Below, one piece after another: positions 1 to 64,000 of a DNA stretch of 64,000 nucleotides. A program made the translations under genes and the position numbers. A model generated the notes under the pieces. It ran no database searches, was not told the origin of the DNA, and saw nothing but the letters and a program-made list of their open reading frames with translations. This DNA comes from Bacillota bacterium (GTDB taxonomy: Bacteria > Bacillota > Clostridia > DSM-8532). The first letter of the stretch is position 1, and the number at the start of each line of letters is the position of its first letter. Location: the NCBI GenBank assembly GCA_022702935.2, contig JAKIML020000105.1:1-64000 (forward strand), given 5' to 3'.

Positions 1-128
1 TAAGGTGGCCTATTTTTTTACCGGTATATGGTACAATTTTAGAGTAGCACTAACAGGAAATGCTAAAACGTCGGATTCATTAGCCGTCCGGCGTTTCATT
101 AATTCATCAAGAGGTGAAACGTGAGATC

Positions 129-552
129 ATGAGATCAAATATAAAGAAAATATCGTTAATAGCATATATAGTTTTTGCTATTGCTATTACTCAATTACCA
201 ATTAATTTATCATTACCATATATAGGGTTTAAAGAGTTGAAATACAACTTAATACCGTTCTATTGCTTTAAGCGTGTAGCTGAAATCTTTAACTTAATTG
301 CTAACGACGGTTATTCAATGAAATCTTATTTTTTTATACTTAAAGATAACTTGCAGAACTTTTTTCTCAATATGTTATTTTTTGTTCCTTTTGGTTGTCT
401 TCTTTCAGTAAATATGAAAAAAAGTAATGTCTTAAAAATAGTGCTTGGTTCTTTTCTGTTTTCTTTAGTTTTAGAGATTATGCAAGTTATAGAAATTATA
501 TTATCTCTGACTAATATTAGAGTATTTGATATAGATGACATCATAGCTAATA
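129..552 (+). pseudogene. VanZ-like membrane protein, 5' part (split by IS21 element)
   Basis: This is the N-terminal part of a small multi-helix membrane protein of the VanZ-like family (glycopeptide-resistance-associated fold, role usually unknown). It shows hydrophobic helices and the family's hallmark late motif with FDIDDIIAN. The reading frame runs into the insertion sequence at 553 and stops after eight foreign codons (stop at 573-575). Removing the element and one 4-bp target copy joins codon AAT-A to CA at 2775 and restores the sequence DDIIANTIGG, which is the expected VanZ motif. The rebuilt protein would be 174 residues. I prefer ATG 129, about 12 bases after GAGGTG (111-116), although an in-frame GTG at 114 is possible. 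The region is AT-rich compared with the rest of the window, suggesting transfer. Confidence 0.8.
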
Positions 553-640
553 TGTCAACGCCGGACGAATTTTGACCACTACCGCCGGGCGAAAATTGAC
601 CGCTTTCAGCCGGTCAGGAATTGACCACCCCGTTTGACAT
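553..640 (+). repeat. IS21 left terminal repeat array
   Basis: Three spaced copies of a unit resembling GCCGG...GAAATTGACC lie here, ending at about 577, 602 and 628. They match, in inverted orientation, a similar array at the other end of the element. Multiple terminal repeats are typical binding sites for the IstA transposase of IS21 elements. Confidence 0.75.
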
Positions 641-1414
641 ATCTCCTTGGAACTGTTGTGGAATAACGCTTCCACTTGCCTTAACTCTGGCCTTAATCCT
701 ATAGCTCTGCCTACGGATGTTCACAACATGTGCATGATGCAGTAATCTATCCAGAATGGCCGTTGCAAGCGGAACATCTCCCATTAAATCACCCCACTCT
801 CCAAATCCTTTGTTGCTGGTAAGAATCATGCTTCCCTTTTCATACCGGGAGCAGATTAGCTGAAAGAAAAGATTACCCGAAACCCGATCCAATTGTGAAT
901 ATCCGATCTCGTCTATCACCAGCAAACCAGGGCGTTGATACACTTTCCATCGGTGATGAAGCCTTCCTTCGTTATTGGCTCTCCGTAAATCATCCAGCAG
1001 TTTGTCCATACTTACGAAATAGACTGACAACCCTTGTCGAATGGCTTCTACTGCCAGACCGATAGCAATATGGCTTTTCCCAACCCCAGGTGGTCCAAGC
1101 AAAATAACATTCTCCTGACGGTGAATGAAGCTCAGTGTTGCTAATTCGCGTATCTGACGCTCATCAAGACTGGGCTGAAAACTGAAGTCAAACTCATCAA
1201 GCGTCTTCTTATGGGGAAGCCGGGATAGCTTCAGCCGTGTCTCCTCACTTCTTTTTCGCCTGAAGTCAGCCTCATCCTTCAAAAGCCTGTTTATGAACTC
1301 CAAGTAAGTAATCTCCGAGCGTGCTGCGTAGTCTAAGTGTGAATCAAGTGTTATGGCTGCCTGAGAGAGGCCAAGGTTTTCAAGCATCAAGCGGGTTTGC
1401 TCCAATTCTACCAT
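614..1414 (-). CDS. istB: IS21-family helper ATPase IstB
   Basis: IstB is the AAA+ ATPase that assists IstA in target capture and strand transfer. The 266-residue protein has a Walker A motif (LLGPPGVGKSH), a Walker B motif (LLVIDEIGY) and the arginine-rich tail normal for the family, and its length is typical. The ATG starts immediately after the istA stop codon with no spacer, so the two are translationally coupled; the GTGGGGGTG at the end of istA can serve as its ribosome binding site. It lies within the insertion element. Confidence 0.93.
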   Translation of the reverse strand: MVELEQTRLMLENLGLSQAAITLDSHLDYAARSEITYLEFINRLLKDEADFRRKRSEETRLKLSRLPHKKTLDEFDFSFQPSLDERQIRELATLSFIHRQENVILLGPPGVGKSHIAIGLAVEAIRQGLSVYFVSMDKLLDDLRRANNEGRLHHRWKVYQRPGLLVIDEIGYSQLDRVSGNLFFQLICSRYEKGSMILTSNKGFGEWGDLMGDVPLATAILDRLLHHAHVVNIRRQSYRIKARVKASGSVIPQQFQGDMSNGVVNS

Positions 1415-2644
1415 CTATATCACCCCCACTAGATTTTCATATTCAATCAGTGGCCTAATTTCCACATCATCAATTAAAACCTGTAATCCGTAGGGGGCTT
1501 CATATGGCCTGCCTTCGTGTATCTCAAGCCCATCGTATTGTCCCTTGGCCCATACATGCTTTCGGGACTGATGACAGACATCATGTATGTAAAGGATATC
1601 CCCATCGGAAGACACAATAGTCAGCTTATCTCCTTTTTGCCGCACTTTAACGGCTTGTCCGCAATAATTCCAATTGACGCCATAGCGGACTCCATTAAAG
1701 CTGATGAAACAGTCTCTCGCTACCTTTCGTTCTTCCCACTGGTACGAACTAAGAACAGAAGCTGATGGCAACGCATTAAGTTGCTCATCCCTCCAAAGGT
1801 CCACCGGGCGCTCTCCTGTTGTTCCATGTACTCTATGGTTGACCTCATCACACCAGGCAATGACCTGTGCTTGAAGATCCCCGAAATCCGTAAAGCGTCT
1901 GCCTGCCATAAAACTGTCTCGCACAAAATGCACAAGCCTCTCAACTTTGCCCTTGGTCTGTGGACGGCGAACACGGCATAGCTTGGGAACAAAGCCCATT
2001 TCTGCAGCAAACCTCTCGAAGGTTTCCTGCCACACTGGTCTTCCGTGATCACTCGATATAACAACAGTTTTCATTCTGTCTGTCAACACAGTATCTGGAA
2101 CTCCATTAAAATATTCAAATGCATTGACCATACAGCGCAGAAGACTAGCTTCATCACATCTCCGGCTGAACTCCACATATCTCATCCGGCTATATCCCAA
2201 GATCATTACAAAACAGGCGATTTTACAGATCCGTCCCTTTTTGTCTTTGTACTTGAGAATCCCCCAGTCCATCTGGGCTTGTTTTCCGGGTTTTGTTTCA
2301 TATCTCCTGACAGCGGTTTCAAACCTGAGTGCAGGGGGGCGTAACGGGCTGAGATAGTCTTTTAGGATAGTTATTCCACCGTCATAACCCATTTTCCGTA
2401 TTCGCTCAAGAATGGTATTAGCATTGTATATTCCTATCCTCATTAATTCTTGAATGGCTGTCTTATACGGATCTAGCTTGGATTGCTTTTTACGGCCTGT
2501 GGCTTTATGTGCTTTCTCTCCTTCTCGCAAGTATTTCTTGATTGTGTTGCGGGACATTCCGGTCATCCGAGATACCTCAGATATCTTTTTTCCTTGAATT
2601 TTGACCTGTTCATACAGCATAATATAAGTACCACTCTCCTTCAT
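1415..2644 (-). CDS. istA: IS21-family transposase IstA
   Basis: IstA is the DDE-type integrase/transposase of the element. The 409-residue protein starts with a helix-turn-helix region (VSRMTGMSRNTIKKYL) and then carries an RNase H-like catalytic core. Candidate catalytic acids are visible in QMDWG, LTDRMKT and KGKVERLV. It is on the shorter side for IstA (many are near 500 residues), but the core motifs are complete and I see no frameshift. It is the promoter-proximal gene of istAB. Confidence 0.93.
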   Translation of the reverse strand: MKESGTYIMLYEQVKIQGKKISEVSRMTGMSRNTIKKYLREGEKAHKATGRKKQSKLDPYKTAIQELMRIGIYNANTILERIRKMGYDGGITILKDYLSPLRPPALRFETAVRRYETKPGKQAQMDWGILKYKDKKGRICKIACFVMILGYSRMRYVEFSRRCDEASLLRCMVNAFEYFNGVPDTVLTDRMKTVVISSDHGRPVWQETFERFAAEMGFVPKLCRVRRPQTKGKVERLVHFVRDSFMAGRRFTDFGDLQAQVIAWCDEVNHRVHGTTGERPVDLWRDEQLNALPSASVLSSYQWEERKVARDCFISFNGVRYGVNWNYCGQAVKVRQKGDKLTIVSSDGDILYIHDVCHQSRKHVWAKGQYDGLEIHEGRPYEAPYGLQVLIDDVEIRPLIEYENLVGVI

Positions 2645-2682
2645 GCGGTCACCTCCTATGTCTCTTCAACAAGAAGGTAACC

Positions 2683-2770
2683 AATTTTGGGAGGGTGGTC
2701 AATTATATTCCGGCGATATCTGGTCAATTTCCGACCGGCGTTCATGATCAATTATATCCCGACGTTAATA
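2683..2770 (-). repeat. IS21 right terminal repeat array
   Basis: This is the inverted partner of the left array. Reading inward on the minus strand, three AATTGAYC-type units spaced about 25-30 bases follow the terminal TATTAACGTCGGG. It includes the presumed upstream region of istA, so transposase binding here could also affect istA expression (inference). Confidence 0.7.
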
Positions 2771-2875
2771 AATACAATTGGAGGAATTCTAGGGTTCTTT
2801 TTTGTAAAACTATTGTCGAAGATACTGAAAAGGCAATTAATTTGCGGAATAAATAATCAATTAGGCAATAATTAA
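2771..2875 (+). pseudogene. VanZ-like membrane protein, 3' part
   Basis: This is the C-terminal 34 codons of the VanZ-like gene interrupted at 552. It reads NTIGGILGFFFVKLLSKILKR and on, a final membrane helix with a basic tail, ending at TAA 2873-2875. The first four bases are the second AATA target copy. An open frame through the right end of the element could in principle express a short fusion, but no ribosome binding site supports it. Confidence 0.78.
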
Positions 2876-2930
2876 CCGATAACACTTTGGAACCTATTCC
2901 TATATCAATTATCAGATTCCATGCTGACGT

Positions 2931-3120
2931 AATGCCCTGCTTTTAGGCTTAAGTATTGACAGCAATCCTGCCAACCTGGGATGGGTGGAGAACATCCGAA
3001 GAAACCTGGGCGTGACCATTCCCTTCCCCATACTGGCTGACAGGGATGGTTCCATTGCAAAGCGGTATGGCATGTTTTCGGCCGACCCGAGCAATTTTGC
3101 CACAGTCAGGAATGTGTTAT
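2931..3120 (+). pseudogene. Peroxiredoxin (AhpC/TSA family) fragment
   Basis: The plus-strand frame from 2931 reads LLGLSIDSNPANLGWVENIR, then continues with FPILADRDGSIAKRYGMF and ATVRNVLF. This is the middle of a 2-Cys/1-Cys peroxiredoxin, after the peroxidatic cysteine and up to the strand preceding the C-terminal domain. There is no start codon, no catalytic-cysteine region and no C-terminal half; similarity ends near 3120 and the frame stops at about 3158. It is therefore a decayed internal fragment. It sits just beyond the IS21-disrupted gene, consistent with a region that collects deletions. No function is expected. Confidence 0.75.
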
Positions 3121-3172
3121 TTAAGAAGTCTAGGTTTATAAGAAGATTTCTATGGTAGGTAAATAAAAGAAC

Positions 3173-3190
3173 AAGACCATTACTGGTCTT
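3173..3190 (-). terminator. Terminator after the Fic gene
   Basis: AAGACCA-TTAC-TGGTCTT forms a perfect 7-bp stem just past the Fic stop codon. On the minus strand it is followed by a T-rich run (GTTCTTTTATTT), fitting intrinsic termination of the minus-strand Fic transcript. Confidence 0.65.
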
Positions 3191-3195
3191 GATTT

Positions 3196-4338
3196 TTATA
3201 GTTCTGTTCCTCGTTGAAGTATTTCTATATACCTATGAAAAACGTAATTTTGATTTCTCTTTTTTGAAGGATCACGTGGCTTAAGGATACCCCAATGGCA
3301 AAAATCATTAATAATTGAGTTAGCGGTAGGGTATGTTATATCTAGCAACTCACTAGCTTTTGTGGTGGTTAGTATAGGGTGTTCAAATAAAATATCAAGC
3401 AGTTTCTGATAGCTTGTCTTTTTCTTTTGGTGAACTATTTTAGTATATTGATCCCGTAGTTTTATTATTTCTTTTGCAGAGTTTATACTCTCATCAGATA
3501 CTTGTGCAATACCTTTAAGAAAGAATTTAAGCCACCCCTCCCAATCCCCTTTTGTTCGTACAGCCATAAGCCTGTCATAATATTCAAGACGATTCTGTTT
3601 AAAGTAATAGCTTAAGTAAAGCAATGGTTGAGAAAGGATTTCTTGTTGACAAAGCCAGAATGTAATAAGTAATCGCCCCACTCTTCCATTACCGTCGAGG
3701 AAAGGGTGAATTGTTTCAAATTGAGCATGTATTAAGCCTATTTTTATTAACGACGGAATGTTATCATCTGAATGAAGAAACTTCTCAAGTTGCCCAAGTG
3801 CCTCATGCATTTCAGGAACTGGTGGTGGGACAAATGTTGCATTGAGTAAGTCGCAGCCTGCAGGGCCGATCCAATTTTGTGTGCTTCGGAATTCTCCAGG
3901 ATTTTTGCTGCTACCACGTCCATCTTTTAAAAGTTTCGAATGAATTTCCTTAAGTAATCTTAAGCATAAAGGTAAAGTCGACAAACGCTCAAGTCCATAC
4001 TTCATGGCATGTACGTAGTTAACGACCTCATCAATATGCTCTTTTTTTTCATGATTCCCGTCTTCTTGACCTAAAACATCGATAAGGGATGCCTGTGTAC
4101 CTTCTATTTGCGAGCTTAACACGGCTTCTTTTTGAACATACATGGCAACAAATAGATCAGGGTTTGGTAGTATTTGAGTTATTCCGTCCAGTCTACCAAG
4201 TTTTCTATCTGCATCAGATAATAGCTTAAACATTTCATCATCAACAAATATGGGAGGTTCGGGAGGCAGCGGGTTTGGAATAAAAGCAACATAACCTGAA
4301 GGTTGTTTCATGAAAAAACCAGCCCTATTAGAATGCAT
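3196..4338 (-). CDS. Fic domain protein (class II, putative AMPylase) with C-terminal winged helix
   Basis: Fic proteins transfer AMP or other phosphate-containing groups to hydroxyl side chains of target proteins. The catalytic motif HPFLDGNGRVGR is intact. Near residue 75 the N-terminal segment holds SSQIEGT, the inhibitory alpha-helix motif [S/T]xxxE[G/N], placed N-terminal to the Fic core as in class II self-inhibited enzymes. The order is a Fic_N-type segment, the Fic core (about residues 125-270), then a winged-helix-like tail with LTTTKASELLDITYPTANS. This is a common solitary layout in Firmicutes; no separate antitoxin gene is adjacent. ATG 4338 is preceded by AGGAGGGA at good spacing. 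The target is unknown. It lies in the AT-rich accessory region. Confidence 0.9.
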   Translation of the reverse strand: MHSNRAGFFMKQPSGYVAFIPNPLPPEPPIFVDDEMFKLLSDADRKLGRLDGITQILPNPDLFVAMYVQKEAVLSSQIEGTQASLIDVLGQEDGNHEKKEHIDEVVNYVHAMKYGLERLSTLPLCLRLLKEIHSKLLKDGRGSSKNPGEFRSTQNWIGPAGCDLLNATFVPPPVPEMHEALGQLEKFLHSDDNIPSLIKIGLIHAQFETIHPFLDGNGRVGRLLITFWLCQQEILSQPLLYLSYYFKQNRLEYYDRLMAVRTKGDWEGWLKFFLKGIAQVSDESINSAKEIIKLRDQYTKIVHQKKKTSYQKLLDILFEHPILTTTKASELLDITYPTANSIINDFCHWGILKPRDPSKKRNQNYVFHRYIEILQRGTEL

Positions 4339-4737
4339 TACTGTCCCTCCTATATTATTATCATGTTCTTAAGAAGTTTATACCACGGAACAATACGTTA
4401 TTAAAATTTTAGCATGTTTTTTTTAACAAGACAAACAGATAAGATTTCTTATTAAAGTTTTCTTTAATAGCTAGAAAATTTGATGATGGAACTTTATTAT
4501 TCAGATTTCTTTAAACACTATAGCACTATTGGAGTGTATAAATTTGTTTAGGATCACTTCCTCAGCTTATTTGGGAACAATACGGTTCAGCCAATTGCTA
4601 CTCCTCTGTCTATTTAATTATACTTTTTCTTACAGGGGAAGTAAATGTTTGCTGACATTATCGAAAATTAGGCGCTTTAATTAGCAAATAGAATAGGGTT
4701 ACTCGTATGACCAACGAGTAAATGTGGGGGTTTGGGT
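4339..4737. other. Non-coding AT-rich spacer
   Basis: This divergent region between the Fic gene and the small WYL-like gene has no credible open reading frame. It contains promoter-like AT-rich stretches and a perfect inverted repeat at 4699-4721, listed separately. I see nothing else I can name. Confidence 0.5.
4699..4721. promoter_or_regulatory. Perfect inverted repeat upstream of WYL-like gene
   Basis: TTACTCGT-ATGACCA-ACGAGTAA is an 8-bp perfect dyad with a 7-base centre. It ends 3 bases before the ribosome binding site of the next gene. It could be an operator or an RNA hairpin controlling translation; nothing in the sequence identifies the factor. Confidence 0.45.
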
Positions 4738-4950
4738 ATGCTGGAGTACATCCTTAACCACGCGAAAGATAAAGACTGTGACATTATCTATATGTCCGGT
4801 GACGAAATTACACAAAGGCGGATACACATCTATAAGGTTGAGAACGATTATATAAAGGCCTTCTGTTATCAAAGGGGCGATATGCGGACCTTCAGGAAGG
4901 ACAAAATCCTCTCTGCGGCCCTGGCCTCAACTGAGTTTACAAGGCAATAA
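4738..4950 (+). CDS. Small WYL-like domain protein (70 aa)
   Basis: This compact protein reads as a single beta-rich module with EITQRRIHIYKVENDYIKAFCY followed by a basic RTFRKDKI segment. The pattern of a strand, a self-describing YIKAFCYxR turn and RTF resembles stand-alone WYL-type ligand-sensing domains found in Clostridia; the assignment is by motif recognition only. ATG 4738 is chosen because GTGGGGG lies 7 bases upstream; an in-frame TTG at 4732 is less likely. There is no DNA-binding domain and no partner gene. A hairpin terminator follows. Confidence 0.6.
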   Translation: MLEYILNHAKDKDCDIIYMSGDEITQRRIHIYKVENDYIKAFCYQRGDMRTFRKDKILSAALASTEFTRQ

Positions 4951-4972
4951 ATAGGTTAACAGCCCGAACATG

Positions 4973-4995
4973 AAGAGAGCCCTTAAGGCTCTCTT
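4973..4995 (+). terminator. Terminator-like hairpin
   Basis: AAGAGAGCC-CTTAA-GGCTCTCTT is a perfect 9-bp stem 23 bases after the preceding stop. The following T-tract is weak, so termination may be modest. Confidence 0.6.
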
Positions 4996-5033
4996 ACTTA
5001 ATAGCCAGTCTTCATTCCAATGTGCTGGTTTAG

Positions 5034-5371
5034 TTATTTACTGGGCACAAGCTTTACTTTTACATTATCAACCTCTAATTGAACCCCTTCGTCTAAGCGG
5101 GCATTCTTAAATGTCTGATCACAGTAATAGCCATCCTGGTTATCCTCTTCAGGACCTATTACCACGTTAACATGCTCAGATGTTGTTTCGTTGTGTGATA
5201 TGACATTACCGCCTATTCCCGATATGTAATGGATATCGTAGATACCCGCCGGAAAATCCTTTCCTGCCTCGAACTTCCCATTTTCAAGAATAACCGTTTC
5301 AGTAATGCTCTGGTTTCTGCTCTTTAAAGGAGCGGGGGAAGGCTTTTTAAAGTATATATGTGTTTCAGGCT
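5034..5371 (-). pseudogene. Headless remnant of a hypothetical extracytoplasmic-type protein
   Basis: The minus strand is open from an in-frame stop near 5372 down to TAA at 5034-5036 but has no usable start codon. It reads NGKFEAGKDFPAGIYDIHYI, then an acidic stretch and LEVDNVKVKLVPSK at the end. The F.AGKDFPAGIYDI phrase is typical of small beta-sandwich domains in Clostridial hypothetical proteins, often behind a membrane anchor and linker. The anchor-bearing N-terminus is missing, so I call it a truncated gene. Function is unknown. It is convergent with the preceding WYL-like gene. Confidence 0.55.
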
Positions 5372-5505
5372 ATCGACAAGTTTCCCTGAAGGTTAACGAA
5401 AGCAACATGTTCAGGGTTTGAGCAGCCTTAATACCTGCGCCAGGCATATTGCTGTTTGCAAGATAATGCTTTAACCCATATACTTATCTTGGGGGGAACA
5501 TCGAC

Positions 5506-6396
5506 ATGAAAAAACACGCATTATTAGCGATTTCTTTGCTACTGCTTTTTGTCATCCCAGGCTGCAGCTTGCTGTCGGTTGATGGTTTTGATTATCTTTA
5601 TACAGGAAAGAATGAGCCAACCGCTTTGCCCGCAGAAGCTCAAAATATGACAGTGCATTTTATTGATGTGGGCCAAGCGGATGCTATTTTTATAGACTAC
5701 GGAGATACGGATATACTCATCGATGCGGGCAATAAAGCTGATGGCTCCCTTGTGGTTGAGTATTTAAACGCTTTGGAAACGGATGATATTGAGCTTCTGA
5801 TTGCAACCCATCCCCACGAGGATCATATTGGAGGGATGGAATCAGTGCTTAATGCCTTTGAGGTGGAGCAGATTATTAAACCGGCAGTATCCGCCACATC
5901 GAAGGTGAGCAAGGTCTTTGAAATGCTCATTGCTGAAAAAAACATCCCTGTAAAGTGGCCGGAGCAGGGTGACCAATACCCCTTTGGAGACATGGTCATT
6001 ACCATTCTCTCTGATAGAAGCAAGAATTACAGTGATTTGAATAATCTCTCCCTGGTTATCCGGCTGGACCATGGGGAGAACAGTTTTATCTTTACCGGTG
6101 ATGCGGAATCAGAGGCTGAGCATGATATAGTGGCCTCCGGCATGAATCTTAAGGCAGATGTGCTCAAGGTCGGCCATCATGGCTCAGGAACCTCTACAAC
6201 GGCCCAGTTTGCCAAGAAAATATCACCCCAATATGCCATCATCAGTGTGGGTGCGGGAAACAGCTATGGGCATCCCGATAAGCTCATCACCGACCGTCTT
6301 TCCCTTCTTGAAGCCGAGATTTGGCAAACCCATGAAAGCGGAACCATAATGATAGAATCCGATGGGAAAACGCTCTCGGTTTCATCAAGTCGCTGA
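5506..6396 (+). CDS. ComEC/Rec2-like metallo-beta-lactamase lipoprotein
   Basis: The 296-residue protein has a lipoprotein signal (MKKHALLAISLLLLFVIPGC, lipobox VIPGC with Cys 20) and one metallo-beta-lactamase fold. Metal-ligand motifs are THPHEDHIGG (HxHxDH), FTGDAE and VGHHGS. The opening FIDVGQADAIFIDYG phrase is characteristic of the soluble hydrolase domain of ComEC. Unlike ComEC it has no transporter domain, so it is the stand-alone secreted form. Members of this group are suspected phosphodiesterases or nucleases, but the substrate is not known. GGGGGG upstream of ATG 5506 is the ribosome binding site. It appears to be a single gene. Confidence 0.88.
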   Translation: MKKHALLAISLLLLFVIPGCSLLSVDGFDYLYTGKNEPTALPAEAQNMTVHFIDVGQADAIFIDYGDTDILIDAGNKADGSLVVEYLNALETDDIELLIATHPHEDHIGGMESVLNAFEVEQIIKPAVSATSKVSKVFEMLIAEKNIPVKWPEQGDQYPFGDMVITILSDRSKNYSDLNNLSLVIRLDHGENSFIFTGDAESEAEHDIVASGMNLKADVLKVGHHGSGTSTTAQFAKKISPQYAIISVGAGNSYGHPDKLITDRLSLLEAEIWQTHESGTIMIESDGKTLSVSSSR

Positions 6397-6582
6397 AGTG
6401 TTTTTGGTCTCTTGGTAAAGCGTTTGAGGGTATTGAAAATGCAAGAAAGATTGGTCTTAAGTTTGAGGTGGAATGTGCCATGACAGGGCCCTGGATAATA
6501 ACTCTGAAGTAGAGGATGGGTATGTGATGGGGGCACAAGAGCAATACATTCAGGCCTGCTGGTGAAATGCATAAAAGTCACA

Positions 6583-6600
6583 ATGTTAGATAATTAACAA
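6583..6600. promoter_or_regulatory. Rex-type operator 1 (adhE)
   Basis: ATGTTAG-ATAA-TTAACAA departs from the Clostridial Rex consensus TTGTTAA-N4-TTAACAA in the left half only. Rex is an NADH/NAD-responsive repressor that classically controls adhE. Confidence 0.7.
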
Positions 6601-6649
6601 TTAGTCAAACAACCAATGGTAACAGAGGATGCACAGTGGTACACTGATA

Positions 6650-6667
6650 TTGTTAAATAATTAACAT
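6650..6667. promoter_or_regulatory. Rex-type operator 2 (adhE)
   Basis: TTGTTAA-ATAA-TTAACAT matches the Rex consensus TTGTTAA-N4-TTAACAA at 13 of 14 half-site positions, making it the strongest of the three sites. Confidence 0.82.
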
Positions 6668-6759
6668 AATGACACTAAGCGTTACACTCACTGGGGAGTT
6701 AAAAGTCACAGGCTCCCCAGGGCCCTCTGGAATAGAGGCGCAAAATTTTTTAACCTAAA

Positions 6760-6777
6760 ATGTTAATTATTTAACAA
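6760..6777. promoter_or_regulatory. Rex-type operator 3 (adhE)
   Basis: ATGTTAA-TTAT-TTAACAA matches the Rex consensus at 13 of 14 half-site positions. Its place close to the ribosome binding site suggests repression by roadblock or by covering the transcription start (inference). Confidence 0.8.
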
Positions 6778-6816
6778 TCAATGAATCTAATGAACATGAA
6801 AGAAGGAGGAATCTCT

Positions 6817-9504
6817 ATGGACAGCAACAAGAAGTACCCCCTCATCGACAGTGTTGAAAAACTGCAGGAAGCACTGACGAAAATTAAGGCGGCCCAAAAG
6901 ATATTCTCAACATACACTCAGGAGCAGGTGGATAAAATCTTCCTTGCTGCCGCGTCCGCTGCCAATAAGGAACGTATTCCTCTGGCAAAACTGGCTGTCA
7001 GTGAGACCGGTATGGGTGTGGTGGAGGATAAGGTCATTAAGAACCATTACGCCGCCGAGTATATTTATAATGCATACAAAAACACCAGGACATGCGGCGT
7101 CATTGAAGAGGACAAAGCCTTTGGCATCAAGCGGATTGCCGAGCCCGTGGGGGTTATCGCAGCCGTTATCCCTACCACAAACCCCACCTCTACGGCCATT
7201 TTCAAAACCCTCATTGCCTTAAAAACCAGAAACGGGATTATCATCAGCCCCCATCCCAGGGCCAAGAACTCCACCATCGCCGCAGCCAGGGTAGTTCTGG
7301 AGGCCGCAGTTGCCGCAGGGGCTCCTGAGGACATCATTGGCTGGATAGATGTGCCCTCTCTAGAAATGACCAACCTGGTCATGAAGGAGGCCGATCTCAT
7401 TCTGGCCACCGGCGGTCCCGGTCTGGTCAGGGCGGCCTATTCCTCGGGCAAGCCCGCCATAGGCGTGGGTCCCGGCAATACACCGGCCATTATAGACTCC
7501 TCTGCCGATATCCTGTTGGCCGTCAACTCGGTCATACACTCCAAGACCTTCGACAACGGTATGATCTGTGCTTCTGAGCAATCGGTGATTGTTCTTGATG
7601 ATATATATAATAAGGTTAAGAAAGAGTTTGCGCACCGGGGCTGCTATTTCCTCAATGAAGAGGAGAAGGAAAAGGTCCGTAAGACCATTCTGATTGACGG
7701 TGCCCTCAATGCGAAAATTGTAGGCCAGTCGGCCAGTACCATAGCCCAGTTAGCCGGGGTAACCGTTCCTGAGAATACTAAAATTCTCATAGGTGAAGTG
7801 GAGAGTGTGGAACTCACCGAGGCCTTTGCCCATGAAAAGCTTTCCCCGGTTCTGGCCATGTATCGGGCCAAAACCTTTGACGAGGCTCTGGATAAGGCTG
7901 AACGCCTGATTGAGGACGGCGGTTATGGCCATACGGCTTCGGTATATCTTAACGAAATCACTGAAAAGGCCAAGCTGGATGCCTATTGCACAAGGATGAA
8001 GACCTGCCGTATCCTGGTGAACACGCCTTCGGCCTTTGGCGGCATTGGCGACCTTTACAACTTCAAGCTGGCGCCTTCTCTGACCCTGGGCTGCGGCTCA
8101 TGGGGCGGCAACTCGGTCTCCGAGAATGTGGGGGTTCATCAGCTTCTCAATATCAAAACCGTTGCGGAAAGGAAAGAGAATATGTTGTGGTTCAGAGTGC
8201 CCGATAAGGTCTACCTGAAAAGGGGCTGCCTGCCCGTTGCCCTGGATGAACTTAAAAATGTGCTGGGCAAGAATAAGGCCTTTATTGTGACCGACTCCTT
8301 CCTGTATCATAACGGCTATACCAAGGCTGTCACTGACAAGCTGGATGAAATGGGCATCAGCCACACCACTTTCTTTGATGTAGCGCCCGATCCCACCCTC
8401 GAGTCAGCCCGAAAAGGCGCTGAGGCCATGCAGGGCTTTAAGCCTGACTGCATCATTGCCCTGGGCGGCGGCTCGGCCATGGACGCGGCTAAGATCATGT
8501 GGGTGATGTATGAGCATCCCGAGGTGGATTTTATGGACATGGCCATGCGCTTTGCCGATATCCGCAAGCGCATCTATACCTTCCCTGAAATGGGTGAGAA
8601 GGCTTATTTCATCGCCATACCCACCACAGCCGGAACGGGCTCAGAGGTAACCCCCTTTGCGGTTATCACCGATGAAAAGACGGGCATTAAGTATCCTCTG
8701 GCCGACTATGAGCTCCTGCCCGACATGGCCATCGTGGATGCCGACCTGATGATGAAGATGCCCAAGGGGCTCACCGCCGCATCGGGGATTGACGCCCTGA
8801 CCCATGCCATTGAGGCCTATGCTTCCATGCTGGCCACCGACTACACCGATGGTCTGGCGCTTAAGGCATTGAAGATCATCTTTGAATACCTGCCCAGAGC
8901 CTATGAAAACGGCGAATCCGATCCCGAGGCCAGAGAAAAGATGGCCAATGCCTCCACCATAGCGGGGATGGCCTTTGCCAATGCCTTTCTGGGTGTCTGC
9001 CATTCTATGGCCCACAAGCTGGGCGCCTTCCACCATCTGCCCCACGGCATCGCCAATGCCCTGATGATAAGCGAGGTCATTCGCTATAACGCCTCCGAGG
9101 CCCCCACCAAAATGGGCACCTTCCCCCAGTATGATCACCCCCATGCTCTGGCCCGATATGCCGAGATTGCCGACTATCTGGGTCTTAAGGGCAAGAATAA
9201 CACCGAAAAGCTGGAAAGCCTTATTAAGGCCATTGAGGAGCTTAAGGAGCGGGTTGGGGTAAAGAAGACCATCCGTGATTATGGGGTGGAGGAAAAGGCA
9301 TTCCTGGAAAGTCTTGACCAGATGGTTGAGCAGGCCTTTGACGACCAGTGCACCGGCGCCAACCCGCGCTATCCTCTGATGAGCGAGCTTAAGGAAATGT
9401 ATTTACGGGCTTACTATGGCGTAGACAATAAGGCTGAGCAAGGCTATACGATCATGAACCTGCAGCATCCCTTGCTTAGGACCGCTTACAGTAATAAGGA
9501 TTAA
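6817..9504 (+). CDS. adhE: Bifunctional aldehyde/alcohol dehydrogenase AdhE
   Basis: AdhE reduces acetyl-CoA to acetaldehyde and then to ethanol, using two NADH; it works in the cytoplasm as spirosome filaments. The N-terminal half is a CoA-acylating aldehyde dehydrogenase with the catalytic cysteine in GMICASEQS. The C-terminal half is an iron-dependent alcohol dehydrogenase with GGGSAMDAAK (nucleotide binding), HAIEAY, and metal-ligand histidines in CHSMAHKLGAFHHLPHG. I start it at ATG 6817, 6 bases after AAGGAGGA, giving 895 residues; the frame is open from 6781 but that start has no Shine-Dalgarno. Three Rex-type operators upstream imply induction when NADH is high. The 3' end overlaps the convergent acetyltransferase gene by 29 bp. 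Confidence 0.97.
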   Translation: MDSNKKYPLIDSVEKLQEALTKIKAAQKIFSTYTQEQVDKIFLAAASAANKERIPLAKLAVSETGMGVVEDKVIKNHYAAEYIYNAYKNTRTCGVIEEDKAFGIKRIAEPVGVIAAVIPTTNPTSTAIFKTLIALKTRNGIIISPHPRAKNSTIAAARVVLEAAVAAGAPEDIIGWIDVPSLEMTNLVMKEADLILATGGPGLVRAAYSSGKPAIGVGPGNTPAIIDSSADILLAVNSVIHSKTFDNGMICASEQSVIVLDDIYNKVKKEFAHRGCYFLNEEEKEKVRKTILIDGALNAKIVGQSASTIAQLAGVTVPENTKILIGEVESVELTEAFAHEKLSPVLAMYRAKTFDEALDKAERLIEDGGYGHTASVYLNEITEKAKLDAYCTRMKTCRILVNTPSAFGGIGDLYNFKLAPSLTLGCGSWGGNSVSENVGVHQLLNIKTVAERKENMLWFRVPDKVYLKRGCLPVALDELKNVLGKNKAFIVTDSFLYHNGYTKAVTDKLDEMGISHTTFFDVAPDPTLESARKGAEAMQGFKPDCIIALGGGSAMDAAKIMWVMYEHPEVDFMDMAMRFADIRKRIYTFPEMGEKAYFIAIPTTAGTGSEVTPFAVITDEKTGIKYPLADYELLPDMAIVDADLMMKMPKGLTAASGIDALTHAIEAYASMLATDYTDGLALKALKIIFEYLPRAYENGESDPEAREKMANASTIAGMAFANAFLGVCHSMAHKLGAFHHLPHGIANALMISEVIRYNASEAPTKMGTFPQYDHPHALARYAEIADYLGLKGKNNTEKLESLIKAIEELKERVGVKKTIRDYGVEEKAFLESLDQMVEQAFDDQCTGANPRYPLMSELKEMYLRAYYGVDNKAEQGYTIMNLQHPLLRTAYSNKD

Positions 9505-10042
9505 ACCGTGCCATAATCAGCGAGTCGCGGAATTCCATGTTTTCCATGCGTCTATCCATCTTAAGATACCCTTCTTCTTTGAAGCCCATGGACTGGTAAA
9601 GGCGGATGGCCCGGGTGTTCAAGGTATCAACCTCCAAGGATACCTTGATTATCCCGCTGGCATCCGCCCATTCCAGCAGGGTCTCAATAAGTTTCCTGCC
9701 GATGCCCAGGCCCCAGTAATCCTTTAAAAGGGATATGCCAAAGGAGATCTTGTGGCTGTAGCGCTTAAGATGGGAGGGATTGACCCCCAGAGACCCCACA
9801 AGGATGCCCTGATATCGGGCTGTCAGCAGGAGTCCCTTAGGATCCAAAAGCCTATCCTCAATAAACCTGCGTTCATCCTCCACCGTCATGTCAAACTCAT
9901 CGGGGGTACTTGTGAGAAAATCGGTCTCCTGATAGACCTTCAAAATATACTCAAGAAATTCTTCGGCATCGCTCACCTGTGCCGATTGAATGGACAGTAT
10001 CCCATGGGGCAGGGTAAAAACCTTGGTTCCGATGTCAGCCAT
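9476..10042 (-). CDS. GNAT-family N-acetyltransferase
   Basis: This is a 188-residue acetyl-CoA-dependent acetyltransferase of the GNAT fold. The acetyl-CoA-binding loop is visible as DYWGLGIGRKLIETLLEWA, followed by VDTLNTRAIRLYQSMGF, the usual motif B. Such proteins acetylate amines on proteins, amino acids or antibiotics; the substrate cannot be told. ATG 10042 is preferred over ATG 10069 because GGGGAGG precedes it at normal spacing. It converges on adhE with a 29-bp overlap, so the two transcripts are antisense at their ends. Confidence 0.87.
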   Translation of the reverse strand: MADIGTKVFTLPHGILSIQSAQVSDAEEFLEYILKVYQETDFLTSTPDEFDMTVEDERRFIEDRLLDPKGLLLTARYQGILVGSLGVNPSHLKRYSHKISFGISLLKDYWGLGIGRKLIETLLEWADASGIIKVSLEVDTLNTRAIRLYQSMGFKEEGYLKMDRRMENMEFRDSLIMARFNPYYCKRS

Positions 10043-10177
10043 ATAAATGCCTCCCCTAAATTGATGCACCTAAAAAATACCTGTATGTACGAGTACATTT
10101 CATCATAACCTATTTATTAACTTATTTAAAACACTATGAATGACTGAGGAGAACTTGAGCTTTATTGATGAAAGACA

Positions 10178-10211
10178 AAAATGCAAGTTTTTGTTGAGCA
10201 TCTTGCATTTT
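10178..10211. promoter_or_regulatory. 10-bp inverted repeat over the gatC -35 region
   Basis: AAAATGCAAG ... CTTGCATTTT is a perfect 10-bp dyad with a 14-base centre. Its right arm contains the -35 hexamer TTGCAT (10203-10208). It may be a repressor site or a terminator for transcripts arriving from upstream; I cannot decide. Confidence 0.45.
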
Positions 10212-10231
10212 CTTCCATGCCATGTTATAAT
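10203..10231 (+). promoter_or_regulatory. Promoter of gatCAB-aspS
   Basis: TTGCAT, a 17-base spacer, then TATAAT (10226-10231) is a good vegetative promoter. Transcription would begin near 10238, only a few bases before the ANTAR-type hairpin. Confidence 0.8.
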
Positions 10232-10243
10232 GTTTGAAATATT

Positions 10244-10259
10244 ACAGCAAAGGCGCTGT
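10244..10259 (+). promoter_or_regulatory. ANTAR-type hexaloop hairpin in gatC leader
   Basis: ACAGC-[AAAGGC]-GCTGT is a 5-bp perfect stem with a six-base loop having A at position 1 and G at position 4, the signature recognised by ANTAR antiterminators. Its loop and 3' arm are also the 5' arm of the terminator-like stem at 10249-10304, so the two folds exclude one another. Confidence 0.75.
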
Positions 10260-10310
10260 TCGGACCGCATTTCACAATCTGATATGTTGGCTGGATAGCG
10301 CTTTTCTTAT
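10249..10310 (+). terminator. Leader attenuator before gatC
   Basis: AAA(G)GCGCTGTTCGG pairs with CTGGATAGCGCTTT, giving 11 continuous pairs including G-U pairs plus AAA/TTT after one bulged G. It is followed by TTTTCTTAT and lies just before the gatC ribosome binding site. It competes with the hexaloop hairpin at 10244-10259. Confidence 0.62.
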
Positions 10311-10323
10311 TGGGAGGTATCTT

Positions 10324-10614
10324 ATGGCAACCGATGTGGAAACAATTAAGAAAATAGCGCAACTCTCAGCTCTATCCATTAATGAATCCGAACTCGAAGG
10401 CTTTGCCAAGGATTTGGATATGATCATTGGCTATATGGAACAGCTCTCAAAACTGGATACCGGGGACGTTAAGCCCATGGAGCATGTGCTTCCTCTTCAT
10501 AATGTTTTAAGGGAGGATGTTCCTACCCATGTGAATCGCAGGGAGGAACTGATGAATAACGCCCCTGAAACAGCCAACGAATGCTTTATGGTTCCGAGTG
10601 TGGTGGATGCATGA
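10324..10614 (+). CDS. gatC: Asp/Glu-tRNA amidotransferase subunit C
   Basis: GatC is the small scaffold subunit that clasps GatA and GatB in the GatCAB amidotransferase, which converts Asp-tRNA(Asn) and/or Glu-tRNA(Gln) to the amide form. The 96-residue protein shows the normal pattern IAQLSALSINESE ... MIIGYMEQLSKLDT ... LREDVP. Start ATG 10324 follows GGGAGG by 6 bases; the frame is open further upstream but that lies inside the leader RNA. It is the first gene of gatC-gatA-gatB-aspS and its last codons overlap gatA (ATGATGA). Confidence 0.95.
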   Translation: MATDVETIKKIAQLSALSINESELEGFAKDLDMIIGYMEQLSKLDTGDVKPMEHVLPLHNVLREDVPTHVNRREELMNNAPETANECFMVPSVVDA

Positions 10615-12083
10615 TGAAATTACGAGAATTAACCTTAAAAGAAACCCATGATTTATTAAAAGCCGGTGAAATCGGGGTTGTAGAGCTGACCCGCGAGTAT
10701 CTGGATGCCATTCATGAGAATAATCCCTCCATTAATTGCTATGTAACCCTCTGTGAAAATGAAGCCCTTAATCAGGCCGAGGAGGCGCAGAAGAGGCTTT
10801 CCTCGGGTGAGGAGAATTCTGCGCTCTGCGGTATTCCCATGGGCATTAAGGATAATATGTGCACCTATGGTGTGAGAACCACCTGTGCTTCTAAAATGCT
10901 GGAGAATTTTATCCCGCCCTATTCCTCAACCGCAGTGGACCGACTCCTTAAGAAGGGCGCCGTCATGCTGGGCAAGCTCAATATGGATGAGTTCGCCATG
11001 GGAAGCTCCACTGAGAATACCATATTCGGTCCCACCAGAAACCCCTGGAATACCGAGTATGTGGCCGGTGGCTCCAGCGGTGGCTCAGCGGCTGCTGTTG
11101 CAGCAAATCTTGCAGGATTTACGCTGGGCTCGGATACCGGTGGTTCCATAAGACAGCCCGCAGCCTTCTGCGGTGTGGTGGGGCTTAAGCCCACCTATGG
11201 CCTGGTTTCCCGCTATGGTCTGGTGGCCTTTGCTTCGTCATTGGACCAGATCGGGCCTCTGACCAAGGATGTGACCGACTGTGCGCTTGTTATGGACGAG
11301 GTGGTCGCCCATGACCCCATGGATTCCACGTCGGTAGCCTGGGAAAACGGAAGCTTTACCGAGGACCTGGAAAAGGGTGTGAAGGGTCTGTCCCTGGGCC
11401 TTCCCGCTGAGTTCTTTGACTCGGCGCTGGATGACGGGGTGCGCAAGGCCATCCTCAAAACGATAAAACTCCTCGAGGAGCAGGGCGCCTCGGCGCAGGA
11501 AACCGCCCTTCCCGGCATTAAGCATGCAGTACCCGCTTATTACCTTATATCCTCCTCGGAAGCCAGTGCCAACCTGGCCCGCTATGACGGCATTCGGTAC
11601 GGCCATCGCAGCAAAGCGGCCAAGAATATTGATGAGGTCTATCGTTCGTCCAGGGGCGAGGGCTTTGGCCGAGAGGTGAAGCGGCGTATTCTTTTGGGAA
11701 CCTATGCTTTAAGCTCCGGTTACCATGATGAACTTTACAACAAAGCCCTGAAGGTTCGGCGGATTATTGCCAATGAGTTTGCCCGGGCCTTCGAGCAGTT
11801 TGATGTGATCATCGGGCCAGCCTATCCCACCACGGCCTTCAAGCTGGGAGAGAAGCTTGAGGATCCGCTGAAAATGTACCTGAGCGATATTTATACCGCC
11901 GGAGTCAACCTGGCCGGTCTCCCTGGTCTGGTAGTTCCCTGCGGTCTTGATGACAAAAACATGCCTATCGGCATACAGCTTATTGGAAAGCCCTTTTCAG
12001 AAAAGCTGCTTCTCAGAATTGGATATGCCATTGAAAAGGCCGTTGGCTCCTTCAAGGCATTGAAAAACGAAGGGAGGGCTTAA
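10611..12083 (+). CDS. gatA: Asp/Glu-tRNA amidotransferase subunit A
   Basis: GatA is the amidase-signature subunit that hydrolyses glutamine and sends ammonia to GatB. The 490-residue protein has the Ser-cisSer-Lys triad region: Lys in GIPMGIKDNM, the Gly/Ser-rich GGSSGGSAAAVA and GSDTGGSIRQPAAFCG. The start overlaps the gatC stop by 4 bases, which implies coupled translation; a second ATG follows at 10614. It acts in the cytoplasm as part of GatCAB. Confidence 0.96.
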   Translation: MMKLRELTLKETHDLLKAGEIGVVELTREYLDAIHENNPSINCYVTLCENEALNQAEEAQKRLSSGEENSALCGIPMGIKDNMCTYGVRTTCASKMLENFIPPYSSTAVDRLLKKGAVMLGKLNMDEFAMGSSTENTIFGPTRNPWNTEYVAGGSSGGSAAAVAANLAGFTLGSDTGGSIRQPAAFCGVVGLKPTYGLVSRYGLVAFASSLDQIGPLTKDVTDCALVMDEVVAHDPMDSTSVAWENGSFTEDLEKGVKGLSLGLPAEFFDSALDDGVRKAILKTIKLLEEQGASAQETALPGIKHAVPAYYLISSSEASANLARYDGIRYGHRSKAAKNIDEVYRSSRGEGFGREVKRRILLGTYALSSGYHDELYNKALKVRRIIANEFARAFEQFDVIIGPAYPTTAFKLGEKLEDPLKMYLSDIYTAGVNLAGLPGLVVPCGLDDKNMPIGIQLIGKPFSEKLLLRIGYAIEKAVGSFKALKNEGRA

Positions 12084-12086
12084 ACT

Positions 12087-13526
12087 ATGGAATATGATAT
12101 TATCATAGGTCTTGAAATACATTCTGAGTTAAAAACACAATCCAAGGTCTTTTGCGGCTGCAAGAACGAGTTCGGCGGTGACCCCAACACCCAGTGCTGT
12201 CCCGTGTGCCTGGGTATGCCGGGGACCCTGCCCGTGCTCAATAAAACGGCCCTGGAATATGCTATTAAAGCAGGCCTGGCCATGAACTGCAAGATCTCTC
12301 GTTTCAGCAAGCTGGACCGTAAGAACTTCTTCTATCCCGATATGCCCAAGGCCTATCAGATCTCCCAGTATGACCTGCCCATCTGCTATGACGGCTATGT
12401 GGATATTGAGGTCAACGGCGAAACCAAAAGGATAGGCATTGAGCGCATTCATATTGAGGAGGATGCGGGAAAACTGGTGCATGATCCCTATGGTCAGGGG
12501 ACCCTTATCGATTACAACCGATGCGGTGTGCCCCTCATAGAAATTGTAACCCGCCCCGATATCCGCTCTCCGGAAGAAGCCAGAATTTTGTTTGAAACTA
12601 TCAAGTCCATTTTGGAATATACCGAGGTTTCTGACTGCCGTATGCAGGAAGGCTCCATCCGCGCCGACGTAAACCTGTCCATCCGTCCCAAGGGGACCGA
12701 GGCCTTCGGTGTCAGAACCGAGATGAAGAACCTTAACTCCTTCCGCTCCGTTCAGAGAGCAGCCGAGGCCGAAGCCAAACGCCAGGCCGAGGTGCTGAGA
12801 AAGGGCGGCGTGGTGATTCAGGAAACCAGACGCTGGGATGACAACAAGGGCGAAAGCTTTTCAATGCGCGGCAAGGAAGAGGCCATGGATTACCGCTATT
12901 TCCCCGAGCCCGATTTGGTGCCCATTGTGGTGGATGATGAGTGGCTTGAATCCATTAAGCGCAGCATTCCGGAGCTTCCCCAGAGCCGCAGAGACAGATA
13001 TATCAACGAGCTGGGTATTCCCCGGTACGATGCGAACCTGATTACCATGAACAAGCGTGTTGCGGATATGTTTGATGCGGCCGTTGCCGTCTGCGGCAAT
13101 GCCAAGACGGTCAGCAACTGGATTATGACTGATATCATGCGTAGAATTAATGATAAAGGAGAAGCCGTACTGGATTCTCCGCTCAACGGCAAACGTTTCG
13201 GGGAGATTCTCCTGTTCCTCGAGAAGGGTGAAATTACCCAGGCCTCAGCCAAAAAGGTTATGGACGAGGTTATAGAGACAGGTGCCGAGCCATCGGAGAT
13301 TATTGAAAAGCGGGGACTTAAGGTGCAGAGGGATGAAAACCTGGTTCTCGACGCCGTAAGAAAGGTTATTCAGAGCAATCCCCAAGCCTTTAATGATTAT
13401 GTATCCGGTAAGGAAAAGGCCTTTGGCTTCCTGATGGGAAGGGTTATGGGAGAGCTGAAAGGCAAGGGTGATCCTGCCCAGGTTAAGGAGGTTCTGACCA
13501 GGGAACTTCAGGCGGCCTCCTCATAA
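12087..13526 (+). CDS. gatB: Asp/Glu-tRNA amidotransferase subunit B
   Basis: GatB binds the misacylated tRNA, activates the side-chain carboxylate with ATP and accepts ammonia from GatA. The 479-residue protein begins with the family sequence GLEIHSELKTQSKVFCGC, has CCPVCLGMPG (zinc-type cysteines) and a C-terminal YqeY-like tail domain from about residue 400. It lies 3 bases after gatA and is preceded by GGGAGGG. Length is normal. Confidence 0.97.
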   Translation: MEYDIIIGLEIHSELKTQSKVFCGCKNEFGGDPNTQCCPVCLGMPGTLPVLNKTALEYAIKAGLAMNCKISRFSKLDRKNFFYPDMPKAYQISQYDLPICYDGYVDIEVNGETKRIGIERIHIEEDAGKLVHDPYGQGTLIDYNRCGVPLIEIVTRPDIRSPEEARILFETIKSILEYTEVSDCRMQEGSIRADVNLSIRPKGTEAFGVRTEMKNLNSFRSVQRAAEAEAKRQAEVLRKGGVVIQETRRWDDNKGESFSMRGKEEAMDYRYFPEPDLVPIVVDDEWLESIKRSIPELPQSRRDRYINELGIPRYDANLITMNKRVADMFDAAVAVCGNAKTVSNWIMTDIMRRINDKGEAVLDSPLNGKRFGEILLFLEKGEITQASAKKVMDEVIETGAEPSEIIEKRGLKVQRDENLVLDAVRKVIQSNPQAFNDYVSGKEKAFGFLMGRVMGELKGKGDPAQVKEVLTRELQAASS

Positions 13527-13600
13527 TACCCTTAACAGGAAATCGGACTGGCAGGATAAAGAATGAAACCCCTGTGAAATGAAAGAAAGGACGAAGTGCT

Positions 13601-14932
13601 ATGATGACGATAAAAGGAATGGGCCCCTTGCAGGAAGGGATACGACAATCCGGCTCCGCACCGGATGAAGTGATAGTTGAAGGTTGTATCCATCGTATTC
13701 GGGAAATGGGCAAGGTCATCTTTGTAGTGATCAGAACTTCCCGCAGCTTGATTCAATGTGTGCTTGATGAAGGCGGTTATCAACTGACAGGACTCAGGGA
13801 GGACGGAAGTCTCAATGAGGGCGATTGTGTCAGGGTGACCGGTATCAAAAAGGAAGAGCCCCGTGCTTTTGGCGGATTTGAAGTGCATGGAAGGTCCATT
13901 GAGGTGCTGTCCGTCGCCAATGCCCTTCCGCCTGTCAGCTTGAACAAGCCAAAGCTGAGCTCGGGCCTGGATGTCATCCTTGACCATCGTCCCATAGCGT
14001 TGCGCCATCCCCAGCAAAGGGCCATCTTTAAGCTGCAGGAGGGCATTGTCAAGGCCTTCCGCCATTACTTATCGGCCAATGATTTTACCGAGATTCATTC
14101 ACCCAAAACCACCTCGGCAGGTGCTGAGGGCGGAGCCAACATCTTTAAAATGGACTATTTCGGCCAGCCCGCTTGCCTGGCTCAGAGCCCTCAGATCTAC
14201 AAGCAGATGATGGTGGGGGTTTTTGGCAGAGTCTTTGAAGTAGCACCTGTATTCAGAGCCGAGAAACACAATACCACCCGTCACCTCAATGAATATATCA
14301 GTATGGACTTTGAGATGGGGTATATCAAGGGCATGGAGGACGTGATGGACACGGAAGCCGCCATGCTGAGATATATGATGGATTATCTTAAGGAGAATTA
14401 CAGCCAGGAGCTGAGCCTTCTTAAGGTGGAGCTCCCCGTTGTGGGCGAGATTCCCGTTTTGAAGTTCAAGGAAGCCAAGGAGCTTTTGGCCCGTGAGTAT
14501 GGGCGAAGAGTGACGGGCAACGGAGATCTGGATCCGGAGGAAGAAGTGCTTTTATGCCAATACTCCAAGGAGAAGCTGGGCAGTGAGTTTATCTTCATCA
14601 CCCACTTCCCGTCATCCCGCCGGCCCTTCTATGCCATGGATGATCCCAACGATCCGGGTTTTGCCTTCAGCTTCGATTTACTCTTCCGGGGCCTGGAGAT
14701 CACGACGGGCGGACAACGTATCCACGATTATCAACAACAAGTGACGAAAATGCAAGAGATGGGGTTAGAACCTTCAGATTTTGAACATTACTTGTCCATC
14801 CATAAGCATGGTATGCCCCCTCACGGAGGACTGGGGTTGGGGCTTGAAAGACTGGAAATGCAACTACTTGGGCTGAATAACGTGCGTTATACCAGCCTGT
14901 TCCCCAGAGATGTCAAACGAATCACACCATAA
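13601..14932 (+). CDS. aspS: Archaeal-type (probably non-discriminating) aspartyl-tRNA synthetase
   Basis: This class II synthetase charges tRNA(Asp) and, in this context, probably tRNA(Asn) with aspartate. At 443 residues it lacks the large insertion of the ~590-residue bacterial AspRS. It has an OB-fold anticodon domain (residues 20-110), motif 2 (FRAEKHNTTRHLNEY) and motif 3 (GLGLGLERLEMQLLG) and ends with FPRDVKRITP, the archaeal-type AspRS tail. In the anticodon loop GCIHRIRE a Cys stands where discriminating archaeal enzymes usually have Trp, compatible with relaxed tRNA choice (inference). Placement directly after gatCAB supports the indirect Asn-tRNA pathway. Confidence 0.88.
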   Translation: MMTIKGMGPLQEGIRQSGSAPDEVIVEGCIHRIREMGKVIFVVIRTSRSLIQCVLDEGGYQLTGLREDGSLNEGDCVRVTGIKKEEPRAFGGFEVHGRSIEVLSVANALPPVSLNKPKLSSGLDVILDHRPIALRHPQQRAIFKLQEGIVKAFRHYLSANDFTEIHSPKTTSAGAEGGANIFKMDYFGQPACLAQSPQIYKQMMVGVFGRVFEVAPVFRAEKHNTTRHLNEYISMDFEMGYIKGMEDVMDTEAAMLRYMMDYLKENYSQELSLLKVELPVVGEIPVLKFKEAKELLAREYGRRVTGNGDLDPEEEVLLCQYSKEKLGSEFIFITHFPSSRRPFYAMDDPNDPGFAFSFDLLFRGLEITTGGQRIHDYQQQVTKMQEMGLEPSDFEHYLSIHKHGMPPHGGLGLGLERLEMQLLGLNNVRYTSLFPRDVKRITP

Positions 14933-14960
14933 AAAATATGAAATATTTTCAATTAGATAC

Positions 14961-14989
14961 TTGCAAAATTGAATGCCATCTGCTATAAT
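14961..14989 (+). promoter_or_regulatory. glnN upstream promoter P1
   Basis: TTGCAA, a 17-base spacer and TATAAT (14984-14989). The predicted transcript starts near 14996 and meets the hexaloop/terminator element at 15012-15056. Confidence 0.78.
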
Positions 14990-15011
14990 GTGAGTAGATT
15001 AAAAATCAAGC

Positions 15012-15056
15012 TTAGCAAAGGCGCTAGTTGATAAAACTAGTGCCTTTTTGCTTGTT
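15012..15056 (+). promoter_or_regulatory. ANTAR-type hairpin overlapping a strong terminator (P1 leader)
   Basis: The hexaloop stem TTAGC-[AAAGGC]-GCTAG is at 15012-15027 (one G-T pair). The alternative fold pairs AGCAAAGGCGCTAGTT (15014-15029) with AACTAGTGCCTTTTTGCT (15035-15052), a long near-perfect stem with an internal T-run. Both use the same 5' arm. Unless antiterminated, transcripts from P1 would be only about 60 nt long. Confidence 0.75.
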
Positions 15057-15124
15057 GAAATGCCCTAAGAAAATTGCAATGAAGTGTAAGCCATCATGCA
15101 GATTGACAAAAAATGAAATTTCAA

Positions 15125-15154
15125 TTGACGCTTCCTTGCAATTCCTGTTATAAT
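15125..15154 (+). promoter_or_regulatory. glnN downstream promoter P2
   Basis: TTGACG, an 18-base spacer and TATAAT (15149-15154). The predicted start, near 15161, lies at the foot of the first leader hairpin. Confidence 0.78.
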
Positions 15155-15159
15155 TTGTT

Positions 15160-15198
15160 CGTTAAAGAGCAGATTCTTAACGGAAACAAGGGCGTTTC
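15160..15198 (+). promoter_or_regulatory. Tandem hexaloop hairpins in glnN P2 leader
   Basis: The first stem CGTT(A)AAGA-[GCAGAT]-TCTTAACG (15160-15182) has G at loop position 4 but G rather than A at position 1. The second, abutting stem GAAAC-[AAGGGC]-GTTTC (15183-15198) has the full A1/G4 loop. Two neighbouring six-base-loop stems, the second overlapping a terminator, is the described layout of ANTAR target RNA. Confidence 0.7.
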
Positions 15199-15223
15199 AC
15201 CAAGACAGGGGTGCGCCCTTTTT
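15188..15223 (+). terminator. Leader attenuator before glnN
   Basis: AAGGGCG pairs with CGCCCTT, with an inner CACC/GGTG stem, and ends in TTTTT. It shares its 5' arm with the hexaloop hairpin at 15183-15198, so only one can form. Confidence 0.72.
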
Positions 15224-15247
15224 ACAATTCTGAAAGGAGATCAGGTT

Positions 15248-17353
15248 ATGGGAATTTGTTGTGATGAAATTAACTCCGGTATGTTTGGATCGTACGTGTT
15301 TAATGATTCGGTCATGCAGGAAAGGCTTCCAAAGGCCACTTACAAGAAACTGAAGAAGACAATCACAGAGGGTCTGCCTCTGGATCCGGATGTTGCTGAG
15401 GTGGTTGCTTGTGTGATGAAGGATTGGGCCGTTGAAAAAGGCGCCACTCACTATACTCACTGGTTCCAGCCTCTGACGGGAATCACCGCTGAGAAACATG
15501 ATTCCTTCATATCTCCCACAGGTGATGGCCGTGCTATTATGGAATTTTCCAGCAAAGAGCTCATCAAGGGTGAACCTGATGCTTCTTCATTCCCCTCAGG
15601 TGGTTTGCGTGCAACCTTTGAGGCCAGAGGTTATACCGCATGGGATTGTACCTCTCCGGCCTTTGTAAAGGATCGCACCTTGTACATACCGACTGCTTTC
15701 TGCTCTTACACCGGTGAAGCTCTGGACTTAAAAACACCTCTTTTAAGATCCATGGAGGCTCTCTCCAAGCAAGCCATTCGTATTCTGAGACTCTTTGGTG
15801 ATACCACCACCAAAAAGGTGTTCACCACCGTTGGTCCCGAGCAGGAGTACTTTCTGGTTGACAAGGAATACTTCATGAAGAGAAAGGACCTTCTCTATAC
15901 CGGCAGAACCCTGTTTGGCGCTAAGCCTCCCAAGGGTCAGGAAATGGAAGACCATTACTTCGGTAATCTTAAAAATAAAGTATCAGAGTTCATGCATGAG
16001 CTGGATGCAGAGCTTTGGAAGCTGGGCGTTACCGCCAAGACCAAGCATAATGAAGTGGCTCCCGCACAGCATGAGTTGGCTCCCGTATTCTCTACCACCA
16101 ATATTGCTACCGATCATAACCAGTTGACCATGGAGATCATGAAGAAGGTTGCCGACAGACTCGGACTGGCCTGCCTGCTCCACGAGAAGCCTTTCGCAGG
16201 TGTTAACGGTTCCGGTAAGCATAACAACTGGTCCATGTCCACCAATGAGGGCAAGAATCTGCTGGATCCCGGCAAGACCCCTGTGGACAATGCACAGTTC
16301 CTGGTGTTCCTGACAGCCGTCATTAAGGCTGTGGACGAATATGCCGACCTTTTGAGAGTTGGTATTGCCTCCGCCGGCAACGATCACAGACTGGGTGCCA
16401 ATGAGGCTCCTCCGGCCATCATCTCCGTCTTCCTTGGTGAGGAATTGACCGATGTTATTGAGCAAATCGAGACCGGCGTTGCCAAGAACAATGGCAACAG
16501 CAGAACTTTGGAAATTGGTGTTTCCACACTGCCCGTTCTGCCCAAGGATACCACCGACAGAAACAGAACCTCGCCCTTTGCCTTCACCGGCAATAAGTTT
16601 GAGTTCCGCAGCGTGGGTTCCTCTCAGTCCATTGCTACACCCAACTTCATCCTCAACACCATCGTGGCTGAAGCGCTGTCCCAGATTGCTGACAGACTCG
16701 AGTCAGCTTCTGACTTCCAGGCTGAGGTCAATGCAGTGGTTAAGGAAATTATCAAGAAGCATAAGCGTGTTATCTTCAACGGCAATAACTATGCGCCTGA
16801 ATGGGTCGAAGAAGCAGAGAAGAGAGGTCTGCCTAACTTAAAAACTACTGTGGACGCTATTCCTGCTCTCATCGACGAAAAGAATATCAAGGTCTTCGAA
16901 AAGCACGGCGTTCTGTCCCATACCGAGATGCACTCCCGTTATGAGATTAACCTTGAGAACTATGCCAAGACAATCAGAATTGAGGCTCTGACCATGGTAG
17001 AAATGGCAAGCAGACAAATCCTGCCCGCTTCCATGAACTATGTCAGAAAGGTTGCCGATACTGTGGCTTCTCTCAACGCCGCCGGTGCCGATGCTTCCTC
17101 CTACAAGGAAGAGCTGAGCAAGCTGGTTGACCTGACCACAAGCATCAAATTTCAAGTTGATAAATTGAAGCTGGCTGTTGACGCGCTGGATGAAAGCAGC
17201 GAGGACAGCTACAAGATAGCACTGGCCTATAAGGATGAGATTATTCCTCTGATGAACGGACTTCGTGCTGATGCCGACAAGCTGGAGACCTTGGTTGATG
17301 CAAGCCTGTGGCCCATACCTACCTACGGGGATCTGCTTTTCGGTTTAGTATAA
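15248..17353 (+). CDS. glnN: Glutamine synthetase type III
   Basis: This enzyme makes glutamine from glutamate, ammonia and ATP. The 701-residue size and dodecameric GSIII motifs distinguish it from the ~444-residue GSI also in this window; recognisable segments are [11 protein letters not shown], the [10 protein letters not shown] catalytic strand and [18 protein letters not shown] 15248 is chosen because AAAGGAG lies just upstream; the open frame before it is leader RNA. Two promoters and two attenuators precede it, so regulation is probably by ANTAR-dependent antitermination. A strong terminator follows. It appears to be monocistronic. Confidence 0.96.
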
Positions 17354-17383
17354 CACACCTTAAAGCATTTAACCTCCAAAGTT

Positions 17384-17411
17384 GCCTCCCTTTTCAGGGA
17401 GGCTTTTTTTT
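17384..17411 (+). terminator. Terminator of glnN
   Basis: GCCTCCC-TTTTCA-GGGAGGC followed by eight T residues, 30 bases after the stop codon. Confidence 0.92.
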
Positions 17412-17422
17412 GGAGGTTTTCT

Positions 17423-17647
17423 TTATTGGTTCCCCTTTTTAGCCGTGATTAATTCGTAGATCTTATAGGCGCCGAAGGCTACCGCACCTAAGGCCACCAG
17501 CCAGATGAACAAGGTCAATACGGTTTTGGCCAGAGCAATGAGAAGGCCAAGGGCCACAATGGCTCCCAGAATGAGAACACCGTAGCCCAGCACGGGCCCC
17601 AGCTTCTGTATCACCGAATCTTTAAAAGCTAATAATGTGTTTAGCAT
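17423..17647 (-). CDS. Small membrane protein (74 aa)
   Basis: This is a 74-residue protein with one long or two close hydrophobic helices (GVLILGAIVALGLLIALAK and FIWLVALGAVAFGAYKIY) and a short basic tail. I do not recognise the family. It has a clear start, with GGAGGGAGT-type bases upstream on the minus strand. It stands between the terminators of glnN and dapL, so it is probably its own unit. Confidence 0.6.
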   Translation of the reverse strand: MLNTLLAFKDSVIQKLGPVLGYGVLILGAIVALGLLIALAKTVLTLFIWLVALGAVAFGAYKIYELITAKKGNQ

Positions 17648-17723
17648 CAGGACTCCCTCCTAAATATTTGGCTATACTCACATTATACGATAGTCCCATT
17701 ATATTAAGATAAGGATTTCCTTA

Positions 17724-17770
17724 TAAAAAAATGAGAAGTTGATGAGATGCAGGCATCTTTCAACTTCTCA
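17724..17770 (-). terminator. Terminator of gltBD-dapFL operon
   Basis: On the minus strand the hairpin TGAGAAGTTG ... CAACTTCTCA, with an inner GATGC/GCATC stem, is followed by seven T residues. It lies 38 bases past the dapL stop. Confidence 0.9.
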
Positions 17771-17807
17771 TGCTGTTGCTATTCAAATAAATCGCTCTGA
17801 AAAAGCT

Positions 17808-19037
17808 TTAAAGCAGGCCCTTCAGAATACGGTTGACAGCTTCCTTGGTCTTCTGCGGACTGCCAAACCCAGTGAGGCGGAAGAAGCCTTCACCGCGGGT
17901 TCCAAAGCCCGAGCCCGGGGTTCCCACGATATGGTAGGTGTTAAGCAGGTAGTCAAAGAATTCCCAGGAGGTCTTTCCTTCCGGCACCTTCAGCCAGATA
18001 TAGGGGGAGTTGTCCCCGCCCCAGACCTGATAGCCCTTTTCCTCAAAGGCTTTTCGGATGGCCTTGGCATTACTGAGGTAAATATCAATGGCCTTCTTTA
18101 TCTGATGGCGCCCTGCTTCACTGTATATGGCTGCCGCGCCCTTTTGAACGATATAGGATACGCCGTTGAACTTGGTGGTCTGGCGGCGCAGCCACATGCT
18201 GTGGAGATGAAGGGGCTTATTGCCGTTGGATACGGCGATCTCCAGGCTCTTGGGCACAACGGTATAACCGCAGCGTGTGCCCGTGAAGCCGGCAGTTTTG
18301 GAGAAGCTCCTGAATTCTACAGCCACCTTTTTAGCGCCGGGGATTTCATAGATGCTCCGCGGTATGGATGGATCGGTGACAAAGGCTTCATAAGCCGCAT
18401 CGAATAAAATCAGGGTCTTGTGCTCCAGGGCATAATCCACCCAGGCCTTAAGGTCCTCATGGCTCAGGGTTACCCCTGTGGGATTATTGGGGGAGCACAG
18501 ATAGACAATATCCAAGTGCTTATCGGGTATGGCGGGCTTTAAGCCGTTTTCGGGAAGGCAATCCAGAAAGACGATGTTTTCATAACTGCCTTGGTTTTCA
18601 GCGCCCGAATGCCCGGCCATGATATTGCTGTCCAGATAGACGGGATAAACTGGGTTGGAGATGCCAATGATATTGCCTTTGCCAAAGAGGTCGGTAAAAT
18701 TGGCGGTGTCGCTCTTGGCGCCGTCACTGACAAAGATCTCATCGGCCTCGATATCACAGCCGCGAGCCTTATAATCGTACTCGCTGATGGCCTGTCTTAG
18801 AAAATCATAGCCCTGCTCGGGGCCGTATCCCCGGAAGGTTTCCGGGTAGGCCATTTCCTCCACCGCTTCATGCATGGCCTTGATACAGACCTCGGGCAAG
18901 GGCTGGGTAGCATCGCCAATACCCAGGCGGATTACATCGGCGCCTGAGTTCTGAGCCTTAAAATCGCTGACGCGCTTGGCTATTTCTGAGAACAAATAGG
19001 TCTCTTTAACATTTCCAAAATGGCTGTTAACTATCAT
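17808..19037 (-). CDS. dapL: LL-diaminopimelate aminotransferase
   Basis: DapL converts tetrahydrodipicolinate directly to LL-diaminopimelate using glutamate as amino donor, bypassing the succinylase and acetylase routes of lysine synthesis. The 409-residue class I PLP enzyme carries GDATQPLPEV near the N-terminus, the family phrase SDGAKSDTANF, and the PLP lysine in SFSKTAGFTGTRCG. It follows dapF by 17 bases as last gene of gltB-gltD-dapF-dapL. The pairing with glutamate synthase makes metabolic sense because glutamate is its amino donor. Confidence 0.96.
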   Translation of the reverse strand: MIVNSHFGNVKETYLFSEIAKRVSDFKAQNSGADVIRLGIGDATQPLPEVCIKAMHEAVEEMAYPETFRGYGPEQGYDFLRQAISEYDYKARGCDIEADEIFVSDGAKSDTANFTDLFGKGNIIGISNPVYPVYLDSNIMAGHSGAENQGSYENIVFLDCLPENGLKPAIPDKHLDIVYLCSPNNPTGVTLSHEDLKAWVDYALEHKTLILFDAAYEAFVTDPSIPRSIYEIPGAKKVAVEFRSFSKTAGFTGTRCGYTVVPKSLEIAVSNGNKPLHLHSMWLRRQTTKFNGVSYIVQKGAAAIYSEAGRHQIKKAIDIYLSNAKAIRKAFEEKGYQVWGGDNSPYIWLKVPEGKTSWEFFDYLLNTYHIVGTPGSGFGTRGEGFFRLTGFGSPQKTKEAVNRILKGLL

Positions 19038-19054
19038 GGTTCTGTATTCCTCCG

Positions 19055-19882
19055 TTAATCATTGACCTCACCGTCAAATACATGGGTAGCAGGACCCGTC
19101 ATATAGACCCCGTCATCCCGCCATTCAATCTGCAGGGTGCCGCCCAGAAGCTTGACAAAAGCATTCTTGCTCAGCTTTCCCAAGCGCATCATGGCCACGG
19201 CCGAGGCACAGGCACCCGTTCCGCAGGCGAGGGTCTCACCGCTTCCGCGCTCGTACACGCGCATGTCCAGTGTGTTGGGAGAAGTCACCTCAACAAACTC
19301 CACATTCACCGATTGGGGGAAGCAGGGCAGCTTTTGGATTTCGGCACCATACTTCTCCACAGGGTACTCAAAAGCATTGGTTATTTCGGTGATGGCATGG
19401 GGATTCCCCATGGATACGCAGTAGAGGGGGAACTCCCGATCCAAAACCCTGACCTGGGTCGGGAATTCCCTGGAAGGGAGATCGGCGAGATCATGGGTAT
19501 CGGAAAAACGGGGAACACCCATCCATACACGCACTTTTTCTATCTTGTTATGGGCATCGGGAAAGAGGGCAAGCTTACGAATCCCCGCCAGGGTTTCGAC
19601 GGCAATCTCGGTCTTGGTGGTCAAACCCTTGTCGTAAACATATTTTCCTACACAGCGTATGCCGTTGCCGCACATGGCGCCTTCCGAGCCGTCGGCATTG
19701 AACATGCGCATACGAAAATCAGCCACGTCCGAGGGCAGAATCAGAATCAGCCCATCGGCCCCGATACCGAAATGACGGTCGCTGAGTTTAACGGAAAGGG
19801 CGGCGGGATCCTCAATCTTCTCCTCAAATCCGTTGACATAAATATAGTCGTTGCCCAATCCGTGCATTTTTGTAAATTTCAT
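19055..19882 (-). CDS. dapF: Diaminopimelate epimerase
   Basis: DapF epimerises LL-DAP to meso-DAP, needed for peptidoglycan and lysine. The 275-residue protein has both catalytic cysteine regions, MCGNGIRCVGKYVYD and LACGTGACASAVA, and starts MKFTKMHGLGNDYI. ATG 19882 has GAGGTG 5 bases upstream; a GTG at 19888 in the same frame is inside that ribosome site. It is third in the gltB-gltD-dapF-dapL run and feeds on the product of dapL. Confidence 0.97.
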   Translation of the reverse strand: MKFTKMHGLGNDYIYVNGFEEKIEDPAALSVKLSDRHFGIGADGLILILPSDVADFRMRMFNADGSEGAMCGNGIRCVGKYVYDKGLTTKTEIAVETLAGIRKLALFPDAHNKIEKVRVWMGVPRFSDTHDLADLPSREFPTQVRVLDREFPLYCVSMGNPHAITEITNAFEYPVEKYGAEIQKLPCFPQSVNVEFVEVTSPNTLDMRVYERGSGETLACGTGACASAVAMMRLGKLSKNAFVKLLGGTLQIEWRDDGVYMTGPATHVFDGEVND

Positions 19883-19923
19883 AACCACACCTCATTTCTT
19901 TGGCCTCTGGTCTGCGAAACGGC

Positions 19924-21351
19924 TTATTTGCCGGTCAGATAACGGAAGGCCTCCTGGGCCGCATCCAGACCATCCCGCATGGCTTTGACCACCAAGCTTT
20001 GGCCTGTGCGCATATCGCCGGCGGCAAAGATGCCCGGCTTGTCGGTGGCGTGGGTTTTACCCAAGGTGACCTGAAGGGCCTCGGGAAGATAGCTCTCTGC
20101 GCCTGTGAAGCCCATGGCAATGAGCACCAGGTCAGCAGGATAGGTTTTTTGGGTTCCTTCCCGGGGTTTGGGAAAACGACGACCGTTCTCGGTCACCCAA
20201 TCCACCTGCACGGTCTCAATGGCCTTGATATGGCCGTTTTCTCCAATGAAGGCGGCGGTGGTGGTGCAGAATTGCCTTGGGTCATGCCCCATCAGATAAA
20301 TGGCTTCCTGCTGGCCATAGTCGGTCTTGAAGACGAAGGGCCAGCGGGGCCAGGGGTTATCGGCTGCCCTTTCCTGAGGAAGGGGCGGCATGATTTCAAG
20401 CTGTACCACCGCGGCAGCACCCTCACGGAGGGCTGTTGCCACACAGTCATTGCCGGTATCGCCGCCGCCAATGACCACAACATTCTTGCCTTGAAGGGGC
20501 TTGGCATCGGTATCGCCTGCCAGTACCCGGCGGGTGGCCTCGCTTAAGTAAGGTACGGCAAAACGTATGCCGTCCAGGGTCCGTCCTTCGGCGGTTAAAT
20601 CCCTGGGCTGACCGGCGCCGCCACACAGGAGAATACAATCATACTGTGCCAACTCCTCGGCTTTCACATCCCTGCCCACATCGGTATTGGTGATAAAGGT
20701 GATGCCTTCTTCTTCCAAAACCATAATCCGACGTGCCACAATCTCCTTGGGCAGCTTCATGTTGGGAATACCAAAGGTTAAAAGACCTCCGGGCAGTTCA
20801 CTCTTTTCATAAACCGTTACGTCCACGCCTAGGCTGTTGAGCTTCCAGGCGGCACAAAGGCCAGCAGGCCCGCTGCCAATCACCGCTGCTTTCTTTCCGA
20901 TGCGGGTTTTGGGAGGATTGGGCTTAATCCAGCCCTTCTCCCAAGCCGTTTCTACAATAAAGCGCTCTATTTCCTTGATGGTGACAGGTGCCCAATGAAG
21001 CCCCACGGTACAGGCACCCTCACAGGGCGCGGGACAGACCAGCGAGGTGAACTCGGGGAATGGACTGGTTCTTGAAAGTCTTTTCCAGGCTTCCTCGTAC
21101 TGTCCCCGGTAGACCAGGTCATTCCATTCGGGAATGAGATTTCCCAAAGGACAACCGGAGGTGACACCCCTCCAGTTGACGCCGCTATGACAGAAGGGGG
21201 CACCGCAGTTCATACAGCGGGCAGCTTGCTCTCTGGCTTCTGCTTCCGGTAAACGGGGATGAAAGGCATCCCAGTCCTGAAGACGCTCCTGAGGCGATCT
21301 CTCCTCGGCCGTCTTGCGGTTGTATTCCATAAATCCCGTTGCTTTTCCCAT
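19924..21351 (-). CDS. gltD: Glutamate synthase, small (beta) subunit
   Basis: GltD passes electrons from NADPH through FAD and iron-sulfur clusters to the large subunit, which reduces 2-oxoglutarate plus glutamine to two glutamates. The 475-residue protein has N-terminal cluster cysteines (CMNCGAPFCHSG and CPAPCEGAC), an FAD site (VIGSGPAGLCAAW) and an NADPH site (VIGGGDTGNDC). It lies 3 bases downstream of gltB. Length and motifs are complete. Confidence 0.97.
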   Translation of the reverse strand: MGKATGFMEYNRKTAEERSPQERLQDWDAFHPRLPEAEAREQAARCMNCGAPFCHSGVNWRGVTSGCPLGNLIPEWNDLVYRGQYEEAWKRLSRTSPFPEFTSLVCPAPCEGACTVGLHWAPVTIKEIERFIVETAWEKGWIKPNPPKTRIGKKAAVIGSGPAGLCAAWKLNSLGVDVTVYEKSELPGGLLTFGIPNMKLPKEIVARRIMVLEEEGITFITNTDVGRDVKAEELAQYDCILLCGGAGQPRDLTAEGRTLDGIRFAVPYLSEATRRVLAGDTDAKPLQGKNVVVIGGGDTGNDCVATALREGAAAVVQLEIMPPLPQERAADNPWPRWPFVFKTDYGQQEAIYLMGHDPRQFCTTTAAFIGENGHIKAIETVQVDWVTENGRRFPKPREGTQKTYPADLVLIAMGFTGAESYLPEALQVTLGKTHATDKPGIFAAGDMRTGQSLVVKAMRDGLDAAQEAFRYLTGK

Positions 21352-21354
21352 ATT

Positions 21355-24300
21355 CTACCTCCCAGCTCCCGTTTTTATACTGAAGGCCCGTGCCATCATT
21401 TCATCGCCTGTCAGACCTTCCACCGTTGCTCTGGCCATGGCATCCAGCATCTCCTTATAGTCGTTGGGCAGAACCTTGACAAACCGGTGTACATTCTTGG
21501 GCCAGTTTTCGATAATTTCGCGTCCAATCTTGGAATTGGTGTATTCGGTATGCCGACGAATGAGGGTGTAAACGGTAACCACATCCATGGCATCCAGTTC
21601 ATAGAGTCCAACCATTTTGGTGTTGCAGCGCTTTCTGAAGTTGTCATCCTCCAGAACATAGGCAATACCGCCCGACATACCCGAGGCGAAGTTCTTGCCC
21701 ACCTCGCCGAGGATAACGGCAATACCGCCGGTCATATATTCGCAGCCGTGCTCGCCCACGCCCTCGCATACGGCCTTGGCACCACTGTTTCTGACACAGA
21801 AGCGCTCGCCGGCCTTTCCTGCCAGGAACAGCTCACCGCCGGTGGCACCGAAGAGGGCCACGTTACCGCACAGATAGTTGTCGGTGCTTTCCCAGCCAGC
21901 ATCATCAGGCGCTTTTACTATGATACGGCCGCCGCTTAAGCCCTTGCCAAGGTAGTCGTTGGCTTCACCAATCAGGGTCAGCTCAATGCCCTTGGGAATG
22001 AAGGCGCCAAAGCTCTGTCCGGCAGTACCCTCAAACTGGAACTTCAAATGTCCGTCGGGGAGCTTGCCGTATTCCTTGCTGATAAAGTAGCCCACGCGGG
22101 TGGCTACAGCACGTTCGGTATTCTTCACCTTACGGGTGACCTTGCCGCCGCCCGAGGCGATGAGGGATCTCACCATATCATGGAAGAGACGGTTGTGTTC
22201 CTCGCCCTGGGGAAGTGCATGCCACGGCAGGGGCAAATCGGAGGCAATAATGCTGGAAAGATCCAGGTTGGAGGTCTTGACCGACTGCTTCTCCTGGTAC
22301 AGGACGCTGGCTCTTCCCACCATTTCGTCAACTGATCTGAAGCCCAGCTCGGCCATGATCTCTCTAAGATCCTGGGCGATAAACTTCATCAGATTGACCA
22401 CATATTCGGGCTTGCCTGTAAACCGTGCTCTCAAAGCAGGGTTCTGGGTGGCAACGCCCACAGGACAGGTGTCCAGATTACATACACGCATCATGACACA
22501 GCCCATGGCCACCAGGGGCAGGGTGGCGAAACCGAATTCTTCGGCACCAAGCAGGGCGGCGATAGCAACATCCCGGCCCGTCATAAGCTTGCCGTCCACT
22601 TCAAGGCGGACACGTCCTCTTAAGCCGTTGGCCATAAGAATCTGATGGGACTCGGACAAACCAATCTCCCAGGGCAGACCCGCATGATGGATACTGGTTC
22701 TGGGGCTGGCGCCGGTACCGCCGTCATAACCGCTGATGAGAATGACATCGGCTCCGCCCTTGGCCACACCTGCGGCAACGGTGCCCACACCGGTTTCAGA
22801 AACCAGCTTGACGTTGATCCGTGCGTTGGGATTGGAGTTCTTAAGGTCGAAGATAAGCTGGGCCAGGTCCTCAATGGAGTAAATATCATGGTGAGGGGGC
22901 GGGGAGATAAGACCCACACCGGGGGTTGAATTTCTCACCTTGCCCACCCAGGGATAAACCTTGTTGCCAGGGAGCTGACCGCCCTCGCCGGGCTTGGCGC
23001 CCTGGGCCATCTTGATCTGAATTTCCTCAGCAGAGGCCAGGTATTCACTGGTGACACCGAAACGGCCCGAAGCCACCTGCTTAATCTTGCTGTTTTTCAT
23101 GGTGCCGAAGCGGCGGCTGTCTTCTCCGCCTTCACCGCTGTTGCTCTTACCGCCGATGATGTTCATGGCCTCAGCCAGACATTCATGGGCTTCCTGGCTC
23201 AGGGAGCCATAGGACATGGCACCCGACTTAAAGCGGCGGATGATGCGCTCTACAGGCTCAACCTCATCCAGGGGAACACGGTTGCCCTTCTTAAAGCCCA
23301 GAAGGCTGCGCAGGCTGGCCTGGTTCTCGTCACAGATCATGCGCTTATATTCCTTATAGAGCTCATAATCGTTGTTCCTGACCGCAGTTTGAATGGTATG
23401 TATGGTCTGAGGATTATACAGGTGCTGCTCGCCGTCACGCTTAACCTGGAAGCGTCCGCCCGAGGGCAGGGCCTGATCCATACTGGCCAGGGCCTTTTCA
23501 TGGCGGCGGAGGCATTCGCCCTCAATATCCTCAAGGGTCATGCCGCCCACACGGCTGACCGTTCCGGTAAAGTAATTGTCAATAACCTCCTGGGAGAGAC
23601 CTACGGCCTCGAAGATCTGGGCCCGGATATAGCCGTCCACACAGGAGATACCCATTTTGGACATAATCTTCAGGATACCGTGATCCACGGCATGGATATA
23701 GTTTTCAATAGCCTTCTCCTCGGTGACTCCCGAAATGTGCCCGGTTTTTACCATATCCGAAATCACATCATAGGCACCTCTGGGGAAGATGGCCTTTACG
23801 CCGTAACCCAAAAGACAGGCTGAATGATGAACCTCACGGGGCTCAAAGCTGTCCACAATGAGGGAGCACTTGCCGCGGGTACCCTTTCTGATAAGGTGAT
23901 GGTGCAGACCCGAGGCGGCCAAAAGAGAGGGGATGGGGATTTGGGTTTCTGAGGCGTCCTTGTCGGTGAGCACCAGCAATACGGCGCCGTCGGCGATAGC
24001 CTTGTCAGCAGCCTCAAAGAAGGCCTCAAGTCCTTTTTGGAGACCCTGTTCACGGGTGAACAGCATGGGGACCTCAGTGAGCTTATAGCCCTCATATCCC
24101 TTACGCAGTGCTTCATAAACAGCCGGGCTCAGGATGGGTGTATTCAGATGAATCTTCTCGCAGTTTTCAGCCGAATCCTGGGTAAAGTCACCGCTCTTGC
24201 CGATGAAGACATCCATACCGGTAACCATTTCCTCGAAGTTGGGGTCAATGGGAGGATTGGTAACCTGGGCAAAGAGCTGCTGGAAATAGTTGAACAGGGG

Positions 24301-25863
24301 CTGCTCCTTATTGGACAAAACAGCCAGGGGGGCGTCATAACCCATGGCGCCCACAGGGTCGATACCGGTGAGGGTCATGGGGAGGATGGTGCTCATTCTG
24401 TCCTCGTAGGTCCATCCGAAAAGATGCTGCATCTTTTCAATGGTATCCTTTTCAGAGGCTTTATAGGTTATCTTGGGGATCTTTTCAGTTCTTATGCAGT
24501 TCTTATTAATCCAGTCATACCAGGGCCCTTTGCAATAAAGCGCCTTGAGCTCGGCATCCTCCTGGAGCTTGCCGGTTTCGGTGTCCAGAAGCACCATTTG
24601 GTTAGGACCAAGCTTACCCTTACGAACCACATCATAGGCAGGGATATCCAATACACCGGCTTCTGAAGCCAGAATCATGCGGTGATTGCGGGTGAGAATC
24701 CAGCGTGCAGGTCTTAAGCCGTTTCTGTCCAATACTCCGCCCACAATCCGGCCATCGGTAAAGGTGATGGCAGCAGGACCATCCCAGGGGGGCATCATAC
24801 AGGCGGCATATTGATAGAAGCGGCGCTGTTCCTCAGGCATGGTGACATCCTTGGACCAGGGCCCCGGCATCATCATCATCAGGATCTGGGGCATGGGGCG
24901 TCCCGATACCCAGAGGAACTCAAAGAGATTGTCGAATTTCATGGAGTCACTGCCGTCGGCCTGAATAATGGGCAGGATCTCCTTGATGCGATCCTTCAGA
25001 AAACCGCCTTGAAGGAAGTTCTCGGCGGCGGAGGTGGAGCTTTCCACGCAGCGCAAAGTGTTGATCTCACCGTTATGGGCCATATATCGGCAGGGTTGAG
25101 CACGGCTCCAGCTTGGGAAGGTATTGGTGGAAAAGCGGGAGTGTACCATGGCGATGGCCGATTTATAGTCGCTGTCGTTAAGATCAGGATAGAAATCGGA
25201 GATCTGCCATGCATGCATCATGCCTTTATAAATAATGGTGCGGTGAGAAAGGCTGACCACATACACATCATGGCCCGCTTCCCCAGTCGCTTTCTCTATT
25301 AATCTTCTCAATACATAAAGGGAAACATTGATGGAGATCTCATCGGTCATGGCAGGGGTGAACCCAATAAAGTATTGGGTAACCCAGGGCGCCGATATAC
25401 GGGCACCGTTACCGCAGGCATGAAGGTTGATGGGTACTGTTCGTACACCCAGCAGGGCATGGCCCTGGTCGGCAATAACCTTCCTGATAATGGCCTCACT
25501 CTTTTCCCGATGTTCCTCATCGCGGCTTAAAAAGACCTGGGCCACAGCGTATTTGCCTTCTTCGGGAAGGGTGAAATCCACGCTTTTGCGGAAGAAGGCG
25601 TCGGGGACATGGGTCAAAATTCCGGCACCGTCTCCGGTATCGGGGTCTGCACCTGCACCGCCCCGGTGATTCATTCTGTTAAGGACCTCAAGCGCATCAG
25701 TGACAATGGAATGGGACTTTACGCCCAGGGCATGAGCCACAAACCCTGTTCCGCAATTGTCATGTTCGAACTCCGGACGCCATAAAGGGGCAATCTCTTG
25801 TATTTGTTGCTGTTGTGAAATGGCTGGAGCCATTTGCCGTTGTCGTTGTCGTTGTTCATTCAT
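21355..25863 (-). CDS. gltB: Glutamate synthase, large (alpha) subunit
   Basis: GltB contains an N-terminal Ntn glutaminase, a central domain, an FMN-binding synthase barrel and a C-terminal beta-helix domain. From ATG 25863 (GTG 25872 is also in frame; AGGTGA is 5 bases before the ATG) it has 1502 residues. The nucleophile is the cysteine of DNCGTGF after a 36-residue propeptide unusually rich in Gln and Arg. The [3Fe-4S] cysteines are in GCVMMRVCNLDTCPVG. It heads the gltB-gltD-dapF-dapL operon and has a terminator-like leader hairpin. Confidence 0.97.
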   Translation of the reverse strand: MNEQRQRQRQMAPAISQQQQIQEIAPLWRPEFEHDNCGTGFVAHALGVKSHSIVTDALEVLNRMNHRGGAGADPDTGDGAGILTHVPDAFFRKSVDFTLPEEGKYAVAQVFLSRDEEHREKSEAIIRKVIADQGHALLGVRTVPINLHACGNGARISAPWVTQYFIGFTPAMTDEISINVSLYVLRRLIEKATGEAGHDVYVVSLSHRTIIYKGMMHAWQISDFYPDLNDSDYKSAIAMVHSRFSTNTFPSWSRAQPCRYMAHNGEINTLRCVESSTSAAENFLQGGFLKDRIKEILPIIQADGSDSMKFDNLFEFLWVSGRPMPQILMMMMPGPWSKDVTMPEEQRRFYQYAACMMPPWDGPAAITFTDGRIVGGVLDRNGLRPARWILTRNHRMILASEAGVLDIPAYDVVRKGKLGPNQMVLLDTETGKLQEDAELKALYCKGPWYDWINKNCIRTEKIPKITYKASEKDTIEKMQHLFGWTYEDRMSTILPMTLTGIDPVGAMGYDAPLAVLSNKEQPLFNYFQQLFAQVTNPPIDPNFEEMVTGMDVFIGKSGDFTQDSAENCEKIHLNTPILSPAVYEALRKGYEGYKLTEVPMLFTREQGLQKGLEAFFEAADKAIADGAVLLVLTDKDASETQIPIPSLLAASGLHHHLIRKGTRGKCSLIVDSFEPREVHHSACLLGYGVKAIFPRGAYDVISDMVKTGHISGVTEEKAIENYIHAVDHGILKIMSKMGISCVDGYIRAQIFEAVGLSQEVIDNYFTGTVSRVGGMTLEDIEGECLRRHEKALASMDQALPSGGRFQVKRDGEQHLYNPQTIHTIQTAVRNNDYELYKEYKRMICDENQASLRSLLGFKKGNRVPLDEVEPVERIIRRFKSGAMSYGSLSQEAHECLAEAMNIIGGKSNSGEGGEDSRRFGTMKNSKIKQVASGRFGVTSEYLASAEEIQIKMAQGAKPGEGGQLPGNKVYPWVGKVRNSTPGVGLISPPPHHDIYSIEDLAQLIFDLKNSNPNARINVKLVSETGVGTVAAGVAKGGADVILISGYDGGTGASPRTSIHHAGLPWEIGLSESHQILMANGLRGRVRLEVDGKLMTGRDVAIAALLGAEEFGFATLPLVAMGCVMMRVCNLDTCPVGVATQNPALRARFTGKPEYVVNLMKFIAQDLREIMAELGFRSVDEMVGRASVLYQEKQSVKTSNLDLSSIIASDLPLPWHALPQGEEHNRLFHDMVRSLIASGGGKVTRKVKNTERAVATRVGYFISKEYGKLPDGHLKFQFEGTAGQSFGAFIPKGIELTLIGEANDYLGKGLSGGRIIVKAPDDAGWESTDNYLCGNVALFGATGGELFLAGKAGERFCVRNSGAKAVCEGVGEHGCEYMTGGIAVILGEVGKNFASGMSGGIAYVLEDDNFRKRCNTKMVGLYELDAMDVVTVYTLIRRHTEYTNSKIGREIIENWPKNVHRFVKVLPNDYKEMLDAMARATVEGLTGDEMMARAFSIKTGAGR

Positions 25864-25919
25864 TTGCTTCACCTGCCTGATTGATTCGTTTAATAACGTA
25901 TTTGCCAGTATTTAAGGTA

Positions 25920-25961
25920 CAAAAAAGATAACCTAAGAATTTTTGCGCTTTGGTTCTTAGG
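25920..25961 (-). terminator. Leader terminator-like hairpin before gltB
   Basis: On the minus strand CCTAAGAA ... TTCTTAGG forms an 8-bp perfect stem with a 14-base loop, extended by AAGAT/ATCTT, followed by TTTTTT. It lies about 55 bases before the gltB start, so it probably attenuates the operon. I find no A1/G4 hexaloop stem overlapping it, unlike the other nitrogen leaders. Confidence 0.65.
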
Positions 25962-26050
25962 AGGGGCGCATCTTAATAAGCTTTTCTCTTTTGGAATTTT
26001 GGGCCCGGTAGAGTTACATCATCTTTCGAAAGAGAAATCCATATTAATAT

Positions 26051-26674
26051 TTATTTATGCTTATACTCTTTGATAATGGCTTCGGCCACTTCCTGCAGGG
26101 GTATACCCGTATCCATGCTCCTTTTTTGGATGGCTCGCCAAGCCTCGGCTTCACTTAAGCCAAGCTTGTTCATCAATACGGTCTTGGCTTTATCGGCGAT
26201 TGCCCTTCGCTGCAGATCCATTTTGAGCTTCTGCGTCTCCCGGGTGATACAGGCGATCCTCTCCTTGTACTGAAGAATGAGATCCAGAGAGGTCAATAAG
26301 GCTGCCGATGTCACAGGTCTGGGAAGACATATGATATCATGGGGACCGGCACTGCTTCTGACATAATTGATCTGTTCGGGCGGTGTTATCATCAACACCG
26401 AGCAGGGGTACTGGGACAGAAGATCAGTGGCAAAGGTCAGGCCCGGCATATCACTAAGCGTAAAGCCCACGATGGCGATATCAATGGTGTTCATTCCTGC
26501 TATTCGTAAAGCCTGCATCCCGGATGTACAGGTGTCAATGATGCTATACCCTCGGGGAATCAGGATATTCTTGATCTGTTCAATGGACTCCTGCTGGCGA
26601 AGCGCTATTAATATGTTGCAGCTCATATCCACAGGATCATCCTCGCTTTCTGGTGTTATGCACCAAGTTTGCAC
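26051..26674 (-). CDS. ANTAR-domain RNA-binding antiterminator (NitR-like)
   Basis: ANTAR proteins bind paired hexaloop hairpins in mRNA leaders and block terminator folding. The C-terminal ~55 residues are an ANTAR domain (KTVLMNKLGLSEAEAWRAI, then IPLQEVAEAIIK). The N-terminal half has the response-regulator receiver fold, but the phosphoacceptor position reads IAIVGFTLSDMPG with Gly instead of Asp, and the conserved Lys is Arg (LPRPVT). It is thus a pseudo-receiver, likely not phosphorylated. A coiled-coil linker joins them. It lies 8 bp after glnA, the arrangement known for NitR of solventogenic clostridia. The true start may be ATG 26626 (MSCNILIAL). Confidence 0.9.
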   Translation of the reverse strand: MQTWCITPESEDDPVDMSCNILIALRQQESIEQIKNILIPRGYSIIDTCTSGMQALRIAGMNTIDIAIVGFTLSDMPGLTFATDLLSQYPCSVLMITPPEQINYVRSSAGPHDIICLPRPVTSAALLTSLDLILQYKERIACITRETQKLKMDLQRRAIADKAKTVLMNKLGLSEAEAWRAIQKRSMDTGIPLQEVAEAIIKEYKHK

Positions 26675-26682
26675 CCTAGGGT

Positions 26683-28017
26683 TTAATACCTGTAAAGATA
26701 TTGATCAATCTCCCAATTGTGCACGCGAGATTTATATTCATCCCATTCCTGGCGTTTTGCCTTGATAAAGTATTGAGCGGCATGATTGCCAAGAGCATTG
26801 AGTATGAGCTGATCCTTTTCAAGTTCGTTCAGAGCTTCGTTGAGGTTCTCGGGCAGTCTTTCTATGAAAAGCTGACGTCTTTCTTCATCGCTCATGGTAT
26901 AAATATTTCTCTCTACGGCGGCGGGAGGCTTCAGGCCTCTCTTGATACCATCCAGACCTGCAGCAAGAATAACGGCAAATGTCAAATAGGGATTACAGGA
27001 TGGATCAGGGTTTCGTAATTCTATACGGGTAGCCTCTCCCTTGACAGCAGGGATGCGTATCAGCGGGCTTCTGTTTTTGGTGGCCCAGCAAATGTATACG
27101 GGAGCCTCATAACCCGATACCAGACGCTTGTAGGAGTTGACAAGGGGATTGGATATGGCGGTGATGGCCTTGATGTGATCCAGAACACCTGCCATGAAGC
27201 TGTAGGCCTCAGCCGAAAGTCCCAGCTTGTCATTGGGATCATAGAAGACGTTTTTACCGTCCCTGGATAAGGACAGATTGGTATGTAGGCCGCTGCCGCT
27301 CATATCGGCAATGGGCTTGGGCATAAAGGTAGCGGCAAGACCATGACGACGGGCGATGGTTTTCACCACAATCTTGAAGGTCATGAGCATATCGGCAGCC
27401 TGAAGGGCTTCGTCATAGCGGAAATCTATTTCATGCTGTCCGTTGGCCACCTCATGGTGGGAGGCCTCAACATCAAAGCCCATTTCCTCCAGAGTGAGGC
27501 AGATATCCCGACGTGCGTCCTCGCCTAAGTCCATAGGGCTTAAATCGAAATAGCCGCCCTGATCATGGGTGAGGGTTGTGGTTCTGCCGTTGGTGTCGGT
27601 ATGGAAAAGGAAGAATTCGCATTCAGGACCCACATTCAATGAATAGCCCATGCTCTGTGCCTCGGCGAGGGCTCTTCTTAAGATATAGCGCGGATCGCCC
27701 TCAAAAGGAGTGCCATCGGGCTTATAGACGTCGCAGATCAACCTGGCCACACGACCGTTTTGCGGACGCCAGGGGAAGATAGAAAAGGAATCGATATCGG
27801 GATAGAGATACATATCGGATTCCTCAATACGCGCAAACCCGTCTATGGAAGATCCATCAAACATATATTTATTCTGAAGTGCTTGCTCTAGATGATCTAC
27901 AGTAATAGCAACATTTTTTGACATGCCAAAAATATCCGTAAATTGCAGCCTTACAAATTTGACATCATTCTCTCTCGCCATACGGATAACTTCTTCTGGA
28001 ACCCATTTCTTACTCAT
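26683..28017 (-). CDS. glnA: Glutamine synthetase type I
   Basis: GlnA makes glutamine from glutamate and ammonia. The 444-residue length and the C-terminus NWEIDQYLYRY mark the shorter GSI-alpha class, which lacks the adenylylation loop, so control is not by adenylylation. Motifs include MFDGSSIDGF, the ATP-site and ammonia-site segment GPECEFFLF, and the glutamate flap near residue 300. The ribosome site GCAAAGGAGC precedes ATG 28017. It is followed after 8 bp by the ANTAR gene and preceded by an ANTAR-type leader, implying feedback through antitermination. Confidence 0.97.
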   Translation of the reverse strand: MSKKWVPEEVIRMARENDVKFVRLQFTDIFGMSKNVAITVDHLEQALQNKYMFDGSSIDGFARIEESDMYLYPDIDSFSIFPWRPQNGRVARLICDVYKPDGTPFEGDPRYILRRALAEAQSMGYSLNVGPECEFFLFHTDTNGRTTTLTHDQGGYFDLSPMDLGEDARRDICLTLEEMGFDVEASHHEVANGQHEIDFRYDEALQAADMLMTFKIVVKTIARRHGLAATFMPKPIADMSGSGLHTNLSLSRDGKNVFYDPNDKLGLSAEAYSFMAGVLDHIKAITAISNPLVNSYKRLVSGYEAPVYICWATKNRSPLIRIPAVKGEATRIELRNPDPSCNPYLTFAVILAAGLDGIKRGLKPPAAVERNIYTMSDEERRQLFIERLPENLNEALNELEKDQLILNALGNHAAQYFIKAKRQEWDEYKSRVHNWEIDQYLYRY

Positions 28018-28044
28018 AACATTTGCTCCTTTGCAAATATAATT

Positions 28045-28096
28045 AAAGCGCTCCTAAGGAAGGATACTTCAAGTAAACCCCCTTAAGAACGCCTTT
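28045..28096 (-). terminator. Leader attenuator before glnA
   Basis: On the minus strand AAAG(G)CGTTCTTAAGG pairs with CCTTAGGAGCGCTTT: 4 pairs, a bulged G, then 11 pairs with two G-U. The following tract (AATTATATTT) is only moderately T-rich. It uses the loop and 3' arm of the hexaloop hairpin at 28086-28101, so formation is mutually exclusive. Confidence 0.6.
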
Positions 28097-28101
28097 GTTC
28101 T
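28086..28101 (-). promoter_or_regulatory. ANTAR-type hexaloop hairpin in glnA leader
   Basis: On the minus strand AGAAC-[AAAGGC]-GTTCT is a 5-bp perfect stem whose loop is identical to those in the gatC and glnN P1 leaders (A1, G4). It lies about 45 nt into the predicted transcript. Confidence 0.78.
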
Positions 28102-28149
28102 CACAAATATTTGAAGGATTAAAGCATCAAACTTGCAACTTACGGTCAA

Positions 28150-28179
28150 ATTATACCATACCATCCGCCCAAAATGCAA
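28150..28179 (-). promoter_or_regulatory. glnA promoter
   Basis: On the minus strand TTGCAT, an 18-base spacer and TATAAT; transcription would start near 28143 and give a ~125-nt leader. The -35 sequence equals that of gatCAB. Confidence 0.8.
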
Positions 28180-28288
28180 GAGATGAAATCAAAAAATTCA
28201 TTTTTGACAAAAAGCCCTTGATAAGCTTCTTCTGCCGCGCAGTCTTCTCTTTTCTAATCCTTATTTTTAGTATAGTATAGCAAATTTT

Positions 28289-28307
28289 AAGGGGTTTGCC
28301 ACCCCTT
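28289..28307. terminator. Terminator after asnB
   Basis: AAGGGGT-TTGCC-ACCCCTT is a perfect 7-bp stem immediately beyond the asnB stop. The T-run is stronger on the plus strand (TTTTTT) than on the minus strand (AAAATTT), so it may act in both directions. Confidence 0.65.
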
Positions 28308-28309
28308 TT

Positions 28310-30148
28310 TTACTGGATCTGAACCTTGTATTCGGTAAGCCAGGTCTCCACCTGGATGAGCCATGCAAGAAGCTGCGGGAAGGCCATAAGCTGCCCGAAC
28401 CAGGGACGGCCTAATTCGGCAGGCCGGTCCATAAGCTCCAAAAGAGTCTTTCTGTCAATCAACGGCAGTATACGGGAATTGCTGTCGGACAAGATATCCA
28501 GCATCCGTTCCTTGACAGCCTGGGTATAGGAGGGGTTATGGGTTTTGGGATAGGGGCTCTTTTTGCGCCAGAGAATTTCATGGGGAAGGGTATCCTCCAG
28601 GGCCTTGCGCAGTAAGCCCTTTTCCCTGTTATCATACATTTTGAGGGACCAGGGGATATTCCACACATACTGGACCAGGCGATGGTCGCAGTAGGGTACC
28701 CGCACCTCAAGACCATGGGCCATGCTCATTCTGTCCTTCCGATCCAGGAGGGTGGACATAAACCAGGTGATATTTAAATAGAAGATCTCACGGCGCCTGG
28801 CCTCCAAAGCACTTTCTCCGGGCAGGCGGGGAACCTGTTTTAAGGTCTCCTCATAGCGCTGACGGACATACTCATGGGCATTAATGCGCGCGCTCAGGTC
28901 GGGGGAAAGAACCTTCAGACGCTCATCCAGCAGCCGGGCCCAGGGGAAGGTGGGTGTCTCAAAAAACTCCCTGTGGTGGAACCAGGGATAACCCCCAAAG
29001 ACCTCGTCGGCGCACTCACCGCTTAGGGCCACGGTGGCGAATTTTTTAATCTCCCGGCAGAAGAGATAGAGGGAGGAATCCACGTCAGCCATGCCGGGGA
29101 AGTCCCTGGCCAGAACCGCATCCTTCAAGGCCTCCACCAGCTCCGGAGTATCAAAGGTGAACACATGATGATGGGTGCCGAAGGCTTCCGACATGAGCCT
29201 GACATAGGGCGCATCGGCATTGGGCTGGAAGAGGGAGGATTTAAAATGCTTTTCATTATCCACATAGTCGATGGAGAAGGTGTCCAGGATTCGGCCCTCC
29301 TCCTTGAAGGCTATGGCTGCAACCGCAGAAATAATACTGGAATCTAAGCCCCCGGACAAGAAGGTGCACAGGGGGACATCACTGACCAACTGCCGCTTTA
29401 TAGCGTCCTTGACCCACCAGGATACCTTTTCTATGGTCTCCTCGGGAGAATCCTCGTGGGGTGCGCTGGACAGGGTCCAGTAGCAGCTTTCTTTGATTCC
29501 GTCGCCGGTGAAGATAATACTGTGGGCGGGCTTGACCTCAAAGACTTTTTCATAAATCCCGTGGCCCGGAGTTCTGGCGGGACACAGGGTGAAGATCTCG
29601 GCAAGGCCTTGGGTGCTCACCACGGGTTTGACCATAGGGTGCTTTAACAGGGCCTTCATCTCAGAACCAAAGATGAGGTTTTGACCGTTGAGGCTGTAAA
29701 AAAGAGGCTTGACCCCAAATCTGTCCCGGGCCATGAACAGGCACTGCTCCTTTTCGTCCCATATGGCAAAGGCATAGATGCCGTTCAAATACTCTACGCA
29801 CTGGGGGCCCCATTCTATATAGGAAACAAGGAGCACCTCGGTGTCGGATCGGGTGTGGAAGTGATGGCCCAGGGATAAGAGGGCGGAGCGCAGTTCGTCA
29901 GTATTATAGAGCTCACCGTTATAGGTTATTACATAGGACTTACCGTTCAGCGTCCGTACCATGGGCTGCAGACCTCCCTCGGGGTCCACCACGGCAAGCC
30001 TTCTGTGAACCAGCATGGCATGGGGAGAAAACCATTCCCCGCTTGAATCGGGCCCCCTGTTTCTAAGGGTTTCCGACATATCCTCAAGAATGTTCCTTTC
30101 CAGGGACAGATCCTCGACTAAATTTACCCATCCGGCGATTCCGCACAT
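28310..30148 (-). CDS. asnB: Asparagine synthase (glutamine-hydrolysing)
   Basis: AsnB transfers the amide nitrogen of glutamine to aspartate with ATP. The 612-residue protein begins MCGIAGWV with the catalytic Cys 2 of the class II glutaminase domain and has the PP-loop FLSGGLDSSII in the synthetase half (about residue 265). Length is normal for the AsnB family. GGAGGAG precedes the start. The leader carries a hexaloop hairpin and terminator. With GatCAB-AspRS in the same block, the cell has both a free-asparagine route and a tRNA-dependent route. Confidence 0.95.
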   Translation of the reverse strand: MCGIAGWVNLVEDLSLERNILEDMSETLRNRGPDSSGEWFSPHAMLVHRRLAVVDPEGGLQPMVRTLNGKSYVITYNGELYNTDELRSALLSLGHHFHTRSDTEVLLVSYIEWGPQCVEYLNGIYAFAIWDEKEQCLFMARDRFGVKPLFYSLNGQNLIFGSEMKALLKHPMVKPVVSTQGLAEIFTLCPARTPGHGIYEKVFEVKPAHSIIFTGDGIKESCYWTLSSAPHEDSPEETIEKVSWWVKDAIKRQLVSDVPLCTFLSGGLDSSIISAVAAIAFKEEGRILDTFSIDYVDNEKHFKSSLFQPNADAPYVRLMSEAFGTHHHVFTFDTPELVEALKDAVLARDFPGMADVDSSLYLFCREIKKFATVALSGECADEVFGGYPWFHHREFFETPTFPWARLLDERLKVLSPDLSARINAHEYVRQRYEETLKQVPRLPGESALEARRREIFYLNITWFMSTLLDRKDRMSMAHGLEVRVPYCDHRLVQYVWNIPWSLKMYDNREKGLLRKALEDTLPHEILWRKKSPYPKTHNPSYTQAVKERMLDILSDSNSRILPLIDRKTLLELMDRPAELGRPWFGQLMAFPQLLAWLIQVETWLTEYKVQIQ

Positions 30149-30227
30149 AAATTCTCCTCCTGTCTTTTAGGAAATAAAGCATCCTATGTCTGATCACCAG
30201 CAAAAGCCCATGTGCATGCATACCAAT

Positions 30228-30263
30228 AAAAAAGGCGCGGGTAATAAACCGACGCCATTGCCG
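30228..30263 (-). promoter_or_regulatory. ANTAR-type hairpin and attenuator in asnB leader
   Basis: On the minus strand CGGC-[AATGGC]-GTCG (30250-30263) is a 4-bp stem with one G-U and a loop with A1 and G4. It overlaps the terminator GGCGTCGGT-TTATT-ACCCGCGCC-TTTTTT (30228-30256; one mismatch). The same overlap logic is seen in the other nitrogen leaders. I could not identify its promoter with confidence. Confidence 0.65.
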
Positions 30264-30374
30264 CTGATAATCATAAGGGACAACATTTCATATTAGTATA
30301 TGTTGCTGGGGAGGAGAGGTTTACCAGGCAGGGCCCTGTCCAAAGGGGGCCGAAAGCGCTGAAAGGGGCAAAAT

Positions 30375-30403
30375 AAAAGTATCCTTGCACAAAGGATACT
30401 TTT
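30375..30403. terminator. Symmetric terminator-like hairpin
   Basis: AAAAGTATCCTT-GCAC-(A)AAGGATACTTTT is a near-perfect 12-bp stem with A- and T-rich feet on both sides. It looks bidirectional and may insulate asnB from rnf, or end an unannotated short transcript. Confidence 0.6.
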
Positions 30404-30411
30404 GGATGTTA

Positions 30412-30429
30412 AGGTTAAATTATTAACAA
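30412..30429. promoter_or_regulatory. Rex-like operator upstream of rnfC
   Basis: AGGTTAA-ATTA-TTAACAA matches the Rex consensus fully in the right half and at five of seven positions in the left. It is about 310 bp upstream of rnfC and also upstream of the divergent asnB, so its target is uncertain. Confidence 0.5.
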
Positions 30430-30742
30430 TTTGCGTTGCTTTCAGTTCTAATTATAGTCAGTTTTCTTTCAGTTTTCAATTCGCAATTTTGATTAAATAT
30501 CAAAATTATTCTTAGTTGAAACGGCGAACTTTTTATATGGTAAGTTCTTTGAATTGCTCAGGGAAAGAAAACTATGTATACTTAATACATAAGGAGTACA
30601 TCAGGAGCTTTCAATGTGCTTATTAAACAAATGATCACAGCTTATCTTCGGTAATTTTTATATGCTATCGTCTTTGGCAGCCGTGTGTATAACATAATGA
30701 AGTTCGTCATCAGTTCTTATAGATAAATGGAGTTGATCATCT

Positions 30743-32056
30743 ATGAAATTTTTTAGGATTAAAGGTGGAGTGCATCCGTCGCATCATAAAAGCACCAAGG
30801 ATGCGACAACAGTGGTTATGGGACTGCCTTCCAAGGTGGTTATTCCCATGGTTCAGCATCTGGGGGCACCCTGCCAGCCCCTTGTAAAAAAGGGTGACAC
30901 GGTGAAGGTGGGACAAGTCATTGGCAATACCGATGCCTTTGTATCTGCGCCCGTCCACGCCAGTGTATCGGGAACGGTAACCGCCGTTGAGCCACGAATC
31001 ATTTCAGGGAGTAGGCCCATCCTTTGTGTTGAGATTAAGCCCGACGGCCTTCAGGAACTGGATGCCATTGAGCCGCCCGTTGTTACCAGTAAGGAAGACT
31101 TTTTAAAGGCAGTACGCGCTTCGGGACTGACAGGTCTCGGCGGCGCCGGCTTCCCCACCCATGTGAAGCTGAATCCTCCCAAGGATGCCAAGGTGGATAC
31201 ATTGATTATCAATGCGGCTGAATGTGAGCCCTATATCACCTCGGACTACAGGGAATGCCTTGAGAATACTGCCGGTATCATTGAAGGCATTGAACATGTG
31301 CTCAAATGGACGGGTATTCCCAAGGCCTTTATTGGTATTGAGGACAATAAGCCCGATGCTGTTGAGCTGCTTAAAAAGGCCACAATGAGCAAGCCAAACA
31401 TCGAAGTGGTGAGCCTTCCGTCCATCTATCCCCAGGGTGCTGAGAAAATGCTGATTTATGCCCTGACGGGCCGTCAGGTGCCACCGGGAAAGCTTCCTGC
31501 TGATGCGGGCTGTATTGTGTTGAATGTTACCAGTGTCGCCTTTCTTGCAAACTACATAAAGACGGGCATGCCCCTTATCAAGAAGCGCATCACCGTTGAC
31601 GGATCAGCCGTTAAGTATCCCAAAAATGTGGAGGTTCTTATTGGCACTCCCGTAGGCGAGGTCTTCGAATTCTGCGGCGGTTTGAAGGAGGAGCCTGGAA
31701 AGCTCATTATGGGTGGTCCCATGATGGGTGTGGCCCTCTATTCATTGGAACTTCCTGTGCTTAAGAACACCAATGCCCTTCTGGCCTTGAGTGAACAAGA
31801 AGGCAAGCTCCCCCAGGAGACCGCCTGTATACGATGCGGCCGCTGTGTAAGAGCCTGTCCCATGAATTTGCTGCCGCTTGAGATTGATCGCCTGGCCAAG
31901 GCCAGCCAGTTCGATGAACTGAACAAATACAATATCATGGACTGTATAGAGTGCGGTTCGTGCGTCTTTGCCTGTCCGGCCAAGCGCCTGATTGTCCAAT
32001 CCATTCGTTTGGGCAAGGATGCTTTACGACGCGCTTCTGCAAAGAAGCAGGCATAG
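30743..32056 (+). CDS. rnfC: Rnf electron transport complex subunit C
   Basis: RnfC is the NADH-binding, iron-sulfur subunit of the membrane Rnf complex, which couples ferredoxin:NAD oxidoreduction to Na+ or H+ transport. The 437-residue protein has a Complex I NuoF-like fold with GLGGAGFPTHVKL and two cluster motifs CIRCGRCVRACP and CIECGSCVFACP at the C-terminus. Start ATG 30743 follows GGAG at a somewhat long spacing. It is the first of six contiguous rnf genes. Confidence 0.96.
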   Translation: MKFFRIKGGVHPSHHKSTKDATTVVMGLPSKVVIPMVQHLGAPCQPLVKKGDTVKVGQVIGNTDAFVSAPVHASVSGTVTAVEPRIISGSRPILCVEIKPDGLQELDAIEPPVVTSKEDFLKAVRASGLTGLGGAGFPTHVKLNPPKDAKVDTLIINAAECEPYITSDYRECLENTAGIIEGIEHVLKWTGIPKAFIGIEDNKPDAVELLKKATMSKPNIEVVSLPSIYPQGAEKMLIYALTGRQVPPGKLPADAGCIVLNVTSVAFLANYIKTGMPLIKKRITVDGSAVKYPKNVEVLIGTPVGEVFEFCGGLKEEPGKLIMGGPMMGVALYSLELPVLKNTNALLALSEQEGKLPQETACIRCGRCVRACPMNLLPLEIDRLAKASQFDELNKYNIMDCIECGSCVFACPAKRLIVQSIRLGKDALRRASAKKQA

Positions 32057-32086
32057 AGACTAACACCTTAGAAGGGAGAATGTGTT

Positions 32087-33046
32087 TTGGATAAGAGGTT
32101 GTCAGTGAGTTCCTCTCCGCATATCAGGAGTGATATCACTACCCGCAGGCTGATGCTGGATGTTATCATTGCGCTCATACCCGCGACGGCTGCAGGTATT
32201 TACTATTTCGGCGTACGCGCCGCCTTGCTCATCGCTATTACCACCCTGTCCTGTGTAGGATGGGAATATGTGACCCGAAAAGCCCTTAAGCGTTCCAACA
32301 CCATTGGTGATTTAAGTGCTGTGGTTACGGGGCTTATTCTGGCTCTGAATCTTCCGCCCCAGCTTCCTGTCTGGATGGCTGTTGTGGGAGCGTTTTTTGC
32401 GATAGTTGTTGTCAAGCAGCTTTTCGGAGGAATAGGTCAGAACTTTGTCAATCCTGCCCTGGCCGCCAGAGCCATGCTGGTTGTGGCTTACGGCTCAAGG
32501 ATGACTTTCTGGACCGCGCCATTTAACAGTGCATCCAATATGGCTGATGCTGTTTCCTCTGCGACACCCTTGGGAATTCTGAAGGAAGGCGGAATCCTTC
32601 CCGGTCTGTCCCAGATGTTCTTTGGAAATATTGGCGGTTCTCTGGGTGAAACCTCGGCGCTGGCCCTTATCATAGGCGGGCTCTACCTTCTGTTCAGGGG
32701 TGTTATCACCTGGCATATCCCCGTGATTTACACCGGCACCGTGGCCCTGATGGCATGGATTCTTGGGCCCAATGGTTTTCTGACCGGCAACCCACTCTTC
32801 CATGTACTGGCCGGCGGTCTTCTTCTGGGAGCCTTCTTCATGGCCACCGACTATACCACCAGTCCCATGACGAAAAAAGGCATGGCCATATTTTCCGTGG
32901 GTTGTGGTGTTCTGACCATTGTTTTCAGACTCTATACCAATATGCCCGAGGGCGTTTCCTTTGCCATTCTTCTGATGAACGTAGCCGTTCCTCTTATTGA
33001 TCGGTATACTGCCCCGAAAAGATTTGGAGGTGGTGCACGTGTTTAA
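32087..33046 (+). CDS. rnfD: Rnf complex subunit D
   Basis: RnfD is an integral membrane subunit with covalently bound FMN. The 319-residue protein has about nine hydrophobic helices and the flavinylation motif SSATPLG (FMN on the threonine). The start at 32087 is TTG (reads as ttggataagagg), preceded by GAAGGGAGAA; no better ATG exists nearby. Its end overlaps rnfG by 8 bases. Confidence 0.95.
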   Translation: MDKRLSVSSSPHIRSDITTRRLMLDVIIALIPATAAGIYYFGVRAALLIAITTLSCVGWEYVTRKALKRSNTIGDLSAVVTGLILALNLPPQLPVWMAVVGAFFAIVVVKQLFGGIGQNFVNPALAARAMLVVAYGSRMTFWTAPFNSASNMADAVSSATPLGILKEGGILPGLSQMFFGNIGGSLGETSALALIIGGLYLLFRGVITWHIPVIYTGTVALMAWILGPNGFLTGNPLFHVLAGGLLLGAFFMATDYTTSPMTKKGMAIFSVGCGVLTIVFRLYTNMPEGVSFAILLMNVAVPLIDRYTAPKRFGGGARV

Positions 33047-33629
33047 GGATTTGATTAAACCGTCCCTGATTCTCTTTTTGGTCTGTGCCATTATGACGGG
33101 TGCTCTGGCCTATGTCAACGGCGTGACCAAGCCCATTATTGAAGAAAATGACAAGAAAACCGAGCAGGAAAGCCTGGAAATGGTTTTCCCCGACAGCGAC
33201 AGCTTTTTGGAGCCTGTGAAGGCCGATGAACTTAAACAGCAGGGTCTTGATGTCAGTGATAGAATTGTAAAGCTCTATGAGGCCCAAAAGGAAGGAAAAA
33301 CCCAGGGTTATGTAGTTGAGGTTTCCTCCAAGGGTTATGGCGGAGCCATTAAAATCTTTGTGGGTGTGGACATGGAGTCCAATATAACAGGTGTTATGCT
33401 TGCAAGCCATAACGAGACCCCCGGTCTGGGCTCTAAAGCAGCCGATAAGGCCTTTACCCAGCAGTATTTAGGACAAATTCCCGAGAAGGCTTTCTCTGTG
33501 GTCAAGGGCGTTGCCGATGAAGACCACGAAATACAGGCTGTCAGCGGGGCCACCATCTCCTCCAGGGCTGTAACCCAGGGCGTGGCTGATGCCGTGATAC
33601 TGATTCGTTCGTTATTGGGGGGTGCGTAA
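33039..33629 (+). CDS. rnfG: Rnf complex subunit G
   Basis: RnfG carries a covalent FMN on the outer face of the membrane. One N-terminal helix (LILFLVCAIMTGALAYVNG) anchors an FMN-binding domain with the motif SGATISS, where the threonine is flavinylated. I choose GTG 33039 because GGAGGTGG (33025-33032) stands directly upstream; the frame is open back to 32997. It overlaps rnfD by 8 bases, implying coupled translation. It has 196 residues. Confidence 0.94.
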   Translation: MFKDLIKPSLILFLVCAIMTGALAYVNGVTKPIIEENDKKTEQESLEMVFPDSDSFLEPVKADELKQQGLDVSDRIVKLYEAQKEGKTQGYVVEVSSKGYGGAIKIFVGVDMESNITGVMLASHNETPGLGSKAADKAFTQQYLGQIPEKAFSVVKGVADEDHEIQAVSGATISSRAVTQGVADAVILIRSLLGGA

Positions 33630-33630
33630 A

Positions 33631-34317
33631 ATGGCAGAAAAGAAATCCTTAGGTTCTGTATTTTTTAACGGTATACTCAAAGAAAACCCCACTCTTCGCC
33701 TCCTTTTAGGTATGTGCCCGTCCCTTGCGGTCACCACCATGGCCAAGAATGGTTTGGGAATGGGGGCTGCGGCAACCTTCGTTCTAGTGGGCTCCAATCT
33801 GGTTATCTCCCTGATCCGTAAGATTGTGCCCGACAAGGTGCGTATACCTGTGTTTATCACCATCATTGCAACCTTCACCACCATTGTGCAGATGCTTTTG
33901 GCCGCATTCCTGCCCGAGATTAACAAGCAATTGGGTATCTTCATTCCGCTGATAGTGGTTAACTGCATCATCTTTGCCCGGGCAGAGATGTTTGCCCAGA
34001 AGAACGGGCCCCTTCTTTCCATCATGGACGCTTTGGGCATGGGTGCCGGGTTTACGCTTGCCATCACAGCCATTGGCTCTATTCGTGAGATTCTGGGTGC
34101 AGGAACCTGGATGGGTATCCCCGTAACCATCAATCTGTTTGAGCCCGCCACACTGTTCATCCTTCCTCCCGGAGGATTTATGGTTCTGGGCTTCCTGATT
34201 GCTTTAATTAACAAGTTAACCAATAAGAAAAAGGATCCTGCGTCAGCCCAGGGAGGATCGGGCTGTGCTGCCGGATGTCCCGGCTGCAGCAAGGCCATGC
34301 ATGGAGGTGAGGCATAA
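33631..34317 (+). CDS. rnfE: Rnf complex subunit E
   Basis: RnfE is a six-helix membrane subunit paralogous to RnfA; the two form a pseudo-symmetric pair that holds an iron-sulfur cluster in the membrane. The 228-residue protein has the family opening NPTLRLLLGMCPSLAV. Its C-terminal tail is unusual, with GCAAGCPGCSKAM, four cysteines or so that are not part of the core fold. Start ATG 33631 follows GGGGGG. It overlaps rnfA by 1 base. Confidence 0.95.
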   Translation: MAEKKSLGSVFFNGILKENPTLRLLLGMCPSLAVTTMAKNGLGMGAAATFVLVGSNLVISLIRKIVPDKVRIPVFITIIATFTTIVQMLLAAFLPEINKQLGIFIPLIVVNCIIFARAEMFAQKNGPLLSIMDALGMGAGFTLAITAIGSIREILGAGTWMGIPVTINLFEPATLFILPPGGFMVLGFLIALINKLTNKKKDPASAQGGSGCAAGCPGCSKAMHGGEA

Positions 34318-34898
34318 TGAAGGAGTTATTTGCCATTCTCATTGGCGCCATGTTCGTTGAAAACTTTGTTCTCTCAAAGTTCCTGGGTATCTGCCCGTTC
34401 CTGGGTGTATCCAAAAAGACCTCTACCGCCGTGGGTATGAGCGGTGCGGTGGTATTCGTTTTGGTGCTGTCGCAGGCTGTGACCTGGCTCATTAATGAAT
34501 ATCTGCTTAAGCCCTATTCTCTTGAATACCTCCAAACCATTGCCTTTATTCTGACTATTGCGACTTTGGTGCAGTTTGTTGAGACTGTTCTTAAAAAGCT
34601 CATGCCTGCCCTGTATAAGGCCCTGGGTGTTTATCTGCCCCTTATTACCACCAACTGTGCGGTTTTGGGTTCGGCGCTTATCTTTGTTGAACGGGACTAT
34701 ACCTTTGTGGAATCGGTGGTCTTCGGCTTTGCGGCCGGCTTGGGCTTCACCTTGGCCCTGATACTCTTCTCGGGTGTCAGAGAACGCCTTGAAACTGCTG
34801 ATATTCCGGAATCCTTTAAAGGAATGCCCATTACACTCATCGCGGCCTCCCTGGTGTCGGTAGCCTTTATTGGCTTTGCGGGCCTGGTTCTGCCGTAG
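34317..34898 (+). CDS. rnfA: Rnf complex subunit A
   Basis: RnfA is the six-helix partner of RnfE. The 193-residue protein contains the family phrases VENFVLSKFLGICPFLGVS and TTNCAVLGSALI with the conserved membrane cysteines. The stop of rnfE and the start of rnfA share one base (TAATG). Confidence 0.96.
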   Translation: MKELFAILIGAMFVENFVLSKFLGICPFLGVSKKTSTAVGMSGAVVFVLVLSQAVTWLINEYLLKPYSLEYLQTIAFILTIATLVQFVETVLKKLMPALYKALGVYLPLITTNCAVLGSALIFVERDYTFVESVVFGFAAGLGFTLALILFSGVRERLETADIPESFKGMPITLIAASLVSVAFIGFAGLVLP

Positions 34899-34914
34899 GA
34901 AGGGGGAAGGATAA

Positions 34915-35718
34915 ATGGATATATTAATTCCTGTATCAATTATATCGGGATTGGGTCTGGCCTTTGGCCTGGGGCTTTCCTACGCTTCCAAGGTTTTTGA
35001 GGTGAAGGTGGACGAAAGAATCAGCAAGGTCAGAGAGATGCTTCCCGGTGCCAACTGCGGCGCCTGCGGCTACTCTGGCTGTGACGGCCTGGCCGAAGCC
35101 ATTGTCAATGAGGGCGTCCATGCCTCCAAATGTCCCGTGGGCGGTATTGAGGTGGTCAACGCCATCTCCGACTATATGGGTGTGGATGAAGGCTCTATTG
35201 ATGTGAAGGTGGCCCGGGTGCTCTGCCAGGGAACCTGCAGCAATGTGGAGCAGAAGTACGATTATGACGGCATGGAAAGCTGCCATTCAGCCAATGCTCT
35301 GGCCGGCGGCATGAATGCCTGCTCCTATGGCTGTTTAGGTTTGGGAAGCTGTAAAAGGGTTTGCCCCTTTGATGCCATTGTTATGGAAGAAGGGGTGGCC
35401 AGGATCCTTGAAGATAAATGTACGGGCTGCGGCAATTGTGTGGCCGAATGTCCCAAGAGTATCATCCATCTCATCCCCGTCATGTCGGGCTTCACAGTGG
35501 TTTGCTCCAGCCATGATAAGGGGGCTGTGGCCAGAAAGAACTGCAAGGTGGCCTGCATTTCCTGTCAGAAATGCGTCAGGGTATGTCCCAGCCAGGCCAT
35601 TGCCATGAATGACAATCTGGCAGTAATTGATCCCACCAAGTGCACCAATTGCGGAGAATGTGAAAAGGCTTGTCCGCAGAAGTGCATCACCAACAGCATG
35701 CATAGGCGTTTGGATTAA
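34915..35718 (+). CDS. rnfB: Rnf complex subunit B (polyferredoxin)
   Basis: RnfB is the likely entry point for electrons from ferredoxin. The 267-residue protein has one N-terminal membrane helix, a cluster domain with GANCGACGYSGCDGLA, then ferredoxin-type cluster motifs (CKRVCP, CTGCGNCVAECP, CISCQKCVRVCP, CTNCGECEKACP). It ends the rnfCDGEAB operon, and a strong hairpin follows. Confidence 0.96.
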   Translation: MDILIPVSIISGLGLAFGLGLSYASKVFEVKVDERISKVREMLPGANCGACGYSGCDGLAEAIVNEGVHASKCPVGGIEVVNAISDYMGVDEGSIDVKVARVLCQGTCSNVEQKYDYDGMESCHSANALAGGMNACSYGCLGLGSCKRVCPFDAIVMEEGVARILEDKCTGCGNCVAECPKSIIHLIPVMSGFTVVCSSHDKGAVARKNCKVACISCQKCVRVCPSQAIAMNDNLAVIDPTKCTNCGECEKACPQKCITNSMHRRLD

Positions 35719-35760
35719 ACCCAAAGCCATATCCTTATTACGAATGTATTGATTAATAAC

Positions 35761-35816
35761 CATGCCATGGACTTCTTGTATGGCTTTATGAGCCGAGAAA
35801 TCCATGGCATGTTTTA
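35761..35816 (+). terminator. Terminator of rnf operon
   Basis: CATGCCATGGA ... TCCATGGCATG is an 11-bp perfect stem with a long loop, followed by TTTTATT. Confidence 0.85.
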
Positions 35817-35853
35817 TTGCCCGTAAATGCCTTAAAAATTCGGTAACAGACCT

Positions 35854-35882
35854 TTGACCATGGGTATAAAATCCTATACAAT
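35854..35882 (+). promoter_or_regulatory. Promoter of alpha-galactosidase gene
   Basis: TTGACC, a 17-base spacer and TACAAT (35877-35882). A small hairpin GCCGC-AAA-GCGGC follows in the leader near 35910. Confidence 0.72.
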
Positions 35883-35960
35883 GAGGGTAAATCAGGGAAT
35901 ATCTGTATGCCGCAAAGCGGCGATGCTATAAACCATTACTTGGATAGAGAGGTTATTATT

Positions 35961-38171
35961 ATGGGAATTAAGTATTTGGAAAAGCAAAGGGTTTTCAAAT
36001 TGGATGCCGGTCAAACCTCTTATGTCATCGGAGTTGTGGACGATGAGGGGTTTTTAGGCCATGTTTATTTCGGTAAGCGCATACCTGACCAATATCTACC
36101 GGTGGAGAGCTTTCTGCGTCTCAATGAGTGGCCCCAGGTACCCTCACGGAATAATCGGGAGCGGCTTTCCTTTAACGACGCATTTCCAACAGAGTATTCC
36201 ACCTTTGGCCAGGGTGATTTCCGGGAAGCCTGCCTGGCCGTAAAGGATGCCCATGGCCATTCGGTGTGCGGGATAAAGTACCAATCCCATCGCATTTATG
36301 CAGGGAAACCCCGGTTGAAGGGACTTCCGGCCACCTTTGGTTCCGAGGAGGAAACCACCACCCTGGAAATCACCTGTAAGGACGAGATATTAAATCTTGA
36401 GGTGGTACTTGTTTATACCGTTTTTGAAAAATTCAACGCCATTACCCGCAGTGTTCGTATCAGGAATCAATCCCAGGCGCCCATCCGCCTGACAAAGGCA
36501 TTATCAGCCTGTGTGGATCTGAATGGAAATGATTACGATATCATCTCCCTTCACGGCTCATGGGCTCGGGAGCGGCATGTGCAAAGAATGCCCGTGGGCC
36601 TGGGCAAGAGGGTGCTCTCCTCAGTAAGGGGTGAGTCCAGCCACCAGTGCAATCCGTTCATGGCCCTGGCGGCCCGGGAAACCACTGAGGACTCTGGAGA
36701 GGTCTATGGCTTCTGTTTTGTCTATTCGGGAAATTTCGTGGGCATCGCCGAGGGCTGCCAGTTTAGCACCACCCGGGTGGTCATGGGCATCAATCCCGAG
36801 GGCTTCGAATGGCTGCTTATGCCCGAGGAGGAGTTTATCGCCCCCGAGGTCATCATGGTCTACTCGGACCAGGGCATCGGGAAGATGACCCGCACCTTCC
36901 ATGACCTGATGCGGGGCCATCTGATAAGGGGCCAGTATAAGGATCGTAAGCGTCCTATCCTTATCAATAACTGGGAGGCCACCTATTTTGACTTCAATAC
37001 CCAAAAGCTTCTGGATATCGCCCGGGAAGCCTCCAAGCTGGGCATTGAAATGCTGGTCATGGATGACGGCTGGTTCGGCAGGAGAAACAGTGACAACTGC
37101 TCTCTGGGAGATTGGGTGGTCAATGAGGATAAGATCCAGGGCGGGCTCAATTATCTGGTCAATGAGGTGAATAAACTGGGCATGCAGTTTGGCATTTGGT
37201 TCGAGCCTGAAATGATTTCCCCCGACTCGGATCTCTATCGGGCCCACCCCGACTGGTGCCTTCGCGTTCCTGACCGCACACCCTGTTTAAGCAGGGATCA
37301 GTATGTGCTGGACCTGACCCGCCCCGAGGTGGTAGAAACGGTCTATGCCATGCTCAGCAATATTCTGAAAAGTGCTAATATTACCTATGTGAAATGGGAT
37401 ATGAACCGCCCCTTAACCGATGTGGGAAGCGCCTACCTGCCGCCCGACAGACAGGGCGAGGTGAGCCATCGCTATATGCTGGCTGTCTATGAGATGATGG
37501 AGCGTCTGACCTCCGATTTTCCCCATATCCTGCTTGAAAACTGTTCAGGCGGCGGCGGCAGGTTTGATGCGGGCATGCTGTATTACAGCCCCCAGATCTG
37601 GTGCTCCGACGATACCGACGCCATTGAGCGACTGGAGATCCAGCGGGGAACGGCCATGGTCTATCCCCTGTCCACCATGGGAGCCCATGTGAGCGATTGT
37701 CCCAATCATGCCGTCCATAGGACCACTCCCTTTGAGACCCGGGGCTATGTGGCTCTGGCGGGCACCTTTGGCTATGAGCTGGATGTGACCAGAATTCCCG
37801 AGGAGGACAGAGCCCTGATTCCCAGCCAAGTCGCGCTGTATCATCGCTTCAATGATCTGATCCGGCAGGGGGATTACTACCGCATTGGAAGCTATGCCGA
37901 GAACCATGTCTATGATTGCTGGGCCGTGGTGTCCAAGGACCAAACAGAGGCGCTTGTGACCTATATCCAGGTGCTGCATCGGCCCAGCTTTAAGAACCAG
38001 CGTGTTCGCCTCAAGGGGCTTAATCCGGAGTATTATTACAAGGATGCGGAGACGGGTGAAGTGTTCAGCGGAAGTGTGCTCATGTATGGCGGAATGACTA
38101 TGACAGGTATTCAGGGGGATTTCAAAGGTAAGCTCATTCATTTGGTGCGGGTTGAGCCGGAGGAACTTTAA
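35961..38171 (+). CDS. Alpha-galactosidase, glycoside hydrolase family 36
   Basis: GH36 enzymes release terminal alpha-linked galactose from raffinose-type sugars and galactomannan. The 736-residue protein has an N-terminal beta-sandwich, then the barrel with VMDDGWFGRRN, the nucleophile segment VKWDMNRP, the ENCSGGGGRFD loop and the acid/base segment WCSDDTDAIER. No signal peptide is seen, so it acts on imported oligosaccharides. ATG 35961 with GAGAGG upstream is preferred over the in-frame ATG 35907. It stands alone and is convergent with the DUF192 gene with a 3-bp overlap of stop codons. Confidence 0.94.
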   Translation: MGIKYLEKQRVFKLDAGQTSYVIGVVDDEGFLGHVYFGKRIPDQYLPVESFLRLNEWPQVPSRNNRERLSFNDAFPTEYSTFGQGDFREACLAVKDAHGHSVCGIKYQSHRIYAGKPRLKGLPATFGSEEETTTLEITCKDEILNLEVVLVYTVFEKFNAITRSVRIRNQSQAPIRLTKALSACVDLNGNDYDIISLHGSWARERHVQRMPVGLGKRVLSSVRGESSHQCNPFMALAARETTEDSGEVYGFCFVYSGNFVGIAEGCQFSTTRVVMGINPEGFEWLLMPEEEFIAPEVIMVYSDQGIGKMTRTFHDLMRGHLIRGQYKDRKRPILINNWEATYFDFNTQKLLDIAREASKLGIEMLVMDDGWFGRRNSDNCSLGDWVVNEDKIQGGLNYLVNEVNKLGMQFGIWFEPEMISPDSDLYRAHPDWCLRVPDRTPCLSRDQYVLDLTRPEVVETVYAMLSNILKSANITYVKWDMNRPLTDVGSAYLPPDRQGEVSHRYMLAVYEMMERLTSDFPHILLENCSGGGGRFDAGMLYYSPQIWCSDDTDAIERLEIQRGTAMVYPLSTMGAHVSDCPNHAVHRTTPFETRGYVALAGTFGYELDVTRIPEEDRALIPSQVALYHRFNDLIRQGDYYRIGSYAENHVYDCWAVVSKDQTEALVTYIQVLHRPSFKNQRVRLKGLNPEYYYKDAETGEVFSGSVLMYGGMTMTGIQGDFKGKLIHLVRVEPEEL

Positions 38172-38512
38172 TAAAAGAGAATGGTGTCGCCGATGTTGAC
38201 AAAGGCAGTGGCATGCAGTGAGGAGGGGAATTTCAGCGCTTTGCTAGCCCCTCTGACGGGCAGGACAATGCGCCAGGGCTTAACGGACCTTTTAATGCCC
38301 ACGACCTGGTTTTCACTGTCCAGAAAGAGAATGTCCAGAGGATAGCGCATAAAAAGGGTGTGAACAAATCTGCATGGAACAACAAAGAAGCCGTAGTTTC
38401 CTTCTCTGCGTCCCATAAGTCCTTTCAATCTGGCAACCAATGAATCGGCAGCTTCTACGGGAATATGTCTGCCGGAGGGCGCTCTGTAATAGAGCGAGAA
38501 TGAAACGTGCAT
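38168..38512 (-). CDS. DUF192 family protein
   Basis: This 114-residue protein matches the DUF192 pattern: GLMGRR early, then PCRFVHTLFMRYPLDILFLD and later VKPWR. Relatives are often secreted or membrane-anchored and of unknown function; this one lacks a signal sequence. ATG 38512 is chosen because AGGTGA lies 8 bases upstream; an ATG at 38536 in the same frame is less likely. Its 3' end overlaps the end of the alpha-galactosidase gene by 3 bases. Confidence 0.82.
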   Translation of the reverse strand: MHVSFSLYYRAPSGRHIPVEAADSLVARLKGLMGRREGNYGFFVVPCRFVHTLFMRYPLDILFLDSENQVVGIKRSVKPWRIVLPVRGASKALKFPSSLHATAFVNIGDTILFY

Positions 38513-38696
38513 TGTTAAATCACCTAAAAATAGCATACACGCTGAGTTCCTTCGGTGAAAGTGGGCCGTAAGACCTATATATGCTGGGACTGTCAGTCAG
38601 ACTTTCGTATTTTTCTTCCGTATTACCTTTATGAAGTGTAAAATTTACATGTAAAGGGAACGCATAAGCTTTCCGGAACAAGGACAGATAAGCATT

Positions 38697-39224
38697 ATGC
38701 AGGACTATGATATTGTCCGACAATGTATAGAAGGAAATACTGAAGCATTTGCAGAACTGGTTGAGCGTTATCAGCGGCTGGTCTTTTCGGTGGCCCTTCA
38801 ATATCTGAAGGATGCCGGGCGGGCCGAGGATGCAGTACAGGAGACTTTTACCAAGGCTTATATCCATTTGAGGAGCTATAATCCCGACTATAAGTTTTCT
38901 ACCTGGATTACCAAGATCGCCTATCATTGCTGCATTGATATGCTGCGAAAGCAGAGGGAGACAAACCCGCTGGATGAAGCCTTGGAGACTGCAGACAAAA
39001 CAATAACTCCCGAGGAGGCTGTGGTTTCCAGGGACAGAGTCAAGAAGCTGGAGACGCTTATCAATCAGTTGGAGCCCAAGTATCGCCAGCCCCTGATGCT
39101 TTTCCATGCCTCGGGGTTAAAATATGAGGAGATCGCTGAGATACTGAAGCAGCCCATGAGTATTGTCAAGAACCGTATTTATAGAGCACGAAAAATGTTG
39201 AAAGAGGCCCTCAAGGACTATTGA
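38697..39224 (+). CDS. ECF-type RNA polymerase sigma factor
   Basis: This 175-residue sigma-70 relative has only regions 2 and 4. Region 2 reads LVERYQRLVFSVALQYLKDAGRAEDAVQETF with the -10 binding WITKIAYHCCIDMLRK; region 4 has YEEIAEILKQPMSIVKNRIYRARKML. It belongs to the SigW/RpoE-like group that answers to envelope stress. The next gene is its probable anti-sigma factor. A 13-bp perfect dyad TGTAAA-A-TTTACA lies upstream at 38637-38649, and GGAAC occurs twice near 38660-38690, reminiscent of ECF -35 elements. Confidence 0.92.
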   Translation: MQDYDIVRQCIEGNTEAFAELVERYQRLVFSVALQYLKDAGRAEDAVQETFTKAYIHLRSYNPDYKFSTWITKIAYHCCIDMLRKQRETNPLDEALETADKTITPEEAVVSRDRVKKLETLINQLEPKYRQPLMLFHASGLKYEEIAEILKQPMSIVKNRIYRARKMLKEALKDY

Positions 39225-39264
39225 CCCAAAATCTGCGGTTTGTCGGAAAGGGGCGGAGGTTGCC

Positions 39265-39810
39265 ATGAAAACCTGTTTAACGGATAAGGATTACCAGAAA
39301 TATTTGGAGAAAGGGTTTGACAAGAAGGAGCTGGCCGGGCTGGAAGCGCATATGGCCCATTGCGCAAAGTGCCGGGATGAGTTTGAAAACTGGCAGAAGG
39401 TCAGGGAGGCCCTTGATCAGGCCGGCCATGTCCTGGTGCCCGATGGTCTTAAGACACGGGTGATGGAGAGTGTGCGCAAAGCCAAGATCAAGCCCAAAGA
39501 GAAGCCCATGCCCTATGTGTGGGGATTGGTGGCTCTGATTGCATTGGTCCTGGTGGCGTTTATGCTGCCCATCAATGGTGTACCCGTTATTCAGTTAATT
39601 TATAAAGAGCTGGTTTACTATATGTCCCAGGCGCTCTATTATTTCCTCTGGTTCATGGGCACCGATATCAAGACCTTCTTCACCGTCATGAAGGCCCTGG
39701 TCGCTTTCATTTCGGAATATCTGTGGGTGTTTGCCCTGAGCATCGGTCTTGTTATTGTGGGTTTCATCTCATTAATCCTCAGGGGAAGGCCCAAACTTAA
39801 GGCAAACTGA
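39265..39810 (+). CDS. Anti-sigma factor with zinc-finger domain
   Basis: The N-terminal part has the zinc-binding anti-sigma signature H...HCAKC (residues 29-37: HMAHCAKC), typical of ZAS-domain proteins that hold ECF sigma factors. Two or three membrane helices follow (GLVALIALVLVAFMLPI and WVFALSIGLVIVGFISLIL). It has 181 residues, starts 40 bases after the sigma gene with AGGTTGCC upstream, and almost surely regulates it. The external sensing part is very short, so the signal may act inside the membrane. Confidence 0.85.
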   Translation: MKTCLTDKDYQKYLEKGFDKKELAGLEAHMAHCAKCRDEFENWQKVREALDQAGHVLVPDGLKTRVMESVRKAKIKPKEKPMPYVWGLVALIALVLVAFMLPINGVPVIQLIYKELVYYMSQALYYFLWFMGTDIKTFFTVMKALVAFISEYLWVFALSIGLVIVGFISLILRGRPKLKAN

Positions 39811-39963
39811 CAAATCGGTAAAAATGCTTTTATTTTTAAAACCACTATTGTATAATATTGAATGAATAAAAAAACCCTGTTAATATGTCCTAGTGTTTCA
39901 TATAGGAATGCAGCACAAGAAATACGTCGTTACACTTGGTAACAGCCAGGAGGAATATACGCC

Positions 39964-40227
39964 ATGATGTCTAAAGAAGTTACGATATTGAGCAAGAATG
40001 GTCTGGAGTCAAAGATGGCTGCCAGGCTGATTCAGAAAGCGTCAAGCTACGAGGCCAATATCTGGATTCAAAAGGATGAACGCAAAGCAAATGCAAAGAG
40101 TCTCTTAGGGCTTTTATCATTGGGTATCAGTCCTGGTGATCAAATTACCATTATTACCGACGGAAGAGATGAGGCCACTGCTTTAAGCGAGCTTGAGGCA
40201 TTTGCCATCAAAGGATTGACTGAATAG
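39964..40227 (+). CDS. HPr-like protein lacking the active-site histidine (Crh-type)
   Basis: The 87-residue protein has the HPr fold. The usual GxHARPA segment with catalytic His 15 reads GLESKMAARLIQKAS, so it cannot pass phosphate in the PTS. The regulatory serine is kept in AKSLLGLLSLG (Ser 46 of HPr). This is the pattern of Crh, which when phosphorylated on serine by HprK helps CcpA in carbon catabolite repression; the specific role here is inferred. AGGAGG stands 10 bases before ATG 39964. A strong terminator follows, so it is monocistronic. Confidence 0.8.
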   Translation: MMSKEVTILSKNGLESKMAARLIQKASSYEANIWIQKDERKANAKSLLGLLSLGISPGDQITIITDGRDEATALSELEAFAIKGLTE

Positions 40228-40244
40228 TCATTGTATACAAGGGG

Positions 40245-40267
40245 GCCGGCGATAAGCCGGCTTTTTT
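40245..40267 (+). terminator. Terminator of Crh-like gene
   Basis: GCCGGC-GATAA-GCCGGC followed by TTTTTT. Confidence 0.93.
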
Positions 40268-40310
40268 ATTGCTGAATATTACCCGAAAAGCCAGGACAGG
40301 AGGTGAAGCC

Positions 40311-42140
40311 ATGGCATCCATCAAGGAGACCCTAAAGAATCTTCCCGAAGCCCCGGGGGTTTATATAATGCGGGATGAAACTGACACAGTCATCTATGTG
40401 GGCAAGGCAAAAGTGCTGAAAAACCGTGTGAAGTCCTATTTCCAGGCCCGGGATGACAGGGATGTCAAAACGGCCCAGTTGGTTTCCCATGTCCATTCCC
40501 TTGAATATATCGTGACCCATACCGAAGCCGAGGCATTGATTCTTGAAAACACGCTTATAAAACGTTATAAGCCCAAATATAACATCCTTTTGAAGGATGA
40601 CAAGACCTATCCCCATATCCGTATCACCGTTCAGGAGGATTTTCCCAGAATCGAGATCACCCGCAAGATCCAAAAGGACGGGGCCAAGTATCTGGGAACC
40701 TATGCCAAAATATCGGCAGTGAGGGATTCTCTGGAGCTGTTAAGGCGGCTATTCCCCATAAGAACCTGCAAGCGGCAGATATCGGAGGAAAAGCCTCAGA
40801 GGCCCTGCCTCTATCACCATATCGGGCTATGCTCGGCCCCCTGTGCCGGCTATATATCCAAGGAGGAGTACGGAGAACTTATTAAGAATGCCATTGCCTT
40901 CCTTGAGGGGCGACAGGATGATGTCATCAAGAAGCTTGAAGTCCAAATGGAAGAGCTGGCCGAGAATCTGGAATTTGAAAAGGCAGCCGCCATCCGTGAT
41001 AGGCTTAAGAACATCCATGTGCTCTATACCAAACAGGCCGTGTCCTCCACCAAGTTCGACGAAAGGGATGTTATCGCCCTCTACTCGGATCAATGGCATT
41101 ATGCGGCCAGTGTGCTGACCATCCGGGGCGGCAAGCTCATTGGAAAGCGGGCCTTTGTCCTGGAAGGGATGGGGGCTGCACCTGCGGGATCCGCCATTGA
41201 ATCCTTTGTCATGCAGTACTATGAGGCCAACACCGAGGTGCCCAAGGAAGTGGCCCTCCAGTATGAGCCAGAGTCCCAGGAAGCCTTAACCGAGTGGCTC
41301 ACCCAAAAACGTGGGGCCAGGGTAACGCTGATTGTCCCGCAAAGGGGAACCAAAGCCGAGCTGGTGGATATGGCCGAGCAGAACGCCAAGGAGGAGCTGG
41401 AGCTCTACAAGAAGGATGTTCTCGCCGCTCAGGCAAAATCCCTGGAGGCCTTGAAGAAGCTTAAGGAGGCCCTCAGGCTGGACACCCTGCCCAGAATCAT
41501 CGAGGCCTACGACATATCCAACACAGGAAATACCGAGATTGTGGCGTCCATGGTGGTCTTCCGGGAGGGGAAGGCTGACACCCGATTATACCGACGCTTT
41601 AAAATGAAAGTAATTACCGAGCAGAACGACTACGGCAGCATGCAGGAGACCCTGCTGCGCCGCTTTAACCGATACCTTTCGGGAAGCCAGGATGAGGCCT
41701 TTTCAACCCTTCCGGACCTTATTCTGGTGGATGGCGGCGGCCAGCATGTGAGTGCCGCCAAAGAGGTGCTTCAGGACCTGGGGATTGAAGTCCCCATTTG
41801 GGGCATGGCCAAGGATGACAGGCATCGTTCCCATCGTCTGGTGAATGGAGTCACGGGCATAGAGCTTTCCCGGGACAGCGATATTTTGCGCTTTGTTGCC
41901 TCGGTTCAGAACGAGGCCCATCGCTATGCGCTGCAGTATAATAAGAACCTGAGAAAAAAGCGCATGGAAAGGTCGGTACTGGATGACATTGAAGGCGTCG
42001 GTCCTGCCCGCAAAAAGAAGCTGCTTAAGGCCTTCGGCTCGGTGAAGAAGCTGGCCGAAGCCAGCGTGGAGGATATCGCCAAGGTGGAAGGCATCAGCCA
42101 AAAGCTGGCCGCGCTTATTAAAGCACGGCTTAACGAGTAA
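40311..42140 (+). CDS. uvrC: Excinuclease ABC subunit C
   Basis: UvrC makes both incisions in nucleotide excision repair. The 609-residue protein has an N-terminal GIY-YIG nuclease (GVYIMRDETDTVIYVGKAK), a UVR motif that binds UvrB (NLEFEKAAAIRDRLKNI), the RNase H-like second nuclease in the middle and two C-terminal helix-hairpin-helix motifs (GVGPARKKKLLKAFGS). ATG 40311 follows AGGAGGTGA at 5 bases. Located near mfd, it supports a repair cluster. Confidence 0.97.
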   Translation: MASIKETLKNLPEAPGVYIMRDETDTVIYVGKAKVLKNRVKSYFQARDDRDVKTAQLVSHVHSLEYIVTHTEAEALILENTLIKRYKPKYNILLKDDKTYPHIRITVQEDFPRIEITRKIQKDGAKYLGTYAKISAVRDSLELLRRLFPIRTCKRQISEEKPQRPCLYHHIGLCSAPCAGYISKEEYGELIKNAIAFLEGRQDDVIKKLEVQMEELAENLEFEKAAAIRDRLKNIHVLYTKQAVSSTKFDERDVIALYSDQWHYAASVLTIRGGKLIGKRAFVLEGMGAAPAGSAIESFVMQYYEANTEVPKEVALQYEPESQEALTEWLTQKRGARVTLIVPQRGTKAELVDMAEQNAKEELELYKKDVLAAQAKSLEALKKLKEALRLDTLPRIIEAYDISNTGNTEIVASMVVFREGKADTRLYRRFKMKVITEQNDYGSMQETLLRRFNRYLSGSQDEAFSTLPDLILVDGGGQHVSAAKEVLQDLGIEVPIWGMAKDDRHRSHRLVNGVTGIELSRDSDILRFVASVQNEAHRYALQYNKNLRKKRMERSVLDDIEGVGPARKKKLLKAFGSVKKLAEASVEDIAKVEGISQKLAALIKARLNE

Positions 42141-42474
42141 AATGATAGGCCATGGCATTCAAATCCTCCAGCGGTCCTCGTCGCAGGAAGTTGTTCAAGC
42201 TCAATCTTGCTCTCTTGGGGAACTTGCTTCGCCAAGCTCCCCAGGTCGCTGGCAATCGCGCCATCTAGGTCGCATGGCCGAGCAGTTTAGTGCAACATGA
42301 CAACATTCAACAGCTCCTGCTTAAGGCTTGTCAGATTTGAACATCCATGCCTGTATACTGTTTTGAGGCGGCCACGCATACTTGAATTCTCATAGGGCAA
42401 AGGATATAGTATCCTTATGAAAATGTGCAAGAAATGGTCATACTACCATTAAGTTCGCTCGCAAAGAGGTTATC
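42141..42474. other. uvrC-mfd spacer
   Basis: This 334-bp gap has no believable gene. It contains a hairpin GGGGAACTTG-CTTCGC-CAAGCTCCCC (42217-42242, one mismatch) without a T-run, and a perfect dyad AAGGATA-TAG-TATCCTT at 42400-42416 that could be an operator or stem in the mfd leader. I see nothing more definite. Confidence 0.6.
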
Positions 42475-45400
42475 ATGAAACATATCACGTCCCTGCTAAG
42501 CCAATCCGATGGCATCAATCGCTTGGTCCGGCTGGCCAAAACCGGCACCGAGACTCTTATATACGGTATATCCGATGCTCAGAAACGTCATCTTGCCTAT
42601 TTGCTCTCGGAGCTTTCCGGGATGCGGGGGATGTATGTGGCCTGGAATGAAATGCAGGCCCGGCAGGCCTATAACGATCTATCCTTTCTCACCGGGGATC
42701 AGGCCGTCTTTCTGGCCAGCAAGGATATCATGCTCTACGACGTGGAAGCCCGAAGCTTTGAACAGACCTATGGGCGTATTGCGTCATTGGTGAGGATTCT
42801 GGAAAAGGACTACCGGTTCATTGTCACCTCGGCCGAGGCCATCATGCATTTTCTGATGCCCCCCGAAGCCTTCTGCAAGCATTTGCTGACCCTTAAGCAA
42901 GGAGATACCTTCGAAAGCAGCGACCTTGAGGAGAAGCTGCTGGAAATGGGCTACGAGCGGGTTGAGAAGGTGGAGAGCCGAGGCCAGTATGCCCGGCGCG
43001 GCGGTATTCTGGACATCTTCCCCGTCAATACCGAATCCCCCTGCCGTATTGAGTTTTTTGATATAGAGATTGATTCCATGCGCTGGTTCTCGGCCGACAG
43101 CCAGCGCTCTACGGGTCAGTGCGAGGCGCTGTCCATCTATCCGGCCCGGGAGATCGTCTATTCCCGCCAGGAGACCGAGGCCATTGCCAGGCGTATCGAG
43201 TCGGCGCTGGAGGAGACCCTTCCCAGTGTCTCAGCCGAGATAAGACCCCTTCTTAAAAAGAATATTCTCAGGTATGTGGAAAAGCTCCATGACAGCCATT
43301 ACTTTACGGGCGTGGATAAGTTCATCCCATACCTCCTCAAAGAAAGGGCCCATGTGTTTGACTATCTGAAGGAAAAGCACCTGGTGTTTTTTGAGGAGCC
43401 CGAGCGGACCCGGGAGCGCATGGAGAACGAGCAGGAGAACCTGAACAACCTGTGCGAGACGCTGCTGGAAAAAGGGATGATCCTGAAGGACACCTTTTCC
43501 ATGCTCTATGATCTTGACACCCTTATGGCCGGAGCGGCCAGGAACAGCCTAATGACCCTGGCGCCCTTTGAGGAAAGCCGGCCATTAGCCGGGCATGACA
43601 TGGCAAGGGTGCCTGTGGAGGGCTCCAGCATCAGCTCCTATAACGGCAAATTGGACCTTTTGGCCGAGGATATCAAAAAATGGCGGGCCGAAGGGTATAG
43701 GGTCATGATTCTCTGCTCCACCAAAGATCGTATAGCACGGTTGATTGAGGAACTCAGAGAAAAGGGGATAGCAGCTCACCAGCTTGCCAGCGAATCGACC
43801 TGGCCCCAGGCATTTCCCGTGGTGGTGGATCAGGGACATTTGCAGACCGGCTTTATCTATAGGCATGAGAAACTGGTGGTTGTTGCTGAAAGCGATATTG
43901 CCGCCACCCGGACAAAACACACAAGGCGCAAGGGCCCCGAAAAAGGCAAGCGCATTTCCTCCTTTACCGATCTGAAGGTGGGGGATTATGTGGTGCATCA
44001 GGCCCATGGTATCGGCGTTTACAATGGCATAGAGCAGCTTGTGGTGGAGAATGTCCGCAAGGACTATTTAAAGATCACCTACAAGGACGGGGGAACCCTC
44101 TATATTCCCACCACCAATATGGATCTGATCCAAAAGTATATTGGGTCGGAGGGCAAGGAGCCGCGGCTGAACAAGCTGGGAGGCACCGAGTGGGCCAAGG
44201 CCAAGAGCCGGGTCAAGGAATCCCTGAAAGCTCTGGCCGACGACCTTATCCGTATCCAGGCCGAGCGGCGCAACATGAAGGGCCATGCCTTCTCTCCCGA
44301 TACAGTATGGCAGAAGCAGTTCGAGGATGCCTTCATCTATGAGGAGACCCCAGACCAGCTTCGATGCATTGAGGAAATCAAGCGGGACATGGAATCGGAA
44401 ACCATTATGGATAGGCTCCTTTGCGGAGATGTGGGCTATGGAAAGACAGAAGTGGCGCTGAGGGCTGTTTTCAAGGCCGTCATGGACGGCAAGCAGGCCG
44501 CCTTTTTGGTGCCCACCACCGTATTGGCCGCTCAGCATTTCGAGAACTTCAAGAAGCGCTTTGAGGGCTTCCCCATCCGGGTGGAGATGCTCAGCCGGTT
44601 CAGGACCGATGCGGAGCACCGGGCCATTATTCGGGATCTGAAAAAGGGCACCATTGACGTTTTGGTGGGAACCCATATGATGCTGGCCGAATCGGTGCAG
44701 TTCAAGGATCTGGGACTCCTGGTCATTGACGAGGAGCAGCGCTTTGGGGTGGAGCATAAGGAAACCATTAAAGCCCGCTATCCCACCGTGGATATATTAA
44801 CCCTGTCGGCCACGCCCATTCCAAGAACATTGAATATGTCGTTGTCGGGCATAAGGGATATCAGTACCCTTGAGGACCCGCCCGAGCACCGCTACCCGGT
44901 GCAGACCTATGTGGTGGAGTTCCGTGAGGACATTATCCGGGATGCTATTCACCGGGAACTGGCCAGAGGGGGGCAGGTCTTCTACCTCTACAACAGGGTT
45001 CATGGTATACACGGCAAAATGGCGCAGATTCAGGCCCTGGTTCCCGAGGCCCAGGTGGGCTATGCCCATGGACAAATGGGGGAAAGAGAACTGGAGCGGG
45101 TCATCCAATCCTTTATCGACAAGGAGTTCGATGTGCTGGTGTGCACCACCATCATTGAATCGGGCATCGACATGCCCAATGTAAACACTATCATTGTGGA
45201 GGATGCCGACCGCCTGGGGCTGGCCCAGCTTTACCAGCTCCGGGGAAGAGTGGGGCGCTCCAACCGCCTGGCCTATGCCTATCTGACCTATCGACGTGAC
45301 AAGGTGCTCAACGAGGTGGCAGAAAAACGTCTGAAGGCTATCAAGGAGTTCACCGAGTTTGGCTCAGGCTTCAAGATTGCCATGCGGGACCTTCAGATCC

Positions 45401-45987
45401 GCGGCGCGGGAAATCTTTTGGGTCCCGAGCAGCACGGGCATATGGAATCGGTGGGCTATGACATGTACTTAAGGCTCCTTGACGAAACCGTGACCGAGCT
45501 TAAAGGCGAGCGCATGACCAACAGGGCGTTGGAAACCACGGTGGAGCTGAGAATGAGCGCATATATCGATGCCAGGTATATTGAGGATGAGAACCAGAGA
45601 ATTGACATGTATCGGAGCATTTCAGCCATTGAGACGCCCGAGGACATTCTGGACATCCAGGATGAGCTTATCGACAGATATGGGGATATCCCCACCGAGA
45701 CAGCCACCCTTATTGAGGTCGCCTATATCAAGAATCTGGCGGCCAGCCTGGGCTTTGCTGCCATCAAGGACAAGGAGGACGCCATCTTGTTCTATTTTTC
45801 CGATCAATCCATGCTGCCCCTTGAAAAGATTGGCGAATTGATGGGGAAATGGCGTGGAAGACTGATGTTTAGTGCAGGAAAGCAGCCCTATCTCTCATTA
45901 AGGGTAAAAAATGAAAAAGATCGCGATATCTTGAGCAATATTAAGATTTTATTACAAGACCTACAGAAATTGCAGTCAGGAGCCTGA
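42475..45987 (+). CDS. mfd: Transcription-repair coupling factor
   Basis: Mfd removes RNA polymerase stalled at DNA damage and recruits UvrA. The 1170-residue protein shows the UvrB-like N-terminal modules, the polymerase-interacting domain (KVGDYVVHQAHGIGVYNG), the translocase with Walker A GDVGYGKTE and DEEQ box VIDEEQRFGVEHKE, and the C-terminal regulatory domain. Length is normal. It starts ATG 42475 with AGAGG upstream. Confidence 0.98.
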   Translation: MKHITSLLSQSDGINRLVRLAKTGTETLIYGISDAQKRHLAYLLSELSGMRGMYVAWNEMQARQAYNDLSFLTGDQAVFLASKDIMLYDVEARSFEQTYGRIASLVRILEKDYRFIVTSAEAIMHFLMPPEAFCKHLLTLKQGDTFESSDLEEKLLEMGYERVEKVESRGQYARRGGILDIFPVNTESPCRIEFFDIEIDSMRWFSADSQRSTGQCEALSIYPAREIVYSRQETEAIARRIESALEETLPSVSAEIRPLLKKNILRYVEKLHDSHYFTGVDKFIPYLLKERAHVFDYLKEKHLVFFEEPERTRERMENEQENLNNLCETLLEKGMILKDTFSMLYDLDTLMAGAARNSLMTLAPFEESRPLAGHDMARVPVEGSSISSYNGKLDLLAEDIKKWRAEGYRVMILCSTKDRIARLIEELREKGIAAHQLASESTWPQAFPVVVDQGHLQTGFIYRHEKLVVVAESDIAATRTKHTRRKGPEKGKRISSFTDLKVGDYVVHQAHGIGVYNGIEQLVVENVRKDYLKITYKDGGTLYIPTTNMDLIQKYIGSEGKEPRLNKLGGTEWAKAKSRVKESLKALADDLIRIQAERRNMKGHAFSPDTVWQKQFEDAFIYEETPDQLRCIEEIKRDMESETIMDRLLCGDVGYGKTEVALRAVFKAVMDGKQAAFLVPTTVLAAQHFENFKKRFEGFPIRVEMLSRFRTDAEHRAIIRDLKKGTIDVLVGTHMMLAESVQFKDLGLLVIDEEQRFGVEHKETIKARYPTVDILTLSATPIPRTLNMSLSGIRDISTLEDPPEHRYPVQTYVVEFREDIIRDAIHRELARGGQVFYLYNRVHGIHGKMAQIQALVPEAQVGYAHGQMGERELERVIQSFIDKEFDVLVCTTIIESGIDMPNVNTIIVEDADRLGLAQLYQLRGRVGRSNRLAYAYLTYRRDKVLNEVAEKRLKAIKEFTEFGSGFKIAMRDLQIRGAGNLLGPEQHGHMESVGYDMYLRLLDETVTELKGERMTNRALETTVELRMSAYIDARYIEDENQRIDMYRSISAIETPEDILDIQDELIDRYGDIPTETATLIEVAYIKNLAASLGFAAIKDKEDAILFYFSDQSMLPLEKIGELMGKWRGRLMFSAGKQPYLSLRVKNEKDRDILSNIKILLQDLQKLQSGA

Positions 45988-46050
45988 TTGATTATAATAT
46001 TGCTTGTAGCGTTTTCATTTTATTGATGCCAGCAAAAAAGGGTGGAACTT

Positions 46051-47175
46051 ATGGATAAAAAAAAGCAAAGGAGCAGCAAGGGCAAAGCTAAAAAAAAGCT
46101 GATTTTGACTCAAAAAGAGGCAAACAGGCTCAAGATTATTATTACGCTTGCCGTTTTACTGGTGGCTGCTCTCACTTATTACATCATTGACAGTTCAAGC
46201 TATGTAGCAACCGTGGATAATCAACGCATATCAAAGGCGGAATTCAATTTCTTCCTGAAACAGCAGCAATTGGTTATTGAACAGGAGGAGGGCCTCTCCT
46301 CAAAAACAAGCGATGAAATCAAGGAATTTTGGACGAAAACTACTGATGGACAAAACCCCTGGGAGGAAGCAAAGCGTGATGCGCTAGATGCCTCCAAGGA
46401 ATACATGGTTCAGCTTATCAAGGCCAAGGAGGCCGGCTTCACCGTTAATACCCAGATAAAGAACGAGGCGGCAAACATCCTGGCAACCTACAAATCCAGC
46501 ATGACCGACAGCCAATTTGAATCCTATGTGCAGTATTCCTTCAATGTCAGTGCACGGGATTTAAGCAGGATTACCGAGAATCTCCTCGTCATTGATGACT
46601 TCAGGGAATCTTATCTTAAGAAGAATTATCAGCCGGCCGAGATTTCTGATGAGGAACTCAAAGCCTATTATGAAAAGGACATCAAGGTCTTTGACAAGGT
46701 GGATATCAGCTATATCTCCTTTGCAAAGCTGGGCGAAAACGGAATTCTTTCCGATGAGGAGCTGGAGAAAAAGCGTAAAGACGCTGAGGCGCTCTTGGAA
46801 AGAGTTAAACAGGGCGAGGACATGGATAAACTCATTGCCGAGTATACTGAGGACACCGTCCCGGAGGACTCCGATACCCCCCTTGGCAAAGCAACCCTTA
46901 CCTACAGCGAAGGGACACTGGTTCAGAACCTGATAGACTGGGCCTTTAACAATAAGCCCGGGGACTCTGATATCGTAGAAACTGATTTTGTTATCTATGT
47001 GGTTAAAATAGACAAGCGTACCTCCTTTGAGGATGTAAAGGCCAATGTGAAGGCAACCATGGAAGATGAGGCCATGGATAAGTTCTACGAGGAAGCTCTG
47101 CAGAGCTGGAGCCTTGAGCCCAAGTACAATATTGTCAAGAACGAAAGAGTCTATGAATCATTCACCTATAAATAA
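46051..47175 (+). CDS. Membrane-anchored SurA/PrsA-like foldase
   Basis: A basic N-terminus and one membrane helix (IIITLAVLLVAALTYYIID) are followed by a SurA_N-type chaperone region (VATVDNQRISKAEFNFFLKQ) and a parvulin-like PPIase segment (about residues 215-330, with TPLGKATLTYSEG and VIYVVKID). It likely helps fold proteins outside the membrane, as PrsA does, though it is a transmembrane protein and not a lipoprotein and its PPIase part is divergent. It has 374 residues from ATG 46051 (AAGGGTGG upstream; a GTG at 46042 is in frame). Confidence 0.78.
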   Translation: MDKKKQRSSKGKAKKKLILTQKEANRLKIIITLAVLLVAALTYYIIDSSSYVATVDNQRISKAEFNFFLKQQQLVIEQEEGLSSKTSDEIKEFWTKTTDGQNPWEEAKRDALDASKEYMVQLIKAKEAGFTVNTQIKNEAANILATYKSSMTDSQFESYVQYSFNVSARDLSRITENLLVIDDFRESYLKKNYQPAEISDEELKAYYEKDIKVFDKVDISYISFAKLGENGILSDEELEKKRKDAEALLERVKQGEDMDKLIAEYTEDTVPEDSDTPLGKATLTYSEGTLVQNLIDWAFNNKPGDSDIVETDFVIYVVKIDKRTSFEDVKANVKATMEDEAMDKFYEEALQSWSLEPKYNIVKNERVYESFTYK

Positions 47176-47194
47176 AGATTAACCATGGATTTTA

Positions 47195-47224
47195 AAGAAG
47201 GGGAAGCAAGACCCCTTCTTTTTT
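47195..47224 (+). terminator. Terminator after foldase gene
   Basis: AAGAAGGGG-AAGCAAGA-CCCCTTCTT followed by TTTT. Confidence 0.9.
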
Positions 47225-47242
47225 CATGCCCTTCTTTTTCAT

Positions 47243-47271
47243 TCATATCGGTTCGGGCAAGGTCATAAATT
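47243..47271 (+). promoter_or_regulatory. Candidate SigmaE promoter of spoIIIA operon
   Basis: TCATATC, a 14-base spacer and CATAAATT resemble the sporulation SigmaE elements (ATATT-type -35, CATACA-T-type -10). In Bacillus the spoIIIA operon is transcribed by SigmaE in the mother cell, so position and sequence agree. Confidence 0.6.
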
Positions 47272-47310
47272 AAAGCATGTCCTCATATTGTTGAGTATGG
47301 AGGAAGCACC

Positions 47311-48411
47311 ATGACCAAGGACAACCCTGACACCGGAATCTTTTATGATCTCCTCGACAATTATATGCCTGCCAGAATCAAGGCCGCACTTTTGCGCCTG
47401 GAGCCCGGCAGAGTCAAGGAACTGGAGGAGATACGACTTCGCGGAGCGCTCCCGCTTATGGGGGTTTTTGCTGGTTATGATCGGTTTATTGGCGCTGATG
47501 GGCAGTTGTTCAATGGCCATGAGAAGGCCCTGAGAGTTACCGAAAAAGAGCTCAATGAGCTGTTTTACCGACTCTGTGACCAATCCCTTTACGCCTATCA
47601 GGAGGATATTATCAGGGGATTTATTACCCTTAAGGGCGGACACAGGGCCGGGGTATGCGGCACGGTGGTCTATCAGGGTGACAGGATTACTGGCATGCGG
47701 GATATTTCATCGGTGAGCATCCGCCTGTCCCGCCAGCTTAAAGGGTGTGCTGAGGCGGTTTTTCCTTCCATAATCAGAAACCACAGGGATGTTTACAATA
47801 CACTGATCCTTTCCCCGCCACGATGTGGCAAGACAACACTCTTAAGAGATTTGTGCAGGCTGATCAGCCAGGGAACGGATTTCTTCTCGGGTCTGCGCAC
47901 AGCGGTTATTGATGAGCGCTCCGAGCTGGCTGCCATGTATAGGGGGATCCCTCAGAACGATCTGGGCCCCAGAACTGATATTCTGGACGGCTGCCGAAAA
48001 AGTGAGGGCATAGAAATGGTCCTGAGGGGCATGGCCCCCCATGTCATTGTTGTGGACGAGCTGGGCGGCACACGGGATGCGGAGTCAGTAAAGCTGGCCT
48101 GGAATGCAGGCGTAAGACTTATGGCCACCGCTCACGCCTTTGATCTGACCGATTTCAGAGGCCGGTTTGGGGTGGGTAATCTGGCCCATCAAGAGGGTTT
48201 TGAACGAATTATTGTTCTTGGAATAAACAACGGAAAAAGATGGATAAGGGTGATGAATACACATGGAGACGAGCTTGATTTTCTGGTTCAGGGCTCTGGG
48301 ATGCCTGCTGATTTTCACAGGATGTACGGCCTGGGGACTCAAAATGTCGGCCAGGCTGGCCGAGAGGCAGCGTGTACTCTTAAGACTCATGGAGATCCTT
48401 GTCAGCCTTAA
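47311..48411 (+). CDS. spoIIIAA: Stage III sporulation protein AA (ATPase)
   Basis: SpoIIIAA is the secretion-type ATPase of the SpoIIIA-SpoIIQ channel between mother cell and forespore. Walker A reads LSPPRCGKTTLLRDL; Walker B is HVIVVDELGGT. At 366 residues it is longer than usual: the last ~45 residues (after about NTHGDELDF) overlap the start of spoIIIAB in another frame and show no family pattern. This suggests a lost stop codon, a frameshift or a true overlap. The start follows GGAGG at good spacing. First gene of the operon. Confidence 0.93.
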   Translation: MTKDNPDTGIFYDLLDNYMPARIKAALLRLEPGRVKELEEIRLRGALPLMGVFAGYDRFIGADGQLFNGHEKALRVTEKELNELFYRLCDQSLYAYQEDIIRGFITLKGGHRAGVCGTVVYQGDRITGMRDISSVSIRLSRQLKGCAEAVFPSIIRNHRDVYNTLILSPPRCGKTTLLRDLCRLISQGTDFFSGLRTAVIDERSELAAMYRGIPQNDLGPRTDILDGCRKSEGIEMVLRGMAPHVIVVDELGGTRDAESVKLAWNAGVRLMATAHAFDLTDFRGRFGVGNLAHQEGFERIIVLGINNGKRWIRVMNTHGDELDFLVQGSGMPADFHRMYGLGTQNVGQAGREAACTLKTHGDPCQP

Positions 48412-48802
48412 GAATTTGATGTGCTCACTGGGCACACCCTTGTCAGTATCGTTTGAGATCATCGGAAAAGAGGATACGGGCGGTGTATGGTCGGATATCT
48501 TCCTGGAAAGCAGCAGGATTATGAAGGAGCAGCACAGGGATGCCGGCTGGGCATGGAAGGATGCCCTGTATCGGTTCAGGGATCAACTCCCCTTAAGCCA
48601 TACTGAGGTGGAAGCGCTGGACAACCTGGGCGAGCTTCTGGGCAAATCGGACCGAATAAGTCAGGAAACCATCATTGACATGGAGAAGGAGAAGATTGCC
48701 CTGCTTGAGAAAAAAGCCAGGGAGCTGGCAGATACCAAGGGGAAGCTCTACAGAAACCTCGGCCCTTTGACAGGTGCGGCCATGGTCATTCTTCTGATAT
48801 AA
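48263..48802 (+). CDS. spoIIIAB: Stage III sporulation protein AB
   Basis: SpoIIIAB is a membrane component of the channel with a GspF-like fold. The 179-residue protein has an N-terminal helix (ALGCLLIFTGCTAWGLKM), the typical ERQRVLLRLMEILVSLKN segment and a C-terminal helix (NLGPLTGAAMVILLI). ATG 48263 overlaps spoIIIAA by 149 bases, which is unusually long. AAGGGTG lies upstream. A start a few codons later, still inside the overlap, cannot be excluded. Confidence 0.9.
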   Translation: METSLIFWFRALGCLLIFTGCTAWGLKMSARLAERQRVLLRLMEILVSLKNLMCSLGTPLSVSFEIIGKEDTGGVWSDIFLESSRIMKEQHRDAGWAWKDALYRFRDQLPLSHTEVEALDNLGELLGKSDRISQETIIDMEKEKIALLEKKARELADTKGKLYRNLGPLTGAAMVILLI

Positions 48803-48814
48803 GGGGATAATAGC

Positions 48815-49009
48815 ATGAATGTGGATTTAATTTTCAAAATAGCCGCCATAGGCATCCTTGTCTCTATTCTTAATATGGTGCTCAAGCAATCCAACCGGGA
48901 CGAGATGGCCATGATGACAACCCTGGCCGGAGTAGTGGTGGTCCTGCTCATGGTAGTCAAGGAGATTGTGAACCTCTTTGACACCGTCAAAGCCTTATTC
49001 GGGTTTTAG
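48815..49009 (+). CDS. spoIIIAC: Stage III sporulation protein AC
   Basis: This 64-residue two-helix membrane protein with KIAAIGILVSILNMVLKQSNRDE is a typical SpoIIIAC. It is a component of the feeding-tube channel and lies 12 bases after spoIIIAB. Confidence 0.95.
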   Translation: MNVDLIFKIAAIGILVSILNMVLKQSNRDEMAMMTTLAGVVVVLLMVVKEIVNLFDTVKALFGF

Positions 49010-49024
49010 GGATGGTGCACAGGT

Positions 49025-49414
49025 ATGGAAGCAGAACTGATTCGCATTGCCGGTATTGGAATAGTGACAGCCCTGCTGGCCATTGTACTCTCGGACAAGA
49101 AGCCCGAGCTGGGCATGCTGCTGGGGCTTTCCTTTGGGGTTATGGCTCTGGTCATCGCCCTGGGAAAGGCCGGGGCCATCCTTGAAGTGATTAAGGAGAG
49201 CATTGAGCAGGCAGGGATTGACGGAAAGCTGCTGGTCCCTGTATTAAAGGTCACAGGCATGGCCTATATCACTCAGTTTTCGGTAGATGCCTGCAAGGAT
49301 GCGGGACAGAATGCCATCGCCGCGAAGATTGAAACAGTGGGGAAGATCATGATGATGGTTACGGCGGTTCCCATTGCCACCTCCCTTATTCGCATTATTT
49401 CGGGGATTTTATAA
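49025..49414 (+). CDS. spoIIIAD: Stage III sporulation protein AD
   Basis: This 129-residue membrane protein has the SpoIIIAD pattern: IAGIGIVTALLAIVLSDKKPE, a central helix, and a C-terminal ...TQFSVDACKDAGQ segment. It begins 15 bases after spoIIIAC, with GGGATGG-type bases upstream. Confidence 0.95.
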   Translation: MEAELIRIAGIGIVTALLAIVLSDKKPELGMLLGLSFGVMALVIALGKAGAILEVIKESIEQAGIDGKLLVPVLKVTGMAYITQFSVDACKDAGQNAIAAKIETVGKIMMMVTAVPIATSLIRIISGIL

Positions 49415-49486
49415 GAATGAATATGAATGGCACAAAGGGCAGCATCACAAGGAATAGCAAGTACATAAGAAAGTGGGACGGATACC

Positions 49487-50677
49487 ATGGACATAACCGT
49501 AAAGTACAGAGCAGGGATATGGATACTTCTTATCATGCTGTGCCTCTCAGTAACCCCGGCCTTCTGCCAGACCGACCCATCCGGGTCCCAGCTCAATGAA
49601 CGTCTTTTGGAAGAACAGCTCAATAACAGTGAGATTAAGAATATACAGAATGCCATAGACAAGGCCCTGAACACTTCGGGGCTGCCCGATGACTATCGGT
49701 TTAGCGCAGAGGAGATGATGACCAATGCCCTTAAGGGCAAGCCCATGGATAACCTCAGGGGGTTTCCCAAAATGCTTTTTGCGCTCCTTGGAAAAGAAAT
49801 AAAGGCCAATCTGGTGCTGATTCTGGAGATGTATTGCGTCATGCTCCTGGGGACTGTGATTCGGGCGCTCTCGCCCATGGACAGCGGAATTCCGGGGCAG
49901 GTGGCCAGTCTGAGTGTCAACGGGGTTCTGATCATTATTGCGGCAGTAAGCTTTGGGAGCGTAACCCAGGTGGTGCTGTCCACCATAGATTCCATGCAGA
50001 ACATTGCCGCCTTTGTCATGCCCGCACTGTTCGCTCTTATGGCTGCCTCGGGAAGAATTGTCTCGGTCTCGGCCATGCAGCCCATTATGCTCCTGGGTGT
50101 CAATACCGCATGCCATGTGTTTAAGACCATTCTTCTGCCGCTGACCATCATGGCCGGTATTCTGTTCCTGGTGGACAGTGTATCGGAGCGCTTTAAACTC
50201 AAAACCCTGGCCAAGCTCTTAAAAAGCTGTTCGGTGTGGGTGACGGGTGCCATTACCCTGGCCTTTTCCATAGCTGTATCCATCCAGAAGCTGGCCAGCG
50301 GCACCGTGGATCAGGTGGCCCTGAAAACCACCAAGTTTGCCATTGGCACCTTTATTCCGGTGGCCGGAAAATATATGTCCGATGCGGCCGACACCATATT
50401 GCTGTATACCTCGGCGGCCAGAAATGCAGCGGGGGTTCTGACCATCATCGGGCTGGGACTGATCTTTGTAACGCCTTTTATCAAGGTATTTATTGTCATG
50501 CTGGCGCTAAGGATTACAGCGGCATTTGGAGCACCTTTGTGTGATGAATGCATCAGTGACGCCCTGGAGGATGCCGCAGGCTGCCTTTCGGTGATTCTCG
50601 GCATTATGGGGGCCTCCCTGTTCGTTCTGGTGCTCCTGACCGGAACCTTTATGAGCTCCAGCGGATTGATGACATAA
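49487..50677 (+). CDS. spoIIIAE: Stage III sporulation protein AE
   Basis: SpoIIIAE is the large multi-helix membrane subunit of the channel. The 396-residue protein has a cleavable signal (LLIMLCLSVTPAFC), a soluble segment and about eight membrane helices, ending GTFMSSSGLMT. A 72-base gap precedes it. Length and order match the operon in other sporeformers. Confidence 0.95.
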   Translation: MDITVKYRAGIWILLIMLCLSVTPAFCQTDPSGSQLNERLLEEQLNNSEIKNIQNAIDKALNTSGLPDDYRFSAEEMMTNALKGKPMDNLRGFPKMLFALLGKEIKANLVLILEMYCVMLLGTVIRALSPMDSGIPGQVASLSVNGVLIIIAAVSFGSVTQVVLSTIDSMQNIAAFVMPALFALMAASGRIVSVSAMQPIMLLGVNTACHVFKTILLPLTIMAGILFLVDSVSERFKLKTLAKLLKSCSVWVTGAITLAFSIAVSIQKLASGTVDQVALKTTKFAIGTFIPVAGKYMSDAADTILLYTSAARNAAGVLTIIGLGLIFVTPFIKVFIVMLALRITAAFGAPLCDECISDALEDAAGCLSVILGIMGASLFVLVLLTGTFMSSSGLMT

Positions 50678-50694
50678 CTAAAGAGGAGAGGACT

Positions 50695-51255
50695 ATGAAT
50701 GAACTGAGGGCATGGATCATTACACTGGTGACGATGACCATTTTATGCAACCTGATAGAGAAATTCGCCCCCCAGGGAAGTCTCAACAAATATGTACGCC
50801 TGGTCTGCGGATTGGCGGTAACAGTGGTGATTGCCATGCCGGCCATCCAGCTTATCAAAGGTAATTTTGAACTGGATACGGTGGCCTGGAATGACTACTT
50901 TAAGCTGTCAGAGGGAGAACTGAAAAGACGGGTGGACCGGCTAAAGAATGAGGATTCAAGACGAATTCTGGAGCTCTATCGCAAGACCATCATGGGCGAT
51001 ATCAAAAGCCGGTTTATGGGGGAAAAGGAATTTGTGGTCACCCATGTGGATGCGGTTTTGGTCGAAGACCCTGGGGACCAGGACTTCGGGGCCATCCGGG
51101 CCTTGTACCTGACCCTGAGACCCGGCAGCGAAAACTATAGTAAGGTTCTGCCCCAGGCTAAAATCAATGCGGTAAAGGCCGAGCTATCCAGATCCTTTCA
51201 GGTGGATGAAAGCAAGATTCTGATAGATGCCAGCCAATTTTCCGGAGGAGGGTAA
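50695..51255 (+). CDS. spoIIIAF: Stage III sporulation protein AF
   Basis: The 186-residue protein has two N-terminal helices (WIITLVTMTILCNLIEKFAP and LVCGLAVTVVIAMPAIQLI) and a C-terminal soluble domain ending VDESKILIDASQF. It fits SpoIIIAF by length, layout and place. The start lies 17 bases after spoIIIAE with AGAGGAGAGG upstream. Confidence 0.93.
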   Translation: MNELRAWIITLVTMTILCNLIEKFAPQGSLNKYVRLVCGLAVTVVIAMPAIQLIKGNFELDTVAWNDYFKLSEGELKRRVDRLKNEDSRRILELYRKTIMGDIKSRFMGEKEFVVTHVDAVLVEDPGDQDFGAIRALYLTLRPGSENYSKVLPQAKINAVKAELSRSFQVDESKILIDASQFSGGG

Positions 51256-51258
51256 AGG

Positions 51259-51861
51259 ATGTTTAAGAATATTACCGGCTTCTTTGTCAAAAAGAATGAA
51301 GAGGAGAACAAGGGCAAGCCCAGAAACAGGACCCTTGAGAATCTCATAGTCATTGTGATACTGGGGGTTATCATCCTTCTGGCGACCACCTTCCTATTTG
51401 ATTCCAACCCGTCGAAGGACACCTTGAAGGATGCCAGCAGCGTTACCAGCGGGGATAAGGGGAGCGGTTCATTTTCACAGATGAATGGGGAGGATATGCT
51501 GCTTGAAATCGAGCAGCGTCTGGCCGAGCTTCTTTCCCATGTGGAGGGTGCCGGCCAGGTCAAGGTGATGATCTATGCCGATACGAGCACCGAACTCATC
51601 CCTGCCTATAATAACGAGCAGGATACAAGAAATGATGAGAGAAACGACGGTAAGACTTCACAAATCAGCGAGACCCGGGAGATAGCCCTTTCTGGTGATG
51701 ATACGCCCATTATTCTGAAGACCATTGTGCCCCAGATAAAGGGTGTGGTGGTGGTGGCCGAGGGAGCCGATGATATGCTGATTAAGGCCCAGCTTAATAA
51801 TGCAGTCTGCACCCTTCTGGGAATCCCGGAGCACCGGGTGCAGATCTTAAAGCATAAATAG
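51259..51861 (+). CDS. spoIIIAG: Stage III sporulation protein AG
   Basis: SpoIIIAG forms the large ring in the intermembrane space of the sporulation channel. The 200-residue protein has one N-terminal helix (LIVIVILGVIILLATTFLF), a linker and the ring-building region ending VCTLLGIPEHRVQILKHK. It is 3 bases after spoIIIAF. Confidence 0.94.
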   Translation: MFKNITGFFVKKNEEENKGKPRNRTLENLIVIVILGVIILLATTFLFDSNPSKDTLKDASSVTSGDKGSGSFSQMNGEDMLLEIEQRLAELLSHVEGAGQVKVMIYADTSTELIPAYNNEQDTRNDERNDGKTSQISETREIALSGDDTPIILKTIVPQIKGVVVVAEGADDMLIKAQLNNAVCTLLGIPEHRVQILKHK

Positions 51862-51965
51862 CGGGACCACCATAATATAATTTTATTGATATGAAGCGCT
51901 TAAGCCCTTTGGTTTGTCATAGGAAGCTTTATTGGTAAGGGGAACAACCCTTGGGAGGGAAAGGT

Positions 51966-52559
51966 ATGAAAAGAAAACAAATTATCGTACTGGGACTTGT
52001 TCTGGTCATTATTGCGGTAGGTATCCTGCAGTATACATACGGGGGCTCGGGGGAATCGGGCACTGCCAGCGGTGTAAGTGACCTCATTCTCTCCCAGGGC
52101 AATGACCTGGAGGATATACCGGGTGCCGCCGTCTATGTGGACAATAGTGCCCTGGACATCACTGACGAGGCCTTGGCCCAGGCGCAGCAGCCCACCGGCT
52201 TTTTCGCCGAAGCCAAGCTGGAGCGCGATAAGGCCCGGAGCAAGCAGAAGGAAGAGTTGAAGTCCATCGCATTGGGCAATGACGGTGCCGTGGAGGCGTC
52301 AGCCACCCTGACCTCGGCCGAGGCTCAGGAGCAGCTCGTGGCCATCATAAGAAGGAGTGAGACCGAAGTCACTATAGAAACACTCATCAAGCAGAGAGGC
52401 TTTGAGGATGCCATGGCTTATATGAGTGATACGGGCAACGTGGATGTCATTGTTAAGGCCTCCAGCCTGTCGGCCCAGGAGGTGGCGCAGATCAGTGATA
52501 TCGTGGTGAGACACGCCAATGTGCCAATGGAAAACATCACCGTCAAGAATGTCAACTGA
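51966..52559 (+). CDS. spoIIIAH: Stage III sporulation protein AH
   Basis: SpoIIIAH interacts with SpoIIQ across the intermembrane space and has a YscJ/FliF-like ring domain. The 197-residue protein has an N-terminal helix (IIVLGLVLVIIAVGILQY), a flexible linker and a C-terminal domain with VDVIVKASSLSAQEVAQI. ATG 51966 follows GGGAGGG. Last gene of the operon, with a strong terminator after it. Confidence 0.94.
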   Translation: MKRKQIIVLGLVLVIIAVGILQYTYGGSGESGTASGVSDLILSQGNDLEDIPGAAVYVDNSALDITDEALAQAQQPTGFFAEAKLERDKARSKQKEELKSIALGNDGAVEASATLTSAEAQEQLVAIIRRSETEVTIETLIKQRGFEDAMAYMSDTGNVDVIVKASSLSAQEVAQISDIVVRHANVPMENITVKNVN

Positions 52560-52570
52560 AAATGTGATAA

Positions 52571-52598
52571 AGCCCGGAAAGCCCTCCGGGCTTTTTTT
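52571..52598 (+). terminator. Terminator of spoIIIA operon
   Basis: AGCCCGG-AAAGCCCT-CCGGGCT followed by TTTTTTT. Confidence 0.93.
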
Positions 52599-52605
52599 AT
52601 GCAAA

Positions 52606-52632
52606 ACAAAAAACGTACCAGCGGTACGTTTT
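52606..52632 (-). terminator. Terminator of rpsT
   Basis: On the minus strand ACGTACC-GCT-GGTACGT is followed by TTTTTTG. It sits 26 bases past the rpsT stop. Confidence 0.88.
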
Positions 52633-52658
52633 ATTCTTTAAAATGCTCTAACCGTTCA

Positions 52659-52925
52659 TTATTTAGCAGAAGCAGCATTAAAGGCCTTTTGAAGTTGCGA
52701 CTTCTTTCTGGAGGCGGCATTCTTGTGAATTAATTTCTTCGCAGCAGCCTGGTCAACCTTCTTAATGGCTATCCTCAAGGCTTCCTGAGCATCGGGCGCA
52801 TTAGCATTAACAGCTTCACGGAACTTGCGAAGAGTTGTCTTCAGCTCAGACTTCTTGATACGGTTGCGCATGTTCTTTGCTTTGGTTGTTTTAACTCTTT
52901 TAATCGCCGATTTAATGTTTGGCAT
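52659..52925 (-). CDS. rpsT: Ribosomal protein S20
   Basis: S20 is a basic helical protein of the small ribosomal subunit. The 88-residue protein starts MPNIKSAIKRVKTTKAKN and is rich in Lys, Ala and Arg. ATG 52925 follows AGGAGGTGA; an in-frame ATG two codons earlier lies within the spacer and is rejected. It is monocistronic and flanked by its own terminator. Confidence 0.97.
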   Translation of the reverse strand: MPNIKSAIKRVKTTKAKNMRNRIKKSELKTTLRKFREAVNANAPDAQEALRIAIKKVDQAAAKKLIHKNAASRKKSQLQKAFNAASAK

Positions 52926-53225
52926 GTACATTCACCTCCTACTGACTACGTGCAACACACAATATATTAACACGAAGTTTTGACCATTGCAAGAATTTTG
53001 TGGGCAAGGTTTTAATTTTGTTTCAGGCTTTAACTTTCTGAGGAAAAATCATCCTATTTTTCTTTTGAGAAAATGAAAGAAACAGGGCTGTTTTTCTAAA
53101 TTAATCCGCTGAGATAACCGATATATATTAATGTAACAAAAGAATGGCAAAATTATCCTTTGTTTTGCTAAAATATTTGTTAGAATATAGGAGAAATCAC
53201 CAAAGAAGAAGGGGGAAGACTTAAA
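52926..53225. other. Divergent spacer, rpsT / repeat protein
   Basis: This 300-bp AT-rich gap presumably holds the promoters of both genes. Near 53155-53190 a TTGTTT ... TAGAAT pair with a 15-base spacer is a weak candidate for the repeat protein. I see no gene or strong structure in it. Confidence 0.5.
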
Positions 53226-56200
53226 GTGAAAAGACATCTTATCAGAGTTATCAGCTTGTTTTTAATATTCGCACTTCTCTTCATGCAAACAGAGGTTTCG
53301 TTTGCAGCATCTCAGACCAGTCCGCCAAGAGTCGAGGACATTATTGTCACCAACAATGCGGGTACATCGGATACCGTTGTTGTAACAGGACTTTATGGCA
53401 ATGAGACCGTTAAGGTGTATAACGCGGCAACGGGCGGCAGATTGATGGGATCGGCCACGGCCTCATCCTCCAAATCCGAGGTGACTATTAAAATTGCTCA
53501 GTTGGGAACAACTGCGGGATATATTTATGTGACACTCACCGCAAAGGGTGAAACTGAAAGCATCAGAGTCAAGGTTCCCTATGATGCAGAGATACAGACT
53601 GCACCGCTGTCCCCCGACAGTGTTGTGGTTACCAATAATGCCGGAAAGGCAGATGTGATCACTGTAACCGACCTCTATGGCGGGGAGACCATCAAGGTAT
53701 ATACAGCGAAGACCGGGGGAAAGCTCCTGGCTTCCTATAATGTCCCGGTCAACAAGACCGAGGCCAATATCAGCATAACCCAGTTGGGAACCGGCGCAGG
53801 CAGCGTTTATGTTTCAGTCACAAACAAAGGTGAGCTTGAAAGTGAACGCATCAAGGTGGACTTTATTGCTGAGCCCAAATCCGACCCCATCCAGGAAGGC
53901 GATGTCACTGTATTTAATCATGCCGGTATTCCCGATACCATCCGTGTCAATTACCTTTCCATTGGCGATGTGGTCAAGGTCTATGATGCCCCTAAGGGCG
54001 GGAATGTCATTGGTACAGCCACTGTACCCAATGGGAAGACCGAAGTGACCATTACCATACAGCAGTTGGGCAAATATGCCGGTAGTGTTTATCTTACACT
54101 GACCCAAAAAGGGAAGCTGGAGAGCGACCGCTTAAAGGTGGACTATCCGGCTGAGAATTATTCCACGGCTTTGGTTTCCTCGCAAATTGTCGTTAACAAT
54201 AATTCAGGTATTGCGGATACCATTACGGTGACCAATCTAACGGCCGGGGATGAAATCAGGGTTTACGATGCGGCCAAGGGAGGCAGTATTATTGCTTCGG
54301 GTATCGTTTCTGCGGGTCAGACCCAGATCACCATTACTGTTCCCGAGCTTGGTTCAACAAGCGGAAGTCTGTATTTAACCCGCACCACAAAGGGCAAGTT
54401 TGAAAGTACCCGTACAAAGGCTGACTATTCCAACGAGCCCAGCTCCGATACCATCAGTATCGAAAACGTAGTCATAACCAATAATGCAGGAAAGGCTGAC
54501 ACCATCGTGGTCAGCGGCCTCTCCGCTGGGGATACGGTGAAGGTTTACTCCGAGGCCTCTGGAGGAAGGCTCCTTGGCAATGCTACGGTGTCCTCCAACA
54601 GCAATCAGGTGACCATTACTGTCCAGCAGCTTGGCACCAATGCCGGAAGCGTCTATATATCCCTGACCAGCACCGGTAAGATGGAGGGCAGCAGGGTCAA
54701 GGTGGATTATGCTGCTGAAACTGTAACCGATGCGCTTAAGCCTGAAAATATTACAGTCATCAACAACCCTGCAGGCAAGGCCGATATCGTTCAGGTGACC
54801 CATCTGACAGCCGGAGACGTAGTCCGGGTTTACAGCGCCATGAGCGGCGGTGTGCTTCTCGGTCAAGGCACCGTGGGCAACAATGCCACAGAGGTAACCA
54901 TCTCCATTAATCAGTTGGGGACCGACGCAGGCAGCGTTTACGTCACGGTTGCCAGCGTTAACAAGAATGAGAGCGGCAGGGTTAAGGTGGATTATGCCGC
55001 AGAAAGCAAATCCCAGGGTATTTCACAGGATAATATCATTGTGACCAATAATGTGACGGGTACCGCCGATACCATACTCGTGACCGGAGTATCGGGCGGG
55101 GATGTGATTAAGGTTTATGATGCGGCAGTGGGAGGAAAGGTTCTTGGAACTGCAACCGTACCGGCCGACGCATCCTATGTCACCCTGACCATACAGCAGT
55201 TGGGTGTCAACGCAGGCAGTGTTTATGTAAGTGTTACCTCACCCAACAAGCTTGAGAGCGATCGTATCAAGGTGGATTATCTGGCTGAAGATGTAACCCC
55301 TGCTATAACCAGTGATGATGTTGTCATCCAGAATAATGCCGGTGCGCCTGATACCATAGAGGTGACGGGCCTCAGAGAGGGCGATGTGGTCAAGGTTTAT
55401 GATGCCCTGTATGGCGGCAAGGTTCTGGGAACCGCTACAGTGGGCAGCTATAGCAACTATGTCACCGTTTCCATATCCCAGTTGGGTACCTCGGCAGGCA
55501 GCGTCTATATTACCGTGACCAGTGCAGGTAAACTGGAAAGTCAGCGGGTTAAGGTGGACTATCCGGGCGAGGACAAGTCTGAAGCCATTCAACCCGAGAA
55601 CATTGTCATCACCAATAATGCGGGAGCCTCCGATACCGTGCAGGTTACTGGCTTGGCCCTTAAGGATCAAATCAGGGTTTATTCTGCCGAAAAAGGTGGA
55701 AGCCTCTTAGGCTCCGCCACAGTGACTGAGGGCAATACGGCCACCGTAAACATCCCTCAGTTGGGAAGTGAAGCGGGCAGCGTTTATGTTACCATTACCA
55801 ATGCCAACCGTCTGGAGAGCGCCAGAATTAAAGTAGATTATGCGGCAGAAGAGAAGTCCGAGCCCATAAAGGCTGAAAATGCCAGTGTTTCAAACAATGT
55901 GGGCACCTCCGATATCGTGAGAGTAACAGGCCTGTCAGGCGGAGATACCATCAAGGTCTATAGTGCCGCTATTGCCGGAAATGTTTTAGGTTCGGCTTCG
56001 GTATCTACCTATGAAACCTCGGTGGAGATTTCCATAACCCAGCTTGGCAGCAGCGCTGGCAGCGTATATATTACACGAACCAGCAAGAACAAACTGGAAA
56101 GTACACGGACTAAAGTGGATTACCTGGCCGAAGCCCAGTCATCTCCGCTTAAGGAGAGTCAGATAACGGTCATCAATAATGCAGGCATGTCGGATACCAT

Positions 56201-58112
56201 CCGCGTCACCGGGCTCCAGGGCGGAGATGTTGTCAAGGTTTATAACGCTGCTAAGGCAGGAACGCTTCTGGGCAGTGAAACCGTGACCACTTATGGTTCA
56301 TCGGTTACCATCTCAGTAACTCAGCTTGGCGCCGAGGCGGGAAGCGTTTATGTGTCCCTCACCAATCCTTCAAAGCTTGAGAGCCAGAGGACCGAGGTGA
56401 CTTATGCCGCTGAACCCAAGTCAGAAGCTCCGGCAGCCAAGGACATCATTGTGGACAACAATGCCGGTATTGCCGACACAGTCAAGGTTTCAGGGCTCTC
56501 CGGCGAAGAGACCATCAATGTATATGATGCGCCCAAGGGCGGAAAACTGCTTGGTACGGCCATTGCCCCTGTGTTCAGCGACACGGCTACGGTGACCATC
56601 ACCCAGTTGGGAACTGGTGCAGGCAAGGTTTATGTATCACTGACAAAGAAGGGCTATCAGGAAAGCGACAGAACCGAAGTGGCCTACCTGTCCGAAGCCA
56701 AGTCAGACGAGATGGACAGCCGAAACATTATCATTACCAATAACGCCGGTGCCCCTGACACTATCCAGATCAACTGCCTGTCAGGCGGCGACGTGGTCAA
56801 TGTCTATAATGCGCCCACAGGCGGAACCCTGCTGGGAACCGGTACCGTTGGTACCTATAACAATTATGTCACCATAAGCGTTCCTCAGTTGGGAAGCTCG
56901 GGAGGTACGGTTTACATTGCCGTGAAAAGTGTGGGCAAGCTGGAAGGCAGCCGCACAGCCGTAACCTTTGACGCTGAGCAGAAGACAAGCCAGCCCCTTG
57001 CTGAGAATATTATTATCACCAATAATGCAGGAATTCCTGACACCATCAGAGTGACCTTCCTTGAAATGAACGATGTGGTGAAGGTTTACAGTGCAGCCAC
57101 CAACGGCACGTTGCTGGCCTCCGCAACCGAGACTGACGGCAGCGGTGAGGTAACGCTCAGGGTCAATCAGTTGGGTTCGTCGGCTGGCAAGGTTTATGTC
57201 ACCGTTACCCATGTCAATATGCTGGAGAGTGACAGAACCATGGTAGAGTACCAGGCAGAGGCGACCTCCGCCAGCCTGAGCGCTGCCAATATCAGTGTGA
57301 CCAATAATGCCAACATGCCGGATATTATTAAGGTGTCCTTCCGGGAGCCCAATGATCTTATCAAGGTATACAGTACAGCTTCAGGAAGCACGCCCATAGG
57401 CTCTGCAACGGTGGCCGAAAACAGTACTGAAGCCATTATCACCATTGATCAGCTCGGGTCATCTGCCGGAAGCGTCTATGTTTCCGTCACCAGCTATGGC
57501 AAGAAGGAAAGCGCAAGAACCCGCGTGGATTATATGGCTGAACAAGCCAGTGATGCACCGGCATCCAGCAATATCATCATAAAGAATAACGCCAATATGG
57601 CCGACACCATCACCGTAACCTTCCTGGAAGAAAACGATGTGGTCAATGTCTATGATTCGGCTGCAGGCGGCAGACTGCTGGGAACGGGCACTGTGGCTGT
57701 GGGAGGCAGTGAAGTAACCATCAAGATCTCCCAGCTTGGCACAGGCGCCGGCAAGGTTTATGTCTCGGTGACCTCCTCCGGTAAGCTGGAGAGCAGCCGT
57801 ACCATGGCCGACTATGCCGCTGAGGCCACATCCGATCCGCCCGAGGCCAGCTATGTGATCATTGTCAACAATTCTGGCAAGTCCGATACCATTACCGTAG
57901 CCGGATTGATGGAAGGGGATTTGGTGAAGGTTTACAATCAGGCAACCGGCGGAAGCCTGCTGGGCTCCGGCACCGTTCCCGCCCAAGGCTCGGAAGTGAC
58001 CATCAAGGTGACCCAGTTGGGTGTGTCGGCTGGTTATGTCTACATTTCGGTCACCAGCACCGGCGCTTATGAGAGCAGCCGCACAAAGGTGGCCTATGCC
58101 GCAGAACCATAA
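53226..58112 (+). CDS. Secreted giant protein of 17 tandem ~94-residue repeats
   Basis: The 1628-residue product has a signal peptide (LIRVISLFLIFALLFMQTEVSFA) and then only repeats. Each repeat follows the plan NNAGxxDTIxVxxLxxGDxVKVY, a GGxLLGxAxV turn, an ITQLGxxAGSVYV strand and ends LESxRxKVDYxAE. I count 17 units at ~282 bp spacing with no other domain: no S-layer homology, LPXTG, cysteine or catalytic motif. Each unit looks like a beta-sandwich module. Units are diverged at DNA level but aligned in frame, with a one-residue insertion in units 6 and 7, implying age and selection. Start is GTG 53226 after AGAAGGGGGAAG. Role unknown; surface, matrix or adhesive use is a guess. Confidence 0.85.
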   Translation: MKRHLIRVISLFLIFALLFMQTEVSFAASQTSPPRVEDIIVTNNAGTSDTVVVTGLYGNETVKVYNAATGGRLMGSATASSSKSEVTIKIAQLGTTAGYIYVTLTAKGETESIRVKVPYDAEIQTAPLSPDSVVVTNNAGKADVITVTDLYGGETIKVYTAKTGGKLLASYNVPVNKTEANISITQLGTGAGSVYVSVTNKGELESERIKVDFIAEPKSDPIQEGDVTVFNHAGIPDTIRVNYLSIGDVVKVYDAPKGGNVIGTATVPNGKTEVTITIQQLGKYAGSVYLTLTQKGKLESDRLKVDYPAENYSTALVSSQIVVNNNSGIADTITVTNLTAGDEIRVYDAAKGGSIIASGIVSAGQTQITITVPELGSTSGSLYLTRTTKGKFESTRTKADYSNEPSSDTISIENVVITNNAGKADTIVVSGLSAGDTVKVYSEASGGRLLGNATVSSNSNQVTITVQQLGTNAGSVYISLTSTGKMEGSRVKVDYAAETVTDALKPENITVINNPAGKADIVQVTHLTAGDVVRVYSAMSGGVLLGQGTVGNNATEVTISINQLGTDAGSVYVTVASVNKNESGRVKVDYAAESKSQGISQDNIIVTNNVTGTADTILVTGVSGGDVIKVYDAAVGGKVLGTATVPADASYVTLTIQQLGVNAGSVYVSVTSPNKLESDRIKVDYLAEDVTPAITSDDVVIQNNAGAPDTIEVTGLREGDVVKVYDALYGGKVLGTATVGSYSNYVTVSISQLGTSAGSVYITVTSAGKLESQRVKVDYPGEDKSEAIQPENIVITNNAGASDTVQVTGLALKDQIRVYSAEKGGSLLGSATVTEGNTATVNIPQLGSEAGSVYVTITNANRLESARIKVDYAAEEKSEPIKAENASVSNNVGTSDIVRVTGLSGGDTIKVYSAAIAGNVLGSASVSTYETSVEISITQLGSSAGSVYITRTSKNKLESTRTKVDYLAEAQSSPLKESQITVINNAGMSDTIRVTGLQGGDVVKVYNAAKAGTLLGSETVTTYGSSVTISVTQLGAEAGSVYVSLTNPSKLESQRTEVTYAAEPKSEAPAAKDIIVDNNAGIADTVKVSGLSGEETINVYDAPKGGKLLGTAIAPVFSDTATVTITQLGTGAGKVYVSLTKKGYQESDRTEVAYLSEAKSDEMDSRNIIITNNAGAPDTIQINCLSGGDVVNVYNAPTGGTLLGTGTVGTYNNYVTISVPQLGSSGGTVYIAVKSVGKLEGSRTAVTFDAEQKTSQPLAENIIITNNAGIPDTIRVTFLEMNDVVKVYSAATNGTLLASATETDGSGEVTLRVNQLGSSAGKVYVTVTHVNMLESDRTMVEYQAEATSASLSAANISVTNNANMPDIIKVSFREPNDLIKVYSTASGSTPIGSATVAENSTEAIITIDQLGSSAGSVYVSVTSYGKKESARTRVDYMAEQASDAPASSNIIIKNNANMADTITVTFLEENDVVNVYDSAAGGRLLGTGTVAVGGSEVTIKISQLGTGAGKVYVSVTSSGKLESSRTMADYAAEATSDPPEASYVIIVNNSGKSDTITVAGLMEGDLVKVYNQATGGSLLGSGTVPAQGSEVTIKVTQLGVSAGYVYISVTSTGAYESSRTKVAYAAEP
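53331..58110 (+). repeat. 17-copy coding tandem repeat, ~282 bp period
   Basis: The repeat region begins at about 53331 with the first NNAG unit, and the last unit ends with the protein. Neighbouring units differ widely in DNA but keep the same phase. The last unit is complete, and the stop follows at once. Confidence 0.88.
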
Positions 58113-58142
58113 GTCAAAACCTATGACATTTCATCATTGAAT

Positions 58143-58205
58143 AGGCCATGGTGTTCTCTTCAGATAAGTCTCCGCTGGAAGATGAGAACATCATGGCCTT
58201 TTTTG
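58143..58205 (+). terminator. Terminator after repeat protein
   Basis: AGGCCATG(G)TGTTCTC ... GAGAACA(T)CATGGCCT forms a 15-pair stem with one internal mismatch, followed by TTTTT. Confidence 0.88.
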
Positions 58206-58231
58206 CTCTCCCTTTCAAACAAACCAACCAT

Positions 58232-58262
58232 TGAATGAAAAATCATCGGGATGAAGATACTA
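58232..58262 (+). promoter_or_regulatory. Candidate SigmaG/SigmaF promoter of gpr
   Basis: TGAATG, an 18-base spacer and GATACTA resemble forespore SigmaG elements (TGAATA and CATACTA). gpr is classically expressed in the forespore, so the call fits the gene. Confidence 0.65.
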
Positions 58263-58290
58263 GTTTTTATGATTGAAAGGGAGGGACACT

Positions 58291-59292
58291 ATGGACGAAA
58301 TTAAGCGCAGCATTCGCACCGATATGGCCGATGAGTCCAGGACTGTAGGTGCGGGTGCCAAGACAAGGACGATAGCCAATCAGCGGATTCCGGGCATCCG
58401 GGTGGAACAGGACGGGGATCAGGATGTGTCCATCACCCGGGTTCACGTGGATACTCCGGAGGGTGAACAGGCCGTGGGCAAGCCCATTGGCACCTATATT
58501 ACCCTGGATATTCCCAAGATAAGGGAAAGAAGCAGGGACCTTTATGAGAAGTCTTGCAGAATGCTGGCCAGGGAGCTGGAGAGCCTGGTTCATCTGGACA
58601 AGAAGGACACAGTACTTGTGGTGGGCCTGGGTAACTGGAATGTCACCGCCGATGCCCTGGGACCCAAGGTGGCTCAGTATGTATTGGTGACTCGGCATAT
58701 CTATGAGTTTCTGCCCGAAGAGGTCAATGAGACAGAGAGACCCGTGTGTGCCATCTCACCGGGGGTTTTGGGCATTACGGGCATTGAGACGGGCCACATC
58801 ATCAAGGGGATCGTAGACAATGTTAAGCCGGCTCTGGTCATTGCCGTGGACGCACTGGCCTCCAGGAACATGAACAGGGTAAATGCCTCCATTCAGCTTG
58901 CCAATACGGGAATTGCCCCCGGATCGGGCATAGGCAACAAGCGTGCCGCCTTAACAAAAGAAACCTTGGGCGTGCCCGTTATTGCCATAGGTATTCCCAC
59001 CGTTGTGGACGCGGCCACCATGGCCAGTGACGTTTTGGATCTGGTTATGGACAGCATGATGCAGCAGGCCGGTCCCGGCAGCGATTTCTATAAGATGATC
59101 TCCCAAATTGACAGAGAAGAGAAATACCGCATGATTATTGAGCTTCTGGAGCCTTATTCCGGGAATCTGGTGGTGGCGCCCAAGGATGCCGACGAGGTTG
59201 TGGAGTACCTGTCAAAGCTGGTGGCCAATGGCATCAACATGGCCCTTCACGAGAACATCGGTCCCGATGATGTGGATCGCTTCTTACAGTAA
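58291..59292 (+). CDS. gpr: Germination protease GPR
   Basis: GPR is the forespore endopeptidase that degrades small acid-soluble spore proteins on germination. The 334-residue protein has a short N-terminal propeptide with SIRTDMADES, which resembles the SASP cleavage site used for self-activation, and family phrases VVGLGNWNVTADALGP and AISPGVLGITGIETG. ATG 58291 follows GGGAGGG. A SigmaG-like promoter is upstream. It leads a run with the amidase gene after 100 bases. Confidence 0.96.
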   Translation: MDEIKRSIRTDMADESRTVGAGAKTRTIANQRIPGIRVEQDGDQDVSITRVHVDTPEGEQAVGKPIGTYITLDIPKIRERSRDLYEKSCRMLARELESLVHLDKKDTVLVVGLGNWNVTADALGPKVAQYVLVTRHIYEFLPEEVNETERPVCAISPGVLGITGIETGHIIKGIVDNVKPALVIAVDALASRNMNRVNASIQLANTGIAPGSGIGNKRAALTKETLGVPVIAIGIPTVVDAATMASDVLDLVMDSMMQQAGPGSDFYKMISQIDREEKYRMIIELLEPYSGNLVVAPKDADEVVEYLSKLVANGINMALHENIGPDDVDRFLQ

Positions 59293-59392
59293 AAGCGCCA
59301 TTTAGCAATGATTTGGCAGATAATTTTCTCTGTTCTTTGCGTATAAATTAGTGTAATATAAAAGTTACAGCAAGTAACGGAGTGGTTTATTC

Positions 59393-62295
<2,903 letters not shown>

Positions 62296-62369
62296 GCCCC
62301 GGCGGAAGTTAAACGATATACATAATAGAAGTATTAAAAATCAACCGTTGCTGTCCGGAGGTCTGGAAA

Positions 62370-63419
62370 ATGAAAGAGGGAAAAGCGATTCTTTCCATTG
62401 ATTCTGTAAAGCCCGGAATGAGTACAGCAGAAGTCATCTTTAACAAGCTGGGGAATGTCATCCTGTGGGAAAATGTCACACTGGATGAGAATATGATCGC
62501 CAGGCTCAAGAACCTGGGTATTGAGACCGTTGCCGTTCATCCTGAAAAGCCCAAGATCACCTATGTTAAATCTCAGTCATCACAGCAGTTTATGGTGGAT
62601 TATGAGCGGGATGTAATGGCTGTCAAGCAGATATTCCAGAATATTACATCGGGAAGAACCCTTAGTTCTCAGATGGCTCAACAGATTGTAGATTCGGTGC
62701 TGGAGCATGTGGATGCACACAGGAACATCATTGAGTCCATTACGCAGGTGCGTAATATTGACGAGTATACATACTACCACAGCCTCAATGTTGCATTGCT
62801 CTGCATGCTCATAGGCAAATGGCTGAGACTGGATGATCAAAGTGTGAGAGATCTGACTCTGGCCGGACTTTTGCATGATATCGGCAAGACCCAGATTCCT
62901 CTGCATATTATCAATAAACCCGGAAAGCTTACCGACGACGAGTTTGAGGAAATCAAAAGGCATTCTGAGTACGGCTATAACCTCATTCACCAGGTGGACG
63001 GCATTCCATCCGAGGTGGCCATAGCGGTTCTGACCCATCACGAGAAGGAAGATGGCAGCGGGTATCCCATGGGGATGACCGGGGATAAGCTCAATCTCTA
63101 TTCAAAGGTTATTACCGTGGCTGATATCTTTGACGCTATGACGGCCAACCGTGTTTACCACAGCAAGGATACCCCCTTCAAGGTCTTTGAGCTCATGCAG
63201 CACGGCAGCTTCGGTGTTCTGGATCCCGTGGTGCTGAGAGTTTTCCTTGATAACATCACCCACTACTACATAGGCACCAAGGTAAGGCTCAATACGGGGG
63301 AGATTGGCGAGGTCGTCTTTATGAATCGCATGAATCTGTCCAAACCCGTTGTTATGGTGGATGACCGTTACATAGATACCTCGGTGTCAAAGGTTATACG
63401 CATAAAGGAATTTCTCTGA
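62370..63419 (+). CDS. HD-GYP domain protein (putative cyclic-di-GMP phosphodiesterase)
   Basis: The 349-residue protein has an N-terminal ~100-residue unnamed domain and a C-terminal HD-GYP domain with LLHDIGK, the second H in HSEYGY, and HHEKEDGSGYP, the full HHExxDGxGYP signature. Such enzymes hydrolyse cyclic-di-GMP (or other cyclic dinucleotides). There is no membrane or receiver domain, so it is likely cytoplasmic. It begins 75 bases after ligA. Confidence 0.92.
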   Translation: MKEGKAILSIDSVKPGMSTAEVIFNKLGNVILWENVTLDENMIARLKNLGIETVAVHPEKPKITYVKSQSSQQFMVDYERDVMAVKQIFQNITSGRTLSSQMAQQIVDSVLEHVDAHRNIIESITQVRNIDEYTYYHSLNVALLCMLIGKWLRLDDQSVRDLTLAGLLHDIGKTQIPLHIINKPGKLTDDEFEEIKRHSEYGYNLIHQVDGIPSEVAIAVLTHHEKEDGSGYPMGMTGDKLNLYSKVITVADIFDAMTANRVYHSKDTPFKVFELMQHGSFGVLDPVVLRVFLDNITHYYIGTKVRLNTGEIGEVVFMNRMNLSKPVVMVDDRYIDTSVSKVIRIKEFL

Positions 63420-63442
63420 CATCTGTTGAAAGCGAGGATGAA

Positions 63443-64000
63443 ATGAACAAGGGCCATCGCGGCATGATGTTTATCATATTTCTCATATTGGGCATTGTCA
63501 TCAGTCTTCAGTTTCGGGGAGTTGTATTAAGTGAATCCGATGAAGGCGCAAATTTGGCTGAGCTGCAATCGGAGCTGAGCGCTACCCGTGCTGAGAATGC
63601 CATGCTCATTGAGCAGCTTACCCAATTGGAGGCTGAAATGGAACTCATGACGCAGAATATCGGCAACCAGATGAACGACCAAAAGGTTAACGAGCTCTTG
63701 AAGCAGAGGGATTATGAATACTTCAGGGCAGGATTAACACCGGTCATGGGCAGGGGAATTGTGATTACCCTGCAGGACGCTCCGGCCGTAGGAGAGCTGG
63801 ATCCCAACGAATATCTTATACATGACAATAATATCACCGAGATTCTGGATGAACTGAAGGCCAACGGCGCCCAGGCCATCTCCATCAATGGCGAGCGTCT
63901 TATTACAACCACCAAGCCGGTATGCGCAGGTCCTACCATCATTGTGAATGACAGCCGCTATCCTGCACCCTATGTCATTAAGGCCATTGGGGATCCTGAT
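63443..64000 (+). CDS. DUF881 family protein, truncated by window end
   Basis: The frame starts at ATG 63443 (GAGGATGA upstream) and stays open for 186 codons to the edge. It has one N-terminal helix (MMFIIFLILGIVISLQF), a coiled coil (about residues 35-80) and the DUF881 segment GRGIVITLQDAP, then HDNNITEILDELKANGAQAISINGERL. DUF881 proteins are membrane-anchored and often sit near division or envelope genes; their function is not settled. The C-terminus lies outside this window. Confidence 0.85.
   Translation, partial: MNKGHRGMMFIIFLILGIVISLQFRGVVLSESDEGANLAELQSELSATRAENAMLIEQLTQLEAEMELMTQNIGNQMNDQKVNELLKQRDYEYFRAGLTPVMGRGIVITLQDAPAVGELDPNEYLIHDNNITEILDELKANGAQAISINGERLITTTKPVCAGPTIIVNDSRYPAPYVIKAIGDPD

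Follow-up and report, generated by a model that had tools for sequence, protein, structure and literature searches.

Organization of the locus

A tRNA amidation operon (gatC, gatA, gatB and aspS) lies behind a promoter-like pair, a small hairpin and an intrinsic terminator in the 64-kb stretch of DNA that was analysed as a whole (the window); coordinates are listed in Table 1. AspS scored above the NCBIfam cutoff for the nondiscriminating type, and the products of the four genes are therefore expected to form Asn-tRNA(Asn), the amide being donated by glutamine, as had been proposed for Asn-tRNA in a first reading made without database searches (the sequence-only reading). Its further suggestion that Gln-tRNA might be made as well is probable at most: as GatB is encoded once in the genome, amidation of Glu-tRNA(Gln) is likely to depend on it too, while the AsnRS and GlnRS content of the genome was not tested.

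The only ANTAR gene of the genome is located inside the window, between glnA and gltB, and encodes a NitR-like regulator. Its receiver domain is weak (31.8 bits) and the usual phospho-acceptor Asp is replaced (G in the window protein, N in genome G056; read from the sequence), so direct phosphorylation is doubtful, an inference from sequence alone. Elsewhere in the window, adjacent ORFs resembling an IS21-type transposase and its ATPase helper were seen by eye (614–2644), and a 1628-aa secreted-looking protein with many repeats of ~80 aa is encoded at 53226–58112.

Table 1. Position, strand and supporting evidence of the features in the window.
Feature	Position	Strand	Evidence or description
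Promoter-like pair of gatC	10203–10208 (-35), 10226–10231 (-10)	+	TTGCAT, 17-nt spacer, TATAAT; read from sequence
gatC antiterminator-type hairpin	10244–10259	+	ACAGC[AAAGGC]GCTGT; AxxGxx hexaloop, C:G closing pair, single ANTAR-type hairpin
gatC intrinsic terminator	10249–10311	+	5' arm from 10249, 3' arm ~10284–10305, T-rich tract 10302–10311
gatC	10324–10614	+	TIGR00135 above cutoff
gatA	10614–12083	+	TIGR00132 above cutoff
gatB	12087–13526	+	TIGR00133; sole GatB match in genome
aspS, nondiscriminating aspartate--tRNA(Asn) ligase	13604–14932	+	TIGR00458 and NF003483 above cutoff
glnN leader 1	15012–15049	+	TTAGC[AAAGGC]GCTAG and overlapping terminator
glnN leader 2	15183–15222	+	GAAAC[AAGGGC]GTTTC and terminator
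glnN, type III glutamine synthetase	15239–17353	+	PF12437
NitR-like ANTAR regulator, degenerate receiver domain	26051–26641	-	PF03861 60.4 bits, PF00072 31.8 bits
glnA, type I glutamine synthetase	26683–28017	-	TIGR00653
glnA leader	28045–28103 (approximate)	-	TGAGAAC[AAAGGC]GTTCTTA and terminator (-28.7 kcal/mol)
asnB, glutamine-hydrolysing asparagine synthase	28310–30148	-	TIGR01536
asnB leader	30228–30263 (approximate)	-	CGGC[AATGGC]GTCG and terminator

Structure of the gatC leader

Transcription of the operon is predicted to start at ~10238. The distance from TATAAT to the hairpin is 12 nt, and the position of the -10 box relative to the hairpin is the same in the gatC leaders of the genus and also class-wide. 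The promoter was missed by a simple promoter scanner, since its -35 box matches at 3/6 positions only. The hairpin consists of a 5' arm ACAGC (10244–10248), the loop AAAGGC (10249–10254), which meets the A1 and G4 hexaloop criterion, and a 3' arm GCTGT (10255–10259). The terminator stem has 15 contiguous pairs (including G-U) from 10249–10263 and extends to ~20; it is followed by the T-rich tract TTTTCTTATT, a ribosome site and gatC. Loop and 3' stem of the small hairpin are at the same time the start of the terminator 5' arm, and the two structures are mutually exclusive. The leader folds with -30.9 kcal/mol (z = -4.05), and none of 200 shuffled sequences folded as well. In a joint scan for an AxxGxx hairpin overlapping the arm of a strong terminator (terminator score at least 30), 2 matches were obtained in the 64-kb window, the gatC leader and the first glnN leader, against 0.017 per simulated 64-kb window.

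The sequence-only reading had placed the hairpin just after the predicted start of transcription (10203–10310 as a whole) and had described it as exclusive with a terminator directly before gatC; both statements held. The 11-bp terminator stem given there was too short.

For the element, no known family was found in Rfam at gathering or relaxed thresholds. Neither the window nor 60 other gatC-leader sequences had an Rfam match at gathering scores to T-box or other riboswitch families. Leader-peptide attenuation was considered and rejected, as by eye no Asn-, Gln- or Asp-rich peptide was present in the gatC leader.

Leaders of neighbouring nitrogen genes

Five leaders in the window, those of gatC, glnN (two), glnA and asnB, combine such a hairpin with a terminator, and all belong to glutamine/asparagine genes. 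The glnN hairpins (leader 2 P2) are conserved in G002, G008, G010 and G013, the glnA hairpin is conserved in G013, and the asnB hairpin is found in eight genomes of the genus, in which the stems change and the AAnGGC loop stays. Upstream of glnN, two promoter-plus-attenuator units are arranged in tandem (14990–15230). Just upstream of the AAGGGC hairpin of glnN leader 2 an imperfect P1 hairpin (loop GCAGAT) is possible, and one- and two-hairpin forms may therefore coexist within this genome.

In the gltB leader (25915–25955, minus strand), a terminator-like hairpin (CCTAAGAA...TTCTTAGG) precedes a T tract, and a hairpin with an AxxGxx hexaloop is absent. Three glnN leaders of other genomes (L061 in G002, L064 in G001 and L074 in G011) likewise carry a terminator, GGCGTTTT...AAACGCC, near the ribosome site and no hexaloop hairpin; an ANTAR gene was detected in only one of these three genomes. 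Because such leaders have the terminator without the hexaloop, another control may possibly act on these same glnN-type terminators. In three further leaders (L091 in G011, L092 in G019 and L093 in G016), the entire hairpin recurs as its reverse complement (CAGCGCCTTTGCTG) in the terminator 3' arm; the resulting inverted repeat is nearly perfect and may contain a second small hairpin.

Conservation of gatC leaders within the genus

The gatC hairpin was intact in 5/7 alignable leaders of the genus (G000, which is this genome, G006, G008, G010 and G013). G005 has a form weakened by G-U pairing, ACGGT[ATTGGC]GCTGT, and in G009, a genome with two ANTAR genes, the upstream hairpin arm is lost and the terminator kept. 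No such gatC leader was found in other genus members (e.g. G001, G007, G011, G012). In the genus alignment the terminator 5' arm (columns 16–25) is invariant throughout and 7/10 partner columns vary by G-U-type changes; this is what would be expected if the arm served the antiterminator hairpin as well. Counting of pairs in the same alignment revealed no double changes, i.e. conservation only. An exact search with the 21-mer returned four matches in the genus and one chance match within Bacteroidetes coding sequence; viral contigs yielded no match. In the G010 gatC leader (L005), the segment separating terminator and gatC contains a short direct repeat (ttcggtaacgggtg) as well as a run of N.

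Occurrence in other families and association with ANTAR genes

Beyond the genus, two genomes of family f26 (G056 and G089) have the exact core before gatC. A survey of gatC leaders in 80 genomes, mostly ANTAR-bearing, added G225 and G264 of f26 (loop AAAGGT) and, in family f11, G041, G078, G177 and G219 (loops AATGGG, AAAGAC, AAGGAC and AAGGGC). Both loops and stems are changed in the f26 and f11 elements and AxxG is kept; outside the genus, elements were selected in part by the A1/G4 loop. As a control, the 80 leaders were scanned for other letter pairs in the loop, which gave 0 to 4 strong loci, compared with 7 for AxxG loops. Within g32, the genus of the f26 cases, four ANTAR-bearing genomes have the element, and G163, which is ANTAR-less, is without it. 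The gene order is gatC-gatA-gatB-aspS-[element]-glnN-asnB in G056, with glnA and an ANTAR gene nearby, and gatC-gatA-gatB-aspS in G177 and G078; aspS was absent from the stretch read in G225. A CM search beyond the genus recovered no further gatC leaders; it did return this hairpin in front of asnA, amtB and glnN, together with some unrelated hairpins.

The core 14-mer (CAGCAAAGGCGCTG) occurred 42 times in 245 class genomes and its reversed control 3 times. It was classed as lying in a promoter-proximal leader in 29 genomes from 16 families, mostly before glnN and otherwise before asnA, amtB or gatC. An ANTAR gene was present in 28/29 of these genomes versus 95/216 others (Fisher p = 2.2e-8; relatedness was not removed). 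Six genomes carried the 14-mer only inside coding sequence, and 2/6 had an ANTAR gene. By our own reading, an ANTAR gene lies at most 9 kb from the element in about half of the element-carrying genomes. Elements without a detected ANTAR gene were seen in G002 (glnN, asnB), G005 (gatC, weakened), G010 (81% complete) and G070.

Loop consensus and covariation

In addition to AAAGGC and to the f26 and f11 variants given above, AATGGC and ATTGGC occur as gatC-leader loops. The loop-closing pair, which was not selected on, is C:G in 22/23 hairpins and U:G in one; the SELEX consensus of NasR is likewise an AxxG loop with a C:G loop-closing pair (PMC7496416). Across the 23 hairpins (gatC, glnN, asnB and glnA), 97.4% of cells pair, and 36 double-changed cells were counted versus a shuffle mean of 9.1. 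This covariation is taken as support and not as proof, because the set partly combines different genes, and a scan for hairpins contributed to its selection.

One hairpin rather than two

The -10 box ends 6–14 nt before the core in 34/38 cases with a recognisable promoter (most often 11–12 nt), many of which have perfect TTGACA and TATAAT boxes; a few coding or duplicate matches are included in the 38. With the -10 box so near, transcription should start within a few nt of the hairpin. The gatC promoter leaves ~6 transcribed nt before it, and it is inferred from the -10 spacing, the starts being predicted, that a classic upstream P1 hairpin cannot fit. The absence of room for an upstream partner hairpin, claimed in the sequence-only reading, thus held on the same predicted start. 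A scan for dual AxxGxx hairpins at gatC found no P1 in any genus member. The criterion of two hairpins, P1 and P2, joined by a short linker is consequently unmet at gatC; those of a terminator overlapping P2 and of an ANTAR gene in the genome are both met. The gatC element is thus likely to work like an ANTAR target in a one-hairpin variant, outside the dual-hairpin family as defined, with binding and antitermination inferred.

Published definitions of ANTAR targets and searches for them demanded two hairpins, so the one-hairpin form could not be seen by them. For EutV, deletion of P1 abolishes induction (PMC3369931). NasR binds a single P2 hairpin weakly (~12 µM), and low-affinity binding to one hairpin is within the model of that group (PMC7496416).

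Discussion

The gatC leader is best explained as an ANTAR-controlled transcription attenuator of the one-hairpin type, and we regard this as likely. The mutually exclusive structures, their conservation, an element common to the cluster and the co-occurrence with ANTAR genes are shown here; binding, direction and signal are inferred. The claim of the sequence-only reading that gatCAB-aspS is under ANTAR control is supported by the sole ANTAR gene lying in the window, by the sister hairpins, by the 28/29 versus 95/216 count, and by relatives that keep the hairpin and f26 and f11 genomes that have it before gatC, in the absence of binding, transcript or expression data. Loss of the hexaloop in relatives, named there as refuting, mostly did not occur (five of seven keep it, one is weak and one has lost it). 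Stem covariation in related gatC leaders, proposed as a check, was not seen in the genus set. Control by nitrogen remains inferred; the genes that carry the element are nitrogen genes.

As in the P1-P2 attenuators of EutV/eut, NasR/nasF and AmiR/amiE, an AxxGxx hexaloop has a C:G closing pair, a P2-like hairpin is exclusive with an intrinsic terminator, the genes concern nitrogen and an ANTAR gene is present. Unlike in those systems, one hairpin lies at the RNA 5' end without P1, and the receiver of the regulator is without the usual phospho-acceptor Asp. The ANTAR protein NitR of Clostridium saccharobutylicum is described as acting by antitermination to induce GS/GOGAT genes when nitrogen is limiting (review PMC6316151). 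The gene order in that organism, glnA-nitR-glt, matches the order here; gatCAB-aspS and asnB would be additional targets in the present genome. A description of the NitR RNA target structure was not found in the open-access literature searched.

In the proposed mechanism, the nascent RNA would by default fold into the terminator (10249–10305), and transcription would stop before gatC. The NitR-like protein, presumably active under nitrogen/glutamine shortage as for NitR elsewhere, would then bind the 5'-terminal hairpin at its AAAGGC loop and the C:G pair that closes it. Binding would block the terminator because the hairpin loop and 3' half are the base of the terminator 5' arm. GatCAB and the nondiscriminating AspRS would be made together with the products of glnN, glnA and asnB. 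Such control might serve to compensate, through more GatCAB, for slower amidation of Asp-tRNA(Asn) at low glutamine. Direction and signal are assigned by analogy with NitR. Against this explanation stand the requirement of EutV for P1, the weak binding of NasR to one hairpin, the element-carrying genomes without an ANTAR gene and the loss in G009.

A classical two-hairpin target, with transcription starting further upstream and P1 inside the apparent promoter, would agree with all characterised ANTAR targets, which have P1 and P2, and with the possible P1 of glnN leader 2; it is unlikely, however, as -10 boxes mostly lie 7–14 nt before the hairpin and no dual AxxGxx pair exists at gatC in the genus. 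Recognition by another RNA-binding factor or directly by a metabolite, with ANTAR genes merely co-occurring in nitrogen-rich gene sets, would account for the four genomes with elements and no detected ANTAR gene and for the glnN leaders of G001, G002 and G011 with terminator and no hexaloop. This too is considered unlikely: A1 and G4 of the loop together with its C:G closing pair correspond to the ANTAR signature as published (PMC7496416), co-occurrence and linkage with ANTAR genes are strong, G163 provides a natural experiment, and the Rfam search for riboswitches and T-boxes was negative in the sequences covered.

A DNA operator, i.e. an inverted repeat CAGC-N6-GCTG that lies directly behind the promoter and is read by a transcription factor, is suggested by a palindrome that overlaps the start region at near-constant spacing. 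It is very unlikely, since recognition of DNA would require the letters to be conserved, whereas the stems vary by gene (ACAGC, GAAAC, AGAAC, TGAAC) with pairing kept and a terminator that always shares the arm. That the structure is an ordinary constitutive terminator of the upstream region with a chance hairpin can be all but excluded. Stems of the type AAAGGC...GCCTTTT are common in terminators, but this one lies between the operon's own promoter and gatC, is conserved and has five instances in one nitrogen cluster.

Control of gatCAB by an ANTAR protein, of which the sequence-only reading was not aware, was not reported in the open-access literature searched, with most subscription papers outside the search. 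T-box control of tRNA-dependent amidation has been described in C. acetobutylicum (Saad et al. 2012, 2013, cited in PMC4206432). The one-hairpin attenuator proposed here resembles it as an RNA-leader control of the Asn-tRNA amidation pathway in a clostridium and differs in that the signal there is uncharged tRNA, while the gatC leaders tested here have no T-box.

A bolder reading, towards which the balance tips only slightly, is that one-hairpin ANTAR attenuators at extreme mRNA 5' ends are widespread in Clostridia and control glutamine/asparagine genes including gatCAB-aspS, that they are invisible to two-hairpin searches, and that they are read by NitR-like proteins with degenerate receivers, which would need good binding to a single hairpin. 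If true, this would challenge the rule that two hairpins are required by ANTAR proteins, and it raises the testable question of how a single hairpin can capture a protein, given that related proteins act on two hairpins as dimers. The one-hairpin consensus CAGC-AAAGGC-GCTG near a start site offers a simple search for a regulon that dual-hairpin models miss. A protein-read switch would be used where C. acetobutylicum uses a tRNA-read one, and in several families of clostridia Asn-tRNA synthesis would be coupled directly to the nitrogen status.
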